This document shows positions 1 to 45,102 of a stretch of 45,102 nucleotides of DNA, in pieces. Numbering within the stretch: position 1 is the stretch's first letter; the number at the start of each line of letters is the position of its first letter. The notes under the pieces are model-generated. The model was given only the letters and a program-made list of their open reading frames with translations, was not told where the DNA came from and made no database searches. The DNA comes from an uncultured Kiritimatiellota bacterium (lineage in GTDB: Bacteria; Verrucomicrobiota; Kiritimatiellia; RFP12; DVOR01). The position numbers and the translations under genes are program-made. Where the stretch lies: positions 1 through 45,102 of the forward strand of contig CALXMT010000019.1 in assembly GCA_944389545.1 (NCBI GenBank), read 5' to 3'.

Positions 1-14
1 AAAGGACCGTTTTT

Positions 15-899
15 GTGGTGAATGAGGCTGATTTCAAGGCTTGCAAGCCGTTTGTGAAGTGGGCTGGCGGGAAGCGTCAGTTGTTGCCGGAGATAGAGGC
101 ACGCGTTCCTTTGGAGGCGTTGCGTTCCGGTGCGTTTAGCTATGTTGAGCCGTTTGTCGGTGGGGGCGCGGTGCTTTTCCGGGTGTTGGCGCGTGTGCCG
201 AGTGTCCGGGCGGTGGTGAATGACCTAAATCCTCGGCTTGTGGGGGCCTATCGGGCAATCCGTGATGACGTGGATACTGTCATTGAGCGGCTGTCCGAGT
301 TTGAGGTGGCGTTTTTGCCGTTGGATGAGGCGGGGCGTCTCGATTTTTATCTAGCGATTCGCCAAAGGTTCAACAGTCGGGCAGTGAATGCGACGGAAGA
401 GGTGGCGATGCTTCTTTTCTTGAACCGGACGTGTTTCAATGGGCTTTATCGGGAGAACGCGAAGGGGGCGTTCAACGTCCCTTATGGCAAGGTTAAGCGT
501 CCTTGTATCTGTGATCGAGAGACGTTGTTGGCGGATGCGTGTGCGCTGCAGGGCGTGGATTGCCTGTGCGGGGATTTCGCGGCCGTCCTTGAGCGGGTGG
601 ATGGTCCTGCCTTCTTTTATTTGGATCCGCCTTATAAGCCCATCAGCCAGACCTCCAGTTTCAACGCTTACACCAGTGTTCCTTTTGATGATGTGGAGCA
701 GGCGCGGCTGGCACAGTTTTGCCGGGCGCTTGACGCCGCCGGTCATCGGTTCTTGCTTAGCAATTCAGACCCTGGGGGTGGTTTCTTCGAGCAGCTCTAC
801 AAGGGTTTTCGCATTGAGCGGGTTCAGGCTCGCCGCTGCGTCAATGCCAACCCGGCCAAGCGGGGGGCTCTCAGTGAGTTGCTTATTTCGAATTTCTGA
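15..899 (+). CDS. dpnM: Dam-class N6-adenine DNA methyltransferase of a DpnII-type system (M1)
   Basis: Predicted to methylate adenine in double-stranded GATC and protect host DNA from the endonuclease encoded next. The 294-aa protein has the D12-class motif FVKWAGGKRQ at residues 13-22, EPFVGGGAVLF at 45-55 (SAM binding) and the catalytic DPPY at 204-207, in the order and spacing of DpnM/Dam enzymes and at the family's usual length. The start is GTG at 15 or 18. Only 14 bases precede it, but they contain AAAGGACCGTTTTT, which resembles the ribosome-site leader seen upstream of 37766. An upstream in-frame extension beyond the window edge cannot be excluded. It is followed by 12 nt and then the endonuclease gene. 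Confidence 0.93.
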   Translation: MVNEADFKACKPFVKWAGGKRQLLPEIEARVPLEALRSGAFSYVEPFVGGGAVLFRVLARVPSVRAVVNDLNPRLVGAYRAIRDDVDTVIERLSEFEVAFLPLDEAGRLDFYLAIRQRFNSRAVNATEEVAMLLFLNRTCFNGLYRENAKGAFNVPYGKVKRPCICDRETLLADACALQGVDCLCGDFAAVLERVDGPAFFYLDPPYKPISQTSSFNAYTSVPFDDVEQARLAQFCRALDAAGHRFLLSNSDPGGGFFEQLYKGFRIERVQARRCVNANPAKRGALSELLISNF

Positions 900-911
900 G
901 GAGGCGTATTT

Positions 912-1766
912 ATGCAGACGAGGGATTTTGACAGTTGGTTGGCCACATTCCGTGAGAGTATCGCCACGTATTCTTATTATACGGATTTTGGGAAGGTCAT
1001 TGCCAATGCGAATGCCATCCGCAGGCAGCTTTGCCTGATGAATTCTCTTTTGGGCTCGGGTGACAAGTTTGAGGCGGAGTTTGAGTCTTTGGCCCATGAT
1101 TATCCTGAAATTCTGCAGTGCATTCCCATTTTGCTCGCTTCGCGAAACAAGCTGATTCCTGTTCAGACCTCGGAGGCGTTTTTGGTTTTTGACTTCAAGC
1201 AACCCAATCTGGATCTCCATCATTACACCGAGTTTATGCGCAACACCGGGTTGGCGGACTTGATAGGGAGACGGTTGGTTTCCTCTCTGGTTGATTATGT
1301 CTTTGGTGTGGAGGCAGGGCTCGACTCAAACGCGCGGAAGAATCGCGGCGGTCATCTGATGGAGGATTTGGTGGAGACTTTCTTGAAAGAGGCTCACCTT
1401 TCCCCGCAGAAGGAGGTCTATGCATCGGCGCTTGAATCCGCGTGTGGGTTGGACCTCTCGCCACTTTCCAATGACGGGAAGACGGAGAAACGTTTTGACT
1501 TTGTGGTTGAGACCAAGCAGGCCGTCTATGCGATTGAGACGAACTTTTATGCCGGCGGCGGCTCGAAGCTCAACGAAACGGCGCGAAGTTACAAAACGCT
1601 TGCTTTGGAATCGCGGGCCATTCCGAACTTTCGATTTGTCTGGTTTACGGATGGGCAGGGGTGGTGGAGCGCACGCAACAACCTGCGTGAGACGTTTGAT
1701 GTTTTGCCTGACCTCTATTGCATCCATGATTTGGAGCAGGGGGTGGCGAATCGGATTTTCCAATGA
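912..1766 (+). CDS. dpnB: DpnII/MboI-family type II restriction endonuclease
   Basis: Predicted endonuclease cutting unmethylated GATC. The 284-aa protein matches the DpnII family along its length. It has the region GLDSNARKNRGGHLMED at about 136-152, and the nuclease core with an acidic residue in KRFDFVV (D196) followed by AIETNFYAGGGSKLNE (207-222), a PD-(D/E)XK-like arrangement. A strong AGGAGG site sits 5 to 10 nt before the ATG. The stop codon overlaps the next ATG (ATGA at 1763-1766), so translation is probably coupled. The gene lies between the two methylase genes; in the pneumococcal DpnII operon the order is M-A-B, so this arrangement differs. Confidence 0.9.
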   Translation: MQTRDFDSWLATFRESIATYSYYTDFGKVIANANAIRRQLCLMNSLLGSGDKFEAEFESLAHDYPEILQCIPILLASRNKLIPVQTSEAFLVFDFKQPNLDLHHYTEFMRNTGLADLIGRRLVSSLVDYVFGVEAGLDSNARKNRGGHLMEDLVETFLKEAHLSPQKEVYASALESACGLDLSPLSNDGKTEKRFDFVVETKQAVYAIETNFYAGGGSKLNETARSYKTLALESRAIPNFRFVWFTDGQGWWSARNNLRETFDVLPDLYCIHDLEQGVANRIFQ

Positions 1767-2656
1767 TGCCTACGCGCTGGTATACCTCTGCGAACCGCGA
1801 TTTCACCCTGGTCCAAGGGGATTGCGTGGAGACGTTGCGGGGATTTGACTTTGAGTTCGACATGGCCTTTGCCGACCCGCCTTACTTTTTGTCTAATGGC
1901 GGTATTTCCGTTCAGGCCGGCAAGTGCGTGTGCGTGGACAAGGGAAACTGGGACAAACCGCGCGGACGTGAGGAGGAAGCTGCTTTTACGCGAGCTTGGT
2001 TGGGAGCGGTGCGCGACAAGTTGGCCCCTCATGGGACGGTGTGGGTGAGTGGGACTTTCCACAACATCTTTGCGGTGGCGGAGGCTTTGGAGGACTTGGG
2101 CTTTCGTTTACTGAATGCGGTGGTCTGGGAAAAGAGCAATCCGCCGCCGAATCTGTCCTGCCGTTATTTCACCCATTCCGCGGAAATCGTTCTCTGGGCC
2201 CGCAAATCAGAAAAGGTCCCCCATCGTTATAACTATGAAGCCATGCGGGCCATTGCCGGTGGCAAACAAATGCGCGATGTGTGGAAGCTTCCGGCCATTG
2301 CGCCATGGGAGAAGGTCGGTGGCGTCAAGCATCCGACGCAAAAGCCGCTTTCCTTGCTTGCGAGAATCATCCTGGCTTGCACTCGGCCCGGTGATTGGGT
2401 GCTTGACCCATTCTGTGGGAGTGGTACAACGGGCATTGCCGCGGCGTTGTTTGGGCGACGGTTTCTGGGAATTGACTTGGAGGCGGACTTTTTGCGTCTG
2501 GCACGGAATCGCCGTGAGGCGTTGGATGTGCCTGGGGCCAGGCAGGAGATGTTTCGGAAATTGCAGGGATTTGAGCAAGCGTCCGCTTTGGCCGAAACCT
2601 TTGCGGCAGAGAATGAATTTTGCTTGGCGGAGCCCGGTCTGGACCTTCCTTTTTGA
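1763..2656 (+). CDS. dpnA: Second adenine-specific DNA methyltransferase (DpnA-like, M2)
   Basis: Predicted second GATC methylase. In DpnII systems the DpnA type also methylates single-stranded DNA, which protects incoming DNA. The 297-aa protein has DPPY at 38-41 near the N-terminus and the SAM-binding DPFCGSGTTG near residue 212, the N6/N4 methylase permutation that is opposite to the M1 enzyme. It overlaps the endonuclease stop by 4 nt (ATGA). A second ATG one codon downstream is also possible. No obvious rho-independent terminator follows. Confidence 0.9.
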   Translation: MMPTRWYTSANRDFTLVQGDCVETLRGFDFEFDMAFADPPYFLSNGGISVQAGKCVCVDKGNWDKPRGREEEAAFTRAWLGAVRDKLAPHGTVWVSGTFHNIFAVAEALEDLGFRLLNAVVWEKSNPPPNLSCRYFTHSAEIVLWARKSEKVPHRYNYEAMRAIAGGKQMRDVWKLPAIAPWEKVGGVKHPTQKPLSLLARIILACTRPGDWVLDPFCGSGTTGIAAALFGRRFLGIDLEADFLRLARNRREALDVPGARQEMFRKLQGFEQASALAETFAAENEFCLAEPGLDLPF

Positions 2657-2863
2657 TTTTCCCAGCGGATTGGGTAACGTGTAGGGTAGCTTTGTGGGTG
2701 GTGTGTCCACTGACAGGTCTGATGGATGGTGTATTGGGATGGGAATGAGTGGGTTATGGAGGATTTAGGGGAGGTGGATGACAGGTCTTTGGCAGGGGTG
2801 GGCCTGCCGCTTGATTTGGCGCACGCTTGGCGTGCGTTCTGTTTTCTTGGGTTCTATAAAAAG

Positions 2864-2885
2864 AAAGCCGCCCGGGGGCGGCTTT
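2864..2885 (-). terminator. Rho-independent terminator after the UPF0210 gene
   Basis: A perfect 9-bp stem, AAAGCCGCC / GGCGGCTTT, with a CGGG loop. Read on the minus strand it is followed by a T-rich stretch (CTTTTTATAG). It lies 48 bases downstream of the minus-strand stop at 2933. Confidence 0.8.
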
Positions 2886-2898
2886 GGGGTGGGGGAGG

Positions 2899-2932
2899 CT
2901 AAGCTTCCAAGCCTCCAAACTTCCAAGCTTCC
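2899..2932. repeat. 8-nt tandem repeat tract, GGAAGYTT family
   Basis: Minus-strand GGAAGCTT/GGAAGTTT/GGAGGCTT units stand back to back directly against the end of the UPF0210 gene. The same degenerate 8-nt unit recurs in at least six other spacers of the window and never inside a confident gene. Confidence 0.8.
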
Positions 2933-4306
2933 TCAATTCATGAGGGAGTGGATGGGGGCGGGGATGTGGCCGCCGTGGCGGACGAAGGCTTCTTGGCCGG
3001 TGGGGCAGCGGGGGGCGACGACGGTGCCGCCGCCGAAGAGGCCGCCGAAGTCGAAGTAGTCGCCGACTTTGGCGCCGGGGACGGGGATGACGCGGACGCC
3101 GGTGGTTTTGCGGGCGGAGACGCCGATGGCGCATTCGTCGAGGATGATGCCGGCGAGGGTGGCGGCGGGGGTGTCTCCGGGGAGCATAATCATGTCGAGG
3201 CCGACGGAGCAGACGGAGGTCATGCCTTCGAGTTTTTCGAGGCAGAGGGTGCCGTCGGTGAGGGCGAGCTCGAGGGTGTGGTCTTCCATGGGGGGGATGA
3301 ATGCGCCGGAGAGGCCGCCGACGGAGGAGGAGGCGAAGGCGCCGCCTTTTTTGACGGCGTCGTTGAGCATCATGACGGCGGCGATGGTGCCGGGGCAGCC
3401 GATCTTTTGGATGCCCATGGCTTGGTAGATTTCGCCGACGGAGTCGCCGACTTTTGGGGTGGGGGCGAGGGAGAGGTCGAGGACGCCGAAGGGGACGCCG
3501 AGGCGTTTGGCGACGTGGCGGCCGATGAGTTCGCCGGTGCGGGTGACGCGGTAGGTGGTGTGTTTGACTTCTTCGGCGATTTCGTCGAGGGTGGCGTCGG
3601 GGTCGGCGGCGAGGAGTTTTTCGATGGCGCATTTGACGACGCCGGGGCCGGAGACGCCGGCGTTGATGACGACGTCGGGCTCGCCTGCGCCGAGGAGGGT
3701 GCCGGCCATGAAGGGGTTGTCTTCGGTGATGTTTGCGAAGACGACCATTTTGGCGCAGCCGAAGCCGTGGATGGATTCGGTGGCTTTGGAGACCTTGAGC
3801 ATGGTGTCGGCGACGAGGTTGACGGCGTCGACGTTGATGCCGGCGCGGGTGGTGCCGACGTTGATGGAGGAGCAGACGTGGGTGGTTTCGGCGAGGGCGC
3901 GGGGGAGGGATTCGATGAGGGTGCGTTCGCCGGGGGTGATGCCTTTGTGGACGAGGGCGGAGAAGCCGCCGAGGAGGTCGACGCCGAGCTCGGCGGCGGC
4001 GCGGTCGAGGGCTTTGCAGAGCTCGACGGCGGTGTCTTGGTCGTGGCCTTCGAGGAGCATGGAGGCGGGGGAGATGGAGACGCGTTTGTTGACGACGTTG
4101 ACGCCGAAGAGGGTGGTGGCTTCTTCGCAGGTTTTGACGAGGTCTTTGGCGACGGTCATGATGCGGTCGTAGACTGCGGTGACCATCTTTTTGGGGTCGG
4201 GGTTCGCGCAGCGGCAGAGGTTGATGCCCATGGTGCAGGCGCGGACGTCGAGGTTTTCCTCGTTGACCATGCGGAGGGTGGCAAGGACGGCCTGGTTGTT
4301 GATCAT
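2933..4306 (-). CDS. UPF0210 (DUF711, PFL-like) family protein
   Basis: The 457-aa protein matches the UPF0210 family, whose members have a pyruvate formate-lyase-like fold but no established reaction. Family-like features are the N-terminal Met-Val-Asn-Glu-Glu-Asn stretch, the segment ACTMGINLCRCANPDPKK at about 23-40, and a glycine-rich C-terminal half ending in FDFGGLFGGGTVV. Length is normal for the family. An AGGAG site lies 6 nt before the ATG. The gene begins 3 nt after the stop of the ACT-domain gene, so the two are one operon. The same pairing is common across bacteria and archaea, which points to an ACT-regulated enzyme. Third codon positions are almost all G/C, which creates very long false ORFs on the other strand. 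Confidence 0.9.
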   Translation of the reverse strand: MINNQAVLATLRMVNEENLDVRACTMGINLCRCANPDPKKMVTAVYDRIMTVAKDLVKTCEEATTLFGVNVVNKRVSISPASMLLEGHDQDTAVELCKALDRAAAELGVDLLGGFSALVHKGITPGERTLIESLPRALAETTHVCSSINVGTTRAGINVDAVNLVADTMLKVSKATESIHGFGCAKMVVFANITEDNPFMAGTLLGAGEPDVVINAGVSGPGVVKCAIEKLLAADPDATLDEIAEEVKHTTYRVTRTGELIGRHVAKRLGVPFGVLDLSLAPTPKVGDSVGEIYQAMGIQKIGCPGTIAAVMMLNDAVKKGGAFASSSVGGLSGAFIPPMEDHTLELALTDGTLCLEKLEGMTSVCSVGLDMIMLPGDTPAATLAGIILDECAIGVSARKTTGVRVIPVPGAKVGDYFDFGGLFGGGTVVAPRCPTGQEAFVRHGGHIPAPIHSLMN

Positions 4307-4309
4307 GGC

Positions 4310-4882
4310 TCACTCCTGGATGATGGATTTGATGGGGGCGACTTCGCCGGTGGCGCGGAAGATGGCTTCGTGGCAGAGCTGTGCGGAGAAGCCGCGCTGG
4401 GCGAGGGCTTCGCGGAAGGCTGCCTGGACGGCCTTGAGGTCGTGGAGGGGGGTGCGGAAGGTGACGTAGGCGAGGTGGGTGACGTGCTTGCCGTCGAAGA
4501 TGGTGGACCAGTCTTCGATGTTGATGCCGTGGCCGGCCATGAAGTCGGCGATGGCGAGCATGATGCCGGGCTTGTCTTCGCCGGAGGCGGTGGCGACGTA
4601 GCGCTGGCCGGCGCGGGGGACGTCTTTGCGGACTTGCTCGGGGTGGGGCATGACGGCGAGGACGGCGCCGGGGGGGAGGAGGCCGGAGAGGGCCTGCTGC
4701 AGGCGGTCGCCGACGTCTTCCTGGTGCTCGGTGACGAAGATGAGGGAGAAGAAGCCGCTGACGATCGTTTGGCGCATGTCGGAGATGTAGCCGTTGAGGT
4801 CGACGACGGTCTGGGCGATGTCGCGCGTCAGGCCGATGCGGTCTGGCGTGATGACGGAAACGAGATAGGTGTAAGTGGCCAT
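4310..4882 (-). CDS. Double ACT-domain protein (UPF0237/GcvR-like)
   Basis: The 190-aa protein has two ACT domains, roughly residues 4-75 (YLVSVITPDRIGLTRDIA) and 90-170 (ATASGEDKPGIMLAIADFM), the layout of GcvR-type amino-acid sensors. The partner of UPF0210 is usually a single ACT domain of about 90 residues, so this is the longer form. I chose the ATG at 4882, which has AAGGAG 5 nt upstream, rather than an in-frame GTG at 4903. The likely role is ligand-dependent regulation of the UPF0210 protein; the ligand cannot be read from the sequence. Confidence 0.85.
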   Translation of the reverse strand: MATYTYLVSVITPDRIGLTRDIAQTVVDLNGYISDMRQTIVSGFFSLIFVTEHQEDVGDRLQQALSGLLPPGAVLAVMPHPEQVRKDVPRAGQRYVATASGEDKPGIMLAIADFMAGHGINIEDWSTIFDGKHVTHLAYVTFRTPLHDLKAVQAAFREALAQRGFSAQLCHEAIFRATGEVAPIKSIIQE

Positions 4883-4916
4883 GGGTGCTCCTTGGTTGCT
4901 CACTGCTTACTAGAAT

Positions 4917-4925
4917 ACTATACCA
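4917..4925 (-). promoter_or_regulatory. Extended -10 promoter for the ACT-UPF0210 operon
   Basis: Minus strand TGG-TATAGT, 34 bases upstream of the ATG. It matches the TG[G/C]TAnnnT pattern seen before most genes of this window. Confidence 0.6.
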
Positions 4926-5350
4926 TATTTGGGGCGCTAGCGCGCCCCGGAGAACAGAGAACGGAGCGTGCAGGCCCAAAGGGCCAAACCTTCCACGGCC
5001 ACGGAGAACAGAACGCGCGGCAGGCGCGCGACGGATGGAGGGGTGGGGGAACTGTGGAGGGTTTGCCCTGCGGGGCTGACACGAAGGGCACGAAGGACCA
5101 CGAAGATACACGAAGGACTGCTAGAATGGAGAAACCGCCGATGTTCCGTCGCTTCGCTAGGAAGACCTTACGGTATTTCGCAGATTGAGCAGATTAAGGG
5201 CGTGCTGGCGCACGCGGGAATTGGGTAATTAGTACGCGAAGACGGTGTTGCGTGGAAACATTGCGGATTTTATCGCCTCTCTTAGGGTGTGCGAAAACAG
5301 TATGCACTATCCAGTGGTGACGCCATCCCGGTGAACGTCTGCGTGTCGTT
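4926..5350. other. Intergenic mosaic without a gene
   Basis: No credible gene. In order it holds the hairpin GGGCGCTAGCGCGCCC, a short 7-nt GGAGAAC-type tract (4948-4966), a dispersed module running ACGGATGGAGG to ACGAAGG (5028-5118), a GCAGATTGAGCAGATTAAGGGCG block with a GCGTGC/GCACGC hairpin, and a diverged copy of the TTTGCGG/GGACAGTATT module (about 5222-5305). Confidence 0.6.
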
Positions 5351-5358
5351 TATTTGTT

Positions 5359-5367
5359 TGCTATACT
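5359..5367 (+). promoter_or_regulatory. Extended -10 promoter for the AAA/DUF1703 gene
   Basis: TGC-TATACT, 23 bases before the ATG at 5391, with the ribosome site AAGGGAG between. The predicted leader is only about 16 nt. Confidence 0.7.
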
Positions 5368-5390
5368 GTTGGAGGAAAAGGGAGTGAGAC

Positions 5391-6974
5391 ATGCTTAAAC
5401 CGATCAACGAGACGACCTACGATTTCCCCGAATTGATCGAGGGTGGGTTCATCTATGTGGATAAAACCGCGGCGTTGCAACAGTTGATTGCCAATCGTGG
5501 CGCGAAGCTGTGTTTCATCTCTCGTCCCCGGCGTTTTGGCAAATCCCTAATGCTCTCCACGCTCAAGGCCATCTTTCAAGGGCGTCGGGAACTTTTCGAG
5601 GGGTTGGCCATCGCCAAGACGGATTACGATTGGTCGGATGTCTACCCTGTGATCCACTTCGACTTCGGCACGATGGACGTTGAGACGTGTGAGGGGTTTC
5701 AACGGCGCTTTGTGGCGCGCGTCAAGAATGGACTCCAGGATGCCGGATATGATTACGACGATGCGCTCGACCCTGATGTCAACTTTGGCAAGGCCATCAA
5801 CGAACTCGTCGAGCGGCACGGCAAGCCCGTTGTGGTGCTCATCGATGAGTATGACGCGCCTGTAGGCCATGCTATTGCCGACCCAGACAAGGCCGAGACC
5901 ATCCGCGAACGCATGGCGGCTTTCTACGGCCAGCTCAAACTCAACGTTGCCAAAATCCGCTTCTTGATGATGACCGGCGTGACGAAGTTCACCCAACTTT
6001 CCGTCTTCTCCGCGCTGAACAATCTCAAAGACTTCACGCTCTCGGCGCAGACCGCTTCGCTCTTGGGTTACACTGAGGAAGAGCTAGAGGCTTATTTCGG
6101 GGAGCATATGCGCGCCCACGCCGAAGTCATGGGGCTTGATTACGCGACGTATCGCGAGCAATTCAAGCATTGGTACAACGGTTATCGCTTCTCGCCCTAT
6201 GTCCGTGAGACGGTCTACAATCCGGTCTCCGTCGGGATGACCCTCGCCGCGAAGAATCCGTGGTTTGGCGCCACGTGGTCGCAGACCGGCCACGCCAGCG
6301 TGCTCATGCGCTATCTGGAGCGGACACCGTTGGACGAGATGGACTACGAGTGTGTCGCCGGTCAGTCCGAGGACGTCTTCAACACCTGCAGCCTCCGCGA
6401 CATCAAGCCCATCACGCTGCTCACTCAGGGCGGCTACCTTACCATCAAGGACTACGATCCCGATTTTGGCTATACGCTCGGCATCCCCAACGAAGAGGTT
6501 CGCCGCGACCTCAACACGTTGCTTATTGATTCGCTCCGGCGCACCGACACCGATGCCTTGGTCGCCACGATTCGCACCGCGCTCGTCTCCGGCGACTTTC
6601 CGCGTTTTCTTGACGCGCTCAAGGCCTACTACGCCGGGTTCACCTATGGTTCACGTGAGGACAAGATCCACGAGGCCAACTACCAACGTCTGCTTGCCGC
6701 GCTTCTCTCCTCCTGTGGACTCAGCGTTGTGCCAGAGGCCACCCAGGCCGGTGGCCGCGTCGATGTCGTGGCCACCTCTCGTCTTGGCCATGTTTACCTC
6801 TTCGAACTCAAGGCCGATGGCAGCACCGCGCAGGAAGCGCTCGCGCAAATCCATGCCCGTGACTATGCCGTGCCCTATCGCGCCAAGGCCAAAGCCATCC
6901 ACCTCTTCGGCCTTGCCTTTGATCCCGCCAAACATACGCTTGCAGACGTCGCCGTGGAAACGCTTCCCGCGTGA
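5391..6974 (+). CDS. AAA-ATPase-like protein with C-terminal PD-(D/E)XK nuclease domain (DUF1703 family)
   Basis: The 527-aa protein has an N-terminal AAA-ATPase-like domain, with Walker-type motif ISRPRRFGKS at 43-52, a Walker B-like VVVLIDEYDAPVGHA near 150, and the conserved TGVTKFTQLSVFSALNNL near 200. The C-terminal nuclease-like domain has VDVVATS followed by FELKADG, the D...ELK pattern of the PD-(D/E)XK fold. Family members are expanded in gut and host-associated bacteria; their function is not established, with roles in mobile elements or defence proposed. A close paralogue lies at 43369-44943. It stands alone between two repeat-rich spacers with its own promoter. Confidence 0.88.
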   Translation: MLKPINETTYDFPELIEGGFIYVDKTAALQQLIANRGAKLCFISRPRRFGKSLMLSTLKAIFQGRRELFEGLAIAKTDYDWSDVYPVIHFDFGTMDVETCEGFQRRFVARVKNGLQDAGYDYDDALDPDVNFGKAINELVERHGKPVVVLIDEYDAPVGHAIADPDKAETIRERMAAFYGQLKLNVAKIRFLMMTGVTKFTQLSVFSALNNLKDFTLSAQTASLLGYTEEELEAYFGEHMRAHAEVMGLDYATYREQFKHWYNGYRFSPYVRETVYNPVSVGMTLAAKNPWFGATWSQTGHASVLMRYLERTPLDEMDYECVAGQSEDVFNTCSLRDIKPITLLTQGGYLTIKDYDPDFGYTLGIPNEEVRRDLNTLLIDSLRRTDTDALVATIRTALVSGDFPRFLDALKAYYAGFTYGSREDKIHEANYQRLLAALLSSCGLSVVPEATQAGGRVDVVATSRLGHVYLFELKADGSTAQEALAQIHARDYAVPYRAKAKAIHLFGLAFDPAKHTLADVAVETLPA

Positions 6975-7037
6975 CGTGGCGCTTGGGGCAGGAGGGCGCT
7001 AGCGCGCCCCTAGAGAACAGAACGCGCGGCAAGCGCG

Positions 7038-7143
7038 CGACGGATGGAGGGATGGGGAACTGTGGAGGGTTTGCCCTGCGGGGCGACGGGCAGAGTGGGG
7101 TGCAAGAAAGCCAAGCCTCCAAGCCTCTAAACTTCCAAACTTC
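7038..7143. repeat. Dispersed ACGGATGGAGG module plus 8-nt tandem tract
   Basis: ACGGATGGAGGGATGGGG, then GGAGGGTTTGCCCTGCGGGG, repeats the modules at 5028-5118 and 8862-8951. It runs into minus-strand GGAAGTTT/GGAGGCTT units at 7110-7143. No gene is seen here. Confidence 0.75.
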
Positions 7144-7184
7144 TACTTGCCCTTGTGTGGCGAGAGGGGTGGGGGAAGAAAAAC

Positions 7185-7211
7185 GGGTGTGGGGAGGCCC
7201 ACACCCTTTTT
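7185..7211. terminator. Bidirectional rho-independent terminator
   Basis: A perfect 9-bp stem, GGGTGTGGG / CCCACACCC, with a GAGG loop. It is flanked by TTTTT on the plus strand and GTTTTTCTT on the minus strand. It serves the minus-strand lyase gene ending at 7253 and could also stop plus-strand transcripts from 5391. Confidence 0.85.
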
Positions 7212-7252
7212 ATCAGCGAATTGCTGAGCTTCTAATCAGCCAATCAGCTCTC

Positions 7253-8701
7253 TTAGAGGGAGTCGCCGAAGTCGGCGCGGAATTTGGCGACGAGCTTTTC
7301 TTGCCAGTCGCCGACGGGGGCGAGGCGGCCGAAGAAGAAGCGGAGGACGGAGGGTTCTTCGACGAAGGTGAGGCCGCCGACAAGGCGGCGGTTGTCGTAG
7401 AGCCACTGGACGCGATCGATGGCGTATTCGACCTGGGAGAGGGTGAAGACGCGGCGGGGCATGGCGAGGCGGAGGAGTTCGAGCTCGGCGAAACGTTCGG
7501 AGCCGTCTTCGTTGCGTTGCTCGGAGAGGGTGCCGCGCTCCATGCCGCGGACGCCGCCGGCGATGTAGAGGGCGGAGGCGAGGGCTCCGGCGGGGTATTG
7601 CGACTGGGGGATGTGGTCGAGGAACTGGGTGGCGTTGAGGTGGCAGCCGAGGCCGCCGGCGGGGAGGATGACGGGGATGCCGCGGCGGTGGAGTTCGTTG
7701 GCCATGTAGTCGATGAACTGGGGGCCCTGGGAGATGATGTCTTCATCGAGGGTCTCGTCGAGGCCGACGACGATGGCTTCCATTTCGCGGACGGACATGC
7801 CGCCGTAGGTGAGGAAGCCTTCGTAGAGGGGGATGAGCTCCTTCATGCGGACTTCGTCGGCCTTGTCGCGGATGGCGATGCCGCCGCCGCGGGCGAAGCC
7901 GAGTTTGCGGGCGGAGAAGTAGATGATGTCGTAGAGGGAGGCGATCTCGTCGAGGATCTGGCGGATGGTCCAGTCCTTGCACTCGGGCTCGCGCTGCTTG
8001 ATGAACCAGAGGTTGTCCTGGAGGAGGGAGGCGTCGAGGACGAGCTTGATGCCGTATTTCTTGCAGACGGCGGCGACGTCGCGCATGTTCTGGAGGGAGA
8101 GGGGCTGGCCGCCGACGAGGTTGGTGCCGGCCTCAACGCGGACGAAGGGGACTTTCTCCACGCCGACCTTCTGGATGAGGGCCTCGAGGCGGGGGACGTC
8201 GAAGTTGCCCTTGAAGGGGCAGTTGTTGGCGGGCTCGAGGCCTTCGCGGACGATGAGCTCCTCGACGGCGCCGCCGAGGCGGGTGATGTGGGCCTTGGTG
8301 GTGGTGAAGTGGAAGTTCATGGGCACCACGTCGCCGGGTTTGACGTAGGCGGTGGCGAGGACGTTTTCCGCGGCGCGGCCCTGGTGGGCGGGCAGGAAGT
8401 AGTCCATGTGGAAGAGTTCGCGGACCTTGGCGGCCAGGCGGTTGTAGGTCTCGGAGCCGGCGTAGGCGTCGTCGGCGCGGAGCATGGCGGATTGCTGGAG
8501 GTCGCTCATCGCGTTGACGCCGGAGTCGGTGAGCATGTCCATGAAGACGTCTTTGTTCTGCAGGAGGAAGGTGTTGTTGCCGGCCTCGTTCATCAGGCGG
8601 CGGCGCTCCTCCACGGGGGGCAGGAAAAGCTTTTGGACGATTCGGACTTTGTGCATCTCGAGCGGAAGCTGCTTGCCGCTGTAGAACTTGACGTTTGCCA
8701 T
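7253..8701 (-). CDS. tpl: Tyrosine phenol-lyase / tryptophanase family enzyme (TPL-like)
   Basis: A PLP-dependent beta-eliminating lyase of 482 aa. The Schiff-base lysine is K266 in FSARKLGFARGGG, with D223 in VLDASLLQDN as the pyridine-nitrogen partner. Two positions that distinguish the subfamilies read as TPL: a Thr in HFTTTK (T133, equivalent to TPL T124, where tryptophanase has Asp) and an Arg in GMERG (R389, equivalent to TPL R381, where tryptophanase has Ile in VEIG). The C-terminal LRFFFGRL resembles TPL LRFFTARF. The predicted reaction is L-tyrosine to phenol, pyruvate and ammonia, but tryptophanase activity cannot be excluded. AAAGGA lies before the ATG. It is a single-gene unit with a strong terminator. 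Confidence 0.88.
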   Translation of the reverse strand: MANVKFYSGKQLPLEMHKVRIVQKLFLPPVEERRRLMNEAGNNTFLLQNKDVFMDMLTDSGVNAMSDLQQSAMLRADDAYAGSETYNRLAAKVRELFHMDYFLPAHQGRAAENVLATAYVKPGDVVPMNFHFTTTKAHITRLGGAVEELIVREGLEPANNCPFKGNFDVPRLEALIQKVGVEKVPFVRVEAGTNLVGGQPLSLQNMRDVAAVCKKYGIKLVLDASLLQDNLWFIKQREPECKDWTIRQILDEIASLYDIIYFSARKLGFARGGGIAIRDKADEVRMKELIPLYEGFLTYGGMSVREMEAIVVGLDETLDEDIISQGPQFIDYMANELHRRGIPVILPAGGLGCHLNATQFLDHIPQSQYPAGALASALYIAGGVRGMERGTLSEQRNEDGSERFAELELLRLAMPRRVFTLSQVEYAIDRVQWLYDNRRLVGGLTFVEEPSVLRFFFGRLAPVGDWQEKLVAKFRADFGDSL

Positions 8702-8737
8702 GGGTGTTCCTTTGGTTAAACTGGCGAATATCTGGGT

Positions 8738-8746
8738 ATATTAGCG
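8738..8746 (-). promoter_or_regulatory. Probable -10 region for the lyase gene
   Basis: Minus strand GCTAATATACC, 37-45 bases upstream of the ATG. It is weaker and less like the extended -10 form than the other promoters here. Confidence 0.4.
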
Positions 8747-8787
8747 CAATTCTTGGTGCCGCGCAAGCCGCTGGCTTGCGCGGCACC

Positions 8788-8821
8788 GCTGATTGGCTGA
8801 TTAGCTGATTGGCTGATTGGT
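8788..8821. repeat. 8-nt tandem repeat GCTGATTG
   Basis: Four consecutive units of GCTGATTG/GCTGATTA. The same unit recurs at 7213-7249, 12090-12114, 13395-13425 and in part near 17210. Confidence 0.8.
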
Positions 8822-8861
8822 TGGGGCACTTGCGTGCCCCGGAGAACGGCCGCCCCTGCGG

Positions 8862-8951
8862 GGCGACGGATGGAGGGGTGGGGGAACTGTGGAGGGTTTG
8901 CCCTGCGGGGCTGACACGAAGGACACAAAGGACCACGAAGATGCACGAAGG
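8862..8951. repeat. Dispersed module GACGGATGGAGG...CACGAAGG
   Basis: Near-copy of 5028-5118 and, in part, of 7038-7092. It ends in a 9-nt periodic stretch of CACGAAGGA-like units. It opens after GGGGCACTTGCGTGCCCC, a hairpin. Confidence 0.75.
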
Positions 8952-9126
8952 GTGGGAACCGCAGATTTCACAGATTTTAGGCAGATTAAGGGCGTGCTAG
9001 CGCACGCAGGACGCATTTTTGGAAGTTTGGAAGTTTAGAAGTTTGGAGGCTTGGCTGTGGGGCGCTGCCCCACGCCCCGGCAGGGAGAAGTTCTCCCTGC
9101 ACCCCCGGTACGTCTGCGACGTGCCA
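8950..9126. repeat. 175-bp direct repeat, copy upstream of fusA
   Basis: In order: CAGATT units, a GCGTGC/GCACGC hairpin, GGAAGTTT 8-nt tandem units (9021-9054), then three hairpins at 9057-9073 (GTGGGGCGCTGCCCCAC), 9080-9100 (GCAGGGAG/CTCCCTGC) and 9107-9125 (GGTACGT/ACGTGCC). The second copy is at 11848-12021, downstream of fusA. Confidence 0.85.
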
Positions 9127-9236
9127 ACAAGCACGACCGAATGACATGGACACCCCAGCAGGAGGTGCAGGAGATTCAGGAGATGCAGGAGCGCCCGGTA
9201 AACGGGCGACGGACAAGGACTCCAGGAGACTGATAA

Positions 9237-9360
9237 GGCGCGAACCGGCGGGCGGCGGGCGCGGTCAGCGGCGAAGCCGCAGAGCGACCGATGGAGCCCA
9301 AGGGGTTCGCGCCTCCTTTTGCGTCTTTGCGGGAAAAGAAAGTTTGTAGATTTTCTCGGA
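9237..9360. repeat. Dispersed module GGCGGGCGCGGTCAGC...GATGGAGCCC...TTTGCGG
   Basis: It contains the hairpin AGCGGCGAAGCCGC, GATGGAGCCC and GCGTCTTTGCGG. The same ordered words occur at 32204-32332 and, in shortened or inverted form, in several other spacers. No gene. Confidence 0.7.
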
Positions 9361-9403
9361 GAGTTATTGGTACAACGGCTTCGTCCGTCGCCCCGCAGGG
9401 GCG

Positions 9404-9458
9404 CTCTGTTTTCTGTTCTCCGTTCTCCGTTCTCTGTTTTCTGTTCTCCGTTCTCTGT
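9404..9458. repeat. 7-nt tandem repeat CTCCGTT/CTCTGTT/TTCTGTT
   Basis: About seven consecutive 7-nt units, followed by the GGGGCGCGTTGCGCCCC hairpin. Related tracts lie at 13486-13517, 44999-45026 and 4948-4966. Confidence 0.85.
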
Positions 9459-9498
9459 GGGGCGCGTTGCGCCCCACTTGCGCGAGGGCATAAGTTTA

Positions 9499-9507
9499 TG
9501 GTACAGT
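9499..9507 (+). promoter_or_regulatory. Extended -10 promoter for fusA
   Basis: TGG-TACAGT with TTGCGC 18 bp upstream as a possible -35. The ATG is 41 bases downstream, preceded by AGGAG at 9534. Confidence 0.6.
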
Positions 9508-9547
9508 AAGAGGACTTTTCGTTTTAGGTTTATCAGGAGTCCGCGAC

Positions 9548-11653
9548 ATGGCACGCAAAATCCCCTTGGACCACATGCGCAACATCGGCATTATGGCCCA
9601 CATCGACGCCGGCAAGACGACGACGTCGGAGCGTATCCTTTTCTATTCCGGCAAGAACCACAAGATCGGCGAGGTGCACGATGGCGGCGCCACGATGGAC
9701 TGGATGGTTCAGGAGCAGGAGCGCGGCATCACCATCACGTCCGCGGCGACCGCGGTCATGTGGGGCGACTACATGATCTCCTTGATCGACACCCCCGGCC
9801 ACGTGGACTTCACGGCCGAGGTGGAGCGCTCGCTGCGCGTGCTTGACGGCGCGGTGGCGGTGTTCTGCGCGGTGGGCGGCGTGCAGCCCCAGTCCGAGCA
9901 GGTCTGGCGCCAGTCCGAAAAGTACAAGGTGCCGAAGCTGATCTTCGTGAACAAGATGGACCGCATCGGCGCGAACTTCTTCTCCGTGATGGAGCAGGTG
10001 AAGAACCAGCTCAACGCCCGCCCCGTCCCGATGGTCTGCCCCTACGGCGCCGGTGACACCTTCGAGGGCGTCGTCGACCTGCTCGAGGAGCGCCTGGTGA
10101 CCTATGACAAGGCCTCCCAGGGCATGAAGCAGATTTACTCCGAGATCCCCGCCGAGCTCAAGGAAAAGTGCGAGGAGATGCGCCACGAGATGATCGAGGC
10201 CGCCGCCGAGCAGGATGAAGAGCTCATGAACAAGTACTTCGAAGAGGGCACCCTCTCGAAGGAAGAGATCATCCGCGGCATCCGCAAGGGCTGCATCAGC
10301 CGCGCCATCATGCCCGCCTTCTGCGGCACCGCCTTCAAGAACAAGGGCATCCAGATCCTCCTCGACGCCGTCGTCAGCTACCTGCCCAGCCCGCTGGACA
10401 TCCCCCCGGTGACCGACGAGGCCGACCCCTCCATCGTCCGCCACGCCGACGACAAGGAGCCCCTCTCCGCCCTCGCCTTCAAGATCATGGCCGACAAGAA
10501 CATGGGCAAGATTATCTTCACCCGTGTCTACTCCGGCACCCTCAAGGCCGGCGAGGAAATCCTCGACAGCTCCATCAACAAGAAGGCCCGCATCTCCCGC
10601 CTCTTCCGCATGCACGCCAACCACCAGGAGAAGCTCGATGAAGCCTACGCGGGCGACATCGTCGCCGTCATTGGCCTGCCCAACACCCGCACCGGCGACA
10701 CCCTCTGCGACCCCGAGAACCCCATCCACCTGGAGTCCATCGACTTCCCCGCGCCGGTCATCTCGATCGCCGTGAAGCCCGTCTCCCGCGGCGACAACGA
10801 GAAGCTCGGCAACGCCCTGCACACCCTCGCCCAGGAAGACCCCACCTTCACCGTGGCCTTCGACCAAGAGACCAGTGAGACCATCATCTCCGGCATGGGT
10901 GAGCTCCACCTCGAAATCATCGTCGACCGCCTGAAGCGCGAGTTCAACGTCGACTGCGAGGTCGGCCGCCCCGAGGTCGCCTACCGCGAGTCCATCGCCA
11001 TCGAAGGCGACGGCGAATACAAGCACAAAAAGCAGTCCGGCGGCCGCGGCCAGTACGGCCACGTCTGCATGAAGTTCGCCCCGCAGGAGCCCGGCAAGGA
11101 CTTCGAGTTCATCAACGACATCAAGGGCGGCGTCATCCCCGGCGAGTACATCCCCGCCGTCGAAAAGGGCATCCGCGCCGCGATGGAGTCCGGCCCCCTC
11201 GCCGGCTACCCCGTCCTCCCCCTCAAGGCCACCCTCTACTACGGCTCCTACCACGACGTCGACTCCTCCGAGTTCGCCTTCCAGACCGCCGCGCGCCAGT
11301 GCTTCAAGGAAGTCTTCCTCAAGAGCCAGCCGCAGCTCCTCGAGCCCATCATGAAGGTCGAGGTCGTCGTCCCCGAAGACTACATGGGCGCCGCCACCGG
11401 CTCGCTGTCCCAGCGCCGCGGCCGCGTTGAGGGCATGGAAGAGCGCGGCGGTGCCCGCCTCGTCCACGCCTTCGTCCCGCTGGGCGAAATGTTCGGCTAC
11501 TCCAACACCATCCGCACCCTCACCCAGGGCCGCGGCTCCTTCACCATGGTGTTCGACCACTACGAGCCCGTCCCCAAATCCCTCCAGGACGAGATCGTCG
11601 AGAAGCGCCGCAAAGCCGGCAAGGTCCACGGCTACTCCGACTCCGACGAGTAA
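9548..11653 (+). CDS. fusA: Translation elongation factor G
   Basis: GTPase that drives tRNA-mRNA translocation on the ribosome and, with RRF, ribosome recycling. The 701-aa protein has G1 AHIDAGKTT at 17-25, the switch II motif DTPGHVDF from residue 81 and NKMD at 135-138. Domain IV begins with the [10 protein letters not shown]-type stretch, and the C-terminal domain has EPIMKVEV and [10 protein letters not shown]. Length and motifs are those of canonical EF-G. It is a monocistronic unit, not in the usual rpsL-rpsG-fusA-tufA order. Codons are strongly biased to C/G at third positions, as expected for a highly expressed gene. A strong terminator follows. Confidence 0.97.
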
Positions 11654-11673
11654 TCCGCCCCGCGCCAAGCGCC

Positions 11674-11709
11674 AAAAAGCGAGCCCCGGTCCCCCGGGGC
11701 TCGCTTTTT
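11674..11709 (+). terminator. Rho-independent terminator after fusA
   Basis: A very strong hairpin, AAAAAGCGAGCCCCGG / CCGGGGCTCGCTTTTT, 21 bases after the stop. Confidence 0.95.
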
Positions 11710-11711
11710 GT

Positions 11712-11763
11712 GGAAGCTTGGAAGTTTGGAAGCTTGGAAGTTTGGAGGCTTGGAAGCTTGGAG
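11712..11763. repeat. Longest 8-nt tandem tract (GGAAGCTT/GGAAGTTT/GGAGGCTT)
   Basis: Six head-to-tail 8-nt units immediately after the fusA terminator. Confidence 0.85.
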
Positions 11764-11847
11764 GAGCCCCAGAGGTTGGATCCCGGACCGCCGCCCTTGG
11801 CGGCGATGAAACCGGACATTCCACGGGCCCCACAAAGACTGCCAGAA

Positions 11848-12021
11848 TGTGAACCGCAGATTCCGCAGATTTGTTGCAGATTAAGGGCGTGCTACCGCAC
11901 GCAGGACGCACTATTGGAAGCTTGGAAGTTTAGAAGTTTGGAGGCTTGGCTGTGGGGCGCTGCCCCACGCCCCGGCAGGGAGAAGTTCTCCCTGCACTCC
12001 CGGCACGTCTGCGACGTGCCA
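11848..12021. repeat. 175-bp direct repeat, copy downstream of fusA
   Basis: Same module order and nearly the same sequence as 8950-9126. The three hairpins are at 11952-11968, 11975-11995 and 12002-12020. The third is a perfect GGCACGT/ACGTGCC here. Confidence 0.85.
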
Positions 12022-12089
12022 AAAGCAACGCGGTAGGACATATAGGACAATTAAGGCGGATATTTGTTCGTCGCCCCGCAGGGGCGTTT

Positions 12090-12133
12090 CCAATCAGCTA
12101 ATCAGCCAATCAGCGGGGCGGCATCGCCGCCCC
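12090..12133. repeat. GCTGATTG 8-nt units and GGGGCGGC hairpin
   Basis: Inverted GCTGATTG/GCTGATTA units, then the hairpin GGGGCGGCATCGCCGCCCC. Confidence 0.7.
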
Positions 12134-12138
12134 TTCCT

Positions 12139-12241
12139 GAGACCCTATAGTGGTCCGAGGTCAACCACTATAGTGGTCGGGGGCGAGACCCTATAGTGGT
12201 CCGGGTCGAAACCCTTAAGGGTCCGCAAAAGACCCTTTTGG
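12139..12241. repeat. Array of palindromes on a 23-bp period (array 1)
   Basis: Palindromic cores CCCTATAGTGG, CCACTATAGTGG, CCCTATAGTGG and ACCCTTAAGGGT are centred at 12147.5, 12170.5, 12193.5 and 12216.5, exactly 23 bp apart. A degenerate fifth (GACCCTTTTGG) follows at about 21 bp. Linkers are rich in CGA/GGTC. A related array lies at 17395-17503. Possible operator cluster; function unknown. Confidence 0.85.
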
Positions 12242-12337
12242 AAGGCCCAATGGAGCCCGAAGCGGTTCATGCCACCCTTTCGTTTTCGCGGAAAAATAAT
12301 CGGACGCGATTGGCGCTTGCAAAGGGGGTGGGGAAGG

Positions 12338-12346
12338 TGCTATTCT
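12338..12346 (+). promoter_or_regulatory. Extended -10 promoter for structured RNA copy 1
   Basis: TGC-TATTCT, with TTGCAA 18 bp upstream as a weak -35. Predicted start near 12353. Confidence 0.65.
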
Positions 12347-12350
12347 ATTG

Positions 12351-12545
12351 TCACGCTGTGGGTAAGCCGCAGCTTCGTTTGCGCTTTGCGTGAACCAGTC
12401 GCTTATCGGGAACCTGAGAACTTTCTGTCAACGCGACGTGTTCGGCAAGGTGCGCCATGTTTGGCGCACTTTCTTTGCACGCTGTTGACAGGGCTTTCTC
12501 AGGGCCTCCGGTAAGGCGTAAAAAGGCAGTGCGTCTTTTTATGCC
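12351..12545 (+). promoter_or_regulatory. Candidate structured cis-regulatory RNA, copy 1
   Basis: Hairpin 1 is GCTGTGG/CCGCAGC at 12355-12373 with loop GTAAG. Hairpin 2 is TTGCGC-TTT-GCGTGA at 12379-12393. A long rod spans 12401-12517: outer stem GCTTATCGG with CCGGTAAGGC, internal loop AA/GCC, inner stem CCTGAGAA (12413-12420) with TTCTCAGG (12496-12503), then CTGTCAAC with GTTGACAG, and an apical GTGCGCC/GGCGCAC stem. A last hairpin GGCGTA/TGCGTC (12515-12535) carries AAAAAGG in its loop and is followed by TTTTT and ATG. Homologues are at 23113-23314 and 34666-34852. I do not recognise the class. Confidence 0.8.
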
Positions 12546-12681
12546 GGCTGGGCCGGGAAGCGGGAACGCGCGTTCGCGGGCGTGTGTCTGCGGCGCGACA
12601 GCCGAAGGAGCCGCCTCCCTTTCCTGCCAGGTCCCCTTCGGTCTCCCCCATGGGCGGGAAAGGAGAAACAAGACAGCATGA
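12541..12681 (+). CDS. Small ORF between the structured RNA and the PEP-CTERM gene
   Basis: A 46-codon ORF starting at the ATG right after the U-run of RNA copy 1, or at an in-frame GTG at 12529 inside its last hairpin. Its TGA overlaps the ATG of the PEP-CTERM gene (ATGA at 12678-12681), so ribosomes could pass from one to the other. In RNA copies 2 and 3 the ORF in the same position is the regulated gene itself. The peptide (MPAGPGSGNARSRACVCG...) has no recognisable domain and an Arg/Gly/Ala-rich composition expected of GC-rich non-coding DNA, so coding status is uncertain. Confidence 0.4.
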   Translation: MPAGPGSGNARSRACVCGATAEGAASLSCQVPFGLPHGRERRNKTA

Positions 12682-13343
12682 AACGCATCCTCTTTGCGGC
12701 GGCCGTTGCCGCCCTCACTCTCGGCGCCGCCCAGGCGGCCTCCCTCTCTTGGAAGACCGGCGTCAACGAAACCTACTCCGGCCCCGACGCCAAAGGGATC
12801 TCCGCCGAAGTCTCCGGCGGCCAGGCCTGCGCCTCCGCCTCCTTCGTCCTCTCGGTGACGTTCAACCAGGCAATCGGCAGCGACACAAACATCGCCCAGC
12901 TGGGCCAATGGAACCGCGGCTTCATGCAGGTCAAAGCCTACAGTGGCAACCAAGACCTGGGGTTCTACAACTCCAATCCAAATACGTATTCCCATCCCGG
13001 CATTCCGATCGGCAATCTGCAGGAAGGCGGCAACACCTTCGTCTTCGTGCTGACCTACGAAAAGCTCAACGACACGCAAACCCGCGTCATTGGCTACATC
13101 AACGGCAGCACCCCCGTCATCAACTTCACCACCACTGGCCTCAACGGCCTCAACGCGCAGGTCTTCGCCTCCACGGACGGTTCTTACACCGTGAACGGAA
13201 GCGCGGCCTACACCGGTGTCCTGAGCGCCGACCAAGCCAAATGGCTGGCAGACAACAAGACGGTCGTCCTGCCTGAGCCGACGGCGTTGGCGCTGTTGGC
13301 GCTGGGCGTGGCGGGCGTGGCGCTCCGCCGCCGCGTGGCCTAA
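12678..13343 (+). CDS. Secreted PEP-CTERM sorting-domain protein
   Basis: The 221-aa exported protein has a signal peptide at about 1-21 (MKRILFAAAVAALTLGAAQA), a beta-rich, Thr/Ser/Asn/Gly-rich body without recognised domain, and a C-terminal PEP-CTERM signal: LPEPTALALLALG, a hydrophobic segment, then RRR near the end. PEP-CTERM proteins are processed by an exosortase and are typically found in bacteria with exopolysaccharide loci. The exosortase itself is not in this window. AAAGGAG lies 12-18 nt before the ATG, a long spacing, and the start overlaps the preceding small ORF. Confidence 0.85.
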   Translation: MKRILFAAAVAALTLGAAQAASLSWKTGVNETYSGPDAKGISAEVSGGQACASASFVLSVTFNQAIGSDTNIAQLGQWNRGFMQVKAYSGNQDLGFYNSNPNTYSHPGIPIGNLQEGGNTFVFVLTYEKLNDTQTRVIGYINGSTPVINFTTTGLNGLNAQVFASTDGSYTVNGSAAYTGVLSADQAKWLADNKTVVLPEPTALALLALGVAGVALRRRVA

Positions 13344-13354
13344 ACGGTTCCTCG

Positions 13355-13394
13355 CCAAAAAGAGAGCCCCGGTCCTCCGGGGCTCTCTTTTTGG
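13355..13394 (+). terminator. Rho-independent terminator after the PEP-CTERM gene
   Basis: Stem CCAAAAAGAGAGCCCCGG with its complement and loop TCCT, ending in a T-run. It has the same design as the fusA terminator. Confidence 0.95.
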
Positions 13395-13517
13395 CGATTG
13401 GCTGATTTGCTGATTGGCTGATTAGTTTTCTTGGAGGGGCTTTGCCCCACACCCCTGCCTTCATCCGTCGCGCGCTTGTCGCGCGTTCTGTTCTCCGTTC
13501 TCTGTTCTCCGTTCTCC
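13395..13517. repeat. 8-nt GCTGATTG and 7-nt CTCCGTT tandem tracts
   Basis: GCTGATT units at 13395-13425, the GGGGCTTTGCCCC hairpin, then 7-nt TTCTGTT/CTCCGTT units at 13486-13517, abutting the end of the SpoU gene. Confidence 0.75.
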
Positions 13518-13536
13518 AGGGCGGCCCCCGGACGCC

Positions 13537-14397
13537 CTACTGGTCATGGGTGTGGCCGTGCCAGGGCTCTGGGGGCGGGGGGGTGACGGTGCCGGCGAGG
13601 ATGCGCTGGCGGACGGCTTCGGCGAGGAGGATGGTGGCGGCGGCGGAGACGTTGAGGCTGTCGGCGACGCCGAGCATGGGGATGCGGACGCGGAGCTCGG
13701 CGTCGCGCATGAAGGCGTCGGTGAGGCCGTATTGTTCGCTGCCGAGGCAGAGGGCGACGCGGCCGGTGAGGGGCTGCTGGAAGTGGAGTTTTTCGGCGTG
13801 GGGGGTGGCGGCGAGGATGGAGAAGCCGTTGGCGCGGAGCCAGGGGAGGAGCGCTTCGGCGGTGGTCTGGGCGACGGGGAGGGTGAAGAGGGTGCCGGTG
13901 GAGGCGCGGACGACGTTGGGGTTGTGGATGTCGGTGCAGGGGTCGCAGACGATGACGGCGGCGGCGCCGGAGGCGTCGGCGGAGCGGAGCATGGTGCCGA
14001 GGTTGCCGGGTTTCTCGATGGCTTCGCAGACGAGGAGGAGGGCGTCGGGGGGGAGCTTGAGGTCTTGGAGGCGCTTGGCGATTTGGGGGCCGACGGCGAG
14101 GAGGCCATCGGGGCGTTCGCGGTAGGCGAGCTTCTCGAAGACGGGCTTGGAGCAGGGGAAGAGGTCGGCGCCGAGGGCACGGCAGCGGTCGACGAGGGCG
14201 GGCTCGTTTTCGTGCTTGAGCCAGAGGTCTTCGCAGTAGAAGAGCTGGGTGGGGCGGTAGTCGTGCTCGAGGGCGCGGTGGATTTCGCGGTAGCCTTCGA
14301 TGAGCATGAGCCCGGCGTCGTCGCGGTGTCCGCGTTGGCGGAGCTTGACGGCGGCTTTGACGCGGGGGTTGGCCAGGGATGTGAGCGGGGTAATCAT
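13537..14397 (-). CDS. SpoU/TrmH-family RNA 2'-O-methyltransferase
   Basis: Predicted SAM-dependent ribose methyltransferase of tRNA or 23S rRNA. The 286-aa protein has an N-terminal substrate-binding domain (EGYREIHRALE) and the SPOUT catalytic motifs: EKPGNLGTMLRSADASGA (motif 1), LGSEQYGLTD (motif 2) and LNVSAAATILLAEAVRQR (motif 3), which form the knotted SAM site. The exact target cannot be assigned; RlmB and TrmH are the closest models. The ATG lies 6 nt after the -10 TATAAT with no ribosome site, so the mRNA appears leaderless. It is divergent from era. Confidence 0.9.
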   Translation of the reverse strand: MITPLTSLANPRVKAAVKLRQRGHRDDAGLMLIEGYREIHRALEHDYRPTQLFYCEDLWLKHENEPALVDRCRALGADLFPCSKPVFEKLAYRERPDGLLAVGPQIAKRLQDLKLPPDALLLVCEAIEKPGNLGTMLRSADASGAAAVIVCDPCTDIHNPNVVRASTGTLFTLPVAQTTAEALLPWLRANGFSILAATPHAEKLHFQQPLTGRVALCLGSEQYGLTDAFMRDAELRVRIPMLGVADSLNVSAAATILLAEAVRQRILAGTVTPPPPEPWHGHTHDQ

Positions 14398-14403
14398 GCA
14401 GGA

Positions 14404-14412
14404 ATTATAGCA
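14404..14412 (-). promoter_or_regulatory. Extended -10 promoter, leaderless start of the SpoU gene
   Basis: Minus strand TGC-TATAAT, then TCCTGC, then ATG at 14397. Six nt between -10 and ATG puts the start point at or next to the A of ATG. Confidence 0.7.
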
Positions 14413-14415
14413 TTT

Positions 14416-14424
14416 TGGTAGAAT
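14416..14424 (+). promoter_or_regulatory. Extended -10 promoter, leaderless start of era
   Basis: TGG-TAGAAT, then ACTGTT, then ATG at 14431. The 6-nt spacing is the same as on the opposite strand; the two promoters are separated by only a few bases. Confidence 0.7.
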
Positions 14425-14430
14425 ACTGTT

Positions 14431-15357
14431 ATGGAATCAGAGCAAAAAGAGGGGCTCCGGGCGGCGATGGTGGCCGTGGTGGGGCGGACGAATTCGGGCA
14501 AGTCGACGCTGGTGAACCGGCTGGTCGGCGAGAAGGTGTCGATTGTCTCGGGAATGGAGCAGACGACGCGTAACCGGATCCGCGGCATCCTGACGGAGCC
14601 TCGTGGGCAGCTGGTCTTCCTGGACACGCCGGGCGCGCACAAGGCGGAGAACGAGCTGGGCACGCTGATGAACAAGATGTCGCGCGGGGCGGGCCAGGGC
14701 GCGGACGTGCTGCTGGTGGTCTTCGACGGCTCTGCGCCGGTGCGCTTGGAGGACGAGGGGTGGATGTCGCGGGCGGCCTTTTCGGAGCCGCCGACGCTCT
14801 TTGTGCTGAACAAGGCCGACGCGGCGGGCTTCGACCCGGCGCCGTTCCATGCGGCGTGGGACCGCATCCGTGCGGAGAAGGGCGTGTCGCGCGAGATCCC
14901 GTGGGTGGAGCTCTCGGCGGAGACGGGCGCGGGGTGCGAGGACTTGCTGGCGCGGCTCTTCGCGTTGGCGCCGGAGTGCCCGGTGTTGCCCTTCCCGGAG
15001 GACATCGTGAGCGACTTCCCGCGCAAGTTGGCCATCGCTGACATCATCCGCGAGAAGCTCATCCGCCGTCTCTTCCAGGAGGTGCCGCACCAGCTGGGCG
15101 TGCGCGTGGAGCGCATCGACGAGCGGCCCGACGGGAGCTGGGAAATCGCCGCCACCATCCTGGTGAACCGCGCCTCGCAGAAGGGTATGGTCATCGGTAA
15201 CAAGGGCCGCAACCTCCGCGCCATGCGCCGCTCGGCCGAGCCGGAAATCGCCGAGGCCTATGGCCTGACGGGGTGCACCATCGTGCCCTTTGTGCGCGTG
15301 GAGCCCAAGTGGTTCAAGAATCATTTCATCCTCAAGGAACTCGGCTACAAGGAGTGA
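14431..15357 (+). CDS. era: GTPase Era
   Basis: Essential GTPase that binds the 3' end of 16S rRNA in 30S assembly. The 308-aa protein has G1 GRTNSGKS at 18-25, G3 DTPG at 65-68 and NKAD at 127-130. The C-terminal type II KH domain has NRASQKGMVIGNKGRNLRAM at about 248-267. The length is typical of Era. No ribosome site precedes the ATG, and the promoter is only 6 nt away. sppA follows after 3 nt and tlyA overlaps sppA, so the three are one operon. Confidence 0.96.
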   Translation: MESEQKEGLRAAMVAVVGRTNSGKSTLVNRLVGEKVSIVSGMEQTTRNRIRGILTEPRGQLVFLDTPGAHKAENELGTLMNKMSRGAGQGADVLLVVFDGSAPVRLEDEGWMSRAAFSEPPTLFVLNKADAAGFDPAPFHAAWDRIRAEKGVSREIPWVELSAETGAGCEDLLARLFALAPECPVLPFPEDIVSDFPRKLAIADIIREKLIRRLFQEVPHQLGVRVERIDERPDGSWEIAATILVNRASQKGMVIGNKGRNLRAMRRSAEPEIAEAYGLTGCTIVPFVRVEPKWFKNHFILKELGYKE

Positions 15358-15360
15358 CCC

Positions 15361-16419
15361 ATGGAGACGCCTGAGAACCCTGTCTTTCCCCCTGACCCGA
15401 AGCCCCGCCGCGGCTACCTCTCCGGACGCCTCGGTTGCCTGTTCGGCTTTGGCGGCGGGTGCTTGGTCGCGTTGCTGCTGATTGTCCTGGTCTTGAGCGT
15501 GGGCGGCGGACTGCTGGTGGGCGGCATGCACGCGTTGATGGGCGAGGTCGACCCGGCGCAGCCCTACCGCGTGGTGGCCGGCGACCCCGATGAGGACGAG
15601 GCGCGGGGCGTGCTGCGCGTGGAGATTTCGGGCGTCATCACCGGTTCGGAGGGCGGCTGGGGCGCCACGGCCGGGAACGATGCCGCGGCCCTGCGCGCCA
15701 TCGAGCACGCCATCGACGATGAGGACATCCACGCCATCCTGCTGGTGATCGACAGCCCCGGCGGCGGCGTCGGCCCCAGCGACGCGCTCTATCACGCGCT
15801 CGAACGGTTCAAGCTGGCCCGCCCCGGGCGCGTGGTGGTCGTCCAGGCCGAGGATTTGTTGGCCTCCGGCGCCTACTATGTGGCCATGCAGGCCGACTGG
15901 ATCAGCGTCACGCCCACCACCGTTGTCGGCTCCATCGGCGTCATCATGCCCGGCCTCAACGCCGCCGGCCTGGCGCAGAAGCTCGGCCTCGCCGATTCCT
16001 CCGTCGCCTCCGGCCCCTCCAAAGACCTGGGCAACCCCCTCAAGCCCGTCAACCCCGCGCACACAGCCATCCAGCAGGCCGTCGTTGACGCCCTCTACGA
16101 TCGCTTCGTGGGCATCGTCGCCGGCGGCCGCCACCTGCCGGAATCCGACGTGCGCGCCCTGGCCGATGGCCGCATCCTCTCCGCCCGCGACGCCCTGGAG
16201 CTCCGCCTCGTCGACGCCATCGGCTACGAGGACGGCCTGGACGCCAAGCTGGCCGAGTTGCTCAACTGCCCCGAGAAAGACCTCGTCCGCTACGCCCCGC
16301 CGGAGAGCCGCGGCGGACTCGGCGCCCTCCTCGGCGGCTTCTCCTCCGAGGTCGGCCGCGGCGCCGCCGAAGCCCTCCTCCAACAATCCCCCGCCACCCC
16401 GCAATACCTCCTCCGCTGA
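15361..16419 (+). CDS. sppA: SppA-like signal peptide peptidase (S49 family)
   Basis: Membrane-anchored serine protease that digests remnant signal peptides. The 352-aa protein has one N-terminal transmembrane segment (about 33-57, GCLVALLLIVLVLSVGG), the DSPGGGVGPS motif at 131-140, the catalytic Ser169 in LASGAYYVA and the general-base Lys221 in SGPSKDLGNP, the Ser-Lys dyad of the short, Bacillus-type SppA. The stop TGA shares a base with the ATG of tlyA (TGATG). Its location in the era operon suggests constitutive expression. Confidence 0.9.
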   Translation: METPENPVFPPDPKPRRGYLSGRLGCLFGFGGGCLVALLLIVLVLSVGGGLLVGGMHALMGEVDPAQPYRVVAGDPDEDEARGVLRVEISGVITGSEGGWGATAGNDAAALRAIEHAIDDEDIHAILLVIDSPGGGVGPSDALYHALERFKLARPGRVVVVQAEDLLASGAYYVAMQADWISVTPTTVVGSIGVIMPGLNAAGLAQKLGLADSSVASGPSKDLGNPLKPVNPAHTAIQQAVVDALYDRFVGIVAGGRHLPESDVRALADGRILSARDALELRLVDAIGYEDGLDAKLAELLNCPEKDLVRYAPPESRGGLGALLGGFSSEVGRGAAEALLQQSPATPQYLLR

Positions 16420-17162
16420 TGCGCCAACGTCTCGACCAAGCCCTTGTCCAGGCCGGCCTCGTCGACTCCCGCGAGACGGCCCAACGCCTCATCCTCGCCG
16501 GCGAAGTCCTCCTCAACGGCCAAAAGGCCTTCAAGGCCAGCCAAGCCGTCCCCGAAGGCGCCGAGCTCGCCCTCCTCGCCAAACCCCGCTTCGTCAGCCG
16601 CGGCGGCGAGAAACTCCAGGGCGCCTTTGACGCCTTCGGGCTCGACGTCACCGACCTCTGCTGCCTCGACGTCGGCGCCTCCACGGGCGGCTTCACCGAC
16701 TGCCTCCTGCAACACGGCGCCCGGCGCGTCCTCGCCCTCGACGTCGGCACCAACCAGCTGCACTACCGCCTCCGCACCGACCCCCGCGTGTGGAGCAAAG
16801 AGCAGTTCAACTGCCGCTACCTCACCCCCGCCGACCTCCCCGAGGTCCCCCAATTCGGCTGCACCGACGTTTCCTTCATCTCCCTGAAGCTCATCCTCCC
16901 GCCGATGACCGCCTGCCTCGCCCCCGGCAGCCTCCTGGTCTCCCTCATCAAGCCCCAATTCGAGGCCGGCCGCAAAGATGCCCCCAAAGGCGTCGTCCGC
17001 GACCCCGCCGTCCGCGAACGCGTCGTCGAAGAGATCCGCGCCTTCGGCACCGGCGAGCTCGGCCTGGAATGGGTGAACTGCGCCCCCTCCCCCCTCCTCG
17101 GCCCCGAAGGCAACGTCGAATTCCTCGCCCTCTGGCGCACCCCCGCCGCGCCCAACGATTGA
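16419..17162 (+). CDS. tlyA: TlyA-family rRNA 2'-O-methyltransferase
   Basis: The 247-aa protein has an N-terminal S4 RNA-binding domain (MRQRLDQALVQAGLVDSRE, about 1-60) and an FtsJ/RrmJ-like methylase domain with the SAM site LDVGASTGGFTD near residue 84 and the family SRGGEKL stretch at about 62-68. The family methylates a cytidine 2'-O in 16S and/or 23S rRNA; it was once annotated as hemolysin. The start overlaps the sppA stop by one base, so translation is likely coupled. Confidence 0.92.
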   Translation: MRQRLDQALVQAGLVDSRETAQRLILAGEVLLNGQKAFKASQAVPEGAELALLAKPRFVSRGGEKLQGAFDAFGLDVTDLCCLDVGASTGGFTDCLLQHGARRVLALDVGTNQLHYRLRTDPRVWSKEQFNCRYLTPADLPEVPQFGCTDVSFISLKLILPPMTACLAPGSLLVSLIKPQFEAGRKDAPKGVVRDPAVRERVVEEIRAFGTGELGLEWVNCAPSPLLGPEGNVEFLALWRTPAAPND

Positions 17163-17282
17163 CCGACCCTCTCCACGAAGACATGGGTGCCCCATTGGAG
17201 CGCCCGGCTGATTAGCTGGATGGTAGATTGGAAAACAAAGCGCGAACGTCCACCCCTTCGCGCCTCATTCTCATACCCACTC

Positions 17283-17392
17283 CTTGCGCTTCGAACGTTT
17301 TTTCTGGTGTGCAAAAGGGGCCTCCGCCCTCATCGTCTGGTTGCTCCGCTTGCGTTTCAATCGCTTTTTGGGGCGTGCAAAAGAGGTCTCCG
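17283..17392. repeat. Imperfect tandem pair of about 65 bp
   Basis: TTGCGCTTCGAACG...GTGCAAAAGGGGCCTCCG and TTGCGTTTCAATCG...GTGCAAAAGAGGTCTCCG are successive diverged units, running into palindrome array 2. No gene is seen between 17163 and 17905. Confidence 0.55.
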
Positions 17393-17394
17393 TG

Positions 17395-17503
17395 AGACCC
17401 TATAAGGGCCCTCCTCCGACCCTTAAGGGTTTCGACCCCGACCACTATAGGGTCTCACCCTCGACCACTATAGTGGTTGACCTCGGACCCTTATAGGGTC
17501 TCA
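17395..17503. repeat. Array of palindromes on a 23-bp period (array 2)
   Basis: Palindromic cores CCCTATAAGGG, CCCTTAAGGG, CACTATAGGG, CCACTATAGTGG and CCCTTATAGGG are centred near 17403, 17424.5, 17447.5, 17470.5 and 17493; the last four are 22.5-23 bp apart. The order is roughly the reverse of array 1 at 12139-12241. Confidence 0.85.
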
Positions 17504-17517
17504 AAAAGGGCCTTTAG

Positions 17518-17551
17518 AGCGGCTCAAAAGAGACAGGAGAGCCGCCCTTTT
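17518..17551 (+). terminator. Possible terminator-like hairpin after array 2
   Basis: GCGGCTC / GAGCCGC with a 13-nt loop, followed by CCTTTTGTT. It is 356 bases past tlyA, so it may belong to the repeat element rather than the operon. Confidence 0.4.
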
Positions 17552-17559
17552 GTTGGGTG

Positions 17560-17892
17560 CGGAACACGATTCGGAGAAAACGGGGAAGACCGCAAAGACG
17601 CGAGTGCGCGCGAAGCCAGATGGGTTGACGCCGGTCGCTTTGCGGGCTAAACGCCCACTGATCGCTCCCTCCCGCCATCGTTTTCGCGCTTGGGCCCTCT
17701 TTCAAGTCTTTTGGGTGCAGGAAAATGGGGCGCGGGAGGGCGCACGACCGTGCGCCCGGCGTTAGCGCCCCAGCTTTCCTGCAAGCGTTGCGTCTTCGCG
17801 GCCATTTTCTCCGGACTCTATTAACTCTGCGGCTACGCCGCTGACCGCGACCGCCGCCCTCCGTTTCGCGCCCCTATCTCGTCTTTGCGGTC
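17560..17892. repeat. Inverted dispersed modules with GGGCGCACG palindrome
   Basis: It contains GACCGCAAAGACGCG (the complement of the CGTCTTTGCGG word), the palindromic GGGCGCACGACCGTGCGCCC at 17734-17753 with GGCGTTAGCGCC, then TCTCCGGACTCTATT and GGCTACGCCGCTGACCGCG. These are the same words as at 26584-26790, 32204-32332 and 36149-36448. Confidence 0.65.
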
Positions 17893-17905
17893 GCCTCACT
17901 ACCCA

Positions 17906-18874
17906 TCAATGGCGGAGGCGTTTGGCGAGGCGAAGAAGGAGAATGGTGAGGCGGGGGAAGCGGAAGGCGAGGCGAAGCTCGGGGGCGGGGCGGACGCGTT
18001 TGGCCGCGGCGCGGATGCGGTCGTTGCGGACGATGCGCAGGACGTTTTCCAGGCGTTCACCCCAGGAGGGGGCGGGGGCAAGCGAGGCGAGGACCAGGTG
18101 GTTGCGGGCGTTCTTGATCACCCACGCGTCGAAAACCACGTCGTCGGGGGAGAGACCATAGCGCGGGGCCATCTCGCGGCGGAGGGCATCCACGCGCATG
18201 AAGTCGAGGAAGCTCTTCTCGCGATAGTTGCGGACGGAAGAGCCGGCGTTGATGTCGTAGAGGTAGAGGCCCTCATGGAGCAGACCCACGCGCTCCACGT
18301 GCTCGAAGAGTTGCAGATTGAGGGCGATATCCTCGAACATCAGGATGGGAACGCGCGCGTAGGCATCGAAGTCGAAGCGGTTGCGGTAGAGTTTGTCCCA
18401 GACGACGAAGGCGCCTTCGCCGCGGAAGAGTTTCGGCTCGATCACGCCGCGGAAGGCCTCTTCTCGATTCAGAAAGAGCTCCGGTTCGCGCGAGGGCGAG
18501 CCCACGGTGTCGCACTGCGCCACGTCCAGGTTATGTTCTGTGGCGAAGGCATGGAGCCGTTCATAGAGTGTTGGCGCAGCCTCGTCGTCCGCATCGACCG
18601 TGCCGACCCAGGGCGAACGCGTCCGCCGAAAGGCCCGGAGGCGTGCCTGATAGCAGCCGTCGTTGCGTTGATGGATGACACGCACGCGTGCGTCTTGCCG
18701 CACCAACCCATCGGCGATGGCCCCCGTCTCATCGGGCGAACCGTCATCGACGATCCAGACCTCCAGGTCGCGAAAGGTCTGCCGAAGGACGGATTCAACC
18801 GCGCGCGGCAACGCCGCGGCCGCCCGATAGGCCGGCATGGCGACGGCGATTTCTGCAGGGATATAGGTTTTCAT
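17906..18874 (-). CDS. Family 2 glycosyltransferase
   Basis: The 322-aa inverting GT-A enzyme of surface-polysaccharide synthesis has IAVAMPAYRAAAALPRAVES at the N-terminus, the nucleotide-binding VWIVDDGSPDETG near residue 40 and the metal-binding TVDADDEA near 92. The C-terminal part lacks transmembrane segments, so it is likely a peripheral cytoplasmic enzyme. I chose the ATG at 18874, which overlaps the upstream GT4 stop (ATGA); a longer upstream reading is only antisense shadow. It is the last gene of a five-gene minus-strand operon. The donor sugar cannot be read from the sequence. Confidence 0.88.
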   Translation of the reverse strand: MKTYIPAEIAVAMPAYRAAAALPRAVESVLRQTFRDLEVWIVDDGSPDETGAIADGLVRQDARVRVIHQRNDGCYQARLRAFRRTRSPWVGTVDADDEAAPTLYERLHAFATEHNLDVAQCDTVGSPSREPELFLNREEAFRGVIEPKLFRGEGAFVVWDKLYRNRFDFDAYARVPILMFEDIALNLQLFEHVERVGLLHEGLYLYDINAGSSVRNYREKSFLDFMRVDALRREMAPRYGLSPDDVVFDAWVIKNARNHLVLASLAPAPSWGERLENVLRIVRNDRIRAAAKRVRPAPELRLAFRFPRLTILLLRLAKRLRH

Positions 18875-19914
18875 GGCAAGATGCTCTGGTAGGCGGATTC
18901 GAGGGCGTGGCCGACGGCGGGCCAGGTGTAACGTTCGCGGACGAGGGCCTGGCCGCGTTCGCCCATGGCTTGCCGCTCGGCATCGGTGAGGGAGAGGGCG
19001 GCGCGGAGGGCCTCCACGAGGGGCTCCACGCCGATCTCGATCCACCAACCGCAGTTGTGCGTACGCAGTTCTTCCCAGGGGGTGCCGACGGTGGTGATGA
19101 CGGGCGTGGCGGCGGCGAGGGCTTCGATGACCACGGAGCCGAAGTTCTCGGAGTAGGTGGGCAAGACGAAGAGCTTGGCGTTGGCGTAGAGCGCGTCTTT
19201 CTCTTTCCCGTAGACGGGGCCGAGGTAGGCGACGGAGGTCTCGTCCAATCCTGCGGCGCGGGCCCGCGCGATGACGTCAGCGGCGTGTGTGCCATCGGAA
19301 GGGCCGGCGATGAGGAGTCGCCATCCTTCCGGCTGCAGACGGGCCCAGGCGTCGACGAGGTTGAAGAGGCCTTTCTTGGGATGGACGCGTGAGACGAAGA
19401 GGGCAACCTTGGGGCGCACTGCGTGCGGGGGCGCCTCAACGGTCGGGAGGTCGACTCCCAACGGAATGATTGTGGTGGCCCCGCGCAGACCCACGCGGCG
19501 GCAATCCTCTACTTCGCTGGGCGCGGTTGTGTGCAACAGCGTGGCACCACGCAGACCCCACCATTGGTAGAGCGCCAGTGCAAGACGTTTCTTGAGTGCG
19601 CGTTGCGAGAGGGCCCACGGCGTGAGCATGCCGTGGGGCGACCAGACGATGGGGATGCGGCGATGTTTGGCCCAGAGGAAGGCGCGGAAGAGCCAGGGCG
19701 TCCAGAGTGCGTGAATGTGCACCACGTCGGGGCGCCAATCGGTGGGCGGGGCAGTGAGGATGGGGGCGGGCGTGGGATAGTCGTCAGGGGCCGCATGGCG
19801 CACCCACAGGCGACAGTCGTGTCCGCGTTCGGCCAGGGCGCGCAGGGCCTCGCCGCAGAAGACGGAGGTGCCAGCCGCGCGGGCCATCCCGGTGATGACG
19901 TGGAGAATCTTCAT
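18871..19914 (-). CDS. Family 4 (GT-B) glycosyltransferase
   Basis: The 347-aa retaining glycosyltransferase has an N-terminal Rossmann half (MKILHVITGMARAAGTSVF) and HIHALWTPW near residue 72, and a C-terminal nucleotide-sugar half with FVSRVHPKKGLFNLVDAW and the E-x7-E motif ENFGSVVIEALAAATPVI. It starts one base after the stop of the preceding GT4 gene and overlaps the following GT2 by 4 nt, a tightly packed operon. Confidence 0.92.
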   Translation of the reverse strand: MKILHVITGMARAAGTSVFCGEALRALAERGHDCRLWVRHAAPDDYPTPAPILTAPPTDWRPDVVHIHALWTPWLFRAFLWAKHRRIPIVWSPHGMLTPWALSQRALKKRLALALYQWWGLRGATLLHTTAPSEVEDCRRVGLRGATTIIPLGVDLPTVEAPPHAVRPKVALFVSRVHPKKGLFNLVDAWARLQPEGWRLLIAGPSDGTHAADVIARARAAGLDETSVAYLGPVYGKEKDALYANAKLFVLPTYSENFGSVVIEALAAATPVITTVGTPWEELRTHNCGWWIEIGVEPLVEALRAALSLTDAERQAMGERGQALVRERYTWPAVGHALESAYQSILP

Positions 19915-19915
19915 C

Positions 19916-20944
19916 TCAGTCCAGGAAACTCAAGGCGCGTTGGGCCCAATCTTCGGTGGTGTAGGCCATGCCCAGACGGTGGCTTTCGTGGCCCATGGCG
20001 CGGAGGGCTTCATCGGGCAGGAGCATGGCGGCGCAGAAGGCCTCGGTGATGGCCGCCTCGTTGGTGGGGTCGAATTGGAAACCGTTCTTGCCGGGTTCCA
20101 GAAAAGCGGAGGCCGATTGGATGGCATCGGAGCAAAGGAGCGGCAACCCCATTTGCGCGGCTTCCTGCACCACCACACCCCAGGGCTCGAAGACACTGGG
20201 CAGAACAAAACACCCCGCCTGCGGGATGAAGTTCTGAATCTCCGCCGGCGTCTTGTAACCCAAGTGCTCGATCCGCGGATGCTGGGTACGCTCCTCCCAC
20301 AGCTCGCCGCCGCCGATGCAACAGAGCCGCCAGTCGCTCTCCGGCATCCGCTCGATGGCCTGCAGGAAGGCGCGCTCCATCCGCCGCATATTCTTCACGG
20401 GCACGTAGCGGCCGATGTAGAGGAACGTGTGCGGCCACGGGTCGCGATCGGGCGCGTAGAGCGCGGAAAACTTCGCGCTGTCGGCGGCATACATTCCCGT
20501 CTTCAGCGCCCGCTCCGGAAAGCCCACGCGACGCATGTAGCCCGTCTGCGGCGTCCCCGCCCCCCACGCGAAGTCGAACAACGGCCGCAGGGCAAACCGC
20601 CCCACCACGCAATTCAACCACTGCTTTGGCGTGCCGCGCCACGGCGTGTCGAGCATCAGGACCGTCTTCGTACCCGCGCCATGCAGACGCTTCGCCAGCT
20701 CTAGATAACGTCGGTCGGCCCACCCGCCGCAGAAGAAGACATCCGGCCGCCAATCACCCAAGGCATCGAAAAGCGCCTCCACCGTGGGCACCGATTCATA
20801 ATCCAAATAGCGTACCCCGGGCTGCTCAAAGGCCGTCCGCTTGCACGACCAAATCACAATCTCGGCCTCCTTCGCCAAGGCCCGAAGCGACGCGCCCATG
20901 TACCCGGCAATCTCAGAAGTGGCTATCAACACACGAGGTTTCAT
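19916..20944 (-). CDS. Family 4 (GT-B) glycosyltransferase
   Basis: The 342-aa protein has a short N-terminal half (MKPRVLIATSEIAGYMGASL) and a C-terminal nucleotide-sugar-binding half with FLYIGRYVPVKNMRRMERAF and the E-x7-E segment FEPWGVVVQEAAQMGLPLL. The start is the ATG at 20944, with AAAGGAAG 6 nt upstream; a TTG one codon earlier is less likely. It follows the GT25 gene by 64 nt and probably belongs to the same operon. Confidence 0.9.
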   Translation of the reverse strand: MKPRVLIATSEIAGYMGASLRALAKEAEIVIWSCKRTAFEQPGVRYLDYESVPTVEALFDALGDWRPDVFFCGGWADRRYLELAKRLHGAGTKTVLMLDTPWRGTPKQWLNCVVGRFALRPLFDFAWGAGTPQTGYMRRVGFPERALKTGMYAADSAKFSALYAPDRDPWPHTFLYIGRYVPVKNMRRMERAFLQAIERMPESDWRLCCIGGGELWEERTQHPRIEHLGYKTPAEIQNFIPQAGCFVLPSVFEPWGVVVQEAAQMGLPLLCSDAIQSASAFLEPGKNGFQFDPTNEAAITEAFCAAMLLPDEALRAMGHESHRLGMAYTTEDWAQRALSFLD

Positions 20945-21008
20945 CAAGACTTCCTTTCTGCGACAACACGGCGATAAAGCGCCTTACATTACAAAAGATT
21001 CCAGAACG

Positions 21009-21746
21009 CTATTGACCCTTTCGCAGATGAAGGGCAAGCCACAAAAGGCAGTCATCTATCGTCTTGCCGAGGGCTCGCGTGACGTTGTGGAGAAAGCGGC
21101 CAGAAGGAGAGAGTTTCTTGACGTTGAAGGCATCAGACGAAACCGTGCCGGAAGCGAAGTCGCGGAGATTCTGCGAACAGACCGTCGGGTATGCGTGGTA
21201 GAGCTGAATCGCACCACTTCTGACCCAGCGCCCCCAATGGTCACATGGCGTCTGCATGGGCAGATTGGCACGGAGCAACGCTTGTGCCGCAGGCGCGGTC
21301 AAGATATACCCCTCCGTGTACATATCCGCTTGGGCAGGGAAGATGCCCTCCTCTGCGTGACGCTTGTACGTATGATCTGAGAGGAGCACGACCTGCGGTT
21401 GGTCAGGCTTGAGCCACGCCGCGACACGCCGGAGCTGCTCCGGGAAACGCTCGTCGAGCACCACATCATCTTCCAAGATACACGCGTAAGGGAGCTTCTC
21501 CTCGTTCATGCGTCGATAAAGGGCGTAATGCGAGAGCGCACACCCAATCTCGCCATCGCGAACAGGCCGCCCCACCGCGCACCACCACCGGAAACGATTC
21601 ACCGCACGCCGCTTCTCTGCCTTTGGCAAATCCGCGCCATACACCGCTGGGAAACGCTCATACTCCACGCCGAGCTTCCGCAATTGCGCATCCGCTGCGG
21701 CAAGCCGCTCAGGATTCTTGTCAAGGTTGACGAGAAAAACTTTCAT
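21009..21746 (-). CDS. Family 25 glycosyltransferase
   Basis: A 245-aa LPS/surface-glycan glycosyltransferase of the LgtB/LOS type. The N-terminus is MKVFLVNLDKNPERLAAADA, with GCALSHYALYRR at about 77-88 and ACILEDDVVLDERF near 98, the GT25 acidic metal site. The start ATG at 21746 overlaps the stop of the GT8 gene (ATGA), so I reject the longer reading frame. Two more GT25 genes sit at 41935-43361. Its codon use is more AT-tolerant than the paralogues, which suggests a separate origin. Confidence 0.9.
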   Translation of the reverse strand: MKVFLVNLDKNPERLAAADAQLRKLGVEYERFPAVYGADLPKAEKRRAVNRFRWWCAVGRPVRDGEIGCALSHYALYRRMNEEKLPYACILEDDVVLDERFPEQLRRVAAWLKPDQPQVVLLSDHTYKRHAEEGIFPAQADMYTEGYILTAPAAQALLRANLPMQTPCDHWGRWVRSGAIQLYHAYPTVCSQNLRDFASGTVSSDAFNVKKLSPSGRFLHNVTRALGKTIDDCLLWLALHLRKGQ

Positions 21747-22780
21747 AGGTTCCCCACTCTTAAGACTTCGCGTATCGCGCGAGATGAACAATCATGGGCA
21801 ATCTGAATCTGACGCCAACGCGACGTGATGCCTTTATTCCCACACCATTGGCCAATCAGACAAAGTGCTCGCCACAGCACAGGGACACGGAGAAACACAT
21901 AGAGGAGGCGCTTGCCCAAGAGTACACGCCATCCGAAACAACGTCGATAGGACTCCCCACGCTTTTCCCACACGAATGCGTCCGCAAAGGCATGCCATAG
22001 ACGGAAACGGCCGGACGCGACTTCTCCAAACTTGGGCAACCATGGATTCCCGGACACATAATGCACCACGGGGCGCTCGGCAAGTTTTGCGTCGTCCAAA
22101 AAAATCTGCAATCGGTCGAACTTTTCTGGAGCGAAAGCCTTGTGACCATGAAAAACCACGTTCATGGCCGTTTGGTCGGGCAGGGCGACATCCGGATACT
22201 CCTTAAAGAACTGCTGGATTCGCTCTGGGATTTTGTCCTCGCGACACTTTCTAAAGTTGAAAAGCATGACTCCGGAGTTGAAGTACTCCGAATCCGGGAT
22301 TGTCACGCCGCACCGCCGTTTTGCCCACCTGCATTCGTTCTGTCGGCAACGCTCAGATTCCTCTTGCACGACGACAGCATAAGCATTTGCGTCACGATAA
22401 GAGAAATGTTCCTCGACGGATGCCAGATAAAGCACATCGCAATCCAAGTAGAGGCACCACGATACCTCTTTTAAGATGTAGGGGAAAAAACAGCGCACGC
22501 TCGCCATGCGTGACCCGGCCCAATAAGGGAGCCCTGCCAGCAAGGCTTCGTCGCAAATGTGTTGCTCAATGACACTATTGGCATGTAACCGGAGCAAAAC
22601 ACCCCGCGTTTCATCCATTGTCTCAGGGTGAACGCCCTCGGTGAAAATATGGAAATGCAAAGGCGTATTCTGTTGCGCAAACGCAGCGACCCCAGCCAAC
22701 GCCACCAATGCCCCTGGCATATAACGTTCGTTTGCCGCCACCGCGACATGAAATGTCTCTTGCATCGTCAATTCTGACAT
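21743..22780 (-). CDS. Family 8 glycosyltransferase
   Basis: The 345-aa retaining glycosyltransferase of the LPS galactosyl/glucosyltransferase type has N-terminal HVAVAANERYMPGALVAL, the metal-binding DxD in YLDCDVLYLA (D113, D115), then YFNSGVMLFNFRKCR and LPDQTAMNVVF, all family-typical. The start at 22780 has GGATACTAGG just upstream; a GTG at 22792 and an ATG at 22765 are alternatives. It is the first gene of the minus-strand operon reaching 17906. Confidence 0.9.
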   Translation of the reverse strand: MSELTMQETFHVAVAANERYMPGALVALAGVAAFAQQNTPLHFHIFTEGVHPETMDETRGVLLRLHANSVIEQHICDEALLAGLPYWAGSRMASVRCFFPYILKEVSWCLYLDCDVLYLASVEEHFSYRDANAYAVVVQEESERCRQNECRWAKRRCGVTIPDSEYFNSGVMLFNFRKCREDKIPERIQQFFKEYPDVALPDQTAMNVVFHGHKAFAPEKFDRLQIFLDDAKLAERPVVHYVSGNPWLPKFGEVASGRFRLWHAFADAFVWEKRGESYRRCFGWRVLLGKRLLYVFLRVPVLWRALCLIGQWCGNKGITSRWRQIQIAHDCSSRAIREVLRVGNL

Positions 22781-22801
22781 CCTAGTATCCACGTCTTCAG
22801 C

Positions 22802-22816
22802 CAGATACAGTATCTG
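22802..22816. promoter_or_regulatory. Palindrome upstream of the GT8 operon
   Basis: CAGATAC-A-GTATCTG, a perfect 7+7 inverted repeat 22 bases before the predicted ATG at 22780. It also contains a -10-like GATACT on the minus strand. Possible operator. Confidence 0.4.
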
Positions 22817-23026
22817 ACGAATCTCTGAGCACTAGTGTACCAAGGGAACCTTCCCAAATGCAAGGCCAAAATACAAAATCAGATTCTCTTGGGAAGTGTG
22901 TATGATCTGTTTGCACACTGTAACAACCTCGAAAAGTGATTACGACAGAAGGATGGATAAATGCGCGGGGAATTGATAGCATGGAAATCCCAAGGGAGGC
23001 GCGAGCAAAGGGAGTGATGGAGTTTG

Positions 23027-23095
23027 TAGGTTTTCATGCAAGACCGTCTTCGCGGTAAAATTTCCCCGGACACTATTAAGCGACGATAGGACAAG
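23027..23095. repeat. Diverged copy of the CTTCGCGG...CCCCGGACACTATT module
   Basis: GTCTTCGCGGTAAAATTTCC and CCGGACACTATTAAG recall the words at 26760, 32300 and 36410. The rest of the 22781-23100 spacer shows no gene. Confidence 0.55.
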
Positions 23096-23103
23096 TCTTC
23101 TTT

Positions 23104-23112
23104 TGCTATACT
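23104..23112 (+). promoter_or_regulatory. Extended -10 promoter for structured RNA copy 2 and gtrABC
   Basis: TGC-TATACT, with AGGACA as a poor -35. Predicted start near 23119. Confidence 0.7.
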
Positions 23113-23314
23113 ATTGGCACGCTACGGGAAAGCCGTAGTATCACCTACGCTAAGCGTAACAAGGTTGCTCCAACTGAAACCTAGGAAATTTCAACATACG
23201 AGCAACGTGTTAGGCGAAGCGTGTCGTCCTATCGGCACGCTTCCCTTCGCGTGTTTGTATGTGGGCCATCCTAGGGCCTCAGTTGGAGCACGCAAAGGGA
23301 GCGTGCTTTTTATG
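23113..23314 (+). promoter_or_regulatory. Candidate structured cis-regulatory RNA, copy 2
   Basis: Same architecture as copy 1. Hairpin 1 is GCTACGG/CCGTAGT with loop GAAAG (23121-23139). Hairpin 2 is TACGC-TAA-GCGTA (23146-23158). Outer stem GCTCCAACTGA (23167-23177) pairs perfectly with TCAGTTGGAGC (23279-23289). The internal loop is AA/GCC, the inner stem CCTAGG/CCTAGG, then ACATAC/GTATGT and the apical GAAGCGTG/CACGCTTC. The final hairpin GCACGC/GCGTGC (23288-23306) has AAAGGGA in the loop and a following T-run. Its 5' arm shares two bases with the outer stem. A GTG inside its 3' arm is in frame with gtrA. Confidence 0.82.
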
Positions 23315-23800
23315 TCCAGGCCAGACAAATGCCAATCAATTTCACCTCGTACACAAGTGCGAGGTGTGCGGGGTATTGTGGCGGTGATGTGGCGGCTGTG
23401 CATGTCGCACACGGGGTTGTATCTTTTCTTTGGGGGGTGTACAACGCTTCTGAATCTGGTTTTGTTTTTGGCATTCTTCCATTTGTGCGGATGGCCGGCG
23501 TGGGTGTCGAATACGGTGGCGTGGTGGCCGTCGGTGGCCTTTGCGTGGTGGACGAATCGGTTGTGGGTCTTTGATGCGAGGCGGGATGTGTCATGGGGTT
23601 TCCTTTGGTGGGAGTTGATGGCGTTCACGGGGTCGCGCCTTTCCACAGGTGTGGTGGATGTCCTTTTGATTTGGCTGACGGTGGATGTGGCGCGTTGGAA
23701 TGAGCTGGCGATGAAGATTCTGGTTGGGATCTTCGTGGTGGTGCTCAATTACGCAATCAGTCGTTGGTTGGTTTTTCGTAAAAAGGAGAAGGCTGAATGA
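23303..23800 (+). CDS. gtrA: GtrA-like membrane protein (undecaprenyl-phosphate-sugar flippase type)
   Basis: A small polytopic protein with four predicted transmembrane helices (starting GLYLFFGGCTTLLNLVLFLA) and the C-terminal NYAISRWLVFRKK ending typical of GtrA, which is proposed to flip polyprenyl-phosphate-linked glucose for O-antigen or teichoic acid decoration. The start is uncertain. GTG at 23303 lies in the last hairpin of RNA copy 2 with AAAGGGA upstream; ATG at 23312 is in frame; ATG at 23387 would give the usual 137-aa length. I favour the early start because RNA copy 3 places the start codon of its gene in the same position. Its stop overlaps gtrB (ATGA). Confidence 0.82.
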   Translation: MLFMSRPDKCQSISPRTQVRGVRGIVAVMWRLCMSHTGLYLFFGGCTTLLNLVLFLAFFHLCGWPAWVSNTVAWWPSVAFAWWTNRLWVFDARRDVSWGFLWWELMAFTGSRLSTGVVDVLLIWLTVDVARWNELAMKILVGIFVVVLNYAISRWLVFRKKEKAE

Positions 23801-24711
23801 AACTGTCTTTGGTCGTTCCGTGTTATAACGAGGTACCGTGCGTGCGTCTCTTTTGGGAGGCAGTTCGGGGGCTTGGCTTGAAGTGTGAGCTAGAGTTTGT
23901 GTTTGTGGACGATGGCTCGGTGGATGAGACGCTCACAGTTTGCCAGGAGTTGGCGGAGAAAGACACTGCGGTGCACTACGTCTCCTTCTCGCGAAATTTC
24001 GGCAAGGAGGCGGCGCTTTTGGCAGGGCTTCGGAAGGCGAGCGGGGATGTGGTGGTGACATTGGACGTGGATTTGCAACATCCGGTGACGTTGCTTCCGG
24101 AGATGCTGACGGCGTTGCAGTCCGGCGACTTCGATTGCGTGGCGGCTCGGCGGGTGGATCGGGCTGGCGAACCGTGGTTACGGAGTTTGTTCTCAAAGCT
24201 TTTCTATGGGGTGATGAACCGTCTTTCAGAAGTGCAAATGCTAGGCGGTGAGACGGACTATCGGATGATGACGCGGCGCGTGGTGGAAGCGGTGCTGTCA
24301 TTGCATGAGGTGAATCGCTTCACCAAGGGAATTTATGCGTGGGTAGGATTCCGCACCAAGTGGCTGACTTTCTCGAATGTGGAGCGAAGTGCGGGTAAGA
24401 CGAAGTGGTCGTTCTGGGGATTGGTGCGTTACAGTATTCAAGGACTTTCTGCGTTCTCGGTGGCACCACTGCATTTGGCTTCCGTCACGGGGGTGCTCTC
24501 CTGCACGGCAGCTTTGCTCTATCTGATTTATGTGGTCATCAAGACAATGATTGTAGGCGAACCGGTGGTGGGTTATCCCACGCTGACCTGCTTGATTCTT
24601 TTCTTTGGCGGCTTCCAACTCTTTTGTATCGGCATTTTGGGGACGTACCTCGCCAAGACATACATCGAGACGAAGCAGCGCCCTGTTTACTTGGTAAAGG
24701 ATGAACAATGA
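23797..24711 (+). CDS. gtrB: GtrB-like polyprenyl-phosphate glycosyltransferase (GT2)
   Basis: Predicted to transfer a sugar from a nucleotide donor to undecaprenyl phosphate. The 304-aa protein has the cytoplasmic GT-A domain with LSLVVPCYNEVPCVRLFWEA, the VDDGSVDET site near residue 36, DVDLQHP near 88 and the family SRNFGKEAALLAGL. Two C-terminal transmembrane helices (about 225-250 and 260-285) follow, as in GtrB/DPMS-like proteins. It overlaps gtrA and the next gene by ATGA, a coupled three-gene operon. Confidence 0.93.
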   Translation: MKLSLVVPCYNEVPCVRLFWEAVRGLGLKCELEFVFVDDGSVDETLTVCQELAEKDTAVHYVSFSRNFGKEAALLAGLRKASGDVVVTLDVDLQHPVTLLPEMLTALQSGDFDCVAARRVDRAGEPWLRSLFSKLFYGVMNRLSEVQMLGGETDYRMMTRRVVEAVLSLHEVNRFTKGIYAWVGFRTKWLTFSNVERSAGKTKWSFWGLVRYSIQGLSAFSVAPLHLASVTGVLSCTAALLYLIYVVIKTMIVGEPVVGYPTLTCLILFFGGFQLFCIGILGTYLAKTYIETKQRPVYLVKDEQ

Positions 24712-26438
24712 AAGCGTTTCTGATTAAACATTGGGGCTCGCTCCTCCTCATTGCGGTGATGGGCGTCTGCGTCCTTCTTATGGAACTTTTTTGCCTACCG
24801 GCCAATGATGAGCTTTATTATGGCTCTGGTGGTATCCAACAAGGCATTCTGCAAGGAAGGGGCAATCCTGAGTGGAAAGACTTCTCACATATCGATTCGT
24901 TGGGTGGGGTTGTACGTCAACAATGGACGGATTATACCACGGATAGCAATGGACGTGTTTGGATTCATGCGGTGGTGGCCGCGATTTCAGGTGCACGTCT
25001 CAATTGGGTCTTTGACTTGGTGAGTGCCGGCTTTTGGTTATTCTTGGCGTATTTGTTAATGCGAGAAGGTGGCTTCCGGCATCCAACCGTTCGAACGTAT
25101 CTGCTTACTCTTTCATTGGCATGGTGGTTCTTGTGGTATGCCGAGCCATGCATGAAGAATGCGGCTTTTGCGGTGAATTATCTTTGGATGGCAAGCTTTG
25201 CCATTGGGATGATGGTACTCTGGAGACGATTACGGCACTCATGGTGGTTGGTGCCTATTGCGTTTTTCTTCGGGTGGAGCCAAGAGAGTTTTTCGGCACC
25301 GATGGTTGTGGCGTTGGCTGGTGGAATACTTCTACGTGCAATTAACAGGGAGAAAGAAGTCTTCTCGCCTCAACGGATTGTGGCATGGGTAGCGATGATT
25401 GTCGGGCTTTTCTTGCTGGTGAACGGATGTGGCGGACGTGGAGTTGATAAAGGCCTTGTGGAGTGGGTTCAGCAAGGGGCGCGAGGAATTGTTTGGGTCG
25501 CGTTGTCTTCGACGCTTTCCTTATGGCCGCTTGTCGCAGCATTGGCGCTGTGTTGGATTGTTTGGTGTTGGAGGCGGAAATTCTGGTCATTGTTTCTGCG
25601 TGCACCAGAGTGGTGGTGCTATCTGCTTGCAAGTGCAGGTGTCGCATGTTTGTCTATGGCGATGTGTAAAGACTCAGGAGTTCGCTTGCTCTATGCGACC
25701 CTTTTGGCCGCAGTCATTTTGATTATTCGTGAACGCAACGCCTTTCCTCGGCCGAAGGGATGGATGGTGTGTGTTGCGATTGGCGTAACGGTGACGTGGA
25801 TGCTTTGTGTAACGATAGTGCAGGCATGTATTGCGTTCACAGAGAGTACGATGCTTCATCTTTACCAAGCATCTTCCGATGGTATCACCAAGGTTGCGGT
25901 TATCCCACGAGGCCCTTTCATCACCTCCACCTATTCTATCTCCAAGTCCGCGCCTGGTGCACAGGCAATTGAGATGGGGAAGACCGTTTATCCGCATATT
26001 TTGACTCCGTGGCTTTATGAAACACTCTACAAAGGAGGATGGGAGCGTTTCATTGCTGAAGCTCAGGAGATTATTCCAGGCAGTGGACTCTATGTGCCGC
26101 CTGGTCATACGCGTTGCGTGGTGAAGCGTGGGGAAGGGGTACTCACAGAGGTGCAGTGTGAGCAGGTACGAGCCTATTTCAAGTCTAAGCAAACGCCTAG
26201 CGGTATACCAGGTTTGATCCTCGCGCACATTGCACCAGCGGTTCCGTCAATGGATGCGGAATTCTATATGCCAACATCATGTGAGCAGTTGTCACTTGTG
26301 GATGGAACAGTCGTAACTTTGCTAAGTATCCAGACTTTGGCGGAGTGGAATCAGCTGCCACACTGGTGCACATCAGAACATGTAGAATCGCCAGATGAAA
26401 CAAGTACGACAAATACCCCCTTGGCAGATAATCAATAG
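24708..26438 (+). CDS. Polytopic membrane protein, likely GtrC-type glycosyltransferase (DUF6056-like)
   Basis: The 576-aa protein has about ten transmembrane segments in the N-terminal 390 residues, including MKAFLIKHWGSLLLIAVMGV at the start, and a soluble C-terminal part. A periplasmic loop after the first helix has acidic LPANDELYYGSG and TTDSNGRVWIHAV, resembling the D/E and GR..H features of GT-C/DUF6056 membrane glycosyltransferases. Its place as third gene after gtrA and gtrB matches gtrC, the serotype-specific transferase that moves the lipid-linked sugar onto the glycan. The enzyme role is inferred from context more than from motifs. The gene is AT-richer than the housekeeping genes. 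Confidence 0.75.
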   Translation: MKAFLIKHWGSLLLIAVMGVCVLLMELFCLPANDELYYGSGGIQQGILQGRGNPEWKDFSHIDSLGGVVRQQWTDYTTDSNGRVWIHAVVAAISGARLNWVFDLVSAGFWLFLAYLLMREGGFRHPTVRTYLLTLSLAWWFLWYAEPCMKNAAFAVNYLWMASFAIGMMVLWRRLRHSWWLVPIAFFFGWSQESFSAPMVVALAGGILLRAINREKEVFSPQRIVAWVAMIVGLFLLVNGCGGRGVDKGLVEWVQQGARGIVWVALSSTLSLWPLVAALALCWIVWCWRRKFWSLFLRAPEWWCYLLASAGVACLSMAMCKDSGVRLLYATLLAAVILIIRERNAFPRPKGWMVCVAIGVTVTWMLCVTIVQACIAFTESTMLHLYQASSDGITKVAVIPRGPFITSTYSISKSAPGAQAIEMGKTVYPHILTPWLYETLYKGGWERFIAEAQEIIPGSGLYVPPGHTRCVVKRGEGVLTEVQCEQVRAYFKSKQTPSGIPGLILAHIAPAVPSMDAEFYMPTSCEQLSLVDGTVVTLLSIQTLAEWNQLPHWCTSEHVESPDETSTTNTPLADNQ

Positions 26439-26581
26439 ACCGATTCACTCCCACCCCTCTGTCAAGGAGGTACGAGTGATAATCATCGATGGCGGATGGT
26501 GGAGAACTCGAAGAACTCGCTGCAATAGCAACTGGGAAAAAGAGATGGATCACAAAAACGCCAATCTGCAGGAGCGGTGAC

Positions 26582-26790
26582 CGCTAACGCCGGGCGTACG
26601 GTCATGCGCCCTCCCGAGCCCCACTTTTGTACGCCAAAGAGACTTGAAAATGACTCAAGCGCAAAGACAATGGGCGGATGGGGCAATCAGCGGGTGTTTA
26701 GCTTGCAAAGCGATTGATAGAGCCCGAGGCATTTCGCGCCCACATTGCGTTTTGCGGCTTCTATTTTCCCCGGACAGTATTGTTCCCGAA
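26582..26790. repeat. Dispersed modules (GGGCGTACG palindrome; GAGCCCGAGGC...GGACAGTATT)
   Basis: CTAACGCCGGGCGTACGGTC at 26584 and following, then GATAGAGCCCGAGGCATTTC, GCGTTTTGCGG and TTCCCCGGACAGTATT to about 26780. These are the same words in the same order as 32255-32332 and 36149-36448. No gene between 26439 and 26850. Confidence 0.7.
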
Positions 26791-26818
26791 CAGTATGCGT
26801 TGTCTTTAGAGATGAGTT

Positions 26819-26827
26819 TGCTATACT
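26819..26827 (+). promoter_or_regulatory. Extended -10 promoter for the GT2 gene at 26934
   Basis: TGC-TATACT with TTGTCT 16 bp upstream. Leader of about 100 nt. Confidence 0.7.
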
Positions 26828-26850
26828 TTGTGTGTTACTTTTACTTGCGC

Positions 26851-26937
26851 ATGAAACGCTCGTTTATTTGCGCGATTGATACTCTGATTGTTCCTCATAA
26901 CTCAAAGATCGTAAACCTTACAGGGCTGAACCGATGA
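26851..26937 (+). CDS. Upstream small ORF (28 aa) coupled to the GT2 gene
   Basis: ATG at 26851 lies about 18 nt into the predicted transcript and the TGA overlaps the GT2 ATG (ATGA at 26934-26937). The peptide begins MKRSFICAIDTLIVP. It has no clear ribosome site. It could be a leader peptide regulating the glycosyltransferase; this is inference from position only. Confidence 0.4.
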   Translation: MKRSFICAIDTLIVPHNSKIVNLTGLNR

Positions 26938-28088
26938 GCGCTACTCAGAAGGCAATTTCAATTTCTCCCGAATCAGTCATTGCGACGATTCGTGATGCAC
27001 GTGAAGCGCTCGCGCATGTGGATGTCGCCGATGATGGGGAGCCTCAGGATTTCCCGATCCCATCGCCACCTGCAACGCCTCCTCTTGTCAGTGTAGAGGT
27101 TCTGGTCTACAACCAAGCGTGTACTCTTCGGCAGTGCGTTGAAAGCATTGTGGTGCAACAAACGAACTTTCCTTTTGAGGTAATCATTGGCAATGACTGC
27201 AGCACGGATGATTCGCTAGATGTAGCTTTGGAGCTTCAACGTGCCTATCCGGACAAGATTCGCGTCATCTCCACACGGCGTAACGTGGGATTAAACCGCA
27301 ACGCACGTAATGTTCGCCGTGTTATGCGTGGGGTCTTTGCTGCTTTTTGCGAAGGCGACGACTGGTGGCTTACAAAGACGCGCCTCCAGGAACAGGTGAG
27401 CGTCCTTCAAGAAAATCCAAACGTCTCATTGGTTCATGGCCTCACTCAATTTTACGATGAGAAATCAGGGGCGACCACAGAAAACGCCTTGCGTTGGAAG
27501 CTGTCGCCCAATCGATTCGCCCAGATATTCGACGAAACCTATCGTGTTGAAACCGCAGGAGCCGTGTGCCGAGTCAAAGATTTGCTCCGTATTTATCAGG
27601 AATGTCCGCAACTCATCGATGCACACTTCCGAATGCTTGATACGCAGCTCTTCTGTCTGCTCTCTTCTTGGGGTGAAGTCATGTGCTTGCCTTATGCGGT
27701 ATCCGTTCGCCGTTACTCTGGGCAATCACTCAGCCGCAATGACAATCCCCTTCGCAGCCTAACTTATCATGACAATGCGTTCGCCATGATGTTAAAGCTT
27801 TGCGACTATTTCCACCAAGGCCACAGGGCACGTGCACGCATTGCTAATCACTATCTCTCCGGTGCCTGTCAAACATTGCGCCGCGCCTTCACCTCGAGCG
27901 AGGCTCGCATGATTCTTCAGACGCTTTATCCGGAGTTTCGTCGTCGTATCGCTTGGTTGAGTTTACTCCCGCCGCCACACAACCGAATGCTTCGGAAGGC
28001 GTACTACCATCTCATCTTCCCTGTCGCCAAATACAGGAACAGTTTTTGCATAAGGTCTGTACCCAACGTTTCACAATCTGTCGATTGA
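26934..28088 (+). CDS. Family 2 glycosyltransferase
   Basis: The 384-aa cytoplasmic GT-A enzyme has an N-terminal extension of about 55 residues (acidic, then Pro-rich), SVEVLVYNQACTLRQCVES, the NDCSTDD site near residue 90 and FCEGDDWW near 140, the acidic metal site. An AGGG ribosome site precedes the ATG. The last 77 bases overlap the 3' end of the convergent GT2 gene. Middle-level GC and codon use differ from fusA or era. The donor and acceptor are unknown. Confidence 0.88.
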   Translation: MSATQKAISISPESVIATIRDAREALAHVDVADDGEPQDFPIPSPPATPPLVSVEVLVYNQACTLRQCVESIVVQQTNFPFEVIIGNDCSTDDSLDVALELQRAYPDKIRVISTRRNVGLNRNARNVRRVMRGVFAAFCEGDDWWLTKTRLQEQVSVLQENPNVSLVHGLTQFYDEKSGATTENALRWKLSPNRFAQIFDETYRVETAGAVCRVKDLLRIYQECPQLIDAHFRMLDTQLFCLLSSWGEVMCLPYAVSVRRYSGQSLSRNDNPLRSLTYHDNAFAMMLKLCDYFHQGHRARARIANHYLSGACQTLRRAFTSSEARMILQTLYPEFRRRIAWLSLLPPPHNRMLRKAYYHLIFPVAKYRNSFCIRSVPNVSQSVD

Positions 28089-29067
28089 TTCGACGCTTTA
28101 TCGCATACGGTATGCGTCCAAAAAACAATGCTCCGATACGGCAGAAAGAACCGGAGCACACGTGCAACACCAAGCGTTGCCATAAGGAGAAGCGGATTTC
28201 CGCTTTGAGTAACGCCCCAAGGGCGATGCGCCAACGTTCCCAAAGCACATCGTCATTGAATAAATGTAGTTCGCCTGCCAAACGTTCGACAACATTCCCA
28301 TAAAATTGTCTTACAAATGGTGCATCCCTGGCCAAAGGGGTCCCGGCTATCGCAGCACCCGCCAAGGTCCCGAACGCGATGCCATCCTCAATGCGTTTCC
28401 TCGTGGTGGCACTTCGCATTGCCGACCCTGGCCGCAAACGCAACCCATACGGCTTCCAAGATTGTATGACTCCGGTACGCATCCGAACGATCGCCTCGAT
28501 CAGGAAGAGTAAATCTTCGCCATATTTCAACATGGCATCAAAGCGTAAAGCCTCAATGCGTTTACGGCGATAGGCAATTTCGTAAAGCGCACCATACATG
28601 GACCGGAATGCCGCAGGGTTCCCCTCTTCTCCCAAAACGACAGTACGTTCGACCGGTGGTTCGTCTTGTCTGAGGAATCGCGCTCCTCGTTCATCCCCAA
28701 CCTGTGCACGAAAAAGGACCGCATCGAGCGTTGATGGCCCTTTTTCTATGCTTTCGCCTACCCATTGCAAAAGACGCGGATGAAATGTGTCATCTCCATC
28801 TAAAAACAAGACCCATTGGCCACGGATTTTGCCCAATGCTCGATTCCTGGCCACGGAGACGCCTCGATTAGGTTGATGCACCACGCGAAACCGCTTGTCC
28901 ATTCGAGCATAGGCATCCAAAACCAAACCAAGCTCATCCGGACTCCCATCATTGACGCACAAACATTCCCAATCCGAATAGGTTTGGTTGAGCACAGAGT
29001 TCAACCCTTCTTGTAAATACTGCTCGACTTTATAGCAAGGTACAATGATTGAGAACTGACATCCCAT
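28012..29067 (-). CDS. Family 2 glycosyltransferase
   Basis: The 351-aa protein begins MGCQFSIIVPCYKVEQYLQE, with CVNDGSPDELG near residue 35 and VLFLDGDDTFHP near 90 (metal site), a standard GT2/WcaA-like domain followed by a basic C-terminal region (RRINRQIVKRW). AGGAG lies 9 nt before the ATG. It is divergent from the GT17 gene, sharing a short promoter region with inverted repeats, and tail-to-tail overlapping with the GT2 gene at 26934. Confidence 0.9.
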   Translation of the reverse strand: MGCQFSIIVPCYKVEQYLQEGLNSVLNQTYSDWECLCVNDGSPDELGLVLDAYARMDKRFRVVHQPNRGVSVARNRALGKIRGQWVLFLDGDDTFHPRLLQWVGESIEKGPSTLDAVLFRAQVGDERGARFLRQDEPPVERTVVLGEEGNPAAFRSMYGALYEIAYRRKRIEALRFDAMLKYGEDLLFLIEAIVRMRTGVIQSWKPYGLRLRPGSAMRSATTRKRIEDGIAFGTLAGAAIAGTPLARDAPFVRQFYGNVVERLAGELHLFNDDVLWERWRIALGALLKAEIRFSLWQRLVLHVCSGSFCRIGALFFGRIPYAIKRRINRQIVKRWVQTLCKNCSCIWRQGR

Positions 29068-29090
29068 AAGGCCAACTCCTGCAAATAATA

Positions 29091-29185
29091 CAAATAAACG
29101 GACCTTTATTTGTGGTGGTCGGCGTCCTTGGTTTTGCTATACTTGTAAGCGCGAAAGACGCGACAAATAAAGGTCCGTTTATTTG
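29091..29185. promoter_or_regulatory. Divergent promoter region with perfect 22-bp inverted repeats
   Basis: The 22-mer CAAATAAA-CGGACC-TTTATTTG at 29091-29112 is the exact reverse complement of the one at 29164-29185; each also has CAAATAAA/TTTATTTG arms that can form a hairpin. They flank the extended -10 TGC-TATACT (29135-29143, plus) and a weaker minus-strand TATAGC. On each strand the transcript for the divergent glycosyltransferase would begin just before one copy, read as CAAATAAAGGTCCG, which includes AAAGG. Confidence 0.75.
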
Positions 29186-29222
29186 CCGCATTTGGGATCA
29201 CCTTAGTCTGGATGTTGCTTCA

Positions 29223-30227
29223 ATGATTTACGATTGTTTCACGTTCTTTAATGAGTTGGATCTTTTGGAAATCCGTCTGAACATCCTTAAAGATGTCGTT
29301 GACAAATTCGTCATTGTTGAGGCGACACACAACCATCAAGGAGAAACGAAACCTCTTTATTTTCAAGAGAATGAAAAAAGATTCCATTCATTCCAGAATA
29401 AAATCATTCATGTAATTGCAGATAATCCTCCACCTTTGACAAATTCCCCACAAGACCACTTGGGAAACACCTGGGCCATCGAAAATTGGCAACGTTCGCA
29501 AATCGGTAATGCTTTACAGGGTTGCTGTGACGAAGATGTCATTATCCTTTCAGATATGGATGAGATTCCGAGACCAGAGGCAATCGTACGGAATATTAAA
29601 AATCCAGGTATAACGACATTTTTCGTGGACAATTACAATTTCTTCGTTAATTTCAAGAGTTCTGAACCACCCTTTCCTGTCGTAAAGATGGTTACATATG
29701 GGTATTATCGGCAGCATCTACCGAATCTTCCCTTCCCAGAGAATCAGAAATTCAGGATTTTACCCCAGTACTGGCAAGTTGCAGATCCAAATAAACTTCG
29801 TGCACTTCCTGGAGATCACCTCGTCCCCCATGGAGGTTGGCATTTTTCGTATTTAGGCGGACTTGAGCAAATTTTACGGAAACGACGTTCCATCGTTGAG
29901 CAACAATATAATGACGATGAGACCACTTCTGCAGAATGGGTTATTCAACGTATCCGTCAAGGCCGTGACATTTATCGACGTGGCTATCTATTTTATCCTA
30001 CAAACCGCGGGCTGCCGCGCTATCTTTTAAGCAAGAAACAACAGTACCCCCAATTGTTTTGGCACGCCCATTTTCTTGGCGAGGCACAGTTGCTCGCGTT
30101 TCGCTTTGGCCTGTTGAAACTGGCCAGCAAAGCGCTTTGTCTTCTGCGCTCCGCTTCATTCCTAAGACCAATTTACATGGCCTTGAAGCGTTTCATCCCC
30201 ATTTTCAAAGGTCGCCTCACGCATTGA
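29223..30227 (+). CDS. Family 17 glycosyltransferase (N-acetylglucosaminyltransferase III-like)
   Basis: The 334-aa protein matches GT17: MIYDCFTFFNELDLLEIRLN at the start, FVIVEATHNHQGETKPL at about 29-45, and ILSDMDEIPRPEAI near 113, the acidic metal site. Eukaryotic members add bisecting GlcNAc; bacterial members lie in surface-glycan loci and their acceptors are unknown. I start at the ATG at 29223, where family similarity begins. An upstream in-frame reading through the inverted repeat would need a rare start such as ATT after AAAGG. The gene is clearly AT-richer than its neighbours, a sign of transfer. Confidence 0.88.
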   Translation: MIYDCFTFFNELDLLEIRLNILKDVVDKFVIVEATHNHQGETKPLYFQENEKRFHSFQNKIIHVIADNPPPLTNSPQDHLGNTWAIENWQRSQIGNALQGCCDEDVIILSDMDEIPRPEAIVRNIKNPGITTFFVDNYNFFVNFKSSEPPFPVVKMVTYGYYRQHLPNLPFPENQKFRILPQYWQVADPNKLRALPGDHLVPHGGWHFSYLGGLEQILRKRRSIVEQQYNDDETTSAEWVIQRIRQGRDIYRRGYLFYPTNRGLPRYLLSKKQQYPQLFWHAHFLGEAQLLAFRFGLLKLASKALCLLRSASFLRPIYMALKRFIPIFKGRLTH

Positions 30228-30302
30228 CAGTGACATTCCAAGATTGTGTATCCCTATCACACCCCCACGTAGGGCGTGTACGATAGGTGGGGAAAAGTAC
30301 AC

Positions 30303-31889
30303 TTATTGCCTTTGTTCGCCCTTTCCAGTGCCTCCGGTAGGGCGAAAGCGCGAGAGGAATCGATTGAAACGTTCAGAAATCCAAGCTTGCTCCTCACGCG
30401 AAAGCACGATCCACCAAGCAAGTGGCAAGAACGCGGTTTCATAGCAGACAATTGTGACTGCGACCCGCCAGGGGGAAGGATCCATCCAAAGTCGTGGTAG
30501 CGCCCCCACGCAGAGCGTGACCACCGTCAACATGGCAATCGGAATCACGATGTGGCCGACCCAGTAACGAAATGAGAAGTGAACCAACTTGCGCGCGAAC
30601 CAAACGGCACCCAACACGTGAAGAACGATAAAGATGACAAAGGCCCAACCAATAGAGTACACACCCCACCCCAACGCCACAAAAAGCCATGCCGCAGGGA
30701 ATGTCAAAATCAAAAGCGTGCCGGCGACAATCTGGTATAACATCACCTTGCCATTCGCGTTCAGGGCAATCATGCACCCTCGACCAACACGGTCGAGCAA
30801 CAAGGTCGCAAGCATGAGGAGGCAGAGACCGGCCGCGTATTCCGGCGGGTCTTTCAGCCACAGACGAAGCACCTCGTCCACCTCCAATGCTATCGGCAAA
30901 GCAAAAATCATGACGAGCAGCGTTCCCAGTTTACAGGTTTGGTAGGTCAGCGCGAGCACTCGCCCATAATCCCGTGCGCCACAGGCAGCAGTGACGGCAG
31001 GAACAAAGGCATTCGTCAAACACCCATTTAGCGTGTTGCAGTGGTTGCTCACACTCAGAGAGACCGTCATCGCCGCATTGACCGACGGGCCAAAATACTT
31101 GTTTACAAGGACAGCGACCCCTTGTCCGCGCAAAAGCACGCCCAAGCACCCAAAGAACTCTGCCCCTGCGAAATAGCAAAGTGACTTGATGCGCTTCCAA
31201 TTCCACAGATAGGCCCATCTGAAACGCAATTCAGGGAAAAGCCACACCCCGCGAATCGCGACGATAAACGCTGGGGCAAGCGAGAGGATGCTTAACCACA
31301 ACGCATAGCGCACCAACCAATCACTTGGGTGTGTGACCATATAATAAAGAACGCAGACATTGAGCGTCGTTGTGATAAAACTGTAAATCGTCAACTCCGC
31401 AATATATTGTTTGGCCCCATACATCGCATTGAAGGGCACACACATCATTCCGACCCAGCACGACAGGCAGGAGATGCGGAAGACCCAGGCGCACGCCTCC
31501 ACACGCTCAGGAGGGATTGTCAGCCAATACCGCACCGCATATTCCCCAATCGGAAACCCCACCATCATCAACACCGTTGGCACGACAAGATGGATCAGCA
31601 AAGCAGTGTTAAACCACTGACGGCAGAGCTCCAATCCCTCCTCAGGCGTCTCTGACACTCGAGCCTGCCCCACCGAAAACGCGTAGAAACGCCCAACCGC
31701 CCCCGAAAGTAATCCGTTCAAGAAATAGATAAACCCCGTCAATCCGCCCACCACGCCGAAGAGGCCATAATCCACCTCGCCCAACGTCATCAACACCCAC
31801 CGACTGGTGAACAGCCCACAAGCCATCGTGAAAAGCGAGCGACCATACGTCGCCACGATATTCAAAAAAATCCTTCGATTCTCGGTCAT
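30303..31889 (-). CDS. wzx: Wzx-like polysaccharide flippase
   Basis: The 528-aa integral membrane protein has 12-14 predicted transmembrane segments in the MATE/MOP exporter fold. The N-terminus is MTENRRIFLNIVATYGRSLF, then the first helices with GLFTSRWVLMTLGEVDYGLFG as in Wzx-type flippases. It would move lipid-linked repeat units across the inner membrane. I chose the ATG at 31889; the longer frame starts inside the promoter. The ribosome site is weak. It is convergent with the GT17 gene. Confidence 0.88.
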   Translation of the reverse strand: MTENRRIFLNIVATYGRSLFTMACGLFTSRWVLMTLGEVDYGLFGVVGGLTGFIYFLNGLLSGAVGRFYAFSVGQARVSETPEEGLELCRQWFNTALLIHLVVPTVLMMVGFPIGEYAVRYWLTIPPERVEACAWVFRISCLSCWVGMMCVPFNAMYGAKQYIAELTIYSFITTTLNVCVLYYMVTHPSDWLVRYALWLSILSLAPAFIVAIRGVWLFPELRFRWAYLWNWKRIKSLCYFAGAEFFGCLGVLLRGQGVAVLVNKYFGPSVNAAMTVSLSVSNHCNTLNGCLTNAFVPAVTAACGARDYGRVLALTYQTCKLGTLLVMIFALPIALEVDEVLRLWLKDPPEYAAGLCLLMLATLLLDRVGRGCMIALNANGKVMLYQIVAGTLLILTFPAAWLFVALGWGVYSIGWAFVIFIVLHVLGAVWFARKLVHFSFRYWVGHIVIPIAMLTVVTLCVGALPRLWMDPSPWRVAVTIVCYETAFLPLAWWIVLSREEQAWISERFNRFLSRFRPTGGTGKGEQRQ

Positions 31890-31939
31890 CTCAGAACGCT
31901 GCCCTAGACTTTGTACTACACGGTTCCTAACAGCCAAAG

Positions 31940-31948
31940 AGTATAGCA
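31940..31948 (-). promoter_or_regulatory. Extended -10 promoter for the flippase
   Basis: Minus strand TGC-TATACT, 51 bases upstream of the ATG. Confidence 0.65.
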
Positions 31949-31964
31949 AAAGGGCGACACCCTA

Positions 31965-32335
31965 GTAGTGTCCGGGAAATTCGATAGCTAGTGTTCGGGG
32001 AAGTTTTCCGCGAACACGGTCTTGCGTGGAAACCCGGCGGGTTCCATCGCTCCCGTTGGTTGCGTTGTCCTTAGGATTTCCACGCTATCGCGCCCCTGAA
32101 GGGGCGCTCAACGGGATGGGTAAAAGTTTGGAAGCTTGGAGACTTGGAAGTTTGGTTTTGTTGGCGGGGTTCCACCCCACGCTCCGACTTTATCATTGGC
32201 CGACAAGGCGCGAAACGGAGGGCGGCGGGCGCGGTCAGCTGCGAAGCCGCAGAGCGATCGATGGAGCCCGAGGCCTTTCGCGCCCACAATCGCGTCTTTG
32301 CGGTTTCTATTTTCCCAGGACAGGATTGCCGCCTG
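31965..32335. repeat. Composite repeat spacer
   Basis: Two TAGTGTCCGGG/TAGTGTTCGGG half-modules, a CTTGCGTGGAAACCC word shared with 5222-5260, an 8-nt GGAAGYTT tract at 32124-32155, then the fullest copy of the GGCGGGCGCGGTCAGC ... GATCGATGGAGCCC ... GCGTCTTTGCGG ... CCCAGGACAG module at 32204-32332. No gene. Confidence 0.7.
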
Positions 32336-32374
32336 AAGTTACGCCTGGGGATTTCTTCGCGAAATGCGAAGGTT

Positions 32375-33502
32375 TCAACCTTCGATGGCACGGCGGAGCC
32401 AGGCAAGGGATTCGTCAGCGAAGGCTTGGAGCGCGGAGGCGTAGGTTTCGGGTGGAGGGGCGAAGTCGGCGAGGTCGTTGACCTGGAAGTCATCGGGGAT
32501 CGGCACAGGGACGGCGTGCCGCTCGGCGCCGACGCGTTTCAGAAGGGCCCGCAGGCGGGAATCCTTGGTCGGGTCTCCCTCAACAAAGGCCATGAAAGGT
32601 TTACCGCTGTGCAGGGCAAAGACGGCGCCATGGAAGGAAGAGGTGATGATGAAGGAGGCGTTGAGGAAGAGGTCGACGAACTCCGTAGGCGAGGCCGACT
32701 TATTCACGGTGGAGTGTGGCTTGCCAAGATCCTGCTTGCGTCCGTTGAGGTAGATGACGTCCAGCCCGAGCGCTTGGGCCACGCTGTCCACCACGCGATC
32801 GGCCTGCGGGTAAGGGTTGACCATGTAGGCCATGATGTAGACAAGCAGGTAAGGGCGTTTGGGGCGACGGCGCGCCTTTTGCGCCAGTGCGGCCCATTGG
32901 GCGCGGTCGAGCAAGAGCGTGGGGTCGCAGCATCACGCGGCCGCTTGTCCCGTCAGGCCGCGAATCAATGCGACGCCCGATTCCTCGCGCACCGAGAGTG
33001 CATCATAATCCAAGAGCGCCGCGCGATAACGCTCCTGCAGCTCCGGCGGCAAGGCGGCGACGGCGAAGCTGGAAGCATAGGCAATCTTGCGCACGGCTTT
33101 GCGACGTTCGGCTGGCACGAAACCCAGAAAGTAGGCGGGATCCGCGCCGGACTACTGCGGGTTGAAGGTCTGATCGGACCCCGTGACATAGACATCGGCC
33201 TCGGGCGGGTCGTCCGCCATCTCCGAGAAGCGCTGATAAGGGCGCGTCAAATGCAACTCCTTGCGCAGGAAATGGTCGTAGACTCGGTTGCGCCGCAGGT
33301 AGATGAGTCTTCCGATGGCCCAACGCACGAACGCGACGGGCTTGCGCGGAGGTTTGTACAGGGTGCCGGCCTGTCCCACATAGTCAATGGTGAGGCACCG
33401 GTGCCCCAAGAGACGCTCGATGGCCGTGCTCAGCGCGTAGGTCTGAAGGGCGGAACCGTAGTTGAAGACGCGAAACATCGTGATTTGGCAAACCGTTTTC
33501 AT
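32375..33502 (-). pseudogene. Polysaccharide pyruvyl transferase, interrupted by two stop codons
   Basis: A single reading frame of 376 codons, the normal family length, is broken by TAG at codon 117 (33152-33154) and TGA at codon 190 (32933-32935), with no net frameshift. The pieces read as the family: MFRVFNYGSALQTYAL at the N-terminus, YVTGSDQTFNPQ just before the TAG, YFLGFV and KIAYASSFAVAALPPE after it, then DPTLLLDRAQW after the TGA, and ASFIITSSFHGAVFALHSGK in the C-terminal half. Around the TGA, bases GTGATGCTG read in another frame give Val-Met-Leu before Asp-Pro, so small compensating indels are likely. The intact enzyme would add pyruvate ketals to surface sugars. It lies 16 nt after the FrhB-like gene. 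Confidence 0.85.
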
Positions 33503-33518
33503 GGTATTCCCCCTAGCC

Positions 33519-34670
33519 TTACTTTCGGATCAGACGGCGCAGCCGCGCCCATGCGCAACCGATGAGCGACCACCGGTGCGCCCAGATGAAGCCGTTGGGC
33601 CAATCCAACAACCGAATGAACGTCTTGCGGCCCCAGGCAGGCGGCGTGGCACAAGGCATCTTCGTCTCGACCGCCGCAATCTCCTCCGACGAAAGCGGCT
33701 CTGTCTCGCAGAAAGTTGCGGCGTGCTCCCAAACTTCCACCCCGTGCGCGGTGTAAACCTCCACGCGGCTGACGCCTGCTGTATTCTCCTTGAACCGTTC
33801 ACCCCAGAAATCCCGTACGCGAATATCCGCCCCGCTATGCGTCCCCACGAAGGGGCATGAGTAGCACGGCAGATTCTGCGCCGTGCAACGCAGAAAGTGG
33901 CGATACCACAAATTGTTCTGTGTGGCATAGTCTACGTAGACCGTTTTGCCATCATTGTCTGTCAGTCGCAGTTCCCAACTGTCCTGCCAGCCACGGGTCT
34001 TGCCGCGCCAGATAGCGTCGAGGTCGTGCGGGTTATGGTCCTTGGCGGCGCGCCGCAGGAAGGCTTCCCATAGCTTGGCGGAAGGTACGCCGTGACAGAC
34101 GAAATCCACCAGAAAGAATCTGTCCTCCATGCCTCGCGTCTGAATAACGCGCCGAAAGGCGGCAATCTGGCAAGGCGTGCCAACCACCAACCACTTCTTC
34201 TCGCCCGTGAGCATCTCCCGAAAGGCCGGAACCGTCAGGCTCTGGAGATATTTGGACCCCCGCGCAGGCGCGAAGGCCTCCGGCGTCTCGGCCAAAAAGT
34301 GTTCCGCGCGCAAATGCTCCGGCGCATAGCGCACGCCACAAAAACCATATCCCTCACCGGCCAGCGCTTGAACGATTGCCCCAATCGCGCCACCCGAGGA
34401 ACTCGCCCGCAACAACGCCGCATCCTTCAACCATGCCGCGACTCCGGACACCACTCGTTGATGGAGTGCCTCGCGCGGAATCGGGTTACGCGTCGGGCAC
34501 AGACGCACACACTGTCCGCAACCGATACACGTGGCCGCATTCACCCGCGGCACCCAAAAACCCTCTCGCGATTGCTTCATCGCGATACACCCCTTAGGGC
34601 AAATTGCCGCACACACGCCGCACCCATGGCAAGGGTCTGTCCCCGCCACTGAATGCTTTATGAAAAACAC
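33519..34670 (-). CDS. FrhB-like iron-sulfur protein (coenzyme F420 hydrogenase/dehydrogenase beta subunit family)
   Basis: The 383-aa protein has two [4Fe-4S] motifs at the N-terminus (C14, C17, C20, C24 in CHGCGVCAAIC; C48, C51, C54, C58 in CIGCGQCVRLC), then an FrhB-like fold with SSSGGAIGAI, GTPCQIAAFRR and DFVCHGVPSAKLWE. Members of this type often stand next to polysaccharide pyruvyl transferases in glycan loci; their reaction is unknown. The start is GTG at 34670, with AAGGA 5 nt upstream; it lies in the last hairpin of RNA copy 3 and no other start leaves the first Cys cluster intact without crossing the RNA. It forms an operon with the pyruvyl transferase pseudogene. Confidence 0.88.
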   Translation of the reverse strand: MFFIKHSVAGTDPCHGCGVCAAICPKGCIAMKQSREGFWVPRVNAATCIGCGQCVRLCPTRNPIPREALHQRVVSGVAAWLKDAALLRASSSGGAIGAIVQALAGEGYGFCGVRYAPEHLRAEHFLAETPEAFAPARGSKYLQSLTVPAFREMLTGEKKWLVVGTPCQIAAFRRVIQTRGMEDRFFLVDFVCHGVPSAKLWEAFLRRAAKDHNPHDLDAIWRGKTRGWQDSWELRLTDNDGKTVYVDYATQNNLWYRHFLRCTAQNLPCYSCPFVGTHSGADIRVRDFWGERFKENTAGVSRVEVYTAHGVEVWEHAATFCETEPLSSEEIAAVETKMPCATPPAWGRKTFIRLLDWPNGFIWAHRWSLIGCAWARLRRLIRK

Positions 34671-34852
34671 GCCTTTCCTTCGTATCTGCAACGAGGCCCT
34701 GAGAAAGCCTGACCAACGGATACGAACGAAAGGCGCGCCGAATACGACACACCTCGCTCGATGATTGCCCGTGGTCGGAAATTTCTCAGGTTTCGTTGCA
34801 GGCAAATTGTCGCGCAAAGCGCAAATCAAACGACGGCTCACCCATCGCGTGC
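34666..34852 (-). promoter_or_regulatory. Candidate structured cis-regulatory RNA, copy 3
   Basis: Minus strand, same architecture as copies 1 and 2. Hairpin 1 is GATGG/CCGTC with loop GTGAG (34832-34846). Hairpin 2 is TTGCGC-TTT-GCGCGA (34810-34824). Outer stem TGCAACGA (34793-34800) pairs perfectly with TCGTTGCA (34687-34694). The internal loop is AA/GCC. Inner stem CCTGAGAAA (34782-34790) pairs with TTTCTCAGG (34698-34706). Then GACCA/TGGTC, and the apical GGTGTG/CGCGCC. The last hairpin is ATACG/CGTGT (34667-34685), with AAGGAAAGG in its loop and the GTG start of the FrhB-like gene in its 3' arm, followed by TTTTC. Confidence 0.82.
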
Positions 34853-34856
34853 CAAT

Positions 34857-34865
34857 AGAGTAGCA
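34857..34865 (-). promoter_or_regulatory. Extended -10 promoter for structured RNA copy 3
   Basis: Minus strand TGC-TACTCT followed by ATTGGCACGC, the same junction as in copy 2. Confidence 0.65.
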
Positions 34866-34935
34866 AATCTCCCCCTATCCCGTAAAGAAAGGCTCTCTTA
34901 AATCCGGGTTTTTGTTGTTGAAAGAGATAAATATA

Positions 34936-35040
34936 TGCTAGAATATGGCGTGAAAGTTGAGGACAGAGGTTCTTCAACGACTTTCGGGGAGTCATCCCAG
35001 ACTCTGAAGAATGAAAGGATGTATCCCGTATTCGCCATAG
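34936..35040 (+). promoter_or_regulatory. Extended -10 promoter and possible structured leader of the FRG gene
   Basis: TGC-TAGAAT at 34936-34944, then about 125 nt of leader. It contains nested pairings: TTCTTCA (34970-34976) with TGAAGAA (35005-35011), enclosing GACT/AGTC, and outside it GGACA with TGTATCC (bulged) and ATGGCG with CGCCAT; the last spans the predicted start point, so may not form in the RNA. No resemblance to the three-copy RNA. Confidence 0.45.
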
Positions 35041-35075
35041 CAAGGTACACATGAATTTAACCTGGAGGCTAATAG

Positions 35076-36026
35076 ATGTACACCACGAACGATGAGCGGG
35101 AGCCCATTGTCATAGACTCCTTTGAGGATTTTATCCATAAAGTATTGTCCACCATTGACTCTTTAATGGAGCAGCAAAAACAACATGGGAACCCAGTTGC
35201 GTTTTACTTCAGAGGTCAAGCTGATCGTGCATGGGACCTAACGCCTCGATTGGCGCGTGAAGACAAGGGATTGGGCTATTTGGAAGATTTTGAGCGGAGG
35301 CTTATTGAGCAAGCTTGTCAGAGACTTCCCCAGCTTTTCAAAAATATCTTAACTCCACTCGATTTACTTGCGCAATTACAACACTATGGAATCCCGACTC
35401 GACTTTTGGATATCACACTCAATCCACTTGTCGCGCTTTACTTTGCTTGTTTGCCTATTCACTCAAGGCACAACAATGAAACAGATGGCGAAGTCTTCCT
35501 TTTTCAGTCAGAGTTGGCGCATGAAGGGACTTTCCCTCTTGTGCAAGCGATTGCCGACACCTATCGCCTTAACCCATACTCAGACTTCGAATTGTCCTAC
35601 TTTTACGATACCATGATTGAGATGGATTATTTTCGTTCACAATACATGACTGTAAAGAGTTTATATTCAACACCGGAGGAAAAAGAGGAGTATTTGAGGA
35701 ATGCTCTTAATCGGACATTTTTCGTTCACGCAAGCCAAAATTTTGCACGGCAGCATGCACAACAAGGCGCATATATACTCTTCCCGAATGTTATTGAGAA
35801 CACATCTTTCAAAAATCGTCTTTGTACTATGTCGAAGACAAATCAAGACATAACGGCCATCTTTCAGATTAAAGCATCGAGTAAAACTGCCATTTTATCT
35901 GCGCTGTCACGGATGGGCTTCAATTATGCCACACTCTTTCCCGATGATTATGATGGTGTATGTGCGAATATTGTTGAGTCCGCAAAAAATGTTGATCCCA
36001 ATAATGCCTTTAGGTTTAAGTTATAG
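35076..36026 (+). CDS. FRG-domain protein
   Basis: The 316-aa protein carries an FRG domain named for its motif: FYFRGQADRAWDLTPRLARE at about residues 43-62, followed by YGIPTRLLDITLNPLVALYF near 107-126, the second conserved block. FRG proteins are often found in defence islands and prophages, and the domain is suspected to be enzymatic, but no activity is established. No transmembrane or signal sequence is seen. It is markedly AT-rich and stands alone between repeats in a glycan locus, consistent with horizontal acquisition. Confidence 0.88.
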   Translation: MYTTNDEREPIVIDSFEDFIHKVLSTIDSLMEQQKQHGNPVAFYFRGQADRAWDLTPRLAREDKGLGYLEDFERRLIEQACQRLPQLFKNILTPLDLLAQLQHYGIPTRLLDITLNPLVALYFACLPIHSRHNNETDGEVFLFQSELAHEGTFPLVQAIADTYRLNPYSDFELSYFYDTMIEMDYFRSQYMTVKSLYSTPEEKEEYLRNALNRTFFVHASQNFARQHAQQGAYILFPNVIENTSFKNRLCTMSKTNQDITAIFQIKASSKTAILSALSRMGFNYATLFPDDYDGVCANIVESAKNVDPNNAFRFKL

Positions 36027-36148
36027 TGATGCCATTGGGATGAGAAATGTCATCTCAAGAGAATAAGAATGGACCCATAAAAAAAGGCCAATAGTGTCTG
36101 AGGAAAAAGAGGTGGACCTCAAAGACGCGGATTTCGCAGGAAAGATGG

Positions 36149-36448
36149 GGCGCTAACGCCGGGCGCACGATCGTGTGCCCTCCCGCTCTCCGTTTCGCTC
36201 CTTGTCGGCTAAGACTAAAGGCGGAGCCCCATCAACAAGTCCGGGAGCGTAAAGCGCGATTCTTTCACAGCCAACTTCTAAGCCGTCACCTTCCAAACTT
36301 CTAAATTCCTTTTGAGCGCCCATTCCGGGGCGCGATAGCGTGGGAATCCTAAGGATGGCGCGACCAACAGGAGCGATGGAGCCCACAGGGTTTCCACGTC
36401 ATACCGTCTTCGCGGAAAAAACTAAAAACTTTCTCGGACAGTATTAAT
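36149..36448. repeat. Dispersed modules with GGGCGCACG palindrome
   Basis: GGGCGCTAACGCC then GGGCGCACGATCGTGTGCCC (36160-36179, near-perfect palindrome), a short 8-nt GGAAGTTT remnant near 36293-36308, GATGGAGCCCACAGGG, CGTCTTCGCGG and CTCGGACAGTATT. Same order as 26582-26790. No gene. Confidence 0.7.
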
Positions 36449-36481
36449 ATACAAAGACTCAAGAGGGGCGAGGGATAATTA

Positions 36482-36490
36482 TGGTAACAT
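36482..36490 (+). promoter_or_regulatory. Extended -10 promoter for the acyltransferase
   Basis: TGG-TAACAT; the ATG is 68 bases downstream. Confidence 0.5.
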
Positions 36491-36557
36491 AGGGGGCGTT
36501 TGACGGGGGAGACGAGGGTCTTGCCTGATGTTCATGATGTGAAGAGGGATGCGCAAG

Positions 36558-37616
36558 ATGGATTCGCGTTCTCAGACGATTGATGCGGTGCGACTGTTCT
36601 GCAATTTGTTGGTTGTGCTGTTGCATGCTTCGGCGGCGTTTCAGTATGTTCCGCGCCAGGGCGTGGAGTATGGTGTCTGGAGCTTTCTTTGCGGCGGCTT
36701 GGCGCCGGTGCTGTTGCCGACACTTTTCTTCCTCTCGGGTTATCTGCTGTTTCGGAATTACACCAACGCGGTGTATGGACGGAAGATTTGGTCGCGCGTC
36801 AAGCGTTTGGCAGTGCCCTATCTGGCGTGGAATGCGCTGTTCGTTGTGGTCTATTTGGTCTTTTCGGCGGTGGTGCCACGATTGGCCATGCGTGTCAATC
36901 AGTTTGGATTGGATACACTCGCCGGGTGCGTGGAAAAGGTCGCTTCGCTGACAGTGCATCCCATCGATGGACCTTTATGGTTTGTGCGTACGCTCTTTGT
37001 CTTTGCGCTCTTCGCGCCCGTTTTGGTTTGGCTTTTCCGCAAGTTGCCGGTGTGGGCCGTGGGGGGCTTGGTGGTGTTACTGATTGGCGGGACGGCGTTG
37101 TTTCCACAACAGGCGGAGGCCATGCGCATGACCTATCCGACCTATGCATTGGCCGCTTTCATAACGGGTGGTGGTGCAGCGACTTATTCGTTTGACGTAT
37201 TTGCCTTCTTCCGCCGCTTCCGGTGGCCGTGCCTTGTGGTGTCGTTAGTGGCGATGGTTGGGCTCTTTGCAATGCAGGAGTTTGTTGGCCCTGTCCATCC
37301 AACGGTGTGGACGGTGCTCTTGCTGCTGACAATCCCGCTGTTTTGGACGGTGGCGGAGCCGCTGACGCGGCTGTTGTCCGCGCGTTGGATTCAGACGTGG
37401 GGCATGCCGGCCTCCTTCTTTATCTATGCCGGACACTTCCTCTTTGCCTCCACCTTGCTTCATCTGGTGGCCCCGTATCTGACCTTCACCCATGGCAAGC
37501 TGACGGTGTTGTGCCTGATTTTCGTGGGGCTTGGCATTCCCGTCTGTGTACTGGCGCATTGGATTGGACGCCGCATCGCGCCGCGCCTTATCAAGGTCTT
37601 TGACGCAACGCTTTGA
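36558..37616 (+). CDS. Acyltransferase family 3 membrane protein
   Basis: The 352-aa protein has about ten transmembrane helices of the acyltransferase-3 (OafA/WcaH/NodX) fold: DAVRLFCNLLVVLLHASAAF at the N-terminus with the expected His, TLFFLSGYLLFRNY, RVKRLAVPYLAWN, and GPLWFVRTLFVFAL. Such proteins O-acetylate or otherwise acylate surface glycans across the membrane. The ATG at 36558 has AGAGGG 9 nt upstream; an in-frame ATG at 36549 directly abuts the same site and is less likely. Confidence 0.9.
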   Translation: MDSRSQTIDAVRLFCNLLVVLLHASAAFQYVPRQGVEYGVWSFLCGGLAPVLLPTLFFLSGYLLFRNYTNAVYGRKIWSRVKRLAVPYLAWNALFVVVYLVFSAVVPRLAMRVNQFGLDTLAGCVEKVASLTVHPIDGPLWFVRTLFVFALFAPVLVWLFRKLPVWAVGGLVVLLIGGTALFPQQAEAMRMTYPTYALAAFITGGGAATYSFDVFAFFRRFRWPCLVVSLVAMVGLFAMQEFVGPVHPTVWTVLLLLTIPLFWTVAEPLTRLLSARWIQTWGMPASFFIYAGHFLFASTLLHLVAPYLTFTHGKLTVLCLIFVGLGIPVCVLAHWIGRRIAPRLIKVFDATL

Positions 37617-37718
37617 GGCGGGAGTCTCCCTCAGGGGGTGATGGTGCGGTGTGACCGCTGGTCGCTCGTTTCCGAACTCGATGGACCTTCTTTCGCCAGT
37701 AAGGCATCGATGGTGATT

Positions 37719-37727
37719 TGCTATACT
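37719..37727 (+). promoter_or_regulatory. Extended -10 promoter for the hexapeptide acetyltransferase
   Basis: TGC-TATACT followed 21 nt later by the leader AAATAAAGGAACGTTTT and the ATG; the AAATAAAGG word is shared with the inverted repeats at 29091-29185. Confidence 0.7.
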
Positions 37728-37765
37728 TTGGGTAGTTTTCACCACTGTAAATAAAGGAACGTTTT

Positions 37766-38320
37766 ATGCAGGGTTTGCACTTGGAGGATTATAAGAATCG
37801 GCATTCGCTGCGGAGCAAGGCGGCGCGTGGGGTGTGGATGATTGTGTGGGCGGTGTTGTTTCGGCCGACGCCGCGGGGGCGGCTGTTTATGCCGTGGCGG
37901 GCGTTTTTGTTGCGGTGCTTTGGGGCGAAGTTGGGGCGCGGGGCGAATGTGTTGCCGTCGTGCCGGGTGTGGCAGCCGTGGCGCTTGACGATGGGGGATC
38001 ACAGTTGTCTTTCGGAGCGCGTGGATTGCTACAATGCGGCGGAAATCATAATCGGCGCACAGGCGGTGGTCTCGCAGGATGCTTTTCTCTGCACGGCTTC
38101 GCACGATATCGGCAGTCCTATCATGGAGCTGACCACGGCTCCGGTTGTGATTGGGGCGCAGGCGTGGGTGTGCGCGCGGGCGGTGGTGTTGCCGGGGGTG
38201 ACGGTGGGGGAGGGTGCGGTCGTCGCCGCCGCTGCCGTGGTCACCAAGGATGTTGCGCCATGGGCCATCGTCGGTGGCAATCCGGCGCGGGTGATTGGCC
38301 GGCGAGAGTTGCGGGCTTAG
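37766..38320 (+). CDS. WcaF-like hexapeptide-repeat acetyltransferase
   Basis: The 184-aa left-handed beta-helix acetyltransferase has DYKNRHSLRSKAARGVWMIV at the N-terminus, hexapeptide turns (VLPSCRVWQPWRLTMGDHSC; AQAWVCARAVVLPGVTVGEG), the catalytic His region in CTASHDIG near residue 114, and PARVIGRRELRA at the end. This matches colanic-acid-type WcaF acetyltransferases that O-acetylate exopolysaccharide sugars. It is a single-gene unit. Confidence 0.92.
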   Translation: MQGLHLEDYKNRHSLRSKAARGVWMIVWAVLFRPTPRGRLFMPWRAFLLRCFGAKLGRGANVLPSCRVWQPWRLTMGDHSCLSERVDCYNAAEIIIGAQAVVSQDAFLCTASHDIGSPIMELTTAPVVIGAQAWVCARAVVLPGVTVGEGAVVAAAAVVTKDVAPWAIVGGNPARVIGRRELRA

Positions 38321-38324
38321 CAAT

Positions 38325-38470
38325 AGATTTCGCAGATTTTAGGCAGATTAAGGGCGTGTTACCGTACGCAGGACGCGTGATTGGAAGCTTGAAAGTTTGG
38401 AGGCTTAGAAGCTTGGACAGGCCCCACGCTGCACGACTATCACGAAGAAACACGAAGAACCACAAAGAGG
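38325..38470. repeat. CAGATT block, 8-nt tract and CACGAAGA tract
   Basis: GCAGATTTTAGGCAGATTAA with GCGTGTTACCGTACGC, then GGAAGCTT units (38382-38417), then ACACGAAGA-type 9-10-nt units (38440-38480). The same order of modules as 8950-9054. Confidence 0.7.
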
Positions 38471-38830
38471 CACGAAGGACAGCCAGTGTGTCTTTAGATC
38501 ATAGAGGGTCACGGAGGGTTGCACAGAGGCACACAGAGTGGGACTGCCAGCTCCTTTTTAGATTCTGCAGGCCACCATCTTTTCGAAACGCGGTTCCAAC
38601 ATCTCCCGTTTGTTCAATACTTGTTCTATTGGTGCGGTACGCATTTCGGTCTCCTTTTAATCTCGCGCTTTCGATGGGTCGTTTGTTTTCCGAGATTGCG
38701 TTCTTGAACTTATAATAGGTTATGCGAAAAAGAAGCGAGATTATCGCGAGAATGGGACCGTGATCGCCGCCTTTCGGGCGAGTCCGGCAGAGCACTTTGT
38801 TCTAAATGGTAGGTCTTTGGCAAGGATGTA

Positions 38831-38955
38831 CGGGGCGATTGTCAAGTCCTTCGCCCCGATTGATCTTTGACAACTGAATGTGTGATTTTGTCTCAGGTTG
38901 TTGAAATCGGGGCGATAGCCTTATTTATATCGGGGCGATAGCCTTATTTATATAG
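38831..38955. repeat. Inverted and 23-bp direct repeats with alternative hairpins
   Basis: CGGGGCGA (38831-38838) and TCGCCCCGAT (38851-38860) form one hairpin; TCGCCCCGAT is also fully complementary to ATCGGGGCGA at 38906-38915 and, in the second unit, 38929-38938. The unit ATCGGGGCGATAGCCTTATT(TAT) occurs twice with a 23-bp period. No gene is seen in 38470-38996. Confidence 0.7.
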
Positions 38956-38996
38956 AACGCTTGGAGGGACGGCGCGGTTTTGGCGAAGATGAAACC

Positions 38997-39821
38997 TTAT
39001 TGGTTTCGCTCGCGCTCGTAGAGGAGGGCGTCGACGAGGGTGCGGTACCAGAAGGCTTGGAGGAAGGCCCAGAGGAAGCCGGGCACGCCATCCAGGAAGC
39101 CCAGGCGGAGGAAGTAGCGATAGCAGAAGTAGGCGAAGGCGCGCCAGAAGCGCGGCAGGCGCGCGTAGCGGGCCTTCATACGGCGTTTCGCGGCGGCATT
39201 GGAGGAAAAGCCCTCTTCCGTCTCATTCGCATCCGCCGCCAGAATATTGACTTCGCGCTCGGCGTAACCGAGGTGTTTTTGGCTCCACCAGAGGAGACCG
39301 TGGAGGTTGTGATCGAGGAAAGCGCCTGAGAAGTCGACAATCGTGCCTGTCAGAATGCACATGTGTTCGTCCATCGGGCGCACTTCGCACCGTGCCTGGC
39401 CGCGTCGCCAAAGGCGGAGCAGGCGAATGACGGGATTGCCAAAGCGAAGTCGACGCCCCAGAAAGACGCGCACCAGACGAAAGGTGACGCCTGTGACAGT
39501 CTCAGATAGGCCCTCAAGTTTGGCTTGAATCTCGGCGATGAGTGCCTCGGTCAGATATTCATCGGCATCGAGGCGGAGGACCCAATCGCCGGTGAGCGGC
39601 AGATTGTCGAGGGCCCAATTCAGTTGTTTCGCTTGACAGCCGGGCCAGGGGTGTTCGACGACGGTGGCGCCGAGGGAGCGGGCGATGGATTGCGTGTCGT
39701 CAACGGAGCCGCAGTCGACAACGAAGATTTCCGTGGCGATGGGGCGGACGCGCTCGATGCAACGGCGAATGTGGAGCTGTTCGTCGCGCGTGAGGATGAT
39801 GACTGAGAGAGTGGACTTCAT
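38997..39821 (-). CDS. WaaE/KdtX-like family 2 glycosyltransferase
   Basis: The 274-aa protein is an LPS-core-type glucosyltransferase: LSVIILTRDEQLHIRRCIER, the FVVDCGSVDDT site near residue 34, DWVLRLDADEYLTEALI near 79-95 (metal site), and a basic, aromatic C-terminal tail (YFCYRYFLRLGFLDG). Strong ribosome site AAAAAGGAGG. It is a tandem paralogue of the gene at 39859-40722, sharing long identical stretches near the N-terminus (EHPWPG, ALDNLPLTGDWVLRLDADEY), and ends where that family normally ends. Confidence 0.9.
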   Translation of the reverse strand: MKSTLSVIILTRDEQLHIRRCIERVRPIATEIFVVDCGSVDDTQSIARSLGATVVEHPWPGCQAKQLNWALDNLPLTGDWVLRLDADEYLTEALIAEIQAKLEGLSETVTGVTFRLVRVFLGRRLRFGNPVIRLLRLWRRGQARCEVRPMDEHMCILTGTIVDFSGAFLDHNLHGLLWWSQKHLGYAEREVNILAADANETEEGFSSNAAAKRRMKARYARLPRFWRAFAYFCYRYFLRLGFLDGVPGFLWAFLQAFWYRTLVDALLYERERNQ

Positions 39822-39858
39822 GCGGCCCTCCTTTTTGCAAGGAGAGCCGGTGGGACGA

Positions 39859-40722
39859 TCAGTGTTCGTCCGGCAGGAGGATACCCTTTGTACGGAGATA
39901 GTCGCGCAGGGCGGCCTTCGGGGGTTCTACCCCCCCCCCGCAGATATTTCTGAGTTCAAGCACCTTGGCATCCACGAGCGTGCGATACCACCAGCCTTGG
40001 AGGAAGTGCCAGAGGAAGCCTTCGCGCCCGTCTAGGAAACCTAAGCGCACGATGTAGCGGTAGCAGAAGTAGGCGGCGGCGCGCCAGAAGAGGGGAAGGC
40101 GGCGGTAGAGGCGCTTTTTGGATGTGGCGTCGTTGGCCATCAAGAGGTCGACCGCCTCGCGCAGGGCGTAACCATCGTGCTTGCGCGTCCACCATGAGAG
40201 GTCGTTCAGGTTGTGGTCGAAAAAGGTGCCATCGAAGTCCACGGTGCGACCGGAGAGTTCGATATGCTCGTCCATCAACTTGCCTTCGCACCGTCCGCGC
40301 CCCCGGCGGAAGAGTCGGAGCAGGCGGATTGTCCCCAGACCGTGGCGCATCTGCCGGCCCAGAAAGACACGCCCCAAGCGCAGGGTCACGCCCTCTACGT
40401 CATCGGGCAGTCCTTCCAGGAAGGCTGGGAGGGCTTGCAAGGTCTCGTCGGTCAGGTATTCATCGGCGTCGAGGCGGAGGACCCAGTCGCCGGTGAGGGG
40501 GAGGTTGTCGAGGGCCCAGTTGAGCTGGACGGCGTAGAGGCCGGGCCAGGGGTGCTCGACGACGGTGGCGCCGAGGGAGCGGGCAATCGCTTGCGTGCCG
40601 TCGGTGGAGCAGGAGTCAACGACGAAGATTTCGGTGGCGATGGGGCGGATGCGCTCAATGCAGCGGCGAATATGGAGCTGCTCGTTGCGGGTGAGGATAA
40701 TGACTGAGAGGGTATAGGCCAT
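39859..40722 (-). CDS. WaaE/KdtX-like family 2 glycosyltransferase with a G10 tract and extra tail
   Basis: The 287-aa paralogue of the previous gene has IRRCIERIRPIATEIFVVDS, DWVLRLDADEYLTDE and YRYIVRLGFLDGREGFLWH. After the point where the paralogue ends it has about 25 more residues (CGGGVEPPKAALRDYL...). A run of ten G on the coding strand (39930-39939) lies at the junction. Losing one G would place a stop immediately after the run and give a protein of normal length. The ATG lies 6 nt after the -10 TACACT with no ribosome site, so the mRNA appears leaderless. Confidence 0.88.
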   Translation of the reverse strand: MAYTLSVIILTRNEQLHIRRCIERIRPIATEIFVVDSCSTDGTQAIARSLGATVVEHPWPGLYAVQLNWALDNLPLTGDWVLRLDADEYLTDETLQALPAFLEGLPDDVEGVTLRLGRVFLGRQMRHGLGTIRLLRLFRRGRGRCEGKLMDEHIELSGRTVDFDGTFFDHNLNDLSWWTRKHDGYALREAVDLLMANDATSKKRLYRRLPLFWRAAAYFCYRYIVRLGFLDGREGFLWHFLQGWWYRTLVDAKVLELRNICGGGVEPPKAALRDYLRTKGILLPDEH

Positions 40723-40728
40723 GGGTAT

Positions 40729-40737
40729 AGTGTAGCA
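40729..40737 (-). promoter_or_regulatory. Extended -10 promoter, leaderless start
   Basis: Minus strand TGC-TACACT, then ATACCC, then ATG at 40722, inside a 22-nt spacer after the stop of the GT4 gene. Confidence 0.65.
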
Positions 40738-40744
40738 GAATGAC

Positions 40745-41938
40745 CTAGAGGGTGTCGAGCCAGTGGAGGAAGGGGGGGAGGAGGGTGTCGAAGGAGAGGG
40801 GGTGGGTGAGGGTTTGGGTGGGGTGGGTGTGGGCGAAGCGGCGGAGGGTGGCGGCGAGGGCGTGGGGATCGTGTGGGGGGACGAGCCAGCGGGTGCGGTC
40901 GGCGGGGGGGATGAGTTCGGCGGCGCCGGCGTTGGCGCAGCAGATGAAGGGGGTGCCGCAGGACCAGGCTTCGGCGAAGACGCAGCCGAAGGCTTCGAAG
41001 CGAGAGGGGAGGATGAAGAGGTCGAGGGCGCGGTAGAAGACGGGGAGTTCGCTGTGGGGGCGTTCGGGCTCGAAGGTGACGCGGTCTTGGAGGTGGTGTT
41101 CGCGGACGAAGGTTTGGCAGTCGCGGAGGGTGGGGCCGGTGCCGATGAGGCGGAGGCGCCAGTCGCCGAGGTCGTTGCGGGCGAGGTCGAGGGCGCGCAG
41201 GAGGGTGAGGTGGTCTTTCTGGGGGGTGAAGTTGGCGACGCAGCCGATGACGAGGCCGGGGTGGGGGGGGCGGCCGGCGGGGTTGAAGCGGGCGGTGTCG
41301 ACGCCGTTGTGGAGGATGTAGGAGGCGCGGATGTGGGGGGAGGGGCACCAGGAGAGGCCGCGCATTTGGCGGCGGTAGTTGGGCCAGTCGGTCCAGGAGG
41401 CGTCGGGGACGGCGAGGAAGGCGCGGCGGTTGGCTTCGCTGATGAAGATGTGGCCGTCGAGGCGGGCGTGGATGCGGCGGAAGAGGAAGTAGTGGAGGAG
41501 GCGGTGGAGGAAGGAGCGGCGGAGGATGCGGCCGAGGGCGAGGCCGTAGGAGTCGAGGAAGTGGTGGTGAAGGAGGGCGCGGGCGGCGGGGTTGGCGCGG
41601 CGGACGGCGAGGGCGTAGGGGGCGTAGGGCGGGGTGTTGGCGTGGCAGACGGCGATGTGGGCGGGGTCGATGCCGCGGGCGCGGAGGGCGCGGAGGAGGG
41701 CGCGGCCGTTGCGGCGGGCGAAGAGGAGGGGGAACATCATCGAGGGGAGGCGCCACTCGGGCAGGCGGATGACGGGGATGCCGTCCATCTCATAATCGGG
41801 GCCGCGGCCGGGGATGACGACGCGGACGTCGTAGTCGGAGAGGCGGGTGAGGGCGCGGACGAAGTCGAGGGAGTAGGCGCCGCGCCAGGTGTCCGGGCCG
41901 GGGAAGAAGGGGGTGATGTAGAGGTAGACGGGCTTCAT
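40745..41938 (-). CDS. Family 4 (GT-B) glycosyltransferase
   Basis: The 397-aa protein has N-terminal MKPVYLYITPFFPGPDTWRG, AVCHANTPPYAPYALAV near residue 95, GCVANFTPQKDHLTLLRALD, and the E-x7-E segment FEAFGCVFAEAWSCGTPFI near the C-terminus. The start overlaps the GT25 stop (ATGA); the longer upstream reading is shadow of the GT25 gene. It is the last gene of the minus-strand operon from 44943. Very GC-rich third positions. Confidence 0.92.
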   Translation of the reverse strand: MKPVYLYITPFFPGPDTWRGAYSLDFVRALTRLSDYDVRVVIPGRGPDYEMDGIPVIRLPEWRLPSMMFPLLFARRNGRALLRALRARGIDPAHIAVCHANTPPYAPYALAVRRANPAARALLHHHFLDSYGLALGRILRRSFLHRLLHYFLFRRIHARLDGHIFISEANRRAFLAVPDASWTDWPNYRRQMRGLSWCPSPHIRASYILHNGVDTARFNPAGRPPHPGLVIGCVANFTPQKDHLTLLRALDLARNDLGDWRLRLIGTGPTLRDCQTFVREHHLQDRVTFEPERPHSELPVFYRALDLFILPSRFEAFGCVFAEAWSCGTPFICCANAGAAELIPPADRTRWLVPPHDPHALAATLRRFAHTHPTQTLTHPLSFDTLLPPFLHWLDTL

Positions 41939-42642
41939 CGGCCGGTGGCCTTCCAGATGAGGCGGTCGAGGGCTTGGCCGAGGGCGAGGCGGGCGCGCCA
42001 GAGGGCGACGTACCACCGCCAGCGGGCGCGGCGTTTGGGGCGCCAGTCGGGATTGATGTCCGAGCCGCCGCGTTGGGTGCAGGGGGCGGGGAGGACTTTG
42101 TGGACGGCGATGCCGCGGGCGGCCCAGTGGGCCCAGGCGTCGTTCATGGCACGGACGGGGTCGTTGAGGGCGAGGAGGCGGCGCGCGGCAGCGGCGGTGA
42201 TGACGTAGGCCTCGGCGAAGTGGGCGTCGCCGGCGGGGACGATGCCGTGGCCGGGGGTGCCTTCGTGGTCGCAGAGGAGGAAGAGGTCGGGCTTGGCGGG
42301 GTCGAGGCGAGGCCGGAGGAGGTCGAGGGCGCGGCGGAAGGCGGCGGGGTCGAGCAGGACGTCGTCCTCGAAAATGAGGGCGGCGGGTTCTCCGGAGACG
42401 AGGAGGCGGCGGTAGGCTTCGTTGTGGGAGAGGGTGCAGGCGGCGGCGCCGAGGGAGGGGAAGCGTCCGTGGACGAGGAAGAAGCGGAAGCGCGAGACGC
42501 GGCGGCGCAGGGCGGTCCAACCAAGGGCACGGCCATCGACGGCGGGGATGCGTTCGTAGGCCACGCCGGCGGCGCGGAGCTGGGTATCGGCCTCCGCAAG
42601 GCGGCCGGGGGAACGGTCGAGGTTGATGAGGTAGGCCTTCAT
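41935..42642 (-). CDS. Family 25 glycosyltransferase
   Basis: The 235-aa protein has MKAYLINLDRSPGRLAEADT at the N-terminus, AAACTLSHNEAYRRLL at about 70-85 and ALIFEDDVLLDPAAF near 88-102 (acidic metal site). It is a tandem paralogue of the next gene upstream, with most of the sequence shared, and a more distant relative of the gene at 21009-21746. It overlaps both neighbours by ATGA. Confidence 0.92.
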   Translation of the reverse strand: MKAYLINLDRSPGRLAEADTQLRAAGVAYERIPAVDGRALGWTALRRRVSRFRFFLVHGRFPSLGAAACTLSHNEAYRRLLVSGEPAALIFEDDVLLDPAAFRRALDLLRPRLDPAKPDLFLLCDHEGTPGHGIVPAGDAHFAEAYVITAAAARRLLALNDPVRAMNDAWAHWAARGIAVHKVLPAPCTQRGGSDINPDWRPKRRARWRWYVALWRARLALGQALDRLIWKATGR

Positions 42643-43361
42643 CGGCCGAGGACCTTATAGAGGAGGGCGTCGAGGGCGCGGGTGAGGGCGAGGCGGGCGC
42701 GCCAGAGGACGATGTACCAGCCCCAGCGGGCGCGGCGGGACTCGGCGGTCGCGGCGTGGCTGATGGAGGGGACGTCGGCCTGGGTGGCGGCGGGGGGATA
42801 GACCTTCCAGATGGCGAAGCCGCGGCGGGTCCAGAGGCCCCAGGCGTCGAGAATGGCGTGGATGGGCTCGTTGAGGGCGAGGAAACGGCGGGCGGCGGCG
42901 GCTGTGATGACGTAGGCCTCGGCGCAGGCGGTGCGCGGCCCGGTGGGGACGATGCCTTCGCCGGTGGGCGGGGTCTCGCCCTCGTGGTCGCAGAGGAGGA
43001 AGAGCTCGGGCTTGGCGGGGTCGAGACGGGAGCGGATGAGGTCGAGGGCGCGGCGGAAGCGGGCGGGGTCGAGCGTCACGTCGTCCTCGAAGATGAGTGC
43101 GGCGGGTTCGCCGGCGGCGAGGAGGCGGCGGTAGGCTTCGTGATGGGAGAGGGTGCTGGCGGCGGCACCGAGGGAGGGCGGACGGCCGTGAACCAGGGTG
43201 AAGCGGAAGCGCGAGACGCGGGGACCCAGGACGCCCCAGCCGAGGGCGCGGCCATCGAGGGCGGGGAGGCGTTCGTAGGCCACGCCGGCGGCGCGGAGCT
43301 GGGCATCGGCGGTGGCGAGACGCTCGGGGGCGCGGTCAAGGTTGATGAGATAGGCCTTCAT
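42639..43361 (-). CDS. Family 25 glycosyltransferase
   Basis: The 240-aa tandem paralogue has MKAYLINLDRAPERLATADA, AASTLSHHEAYRRLLAAGE and ALIFEDDVTLDPARF. The ATG at 43361 is 7 nt after the stop of the AAA/DUF1703 gene; there is only a weak ribosome site, so coupling to the upstream gene is likely. The two GT25 copies probably arose by local duplication and may add different sugars. Confidence 0.92.
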   Translation of the reverse strand: MKAYLINLDRAPERLATADAQLRAAGVAYERLPALDGRALGWGVLGPRVSRFRFTLVHGRPPSLGAAASTLSHHEAYRRLLAAGEPAALIFEDDVTLDPARFRRALDLIRSRLDPAKPELFLLCDHEGETPPTGEGIVPTGPRTACAEAYVITAAAARRFLALNEPIHAILDAWGLWTRRGFAIWKVYPPAATQADVPSISHAATAESRRARWGWYIVLWRARLALTRALDALLYKVLGR

Positions 43362-43368
43362 CCCGGGA

Positions 43369-44943
43369 TCAGAGGGGTTCGGCGGCGGTGCCGGTGAGGC
43401 GGCGGGTTTCGCCGTCGAAGGAGAGGCCGATGAGGTGGACCTCCTTGTCGCTGTGACGATAGGGTTCGGCGTAGCCCTTTTCCTTGATTTGGTCGAGCGC
43501 TTGCTGGGGTGTACCGTCGACCTTGAGCTCGAAGACAAAGACACGTTCGGGCGTTTCGGCGACCAAGTCCGCGCGGCCGTGGGATTGGCGGTCCTCGGCG
43601 GTGACGCGGAAGGATCCATCGGAGGTCAGCAGGACGTAGAGGATGCGCTGATAGGAAAACTCCTGAACACTATCCTCTTGAGGACCGTAGGCGAGGTGGG
43701 CATAGAGGTCGGAGAGCCGTCCGAGGAAGGTCGCGACATCGCCCTCCGCCAAGGAGGCGCAGAGAAGGTTGCGGTAGTCGTTGTCTTTCTTCTGGGCAAA
43801 CTTTTGGACGAGCTGGGTGTTGAAGGCGCGGCGGACCTCTTCATCAGGGATGCCGAGGGTGAAGTACGGGTCACGGAAATCCTTGATCGTGAGGTAACCG
43901 CCCTGGTAGAGCATGGCGATGGGGTGGATATTCTCCAATCCGCAAACGTTCAAATCCTCTTCGGTGATACGGCGGACGTTCTCATAGTCCCGTTCAACGA
44001 GCTGGTTGTTCGCGAAATAATGGAAGACGATGGAGGTCAGCCCGGAGGAAATCCAGGTGCCGGAGAAGAACCTTTTTAACGCGCCAAGGGTTTGACCGAT
44101 GGCGTAAGGATTGTAGACCTTCTCCTCGCAATCCGGGGCGAAACAGTAGCCATTGTACCACCAGCGGAGCTTTTCGCGATAGTCCTCATAAGAAAGCCCC
44201 ATGACCTCGGCATGGCGGTGCAACGTCTTGCTGAAGTTAGCCTCCAGTTCCTCATCGGTGTAACCAAGGAGCGTGGCATAACGGTTATCCATCGTCAAGT
44301 CGGTGAGGTTATTCAGCGCGGAGAAAACGGAGAGCTGCGTAAACTTCGTGATGCCGGTCATCATCATGAAGCGGATGGCACCAACGTTGTTCTTGATTTG
44401 GATGTAGAAGTTCGACAGTTCTTGGCGGATGGCCGAGGCTTTTTTGATGTCGTTCAGCGCGTGGCCAACGGGTGCGTCGTACTCATCGATGAGGATAACC
44501 ACGGATTTATGCTCCGAGGCCGCCGCCAAGGCTTTGATGGCCCGGCTGAAATTGGCACCGGGGAAATCCGCGTCGTTCCATTCACACCCGGCCTTGGTCA
44601 ACGTCTCTTTGACATAGCTCCGAAAGTCAATCTTGAAGGCTTCGAGAGTCTCCACATTGAGACCCGCGAAGTTGAAGTGAAGGATGGGATAGGATTTCCA
44701 GTCGTAGTCCATCTTGTCGATGGCCAGACCCTTGAAGAGTTCGCGTTCGCCGCGGAAGAGACACTCTAGCGTGGAGAGCATGAGTGACTTGCCGAATCGC
44801 CGTGGACGCGAGATGAAGAAGAAGGAATCCCTTCCGCGCGTGACAAGCGGATAGAGTAATGCCGTTTTATCCACATAACGGAATCCATCCTCCCGCATAT
44901 TGCGGAAGTCGTAGGTCCCTTGCGCAATCTTTTCTTCTTCCAT
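43369..44943 (-). CDS. AAA-ATPase-like / PD-(D/E)XK nuclease-like protein (DUF1703 family)
   Basis: The 524-aa paralogue of the gene at 5391 has FISRPRRFGKSLMLSTLE near residue 49, VVILIDEYDAPVGHALND, MMTGITKFTQLSVFSALNNL, and the C-terminal nuclease signature ADLVAETPERVFVFELKVDG. The ATG at 44943 has AAGGAG 7 nt upstream and its own extended -10 promoter. Unlike its paralogue, it is the first gene of a glycosyltransferase operon, 7 nt ahead of the GT25 gene. Function unknown. Confidence 0.9.
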   Translation of the reverse strand: MEEEKIAQGTYDFRNMREDGFRYVDKTALLYPLVTRGRDSFFFISRPRRFGKSLMLSTLECLFRGERELFKGLAIDKMDYDWKSYPILHFNFAGLNVETLEAFKIDFRSYVKETLTKAGCEWNDADFPGANFSRAIKALAAASEHKSVVILIDEYDAPVGHALNDIKKASAIRQELSNFYIQIKNNVGAIRFMMMTGITKFTQLSVFSALNNLTDLTMDNRYATLLGYTDEELEANFSKTLHRHAEVMGLSYEDYREKLRWWYNGYCFAPDCEEKVYNPYAIGQTLGALKRFFSGTWISSGLTSIVFHYFANNQLVERDYENVRRITEEDLNVCGLENIHPIAMLYQGGYLTIKDFRDPYFTLGIPDEEVRRAFNTQLVQKFAQKKDNDYRNLLCASLAEGDVATFLGRLSDLYAHLAYGPQEDSVQEFSYQRILYVLLTSDGSFRVTAEDRQSHGRADLVAETPERVFVFELKVDGTPQQALDQIKEKGYAEPYRHSDKEVHLIGLSFDGETRRLTGTAAEPL

Positions 44944-44961
44944 GCCGAACTCCTTGCCCAC

Positions 44962-44970
44962 AGTATAGCA
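44962..44970 (-). promoter_or_regulatory. Extended -10 promoter for the AAA-GT25-GT25-GT4 operon
   Basis: Minus strand TGC-TATACT, 19 bases before the ATG, with AAGGAG between; very short leader. Confidence 0.7.
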
Positions 44971-44974
44971 TAAG

Positions 44975-45026
44975 GGGAGGGGCGGCTGTGCCGCCCCGGA
45001 GAACGGAGAACGGAAAACGGAGAACC
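44975..45026. repeat. GGGGCGGC hairpin and 7-nt GGAGAAC tract
   Basis: The hairpin GGGGCGGCTGTGCCGCCCC, then tandem GGAGAAC/GGAAAAC units, the complement of the tracts at 9404-9458 and 13486-13517. Confidence 0.75.
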
Positions 45027-45102
45027 GCCAAATCGAAAAGTAATCGCGCGGGGGTAGTCTCGGGGATGTCGCGATAAGGTTTCCCAAGAAGGGGAGAGCG
45101 AT

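Follow-up and report, generated by a model that had tools for sequence, protein, structure and literature searches.

The region at positions 29091–29185 of the window (the whole 45 102-nucleotide stretch that was analysed, contig C19 of genome G000) is very probably an Mpi-type invertible promoter, or inverton, in which a one-way promoter would be switched between a glycosyltransferase family 17 (GT17) gene and a divergent glycosyltransferase family 2 (GT2) gene. Three functions had been suggested when the region was first annotated: operator, invertible promoter and shared 5′ leader. The second of these is strongly supported by the opposite orientation of the promoter in the related genome G015, by recombination sites with pair-matched cores, by the presence of an Mpi-family invertase and by contig breaks at the sites; the leader was rejected as the main function. 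The features of the window are listed in Table 1.

Table 1. Coordinates of the switch region, its neighbouring genes and related elements in the window
Feature	Position	Strand	Remarks
Putative left recombination site	29091–29112	-	CAAATAAAGG-TC-CGTTTATTTG; core dinucleotide 29101–29102; exact reverse complement of 29164–29185
Putative right recombination site	29164–29185	+	CAAATAAAGG-TC-CGTTTATTTG; core dinucleotide 29174–29175; 73 bp from left core
Putative invertible interior	29113–29163	.	51 bp; promoter close to the middle (19 and 18 nt from the 23-bp arms)
Promoter word TTTGCTATACTT (extended -10)	29133–29144	+	50 genome matches with ≤1 mismatch; reversed control, 1 match
GT2 gene	28012–29067	-	PF00535, E 1.9e-32; G015 orthologue 58%
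GT17 gene	29223–30227	+	PF04724, E 3.9e-23; G015 orthologue 65–66%
Probable decayed inverton	37683–37764	+	Precedes hexapeptide acyltransferase gene
Probable inverton remnant	26817–26870	+	Promoter 26817–26828, then one site AAACG-CT-CGTTTATTTG; before GT2 gene at 26934
Second site, outer part of right arm	1–18	+	AAAGG-AC-CGTTTTTGTGG; contig begins inside site
Dam-family adenine methyltransferase	15–899	+	TIGR00571, 268.8 bits; first gene of DpnII-type restriction-modification operon
DpnII endonuclease	912–1766		Second gene listed in operon
Second methyltransferase	1763–2656		Same DpnII-type operon

Inverted repeats, promoter and flanking genes

The perfect 22-bp inverted repeats described in the initial annotation were confirmed: the left arm, CAAATAAACGGACCTTTATTTG, and the right arm, CAAATAAAGGTCCGTTTATTTG, are exact reverse complements lying 51 bp apart, and an extra inner pair extends them to 23 bp, leaving 49 bp inside. 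Over 60 dinucleotide shuffles of the window the best perfect inverted repeat at the same distance was 14 bp; a repeat of 22 or 23 bp is far beyond chance. Taken singly, each arm is nearly palindromic (18 of 22 positions).

The word TTTGCTATACTT is a true genome-wide promoter element, and 55 exact copies were found across 17 genomes of the genus. The copy at 29133–29144 is the only clear promoter word between the arms and reads rightward, toward the GT17 gene, so that, as is expected of an inverton, a promoter framed by inverted repeats precedes a gene. Judged by its direction, the GT17 gene would be ON in the assembled orientation and the GT2 gene ON in the inverted one. The start of the GT17 gene is most likely the ATG at 29223 and not the GTG at 29112, a placement that was made by comparison with the G015 orthologue.

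G015, an uncultured Kiritimatiellaeota of the same genus (CALXMV010000003), carries an orthologous divergent GT2/GT17 pair with 58% and 65% identity, respectively. At this locus the same promoter word is surrounded by 30-bp perfect repeats, unlike those of the window in sequence, and it faces the GT2 gene, i.e. opposite to the window. The interiors of the two loci have 15 bp in common (GGTTTTGCTATACTT), only if one of them is inverted. Both orientations were therefore found among relatives at the same locus, this being one locus compared between species.

Related segments and their central dinucleotides

Other copies near promoters, the absence of which, together with a lack of inverted reads, had been named at the outset as evidence against the proposal, were searched for and found, as repeat-flanked promoters in related genomes. 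At least eight such loci were located in four related genomes, among them promoters at polysaccharide pyruvyl transferase and hexapeptide acyltransferase genes in G001, G005 and G007. When all 55 exact copies of the promoter word from 17 genomes were compared in an unbiased census, 11 had flanking repeats scoring ≥13, representing 10 loci as contigs C16 and C19 of G007 carry one element, and the remaining copies scored ≤10. The promoter was near-centred in the strongest loci, and core-to-core spacing, measured by script, was 73–77 bp in eight segments. The weakest of the census loci, with cores that do not match, is on G007 C4 at ∼126.6 kb (L275, L080), where a promoter with flanking TGGCCTAGAAAAA repeats is found just upstream of a tmRNA-like sequence. 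G003 and G008, which encode close Mpi orthologues, yielded no repeat-flanked TTTGCTATACTT promoter in the census, and their promoter and site usage may differ. A strict repeat pattern searched across 291 relatives matched only G000 and G005; with relaxed arms within the genus, the arm sequence was seen to vary by species. Single AAAGGNNCGTTTA matches in G002, G004, G008, G009, G010 and G014 were set aside, as they mostly resemble chance occurrences or other contexts.

The sites follow the pattern [A/G]AA[C/G]G-NN-C[C/G]TTT, or one close to it, with outer arms that are longer and species-specific. The central NN has six values (TC, AC, GA, TA, GT and GG). A list compiled by hand contained 15 site pairs, 12 within one contig and three across two contig ends (G000 C60/C19, G005 C16/C20 and G007 C19/C16). 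The dinucleotide was variable between pairs and identical within 15 out of 15, pairs which are not fully independent given related sites and common ancestry, and 200 000 random pairings produced at most 11 matched pairs. Serine recombinases carry out strand exchange across a 2-bp core, and the cores of partner sites must match, as the partner sites do here. The conservation of bases up to a 2-bp variable core fits a serine, not a tyrosine, recombinase.

Three repeat-flanked promoters lie within 5 kb on G015 C3 (L072 7068–11839), with cores TC, GT and TA, which differ as if to prevent cross-recombination.

Two further elements in the window appear to have lost part of this structure. The AAATAAAGGAACGTTT word reported ahead of the gene at 37766 is indeed present, at 37749, and belongs to a good right site (37749–37764, core AA) that follows a promoter at 37717–37728. 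The left site is a degenerate remnant near 37683, read by eye, in which the core would be TC and the spacing 74 bp. As the cores no longer match, this promoter is probably fixed ON. Orthologues of the hexapeptide acyltransferase gene have repeat-flanked promoters in G005, G007 and G015. The element at 26817–26870 has no left arm; the G015 orthologue keeps an intact repeat-flanked promoter.

A longer segment of ∼680 bp was observed between GG-core sites in G005 C2 (L070 6220–6910) and G001 C12 (L171 3886–4578). It contains a start codon with a signal peptide, whose reading frame continues across one site into the gene for a secreted protein, and the gene facing across the other site is without such a start; inversion would fuse this signal peptide with the other protein. 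The end of G000 C26 (L180) and the start of C30 (L181) are both at or near the same GGATAAAGG-GG-CGTTTTTGTG site and seem to represent this secreted-protein switch in G000.

Candidate recombinase and alternative readings

A search of the genome for the 22-mer and a linked invertase, as proposed in the initial annotation, was answered in part: the 2.53-Mb genome holds two copies of the 22-mer, i.e. the two arms only, and an Mpi-family gene is present, on a different contig from the 29091–29185 locus. This gene (G000 C42, 8062–8646) encodes a 201-aa protein, MTYGYIRVSTDKQ..., for which the model NF009949, 'master DNA invertase Mpi family', gave 289.7 bits (curated cut-off 272). Among proteins of solved structure, DNA invertases and resolvases are closest to it, Gin most of all, and it aligned with Gin and gamma-delta resolvase over residues 1–189, with the N-terminal catalytic serine and the C-terminal DNA-binding region of a small serine recombinase both included. 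The cut-off was also exceeded in G005, G007 and G015, and Mpi orthologues were found in most genomes of the genus; when 116 genomes of the class were sampled, the hits above the cut-off came from this genus and two other genomes.

It is unlikely that the inverton is flipped by some other enzyme, whether a tyrosine recombinase or the second, large serine recombinase encoded at C9 of G000. G000 does have three tyrosine-recombinase matches in addition to the C9 protein; however, G001 and G005, which have the same sites, encode only two tyrosine recombinases, probably XerC and XerD, and one serine recombinase each, in both cases of the Mpi family, and a serine enzyme would suit sites that vary only in the 2 bp of the core. 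Tyrosine recombinases were set aside as main candidates on these grounds, being few, probably XerC/D, and a poor match to the core.

The proposed series of events at an Mpi-type inverton would begin with a small serine recombinase dimer, most likely the C42 protein, binding each 22-bp near-palindromic site, in which the half-site would be CAAATAAAsG (s is G or C). The bound sites would pair, the enzyme would cut at the central dinucleotide, and rotation and rejoining would leave the DNA between the two cores inverted. The single TTTGCTATACTT promoter would then fire toward GT17 as assembled or toward GT2 when flipped, which would put the polysaccharide glycosyltransferases under phase-variable, either/or control. 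Flipping in this species, the role of the C42 protein in it and the dependence of transcription on the direction of the promoter are inferred. Points against the inverton reading are the 73-bp core-to-core loop, which is shorter than the segments inverted by Hin or Mpi and may be too short for synapsis, the placement of the Mpi gene on another contig and the finding of Mpi orthologues without such promoters in G003 and G008.

Contig breaks at the sites provide indirect evidence. Three sites in G000 lie ≤80 bp from a contig end, where ∼0.07 would be expected. Contigs C19 and C16 of G007 have exactly 77 bp in common, representing the whole segment, and C16 and C20 of G005 each end in a GT-core site. 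Mixed orientations would present the assembler with a fork at each segment end, and the breaks may thus be traces of flipping; contig breaks also have other possible causes.

These breaks are among several observations that are left unexplained if the two sites are instead paired operators, at which a dimeric regulator bound to both would loop out the promoter and control both glycosyltransferase genes. Near-palindromic sites with a promoter in the middle would suit such a regulator, as would a nearly constant spacing of 73–77 bp, 73 bp being about seven helical turns. Operators do not account, however, for core matching in 15 of 15 pairs with variation between pairs, for the opposite promoter orientation in G015 or for the 680-bp pairs with sites inside coding sequence, and this reading is considered quite improbable.

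The region had originally been called a symmetric divergent promoter, a description that did not hold. The sole promoter word is one-way on the + strand, a consensus sigma-70 scan detected no promoter on either strand and hence no leftward match, and the one promoter per strand that a divergent promoter would have was not found; the promoter is predicted to serve both directions only through flipping. The shared leader hairpin is real, with 8 bp, but weak (-3.8 kcal/mol alone), and results from the site being nearly palindromic. RNA leader structure was rejected as the main function, as the hairpin is not favoured in the longer leader, for which the predicted fold was not better than those of shuffled sequences (z -0.48). 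A truly symmetric promoter whose transcripts share a 5′ leader or hairpin is highly improbable, even though TATA is itself symmetric and either transcript would start near a site and its 8-bp hairpin.

Comparison with known systems and the defence locus

The proposed mechanism is already known from the Mpi promoters of Bacteroides fragilis, where Mpi inverts 13 regions, seven of which are polysaccharide promoters (summarised in PMC4747536). The recombinase of G000 belongs to the same family by the curated model, and other shared features are one enzyme acting on many scattered promoters, polysaccharide targets and a promoter between inverted repeats. In contrast to B. fragilis, the present elements are from another phylum, the segment is very short (73–77 bp core to core), the promoter lies between divergent genes in an either/or rather than an on/off arrangement, core dinucleotides are pair-specific, and restriction-modification and AIPR genes also flank segments. 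The short segment, the either/or layout, the pair-specific cores and the defence locus are provisionally regarded as new features.

Within the Verrucomicrobiota, Akkermansia muciniphila also has intergenic invertons (PMC11892184), one of them at a capsule locus, and the repeat motif of this cps1 inverton is CGGATT..AATCCG (PMC13343947). That motif was not found here, where the arms are CAAATAAAGGTCCGTTTATTTG, and the text of the cps1 paper uses neither 'recombinase' nor 'invertase' (PMC13343947). The Hin/hix flagellar switch of Salmonella is similar in having a small serine recombinase, a near-palindromic site and a core that must match; a single core base change blocks ligation by Hin in the inverted orientation (PMC4817059). 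Hin requires a Fis-bound enhancer, for which the 51-bp interior would leave little room inside the present segment. A literature search, largely confined to papers free of subscription, found none on phase variation in Kiritimatiellae and none joining invertons, Verrucomicrobia and phase variation.

If the reading is correct, Mpi-type phase variation, which has been studied in Bacteroides, would extend to the largely uncultured class Kiritimatiellae. The layout is compact and either/or, and sites of the same kind occur at genes for surface polysaccharides, at a pair of secreted-protein genes and at a defence locus. The 73-bp core spacing would test the lower length limit of a serine-invertase substrate, and contig breaks at sites may serve as an inexpensive indicator of active invertons in assembled metagenomes. 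The pair-specific cores resemble, in natural form, the orthogonal att cores that synthetic biology employs.

The defence locus is at the start of the window, where AAAGGACCGTTTTT was correctly noted at base 1, ahead of the dam gene (dpnM). The DpnII-type operon (window 1–2656; domain matches PF02086, PF04556 and PF01555) would form one side, and an AIPR/AbiU gene on G000 contig C60 (L182, 4557–6957) the other. C60 ends in ...AAATAAACGGTCCTTT and the window begins with AAAGGACCGTTT..., mirror-image positions of one site pair. The order AIPR, site, dam is conserved in G005 and G015, and C60 and C19 were taken as neighbours because the same gene order flanks the same kind of segment in those genomes. 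A broader proposal, that a single Mpi enzyme runs ultra-short either/or switches across the genus, with the core as an address barring cross-recombination and with one switch choosing the AIPR/AbiU gene or the DpnII operon so that each cell has one defence, is put forward tentatively, as less likely than not.

The AIPR/AbiU gene and the DpnII-type operon point away from a common segment between AC-core sites, and a promoter-like box in the AIPR–dam segment of G005 and G015 faces the AIPR gene. Elsewhere in the window an FRG-domain protein is encoded at 35076–36026 and matches the PADLOC candidate defence family PDC-S15. An unrelated 16-bp perfect inverted repeat, TGAGACCCTATAAGGG, with arms 79 bp apart, is located at 17393–17503, and a similar word, GACCCCTATAGTG, was found at L182 626–681 on C60 of G000.
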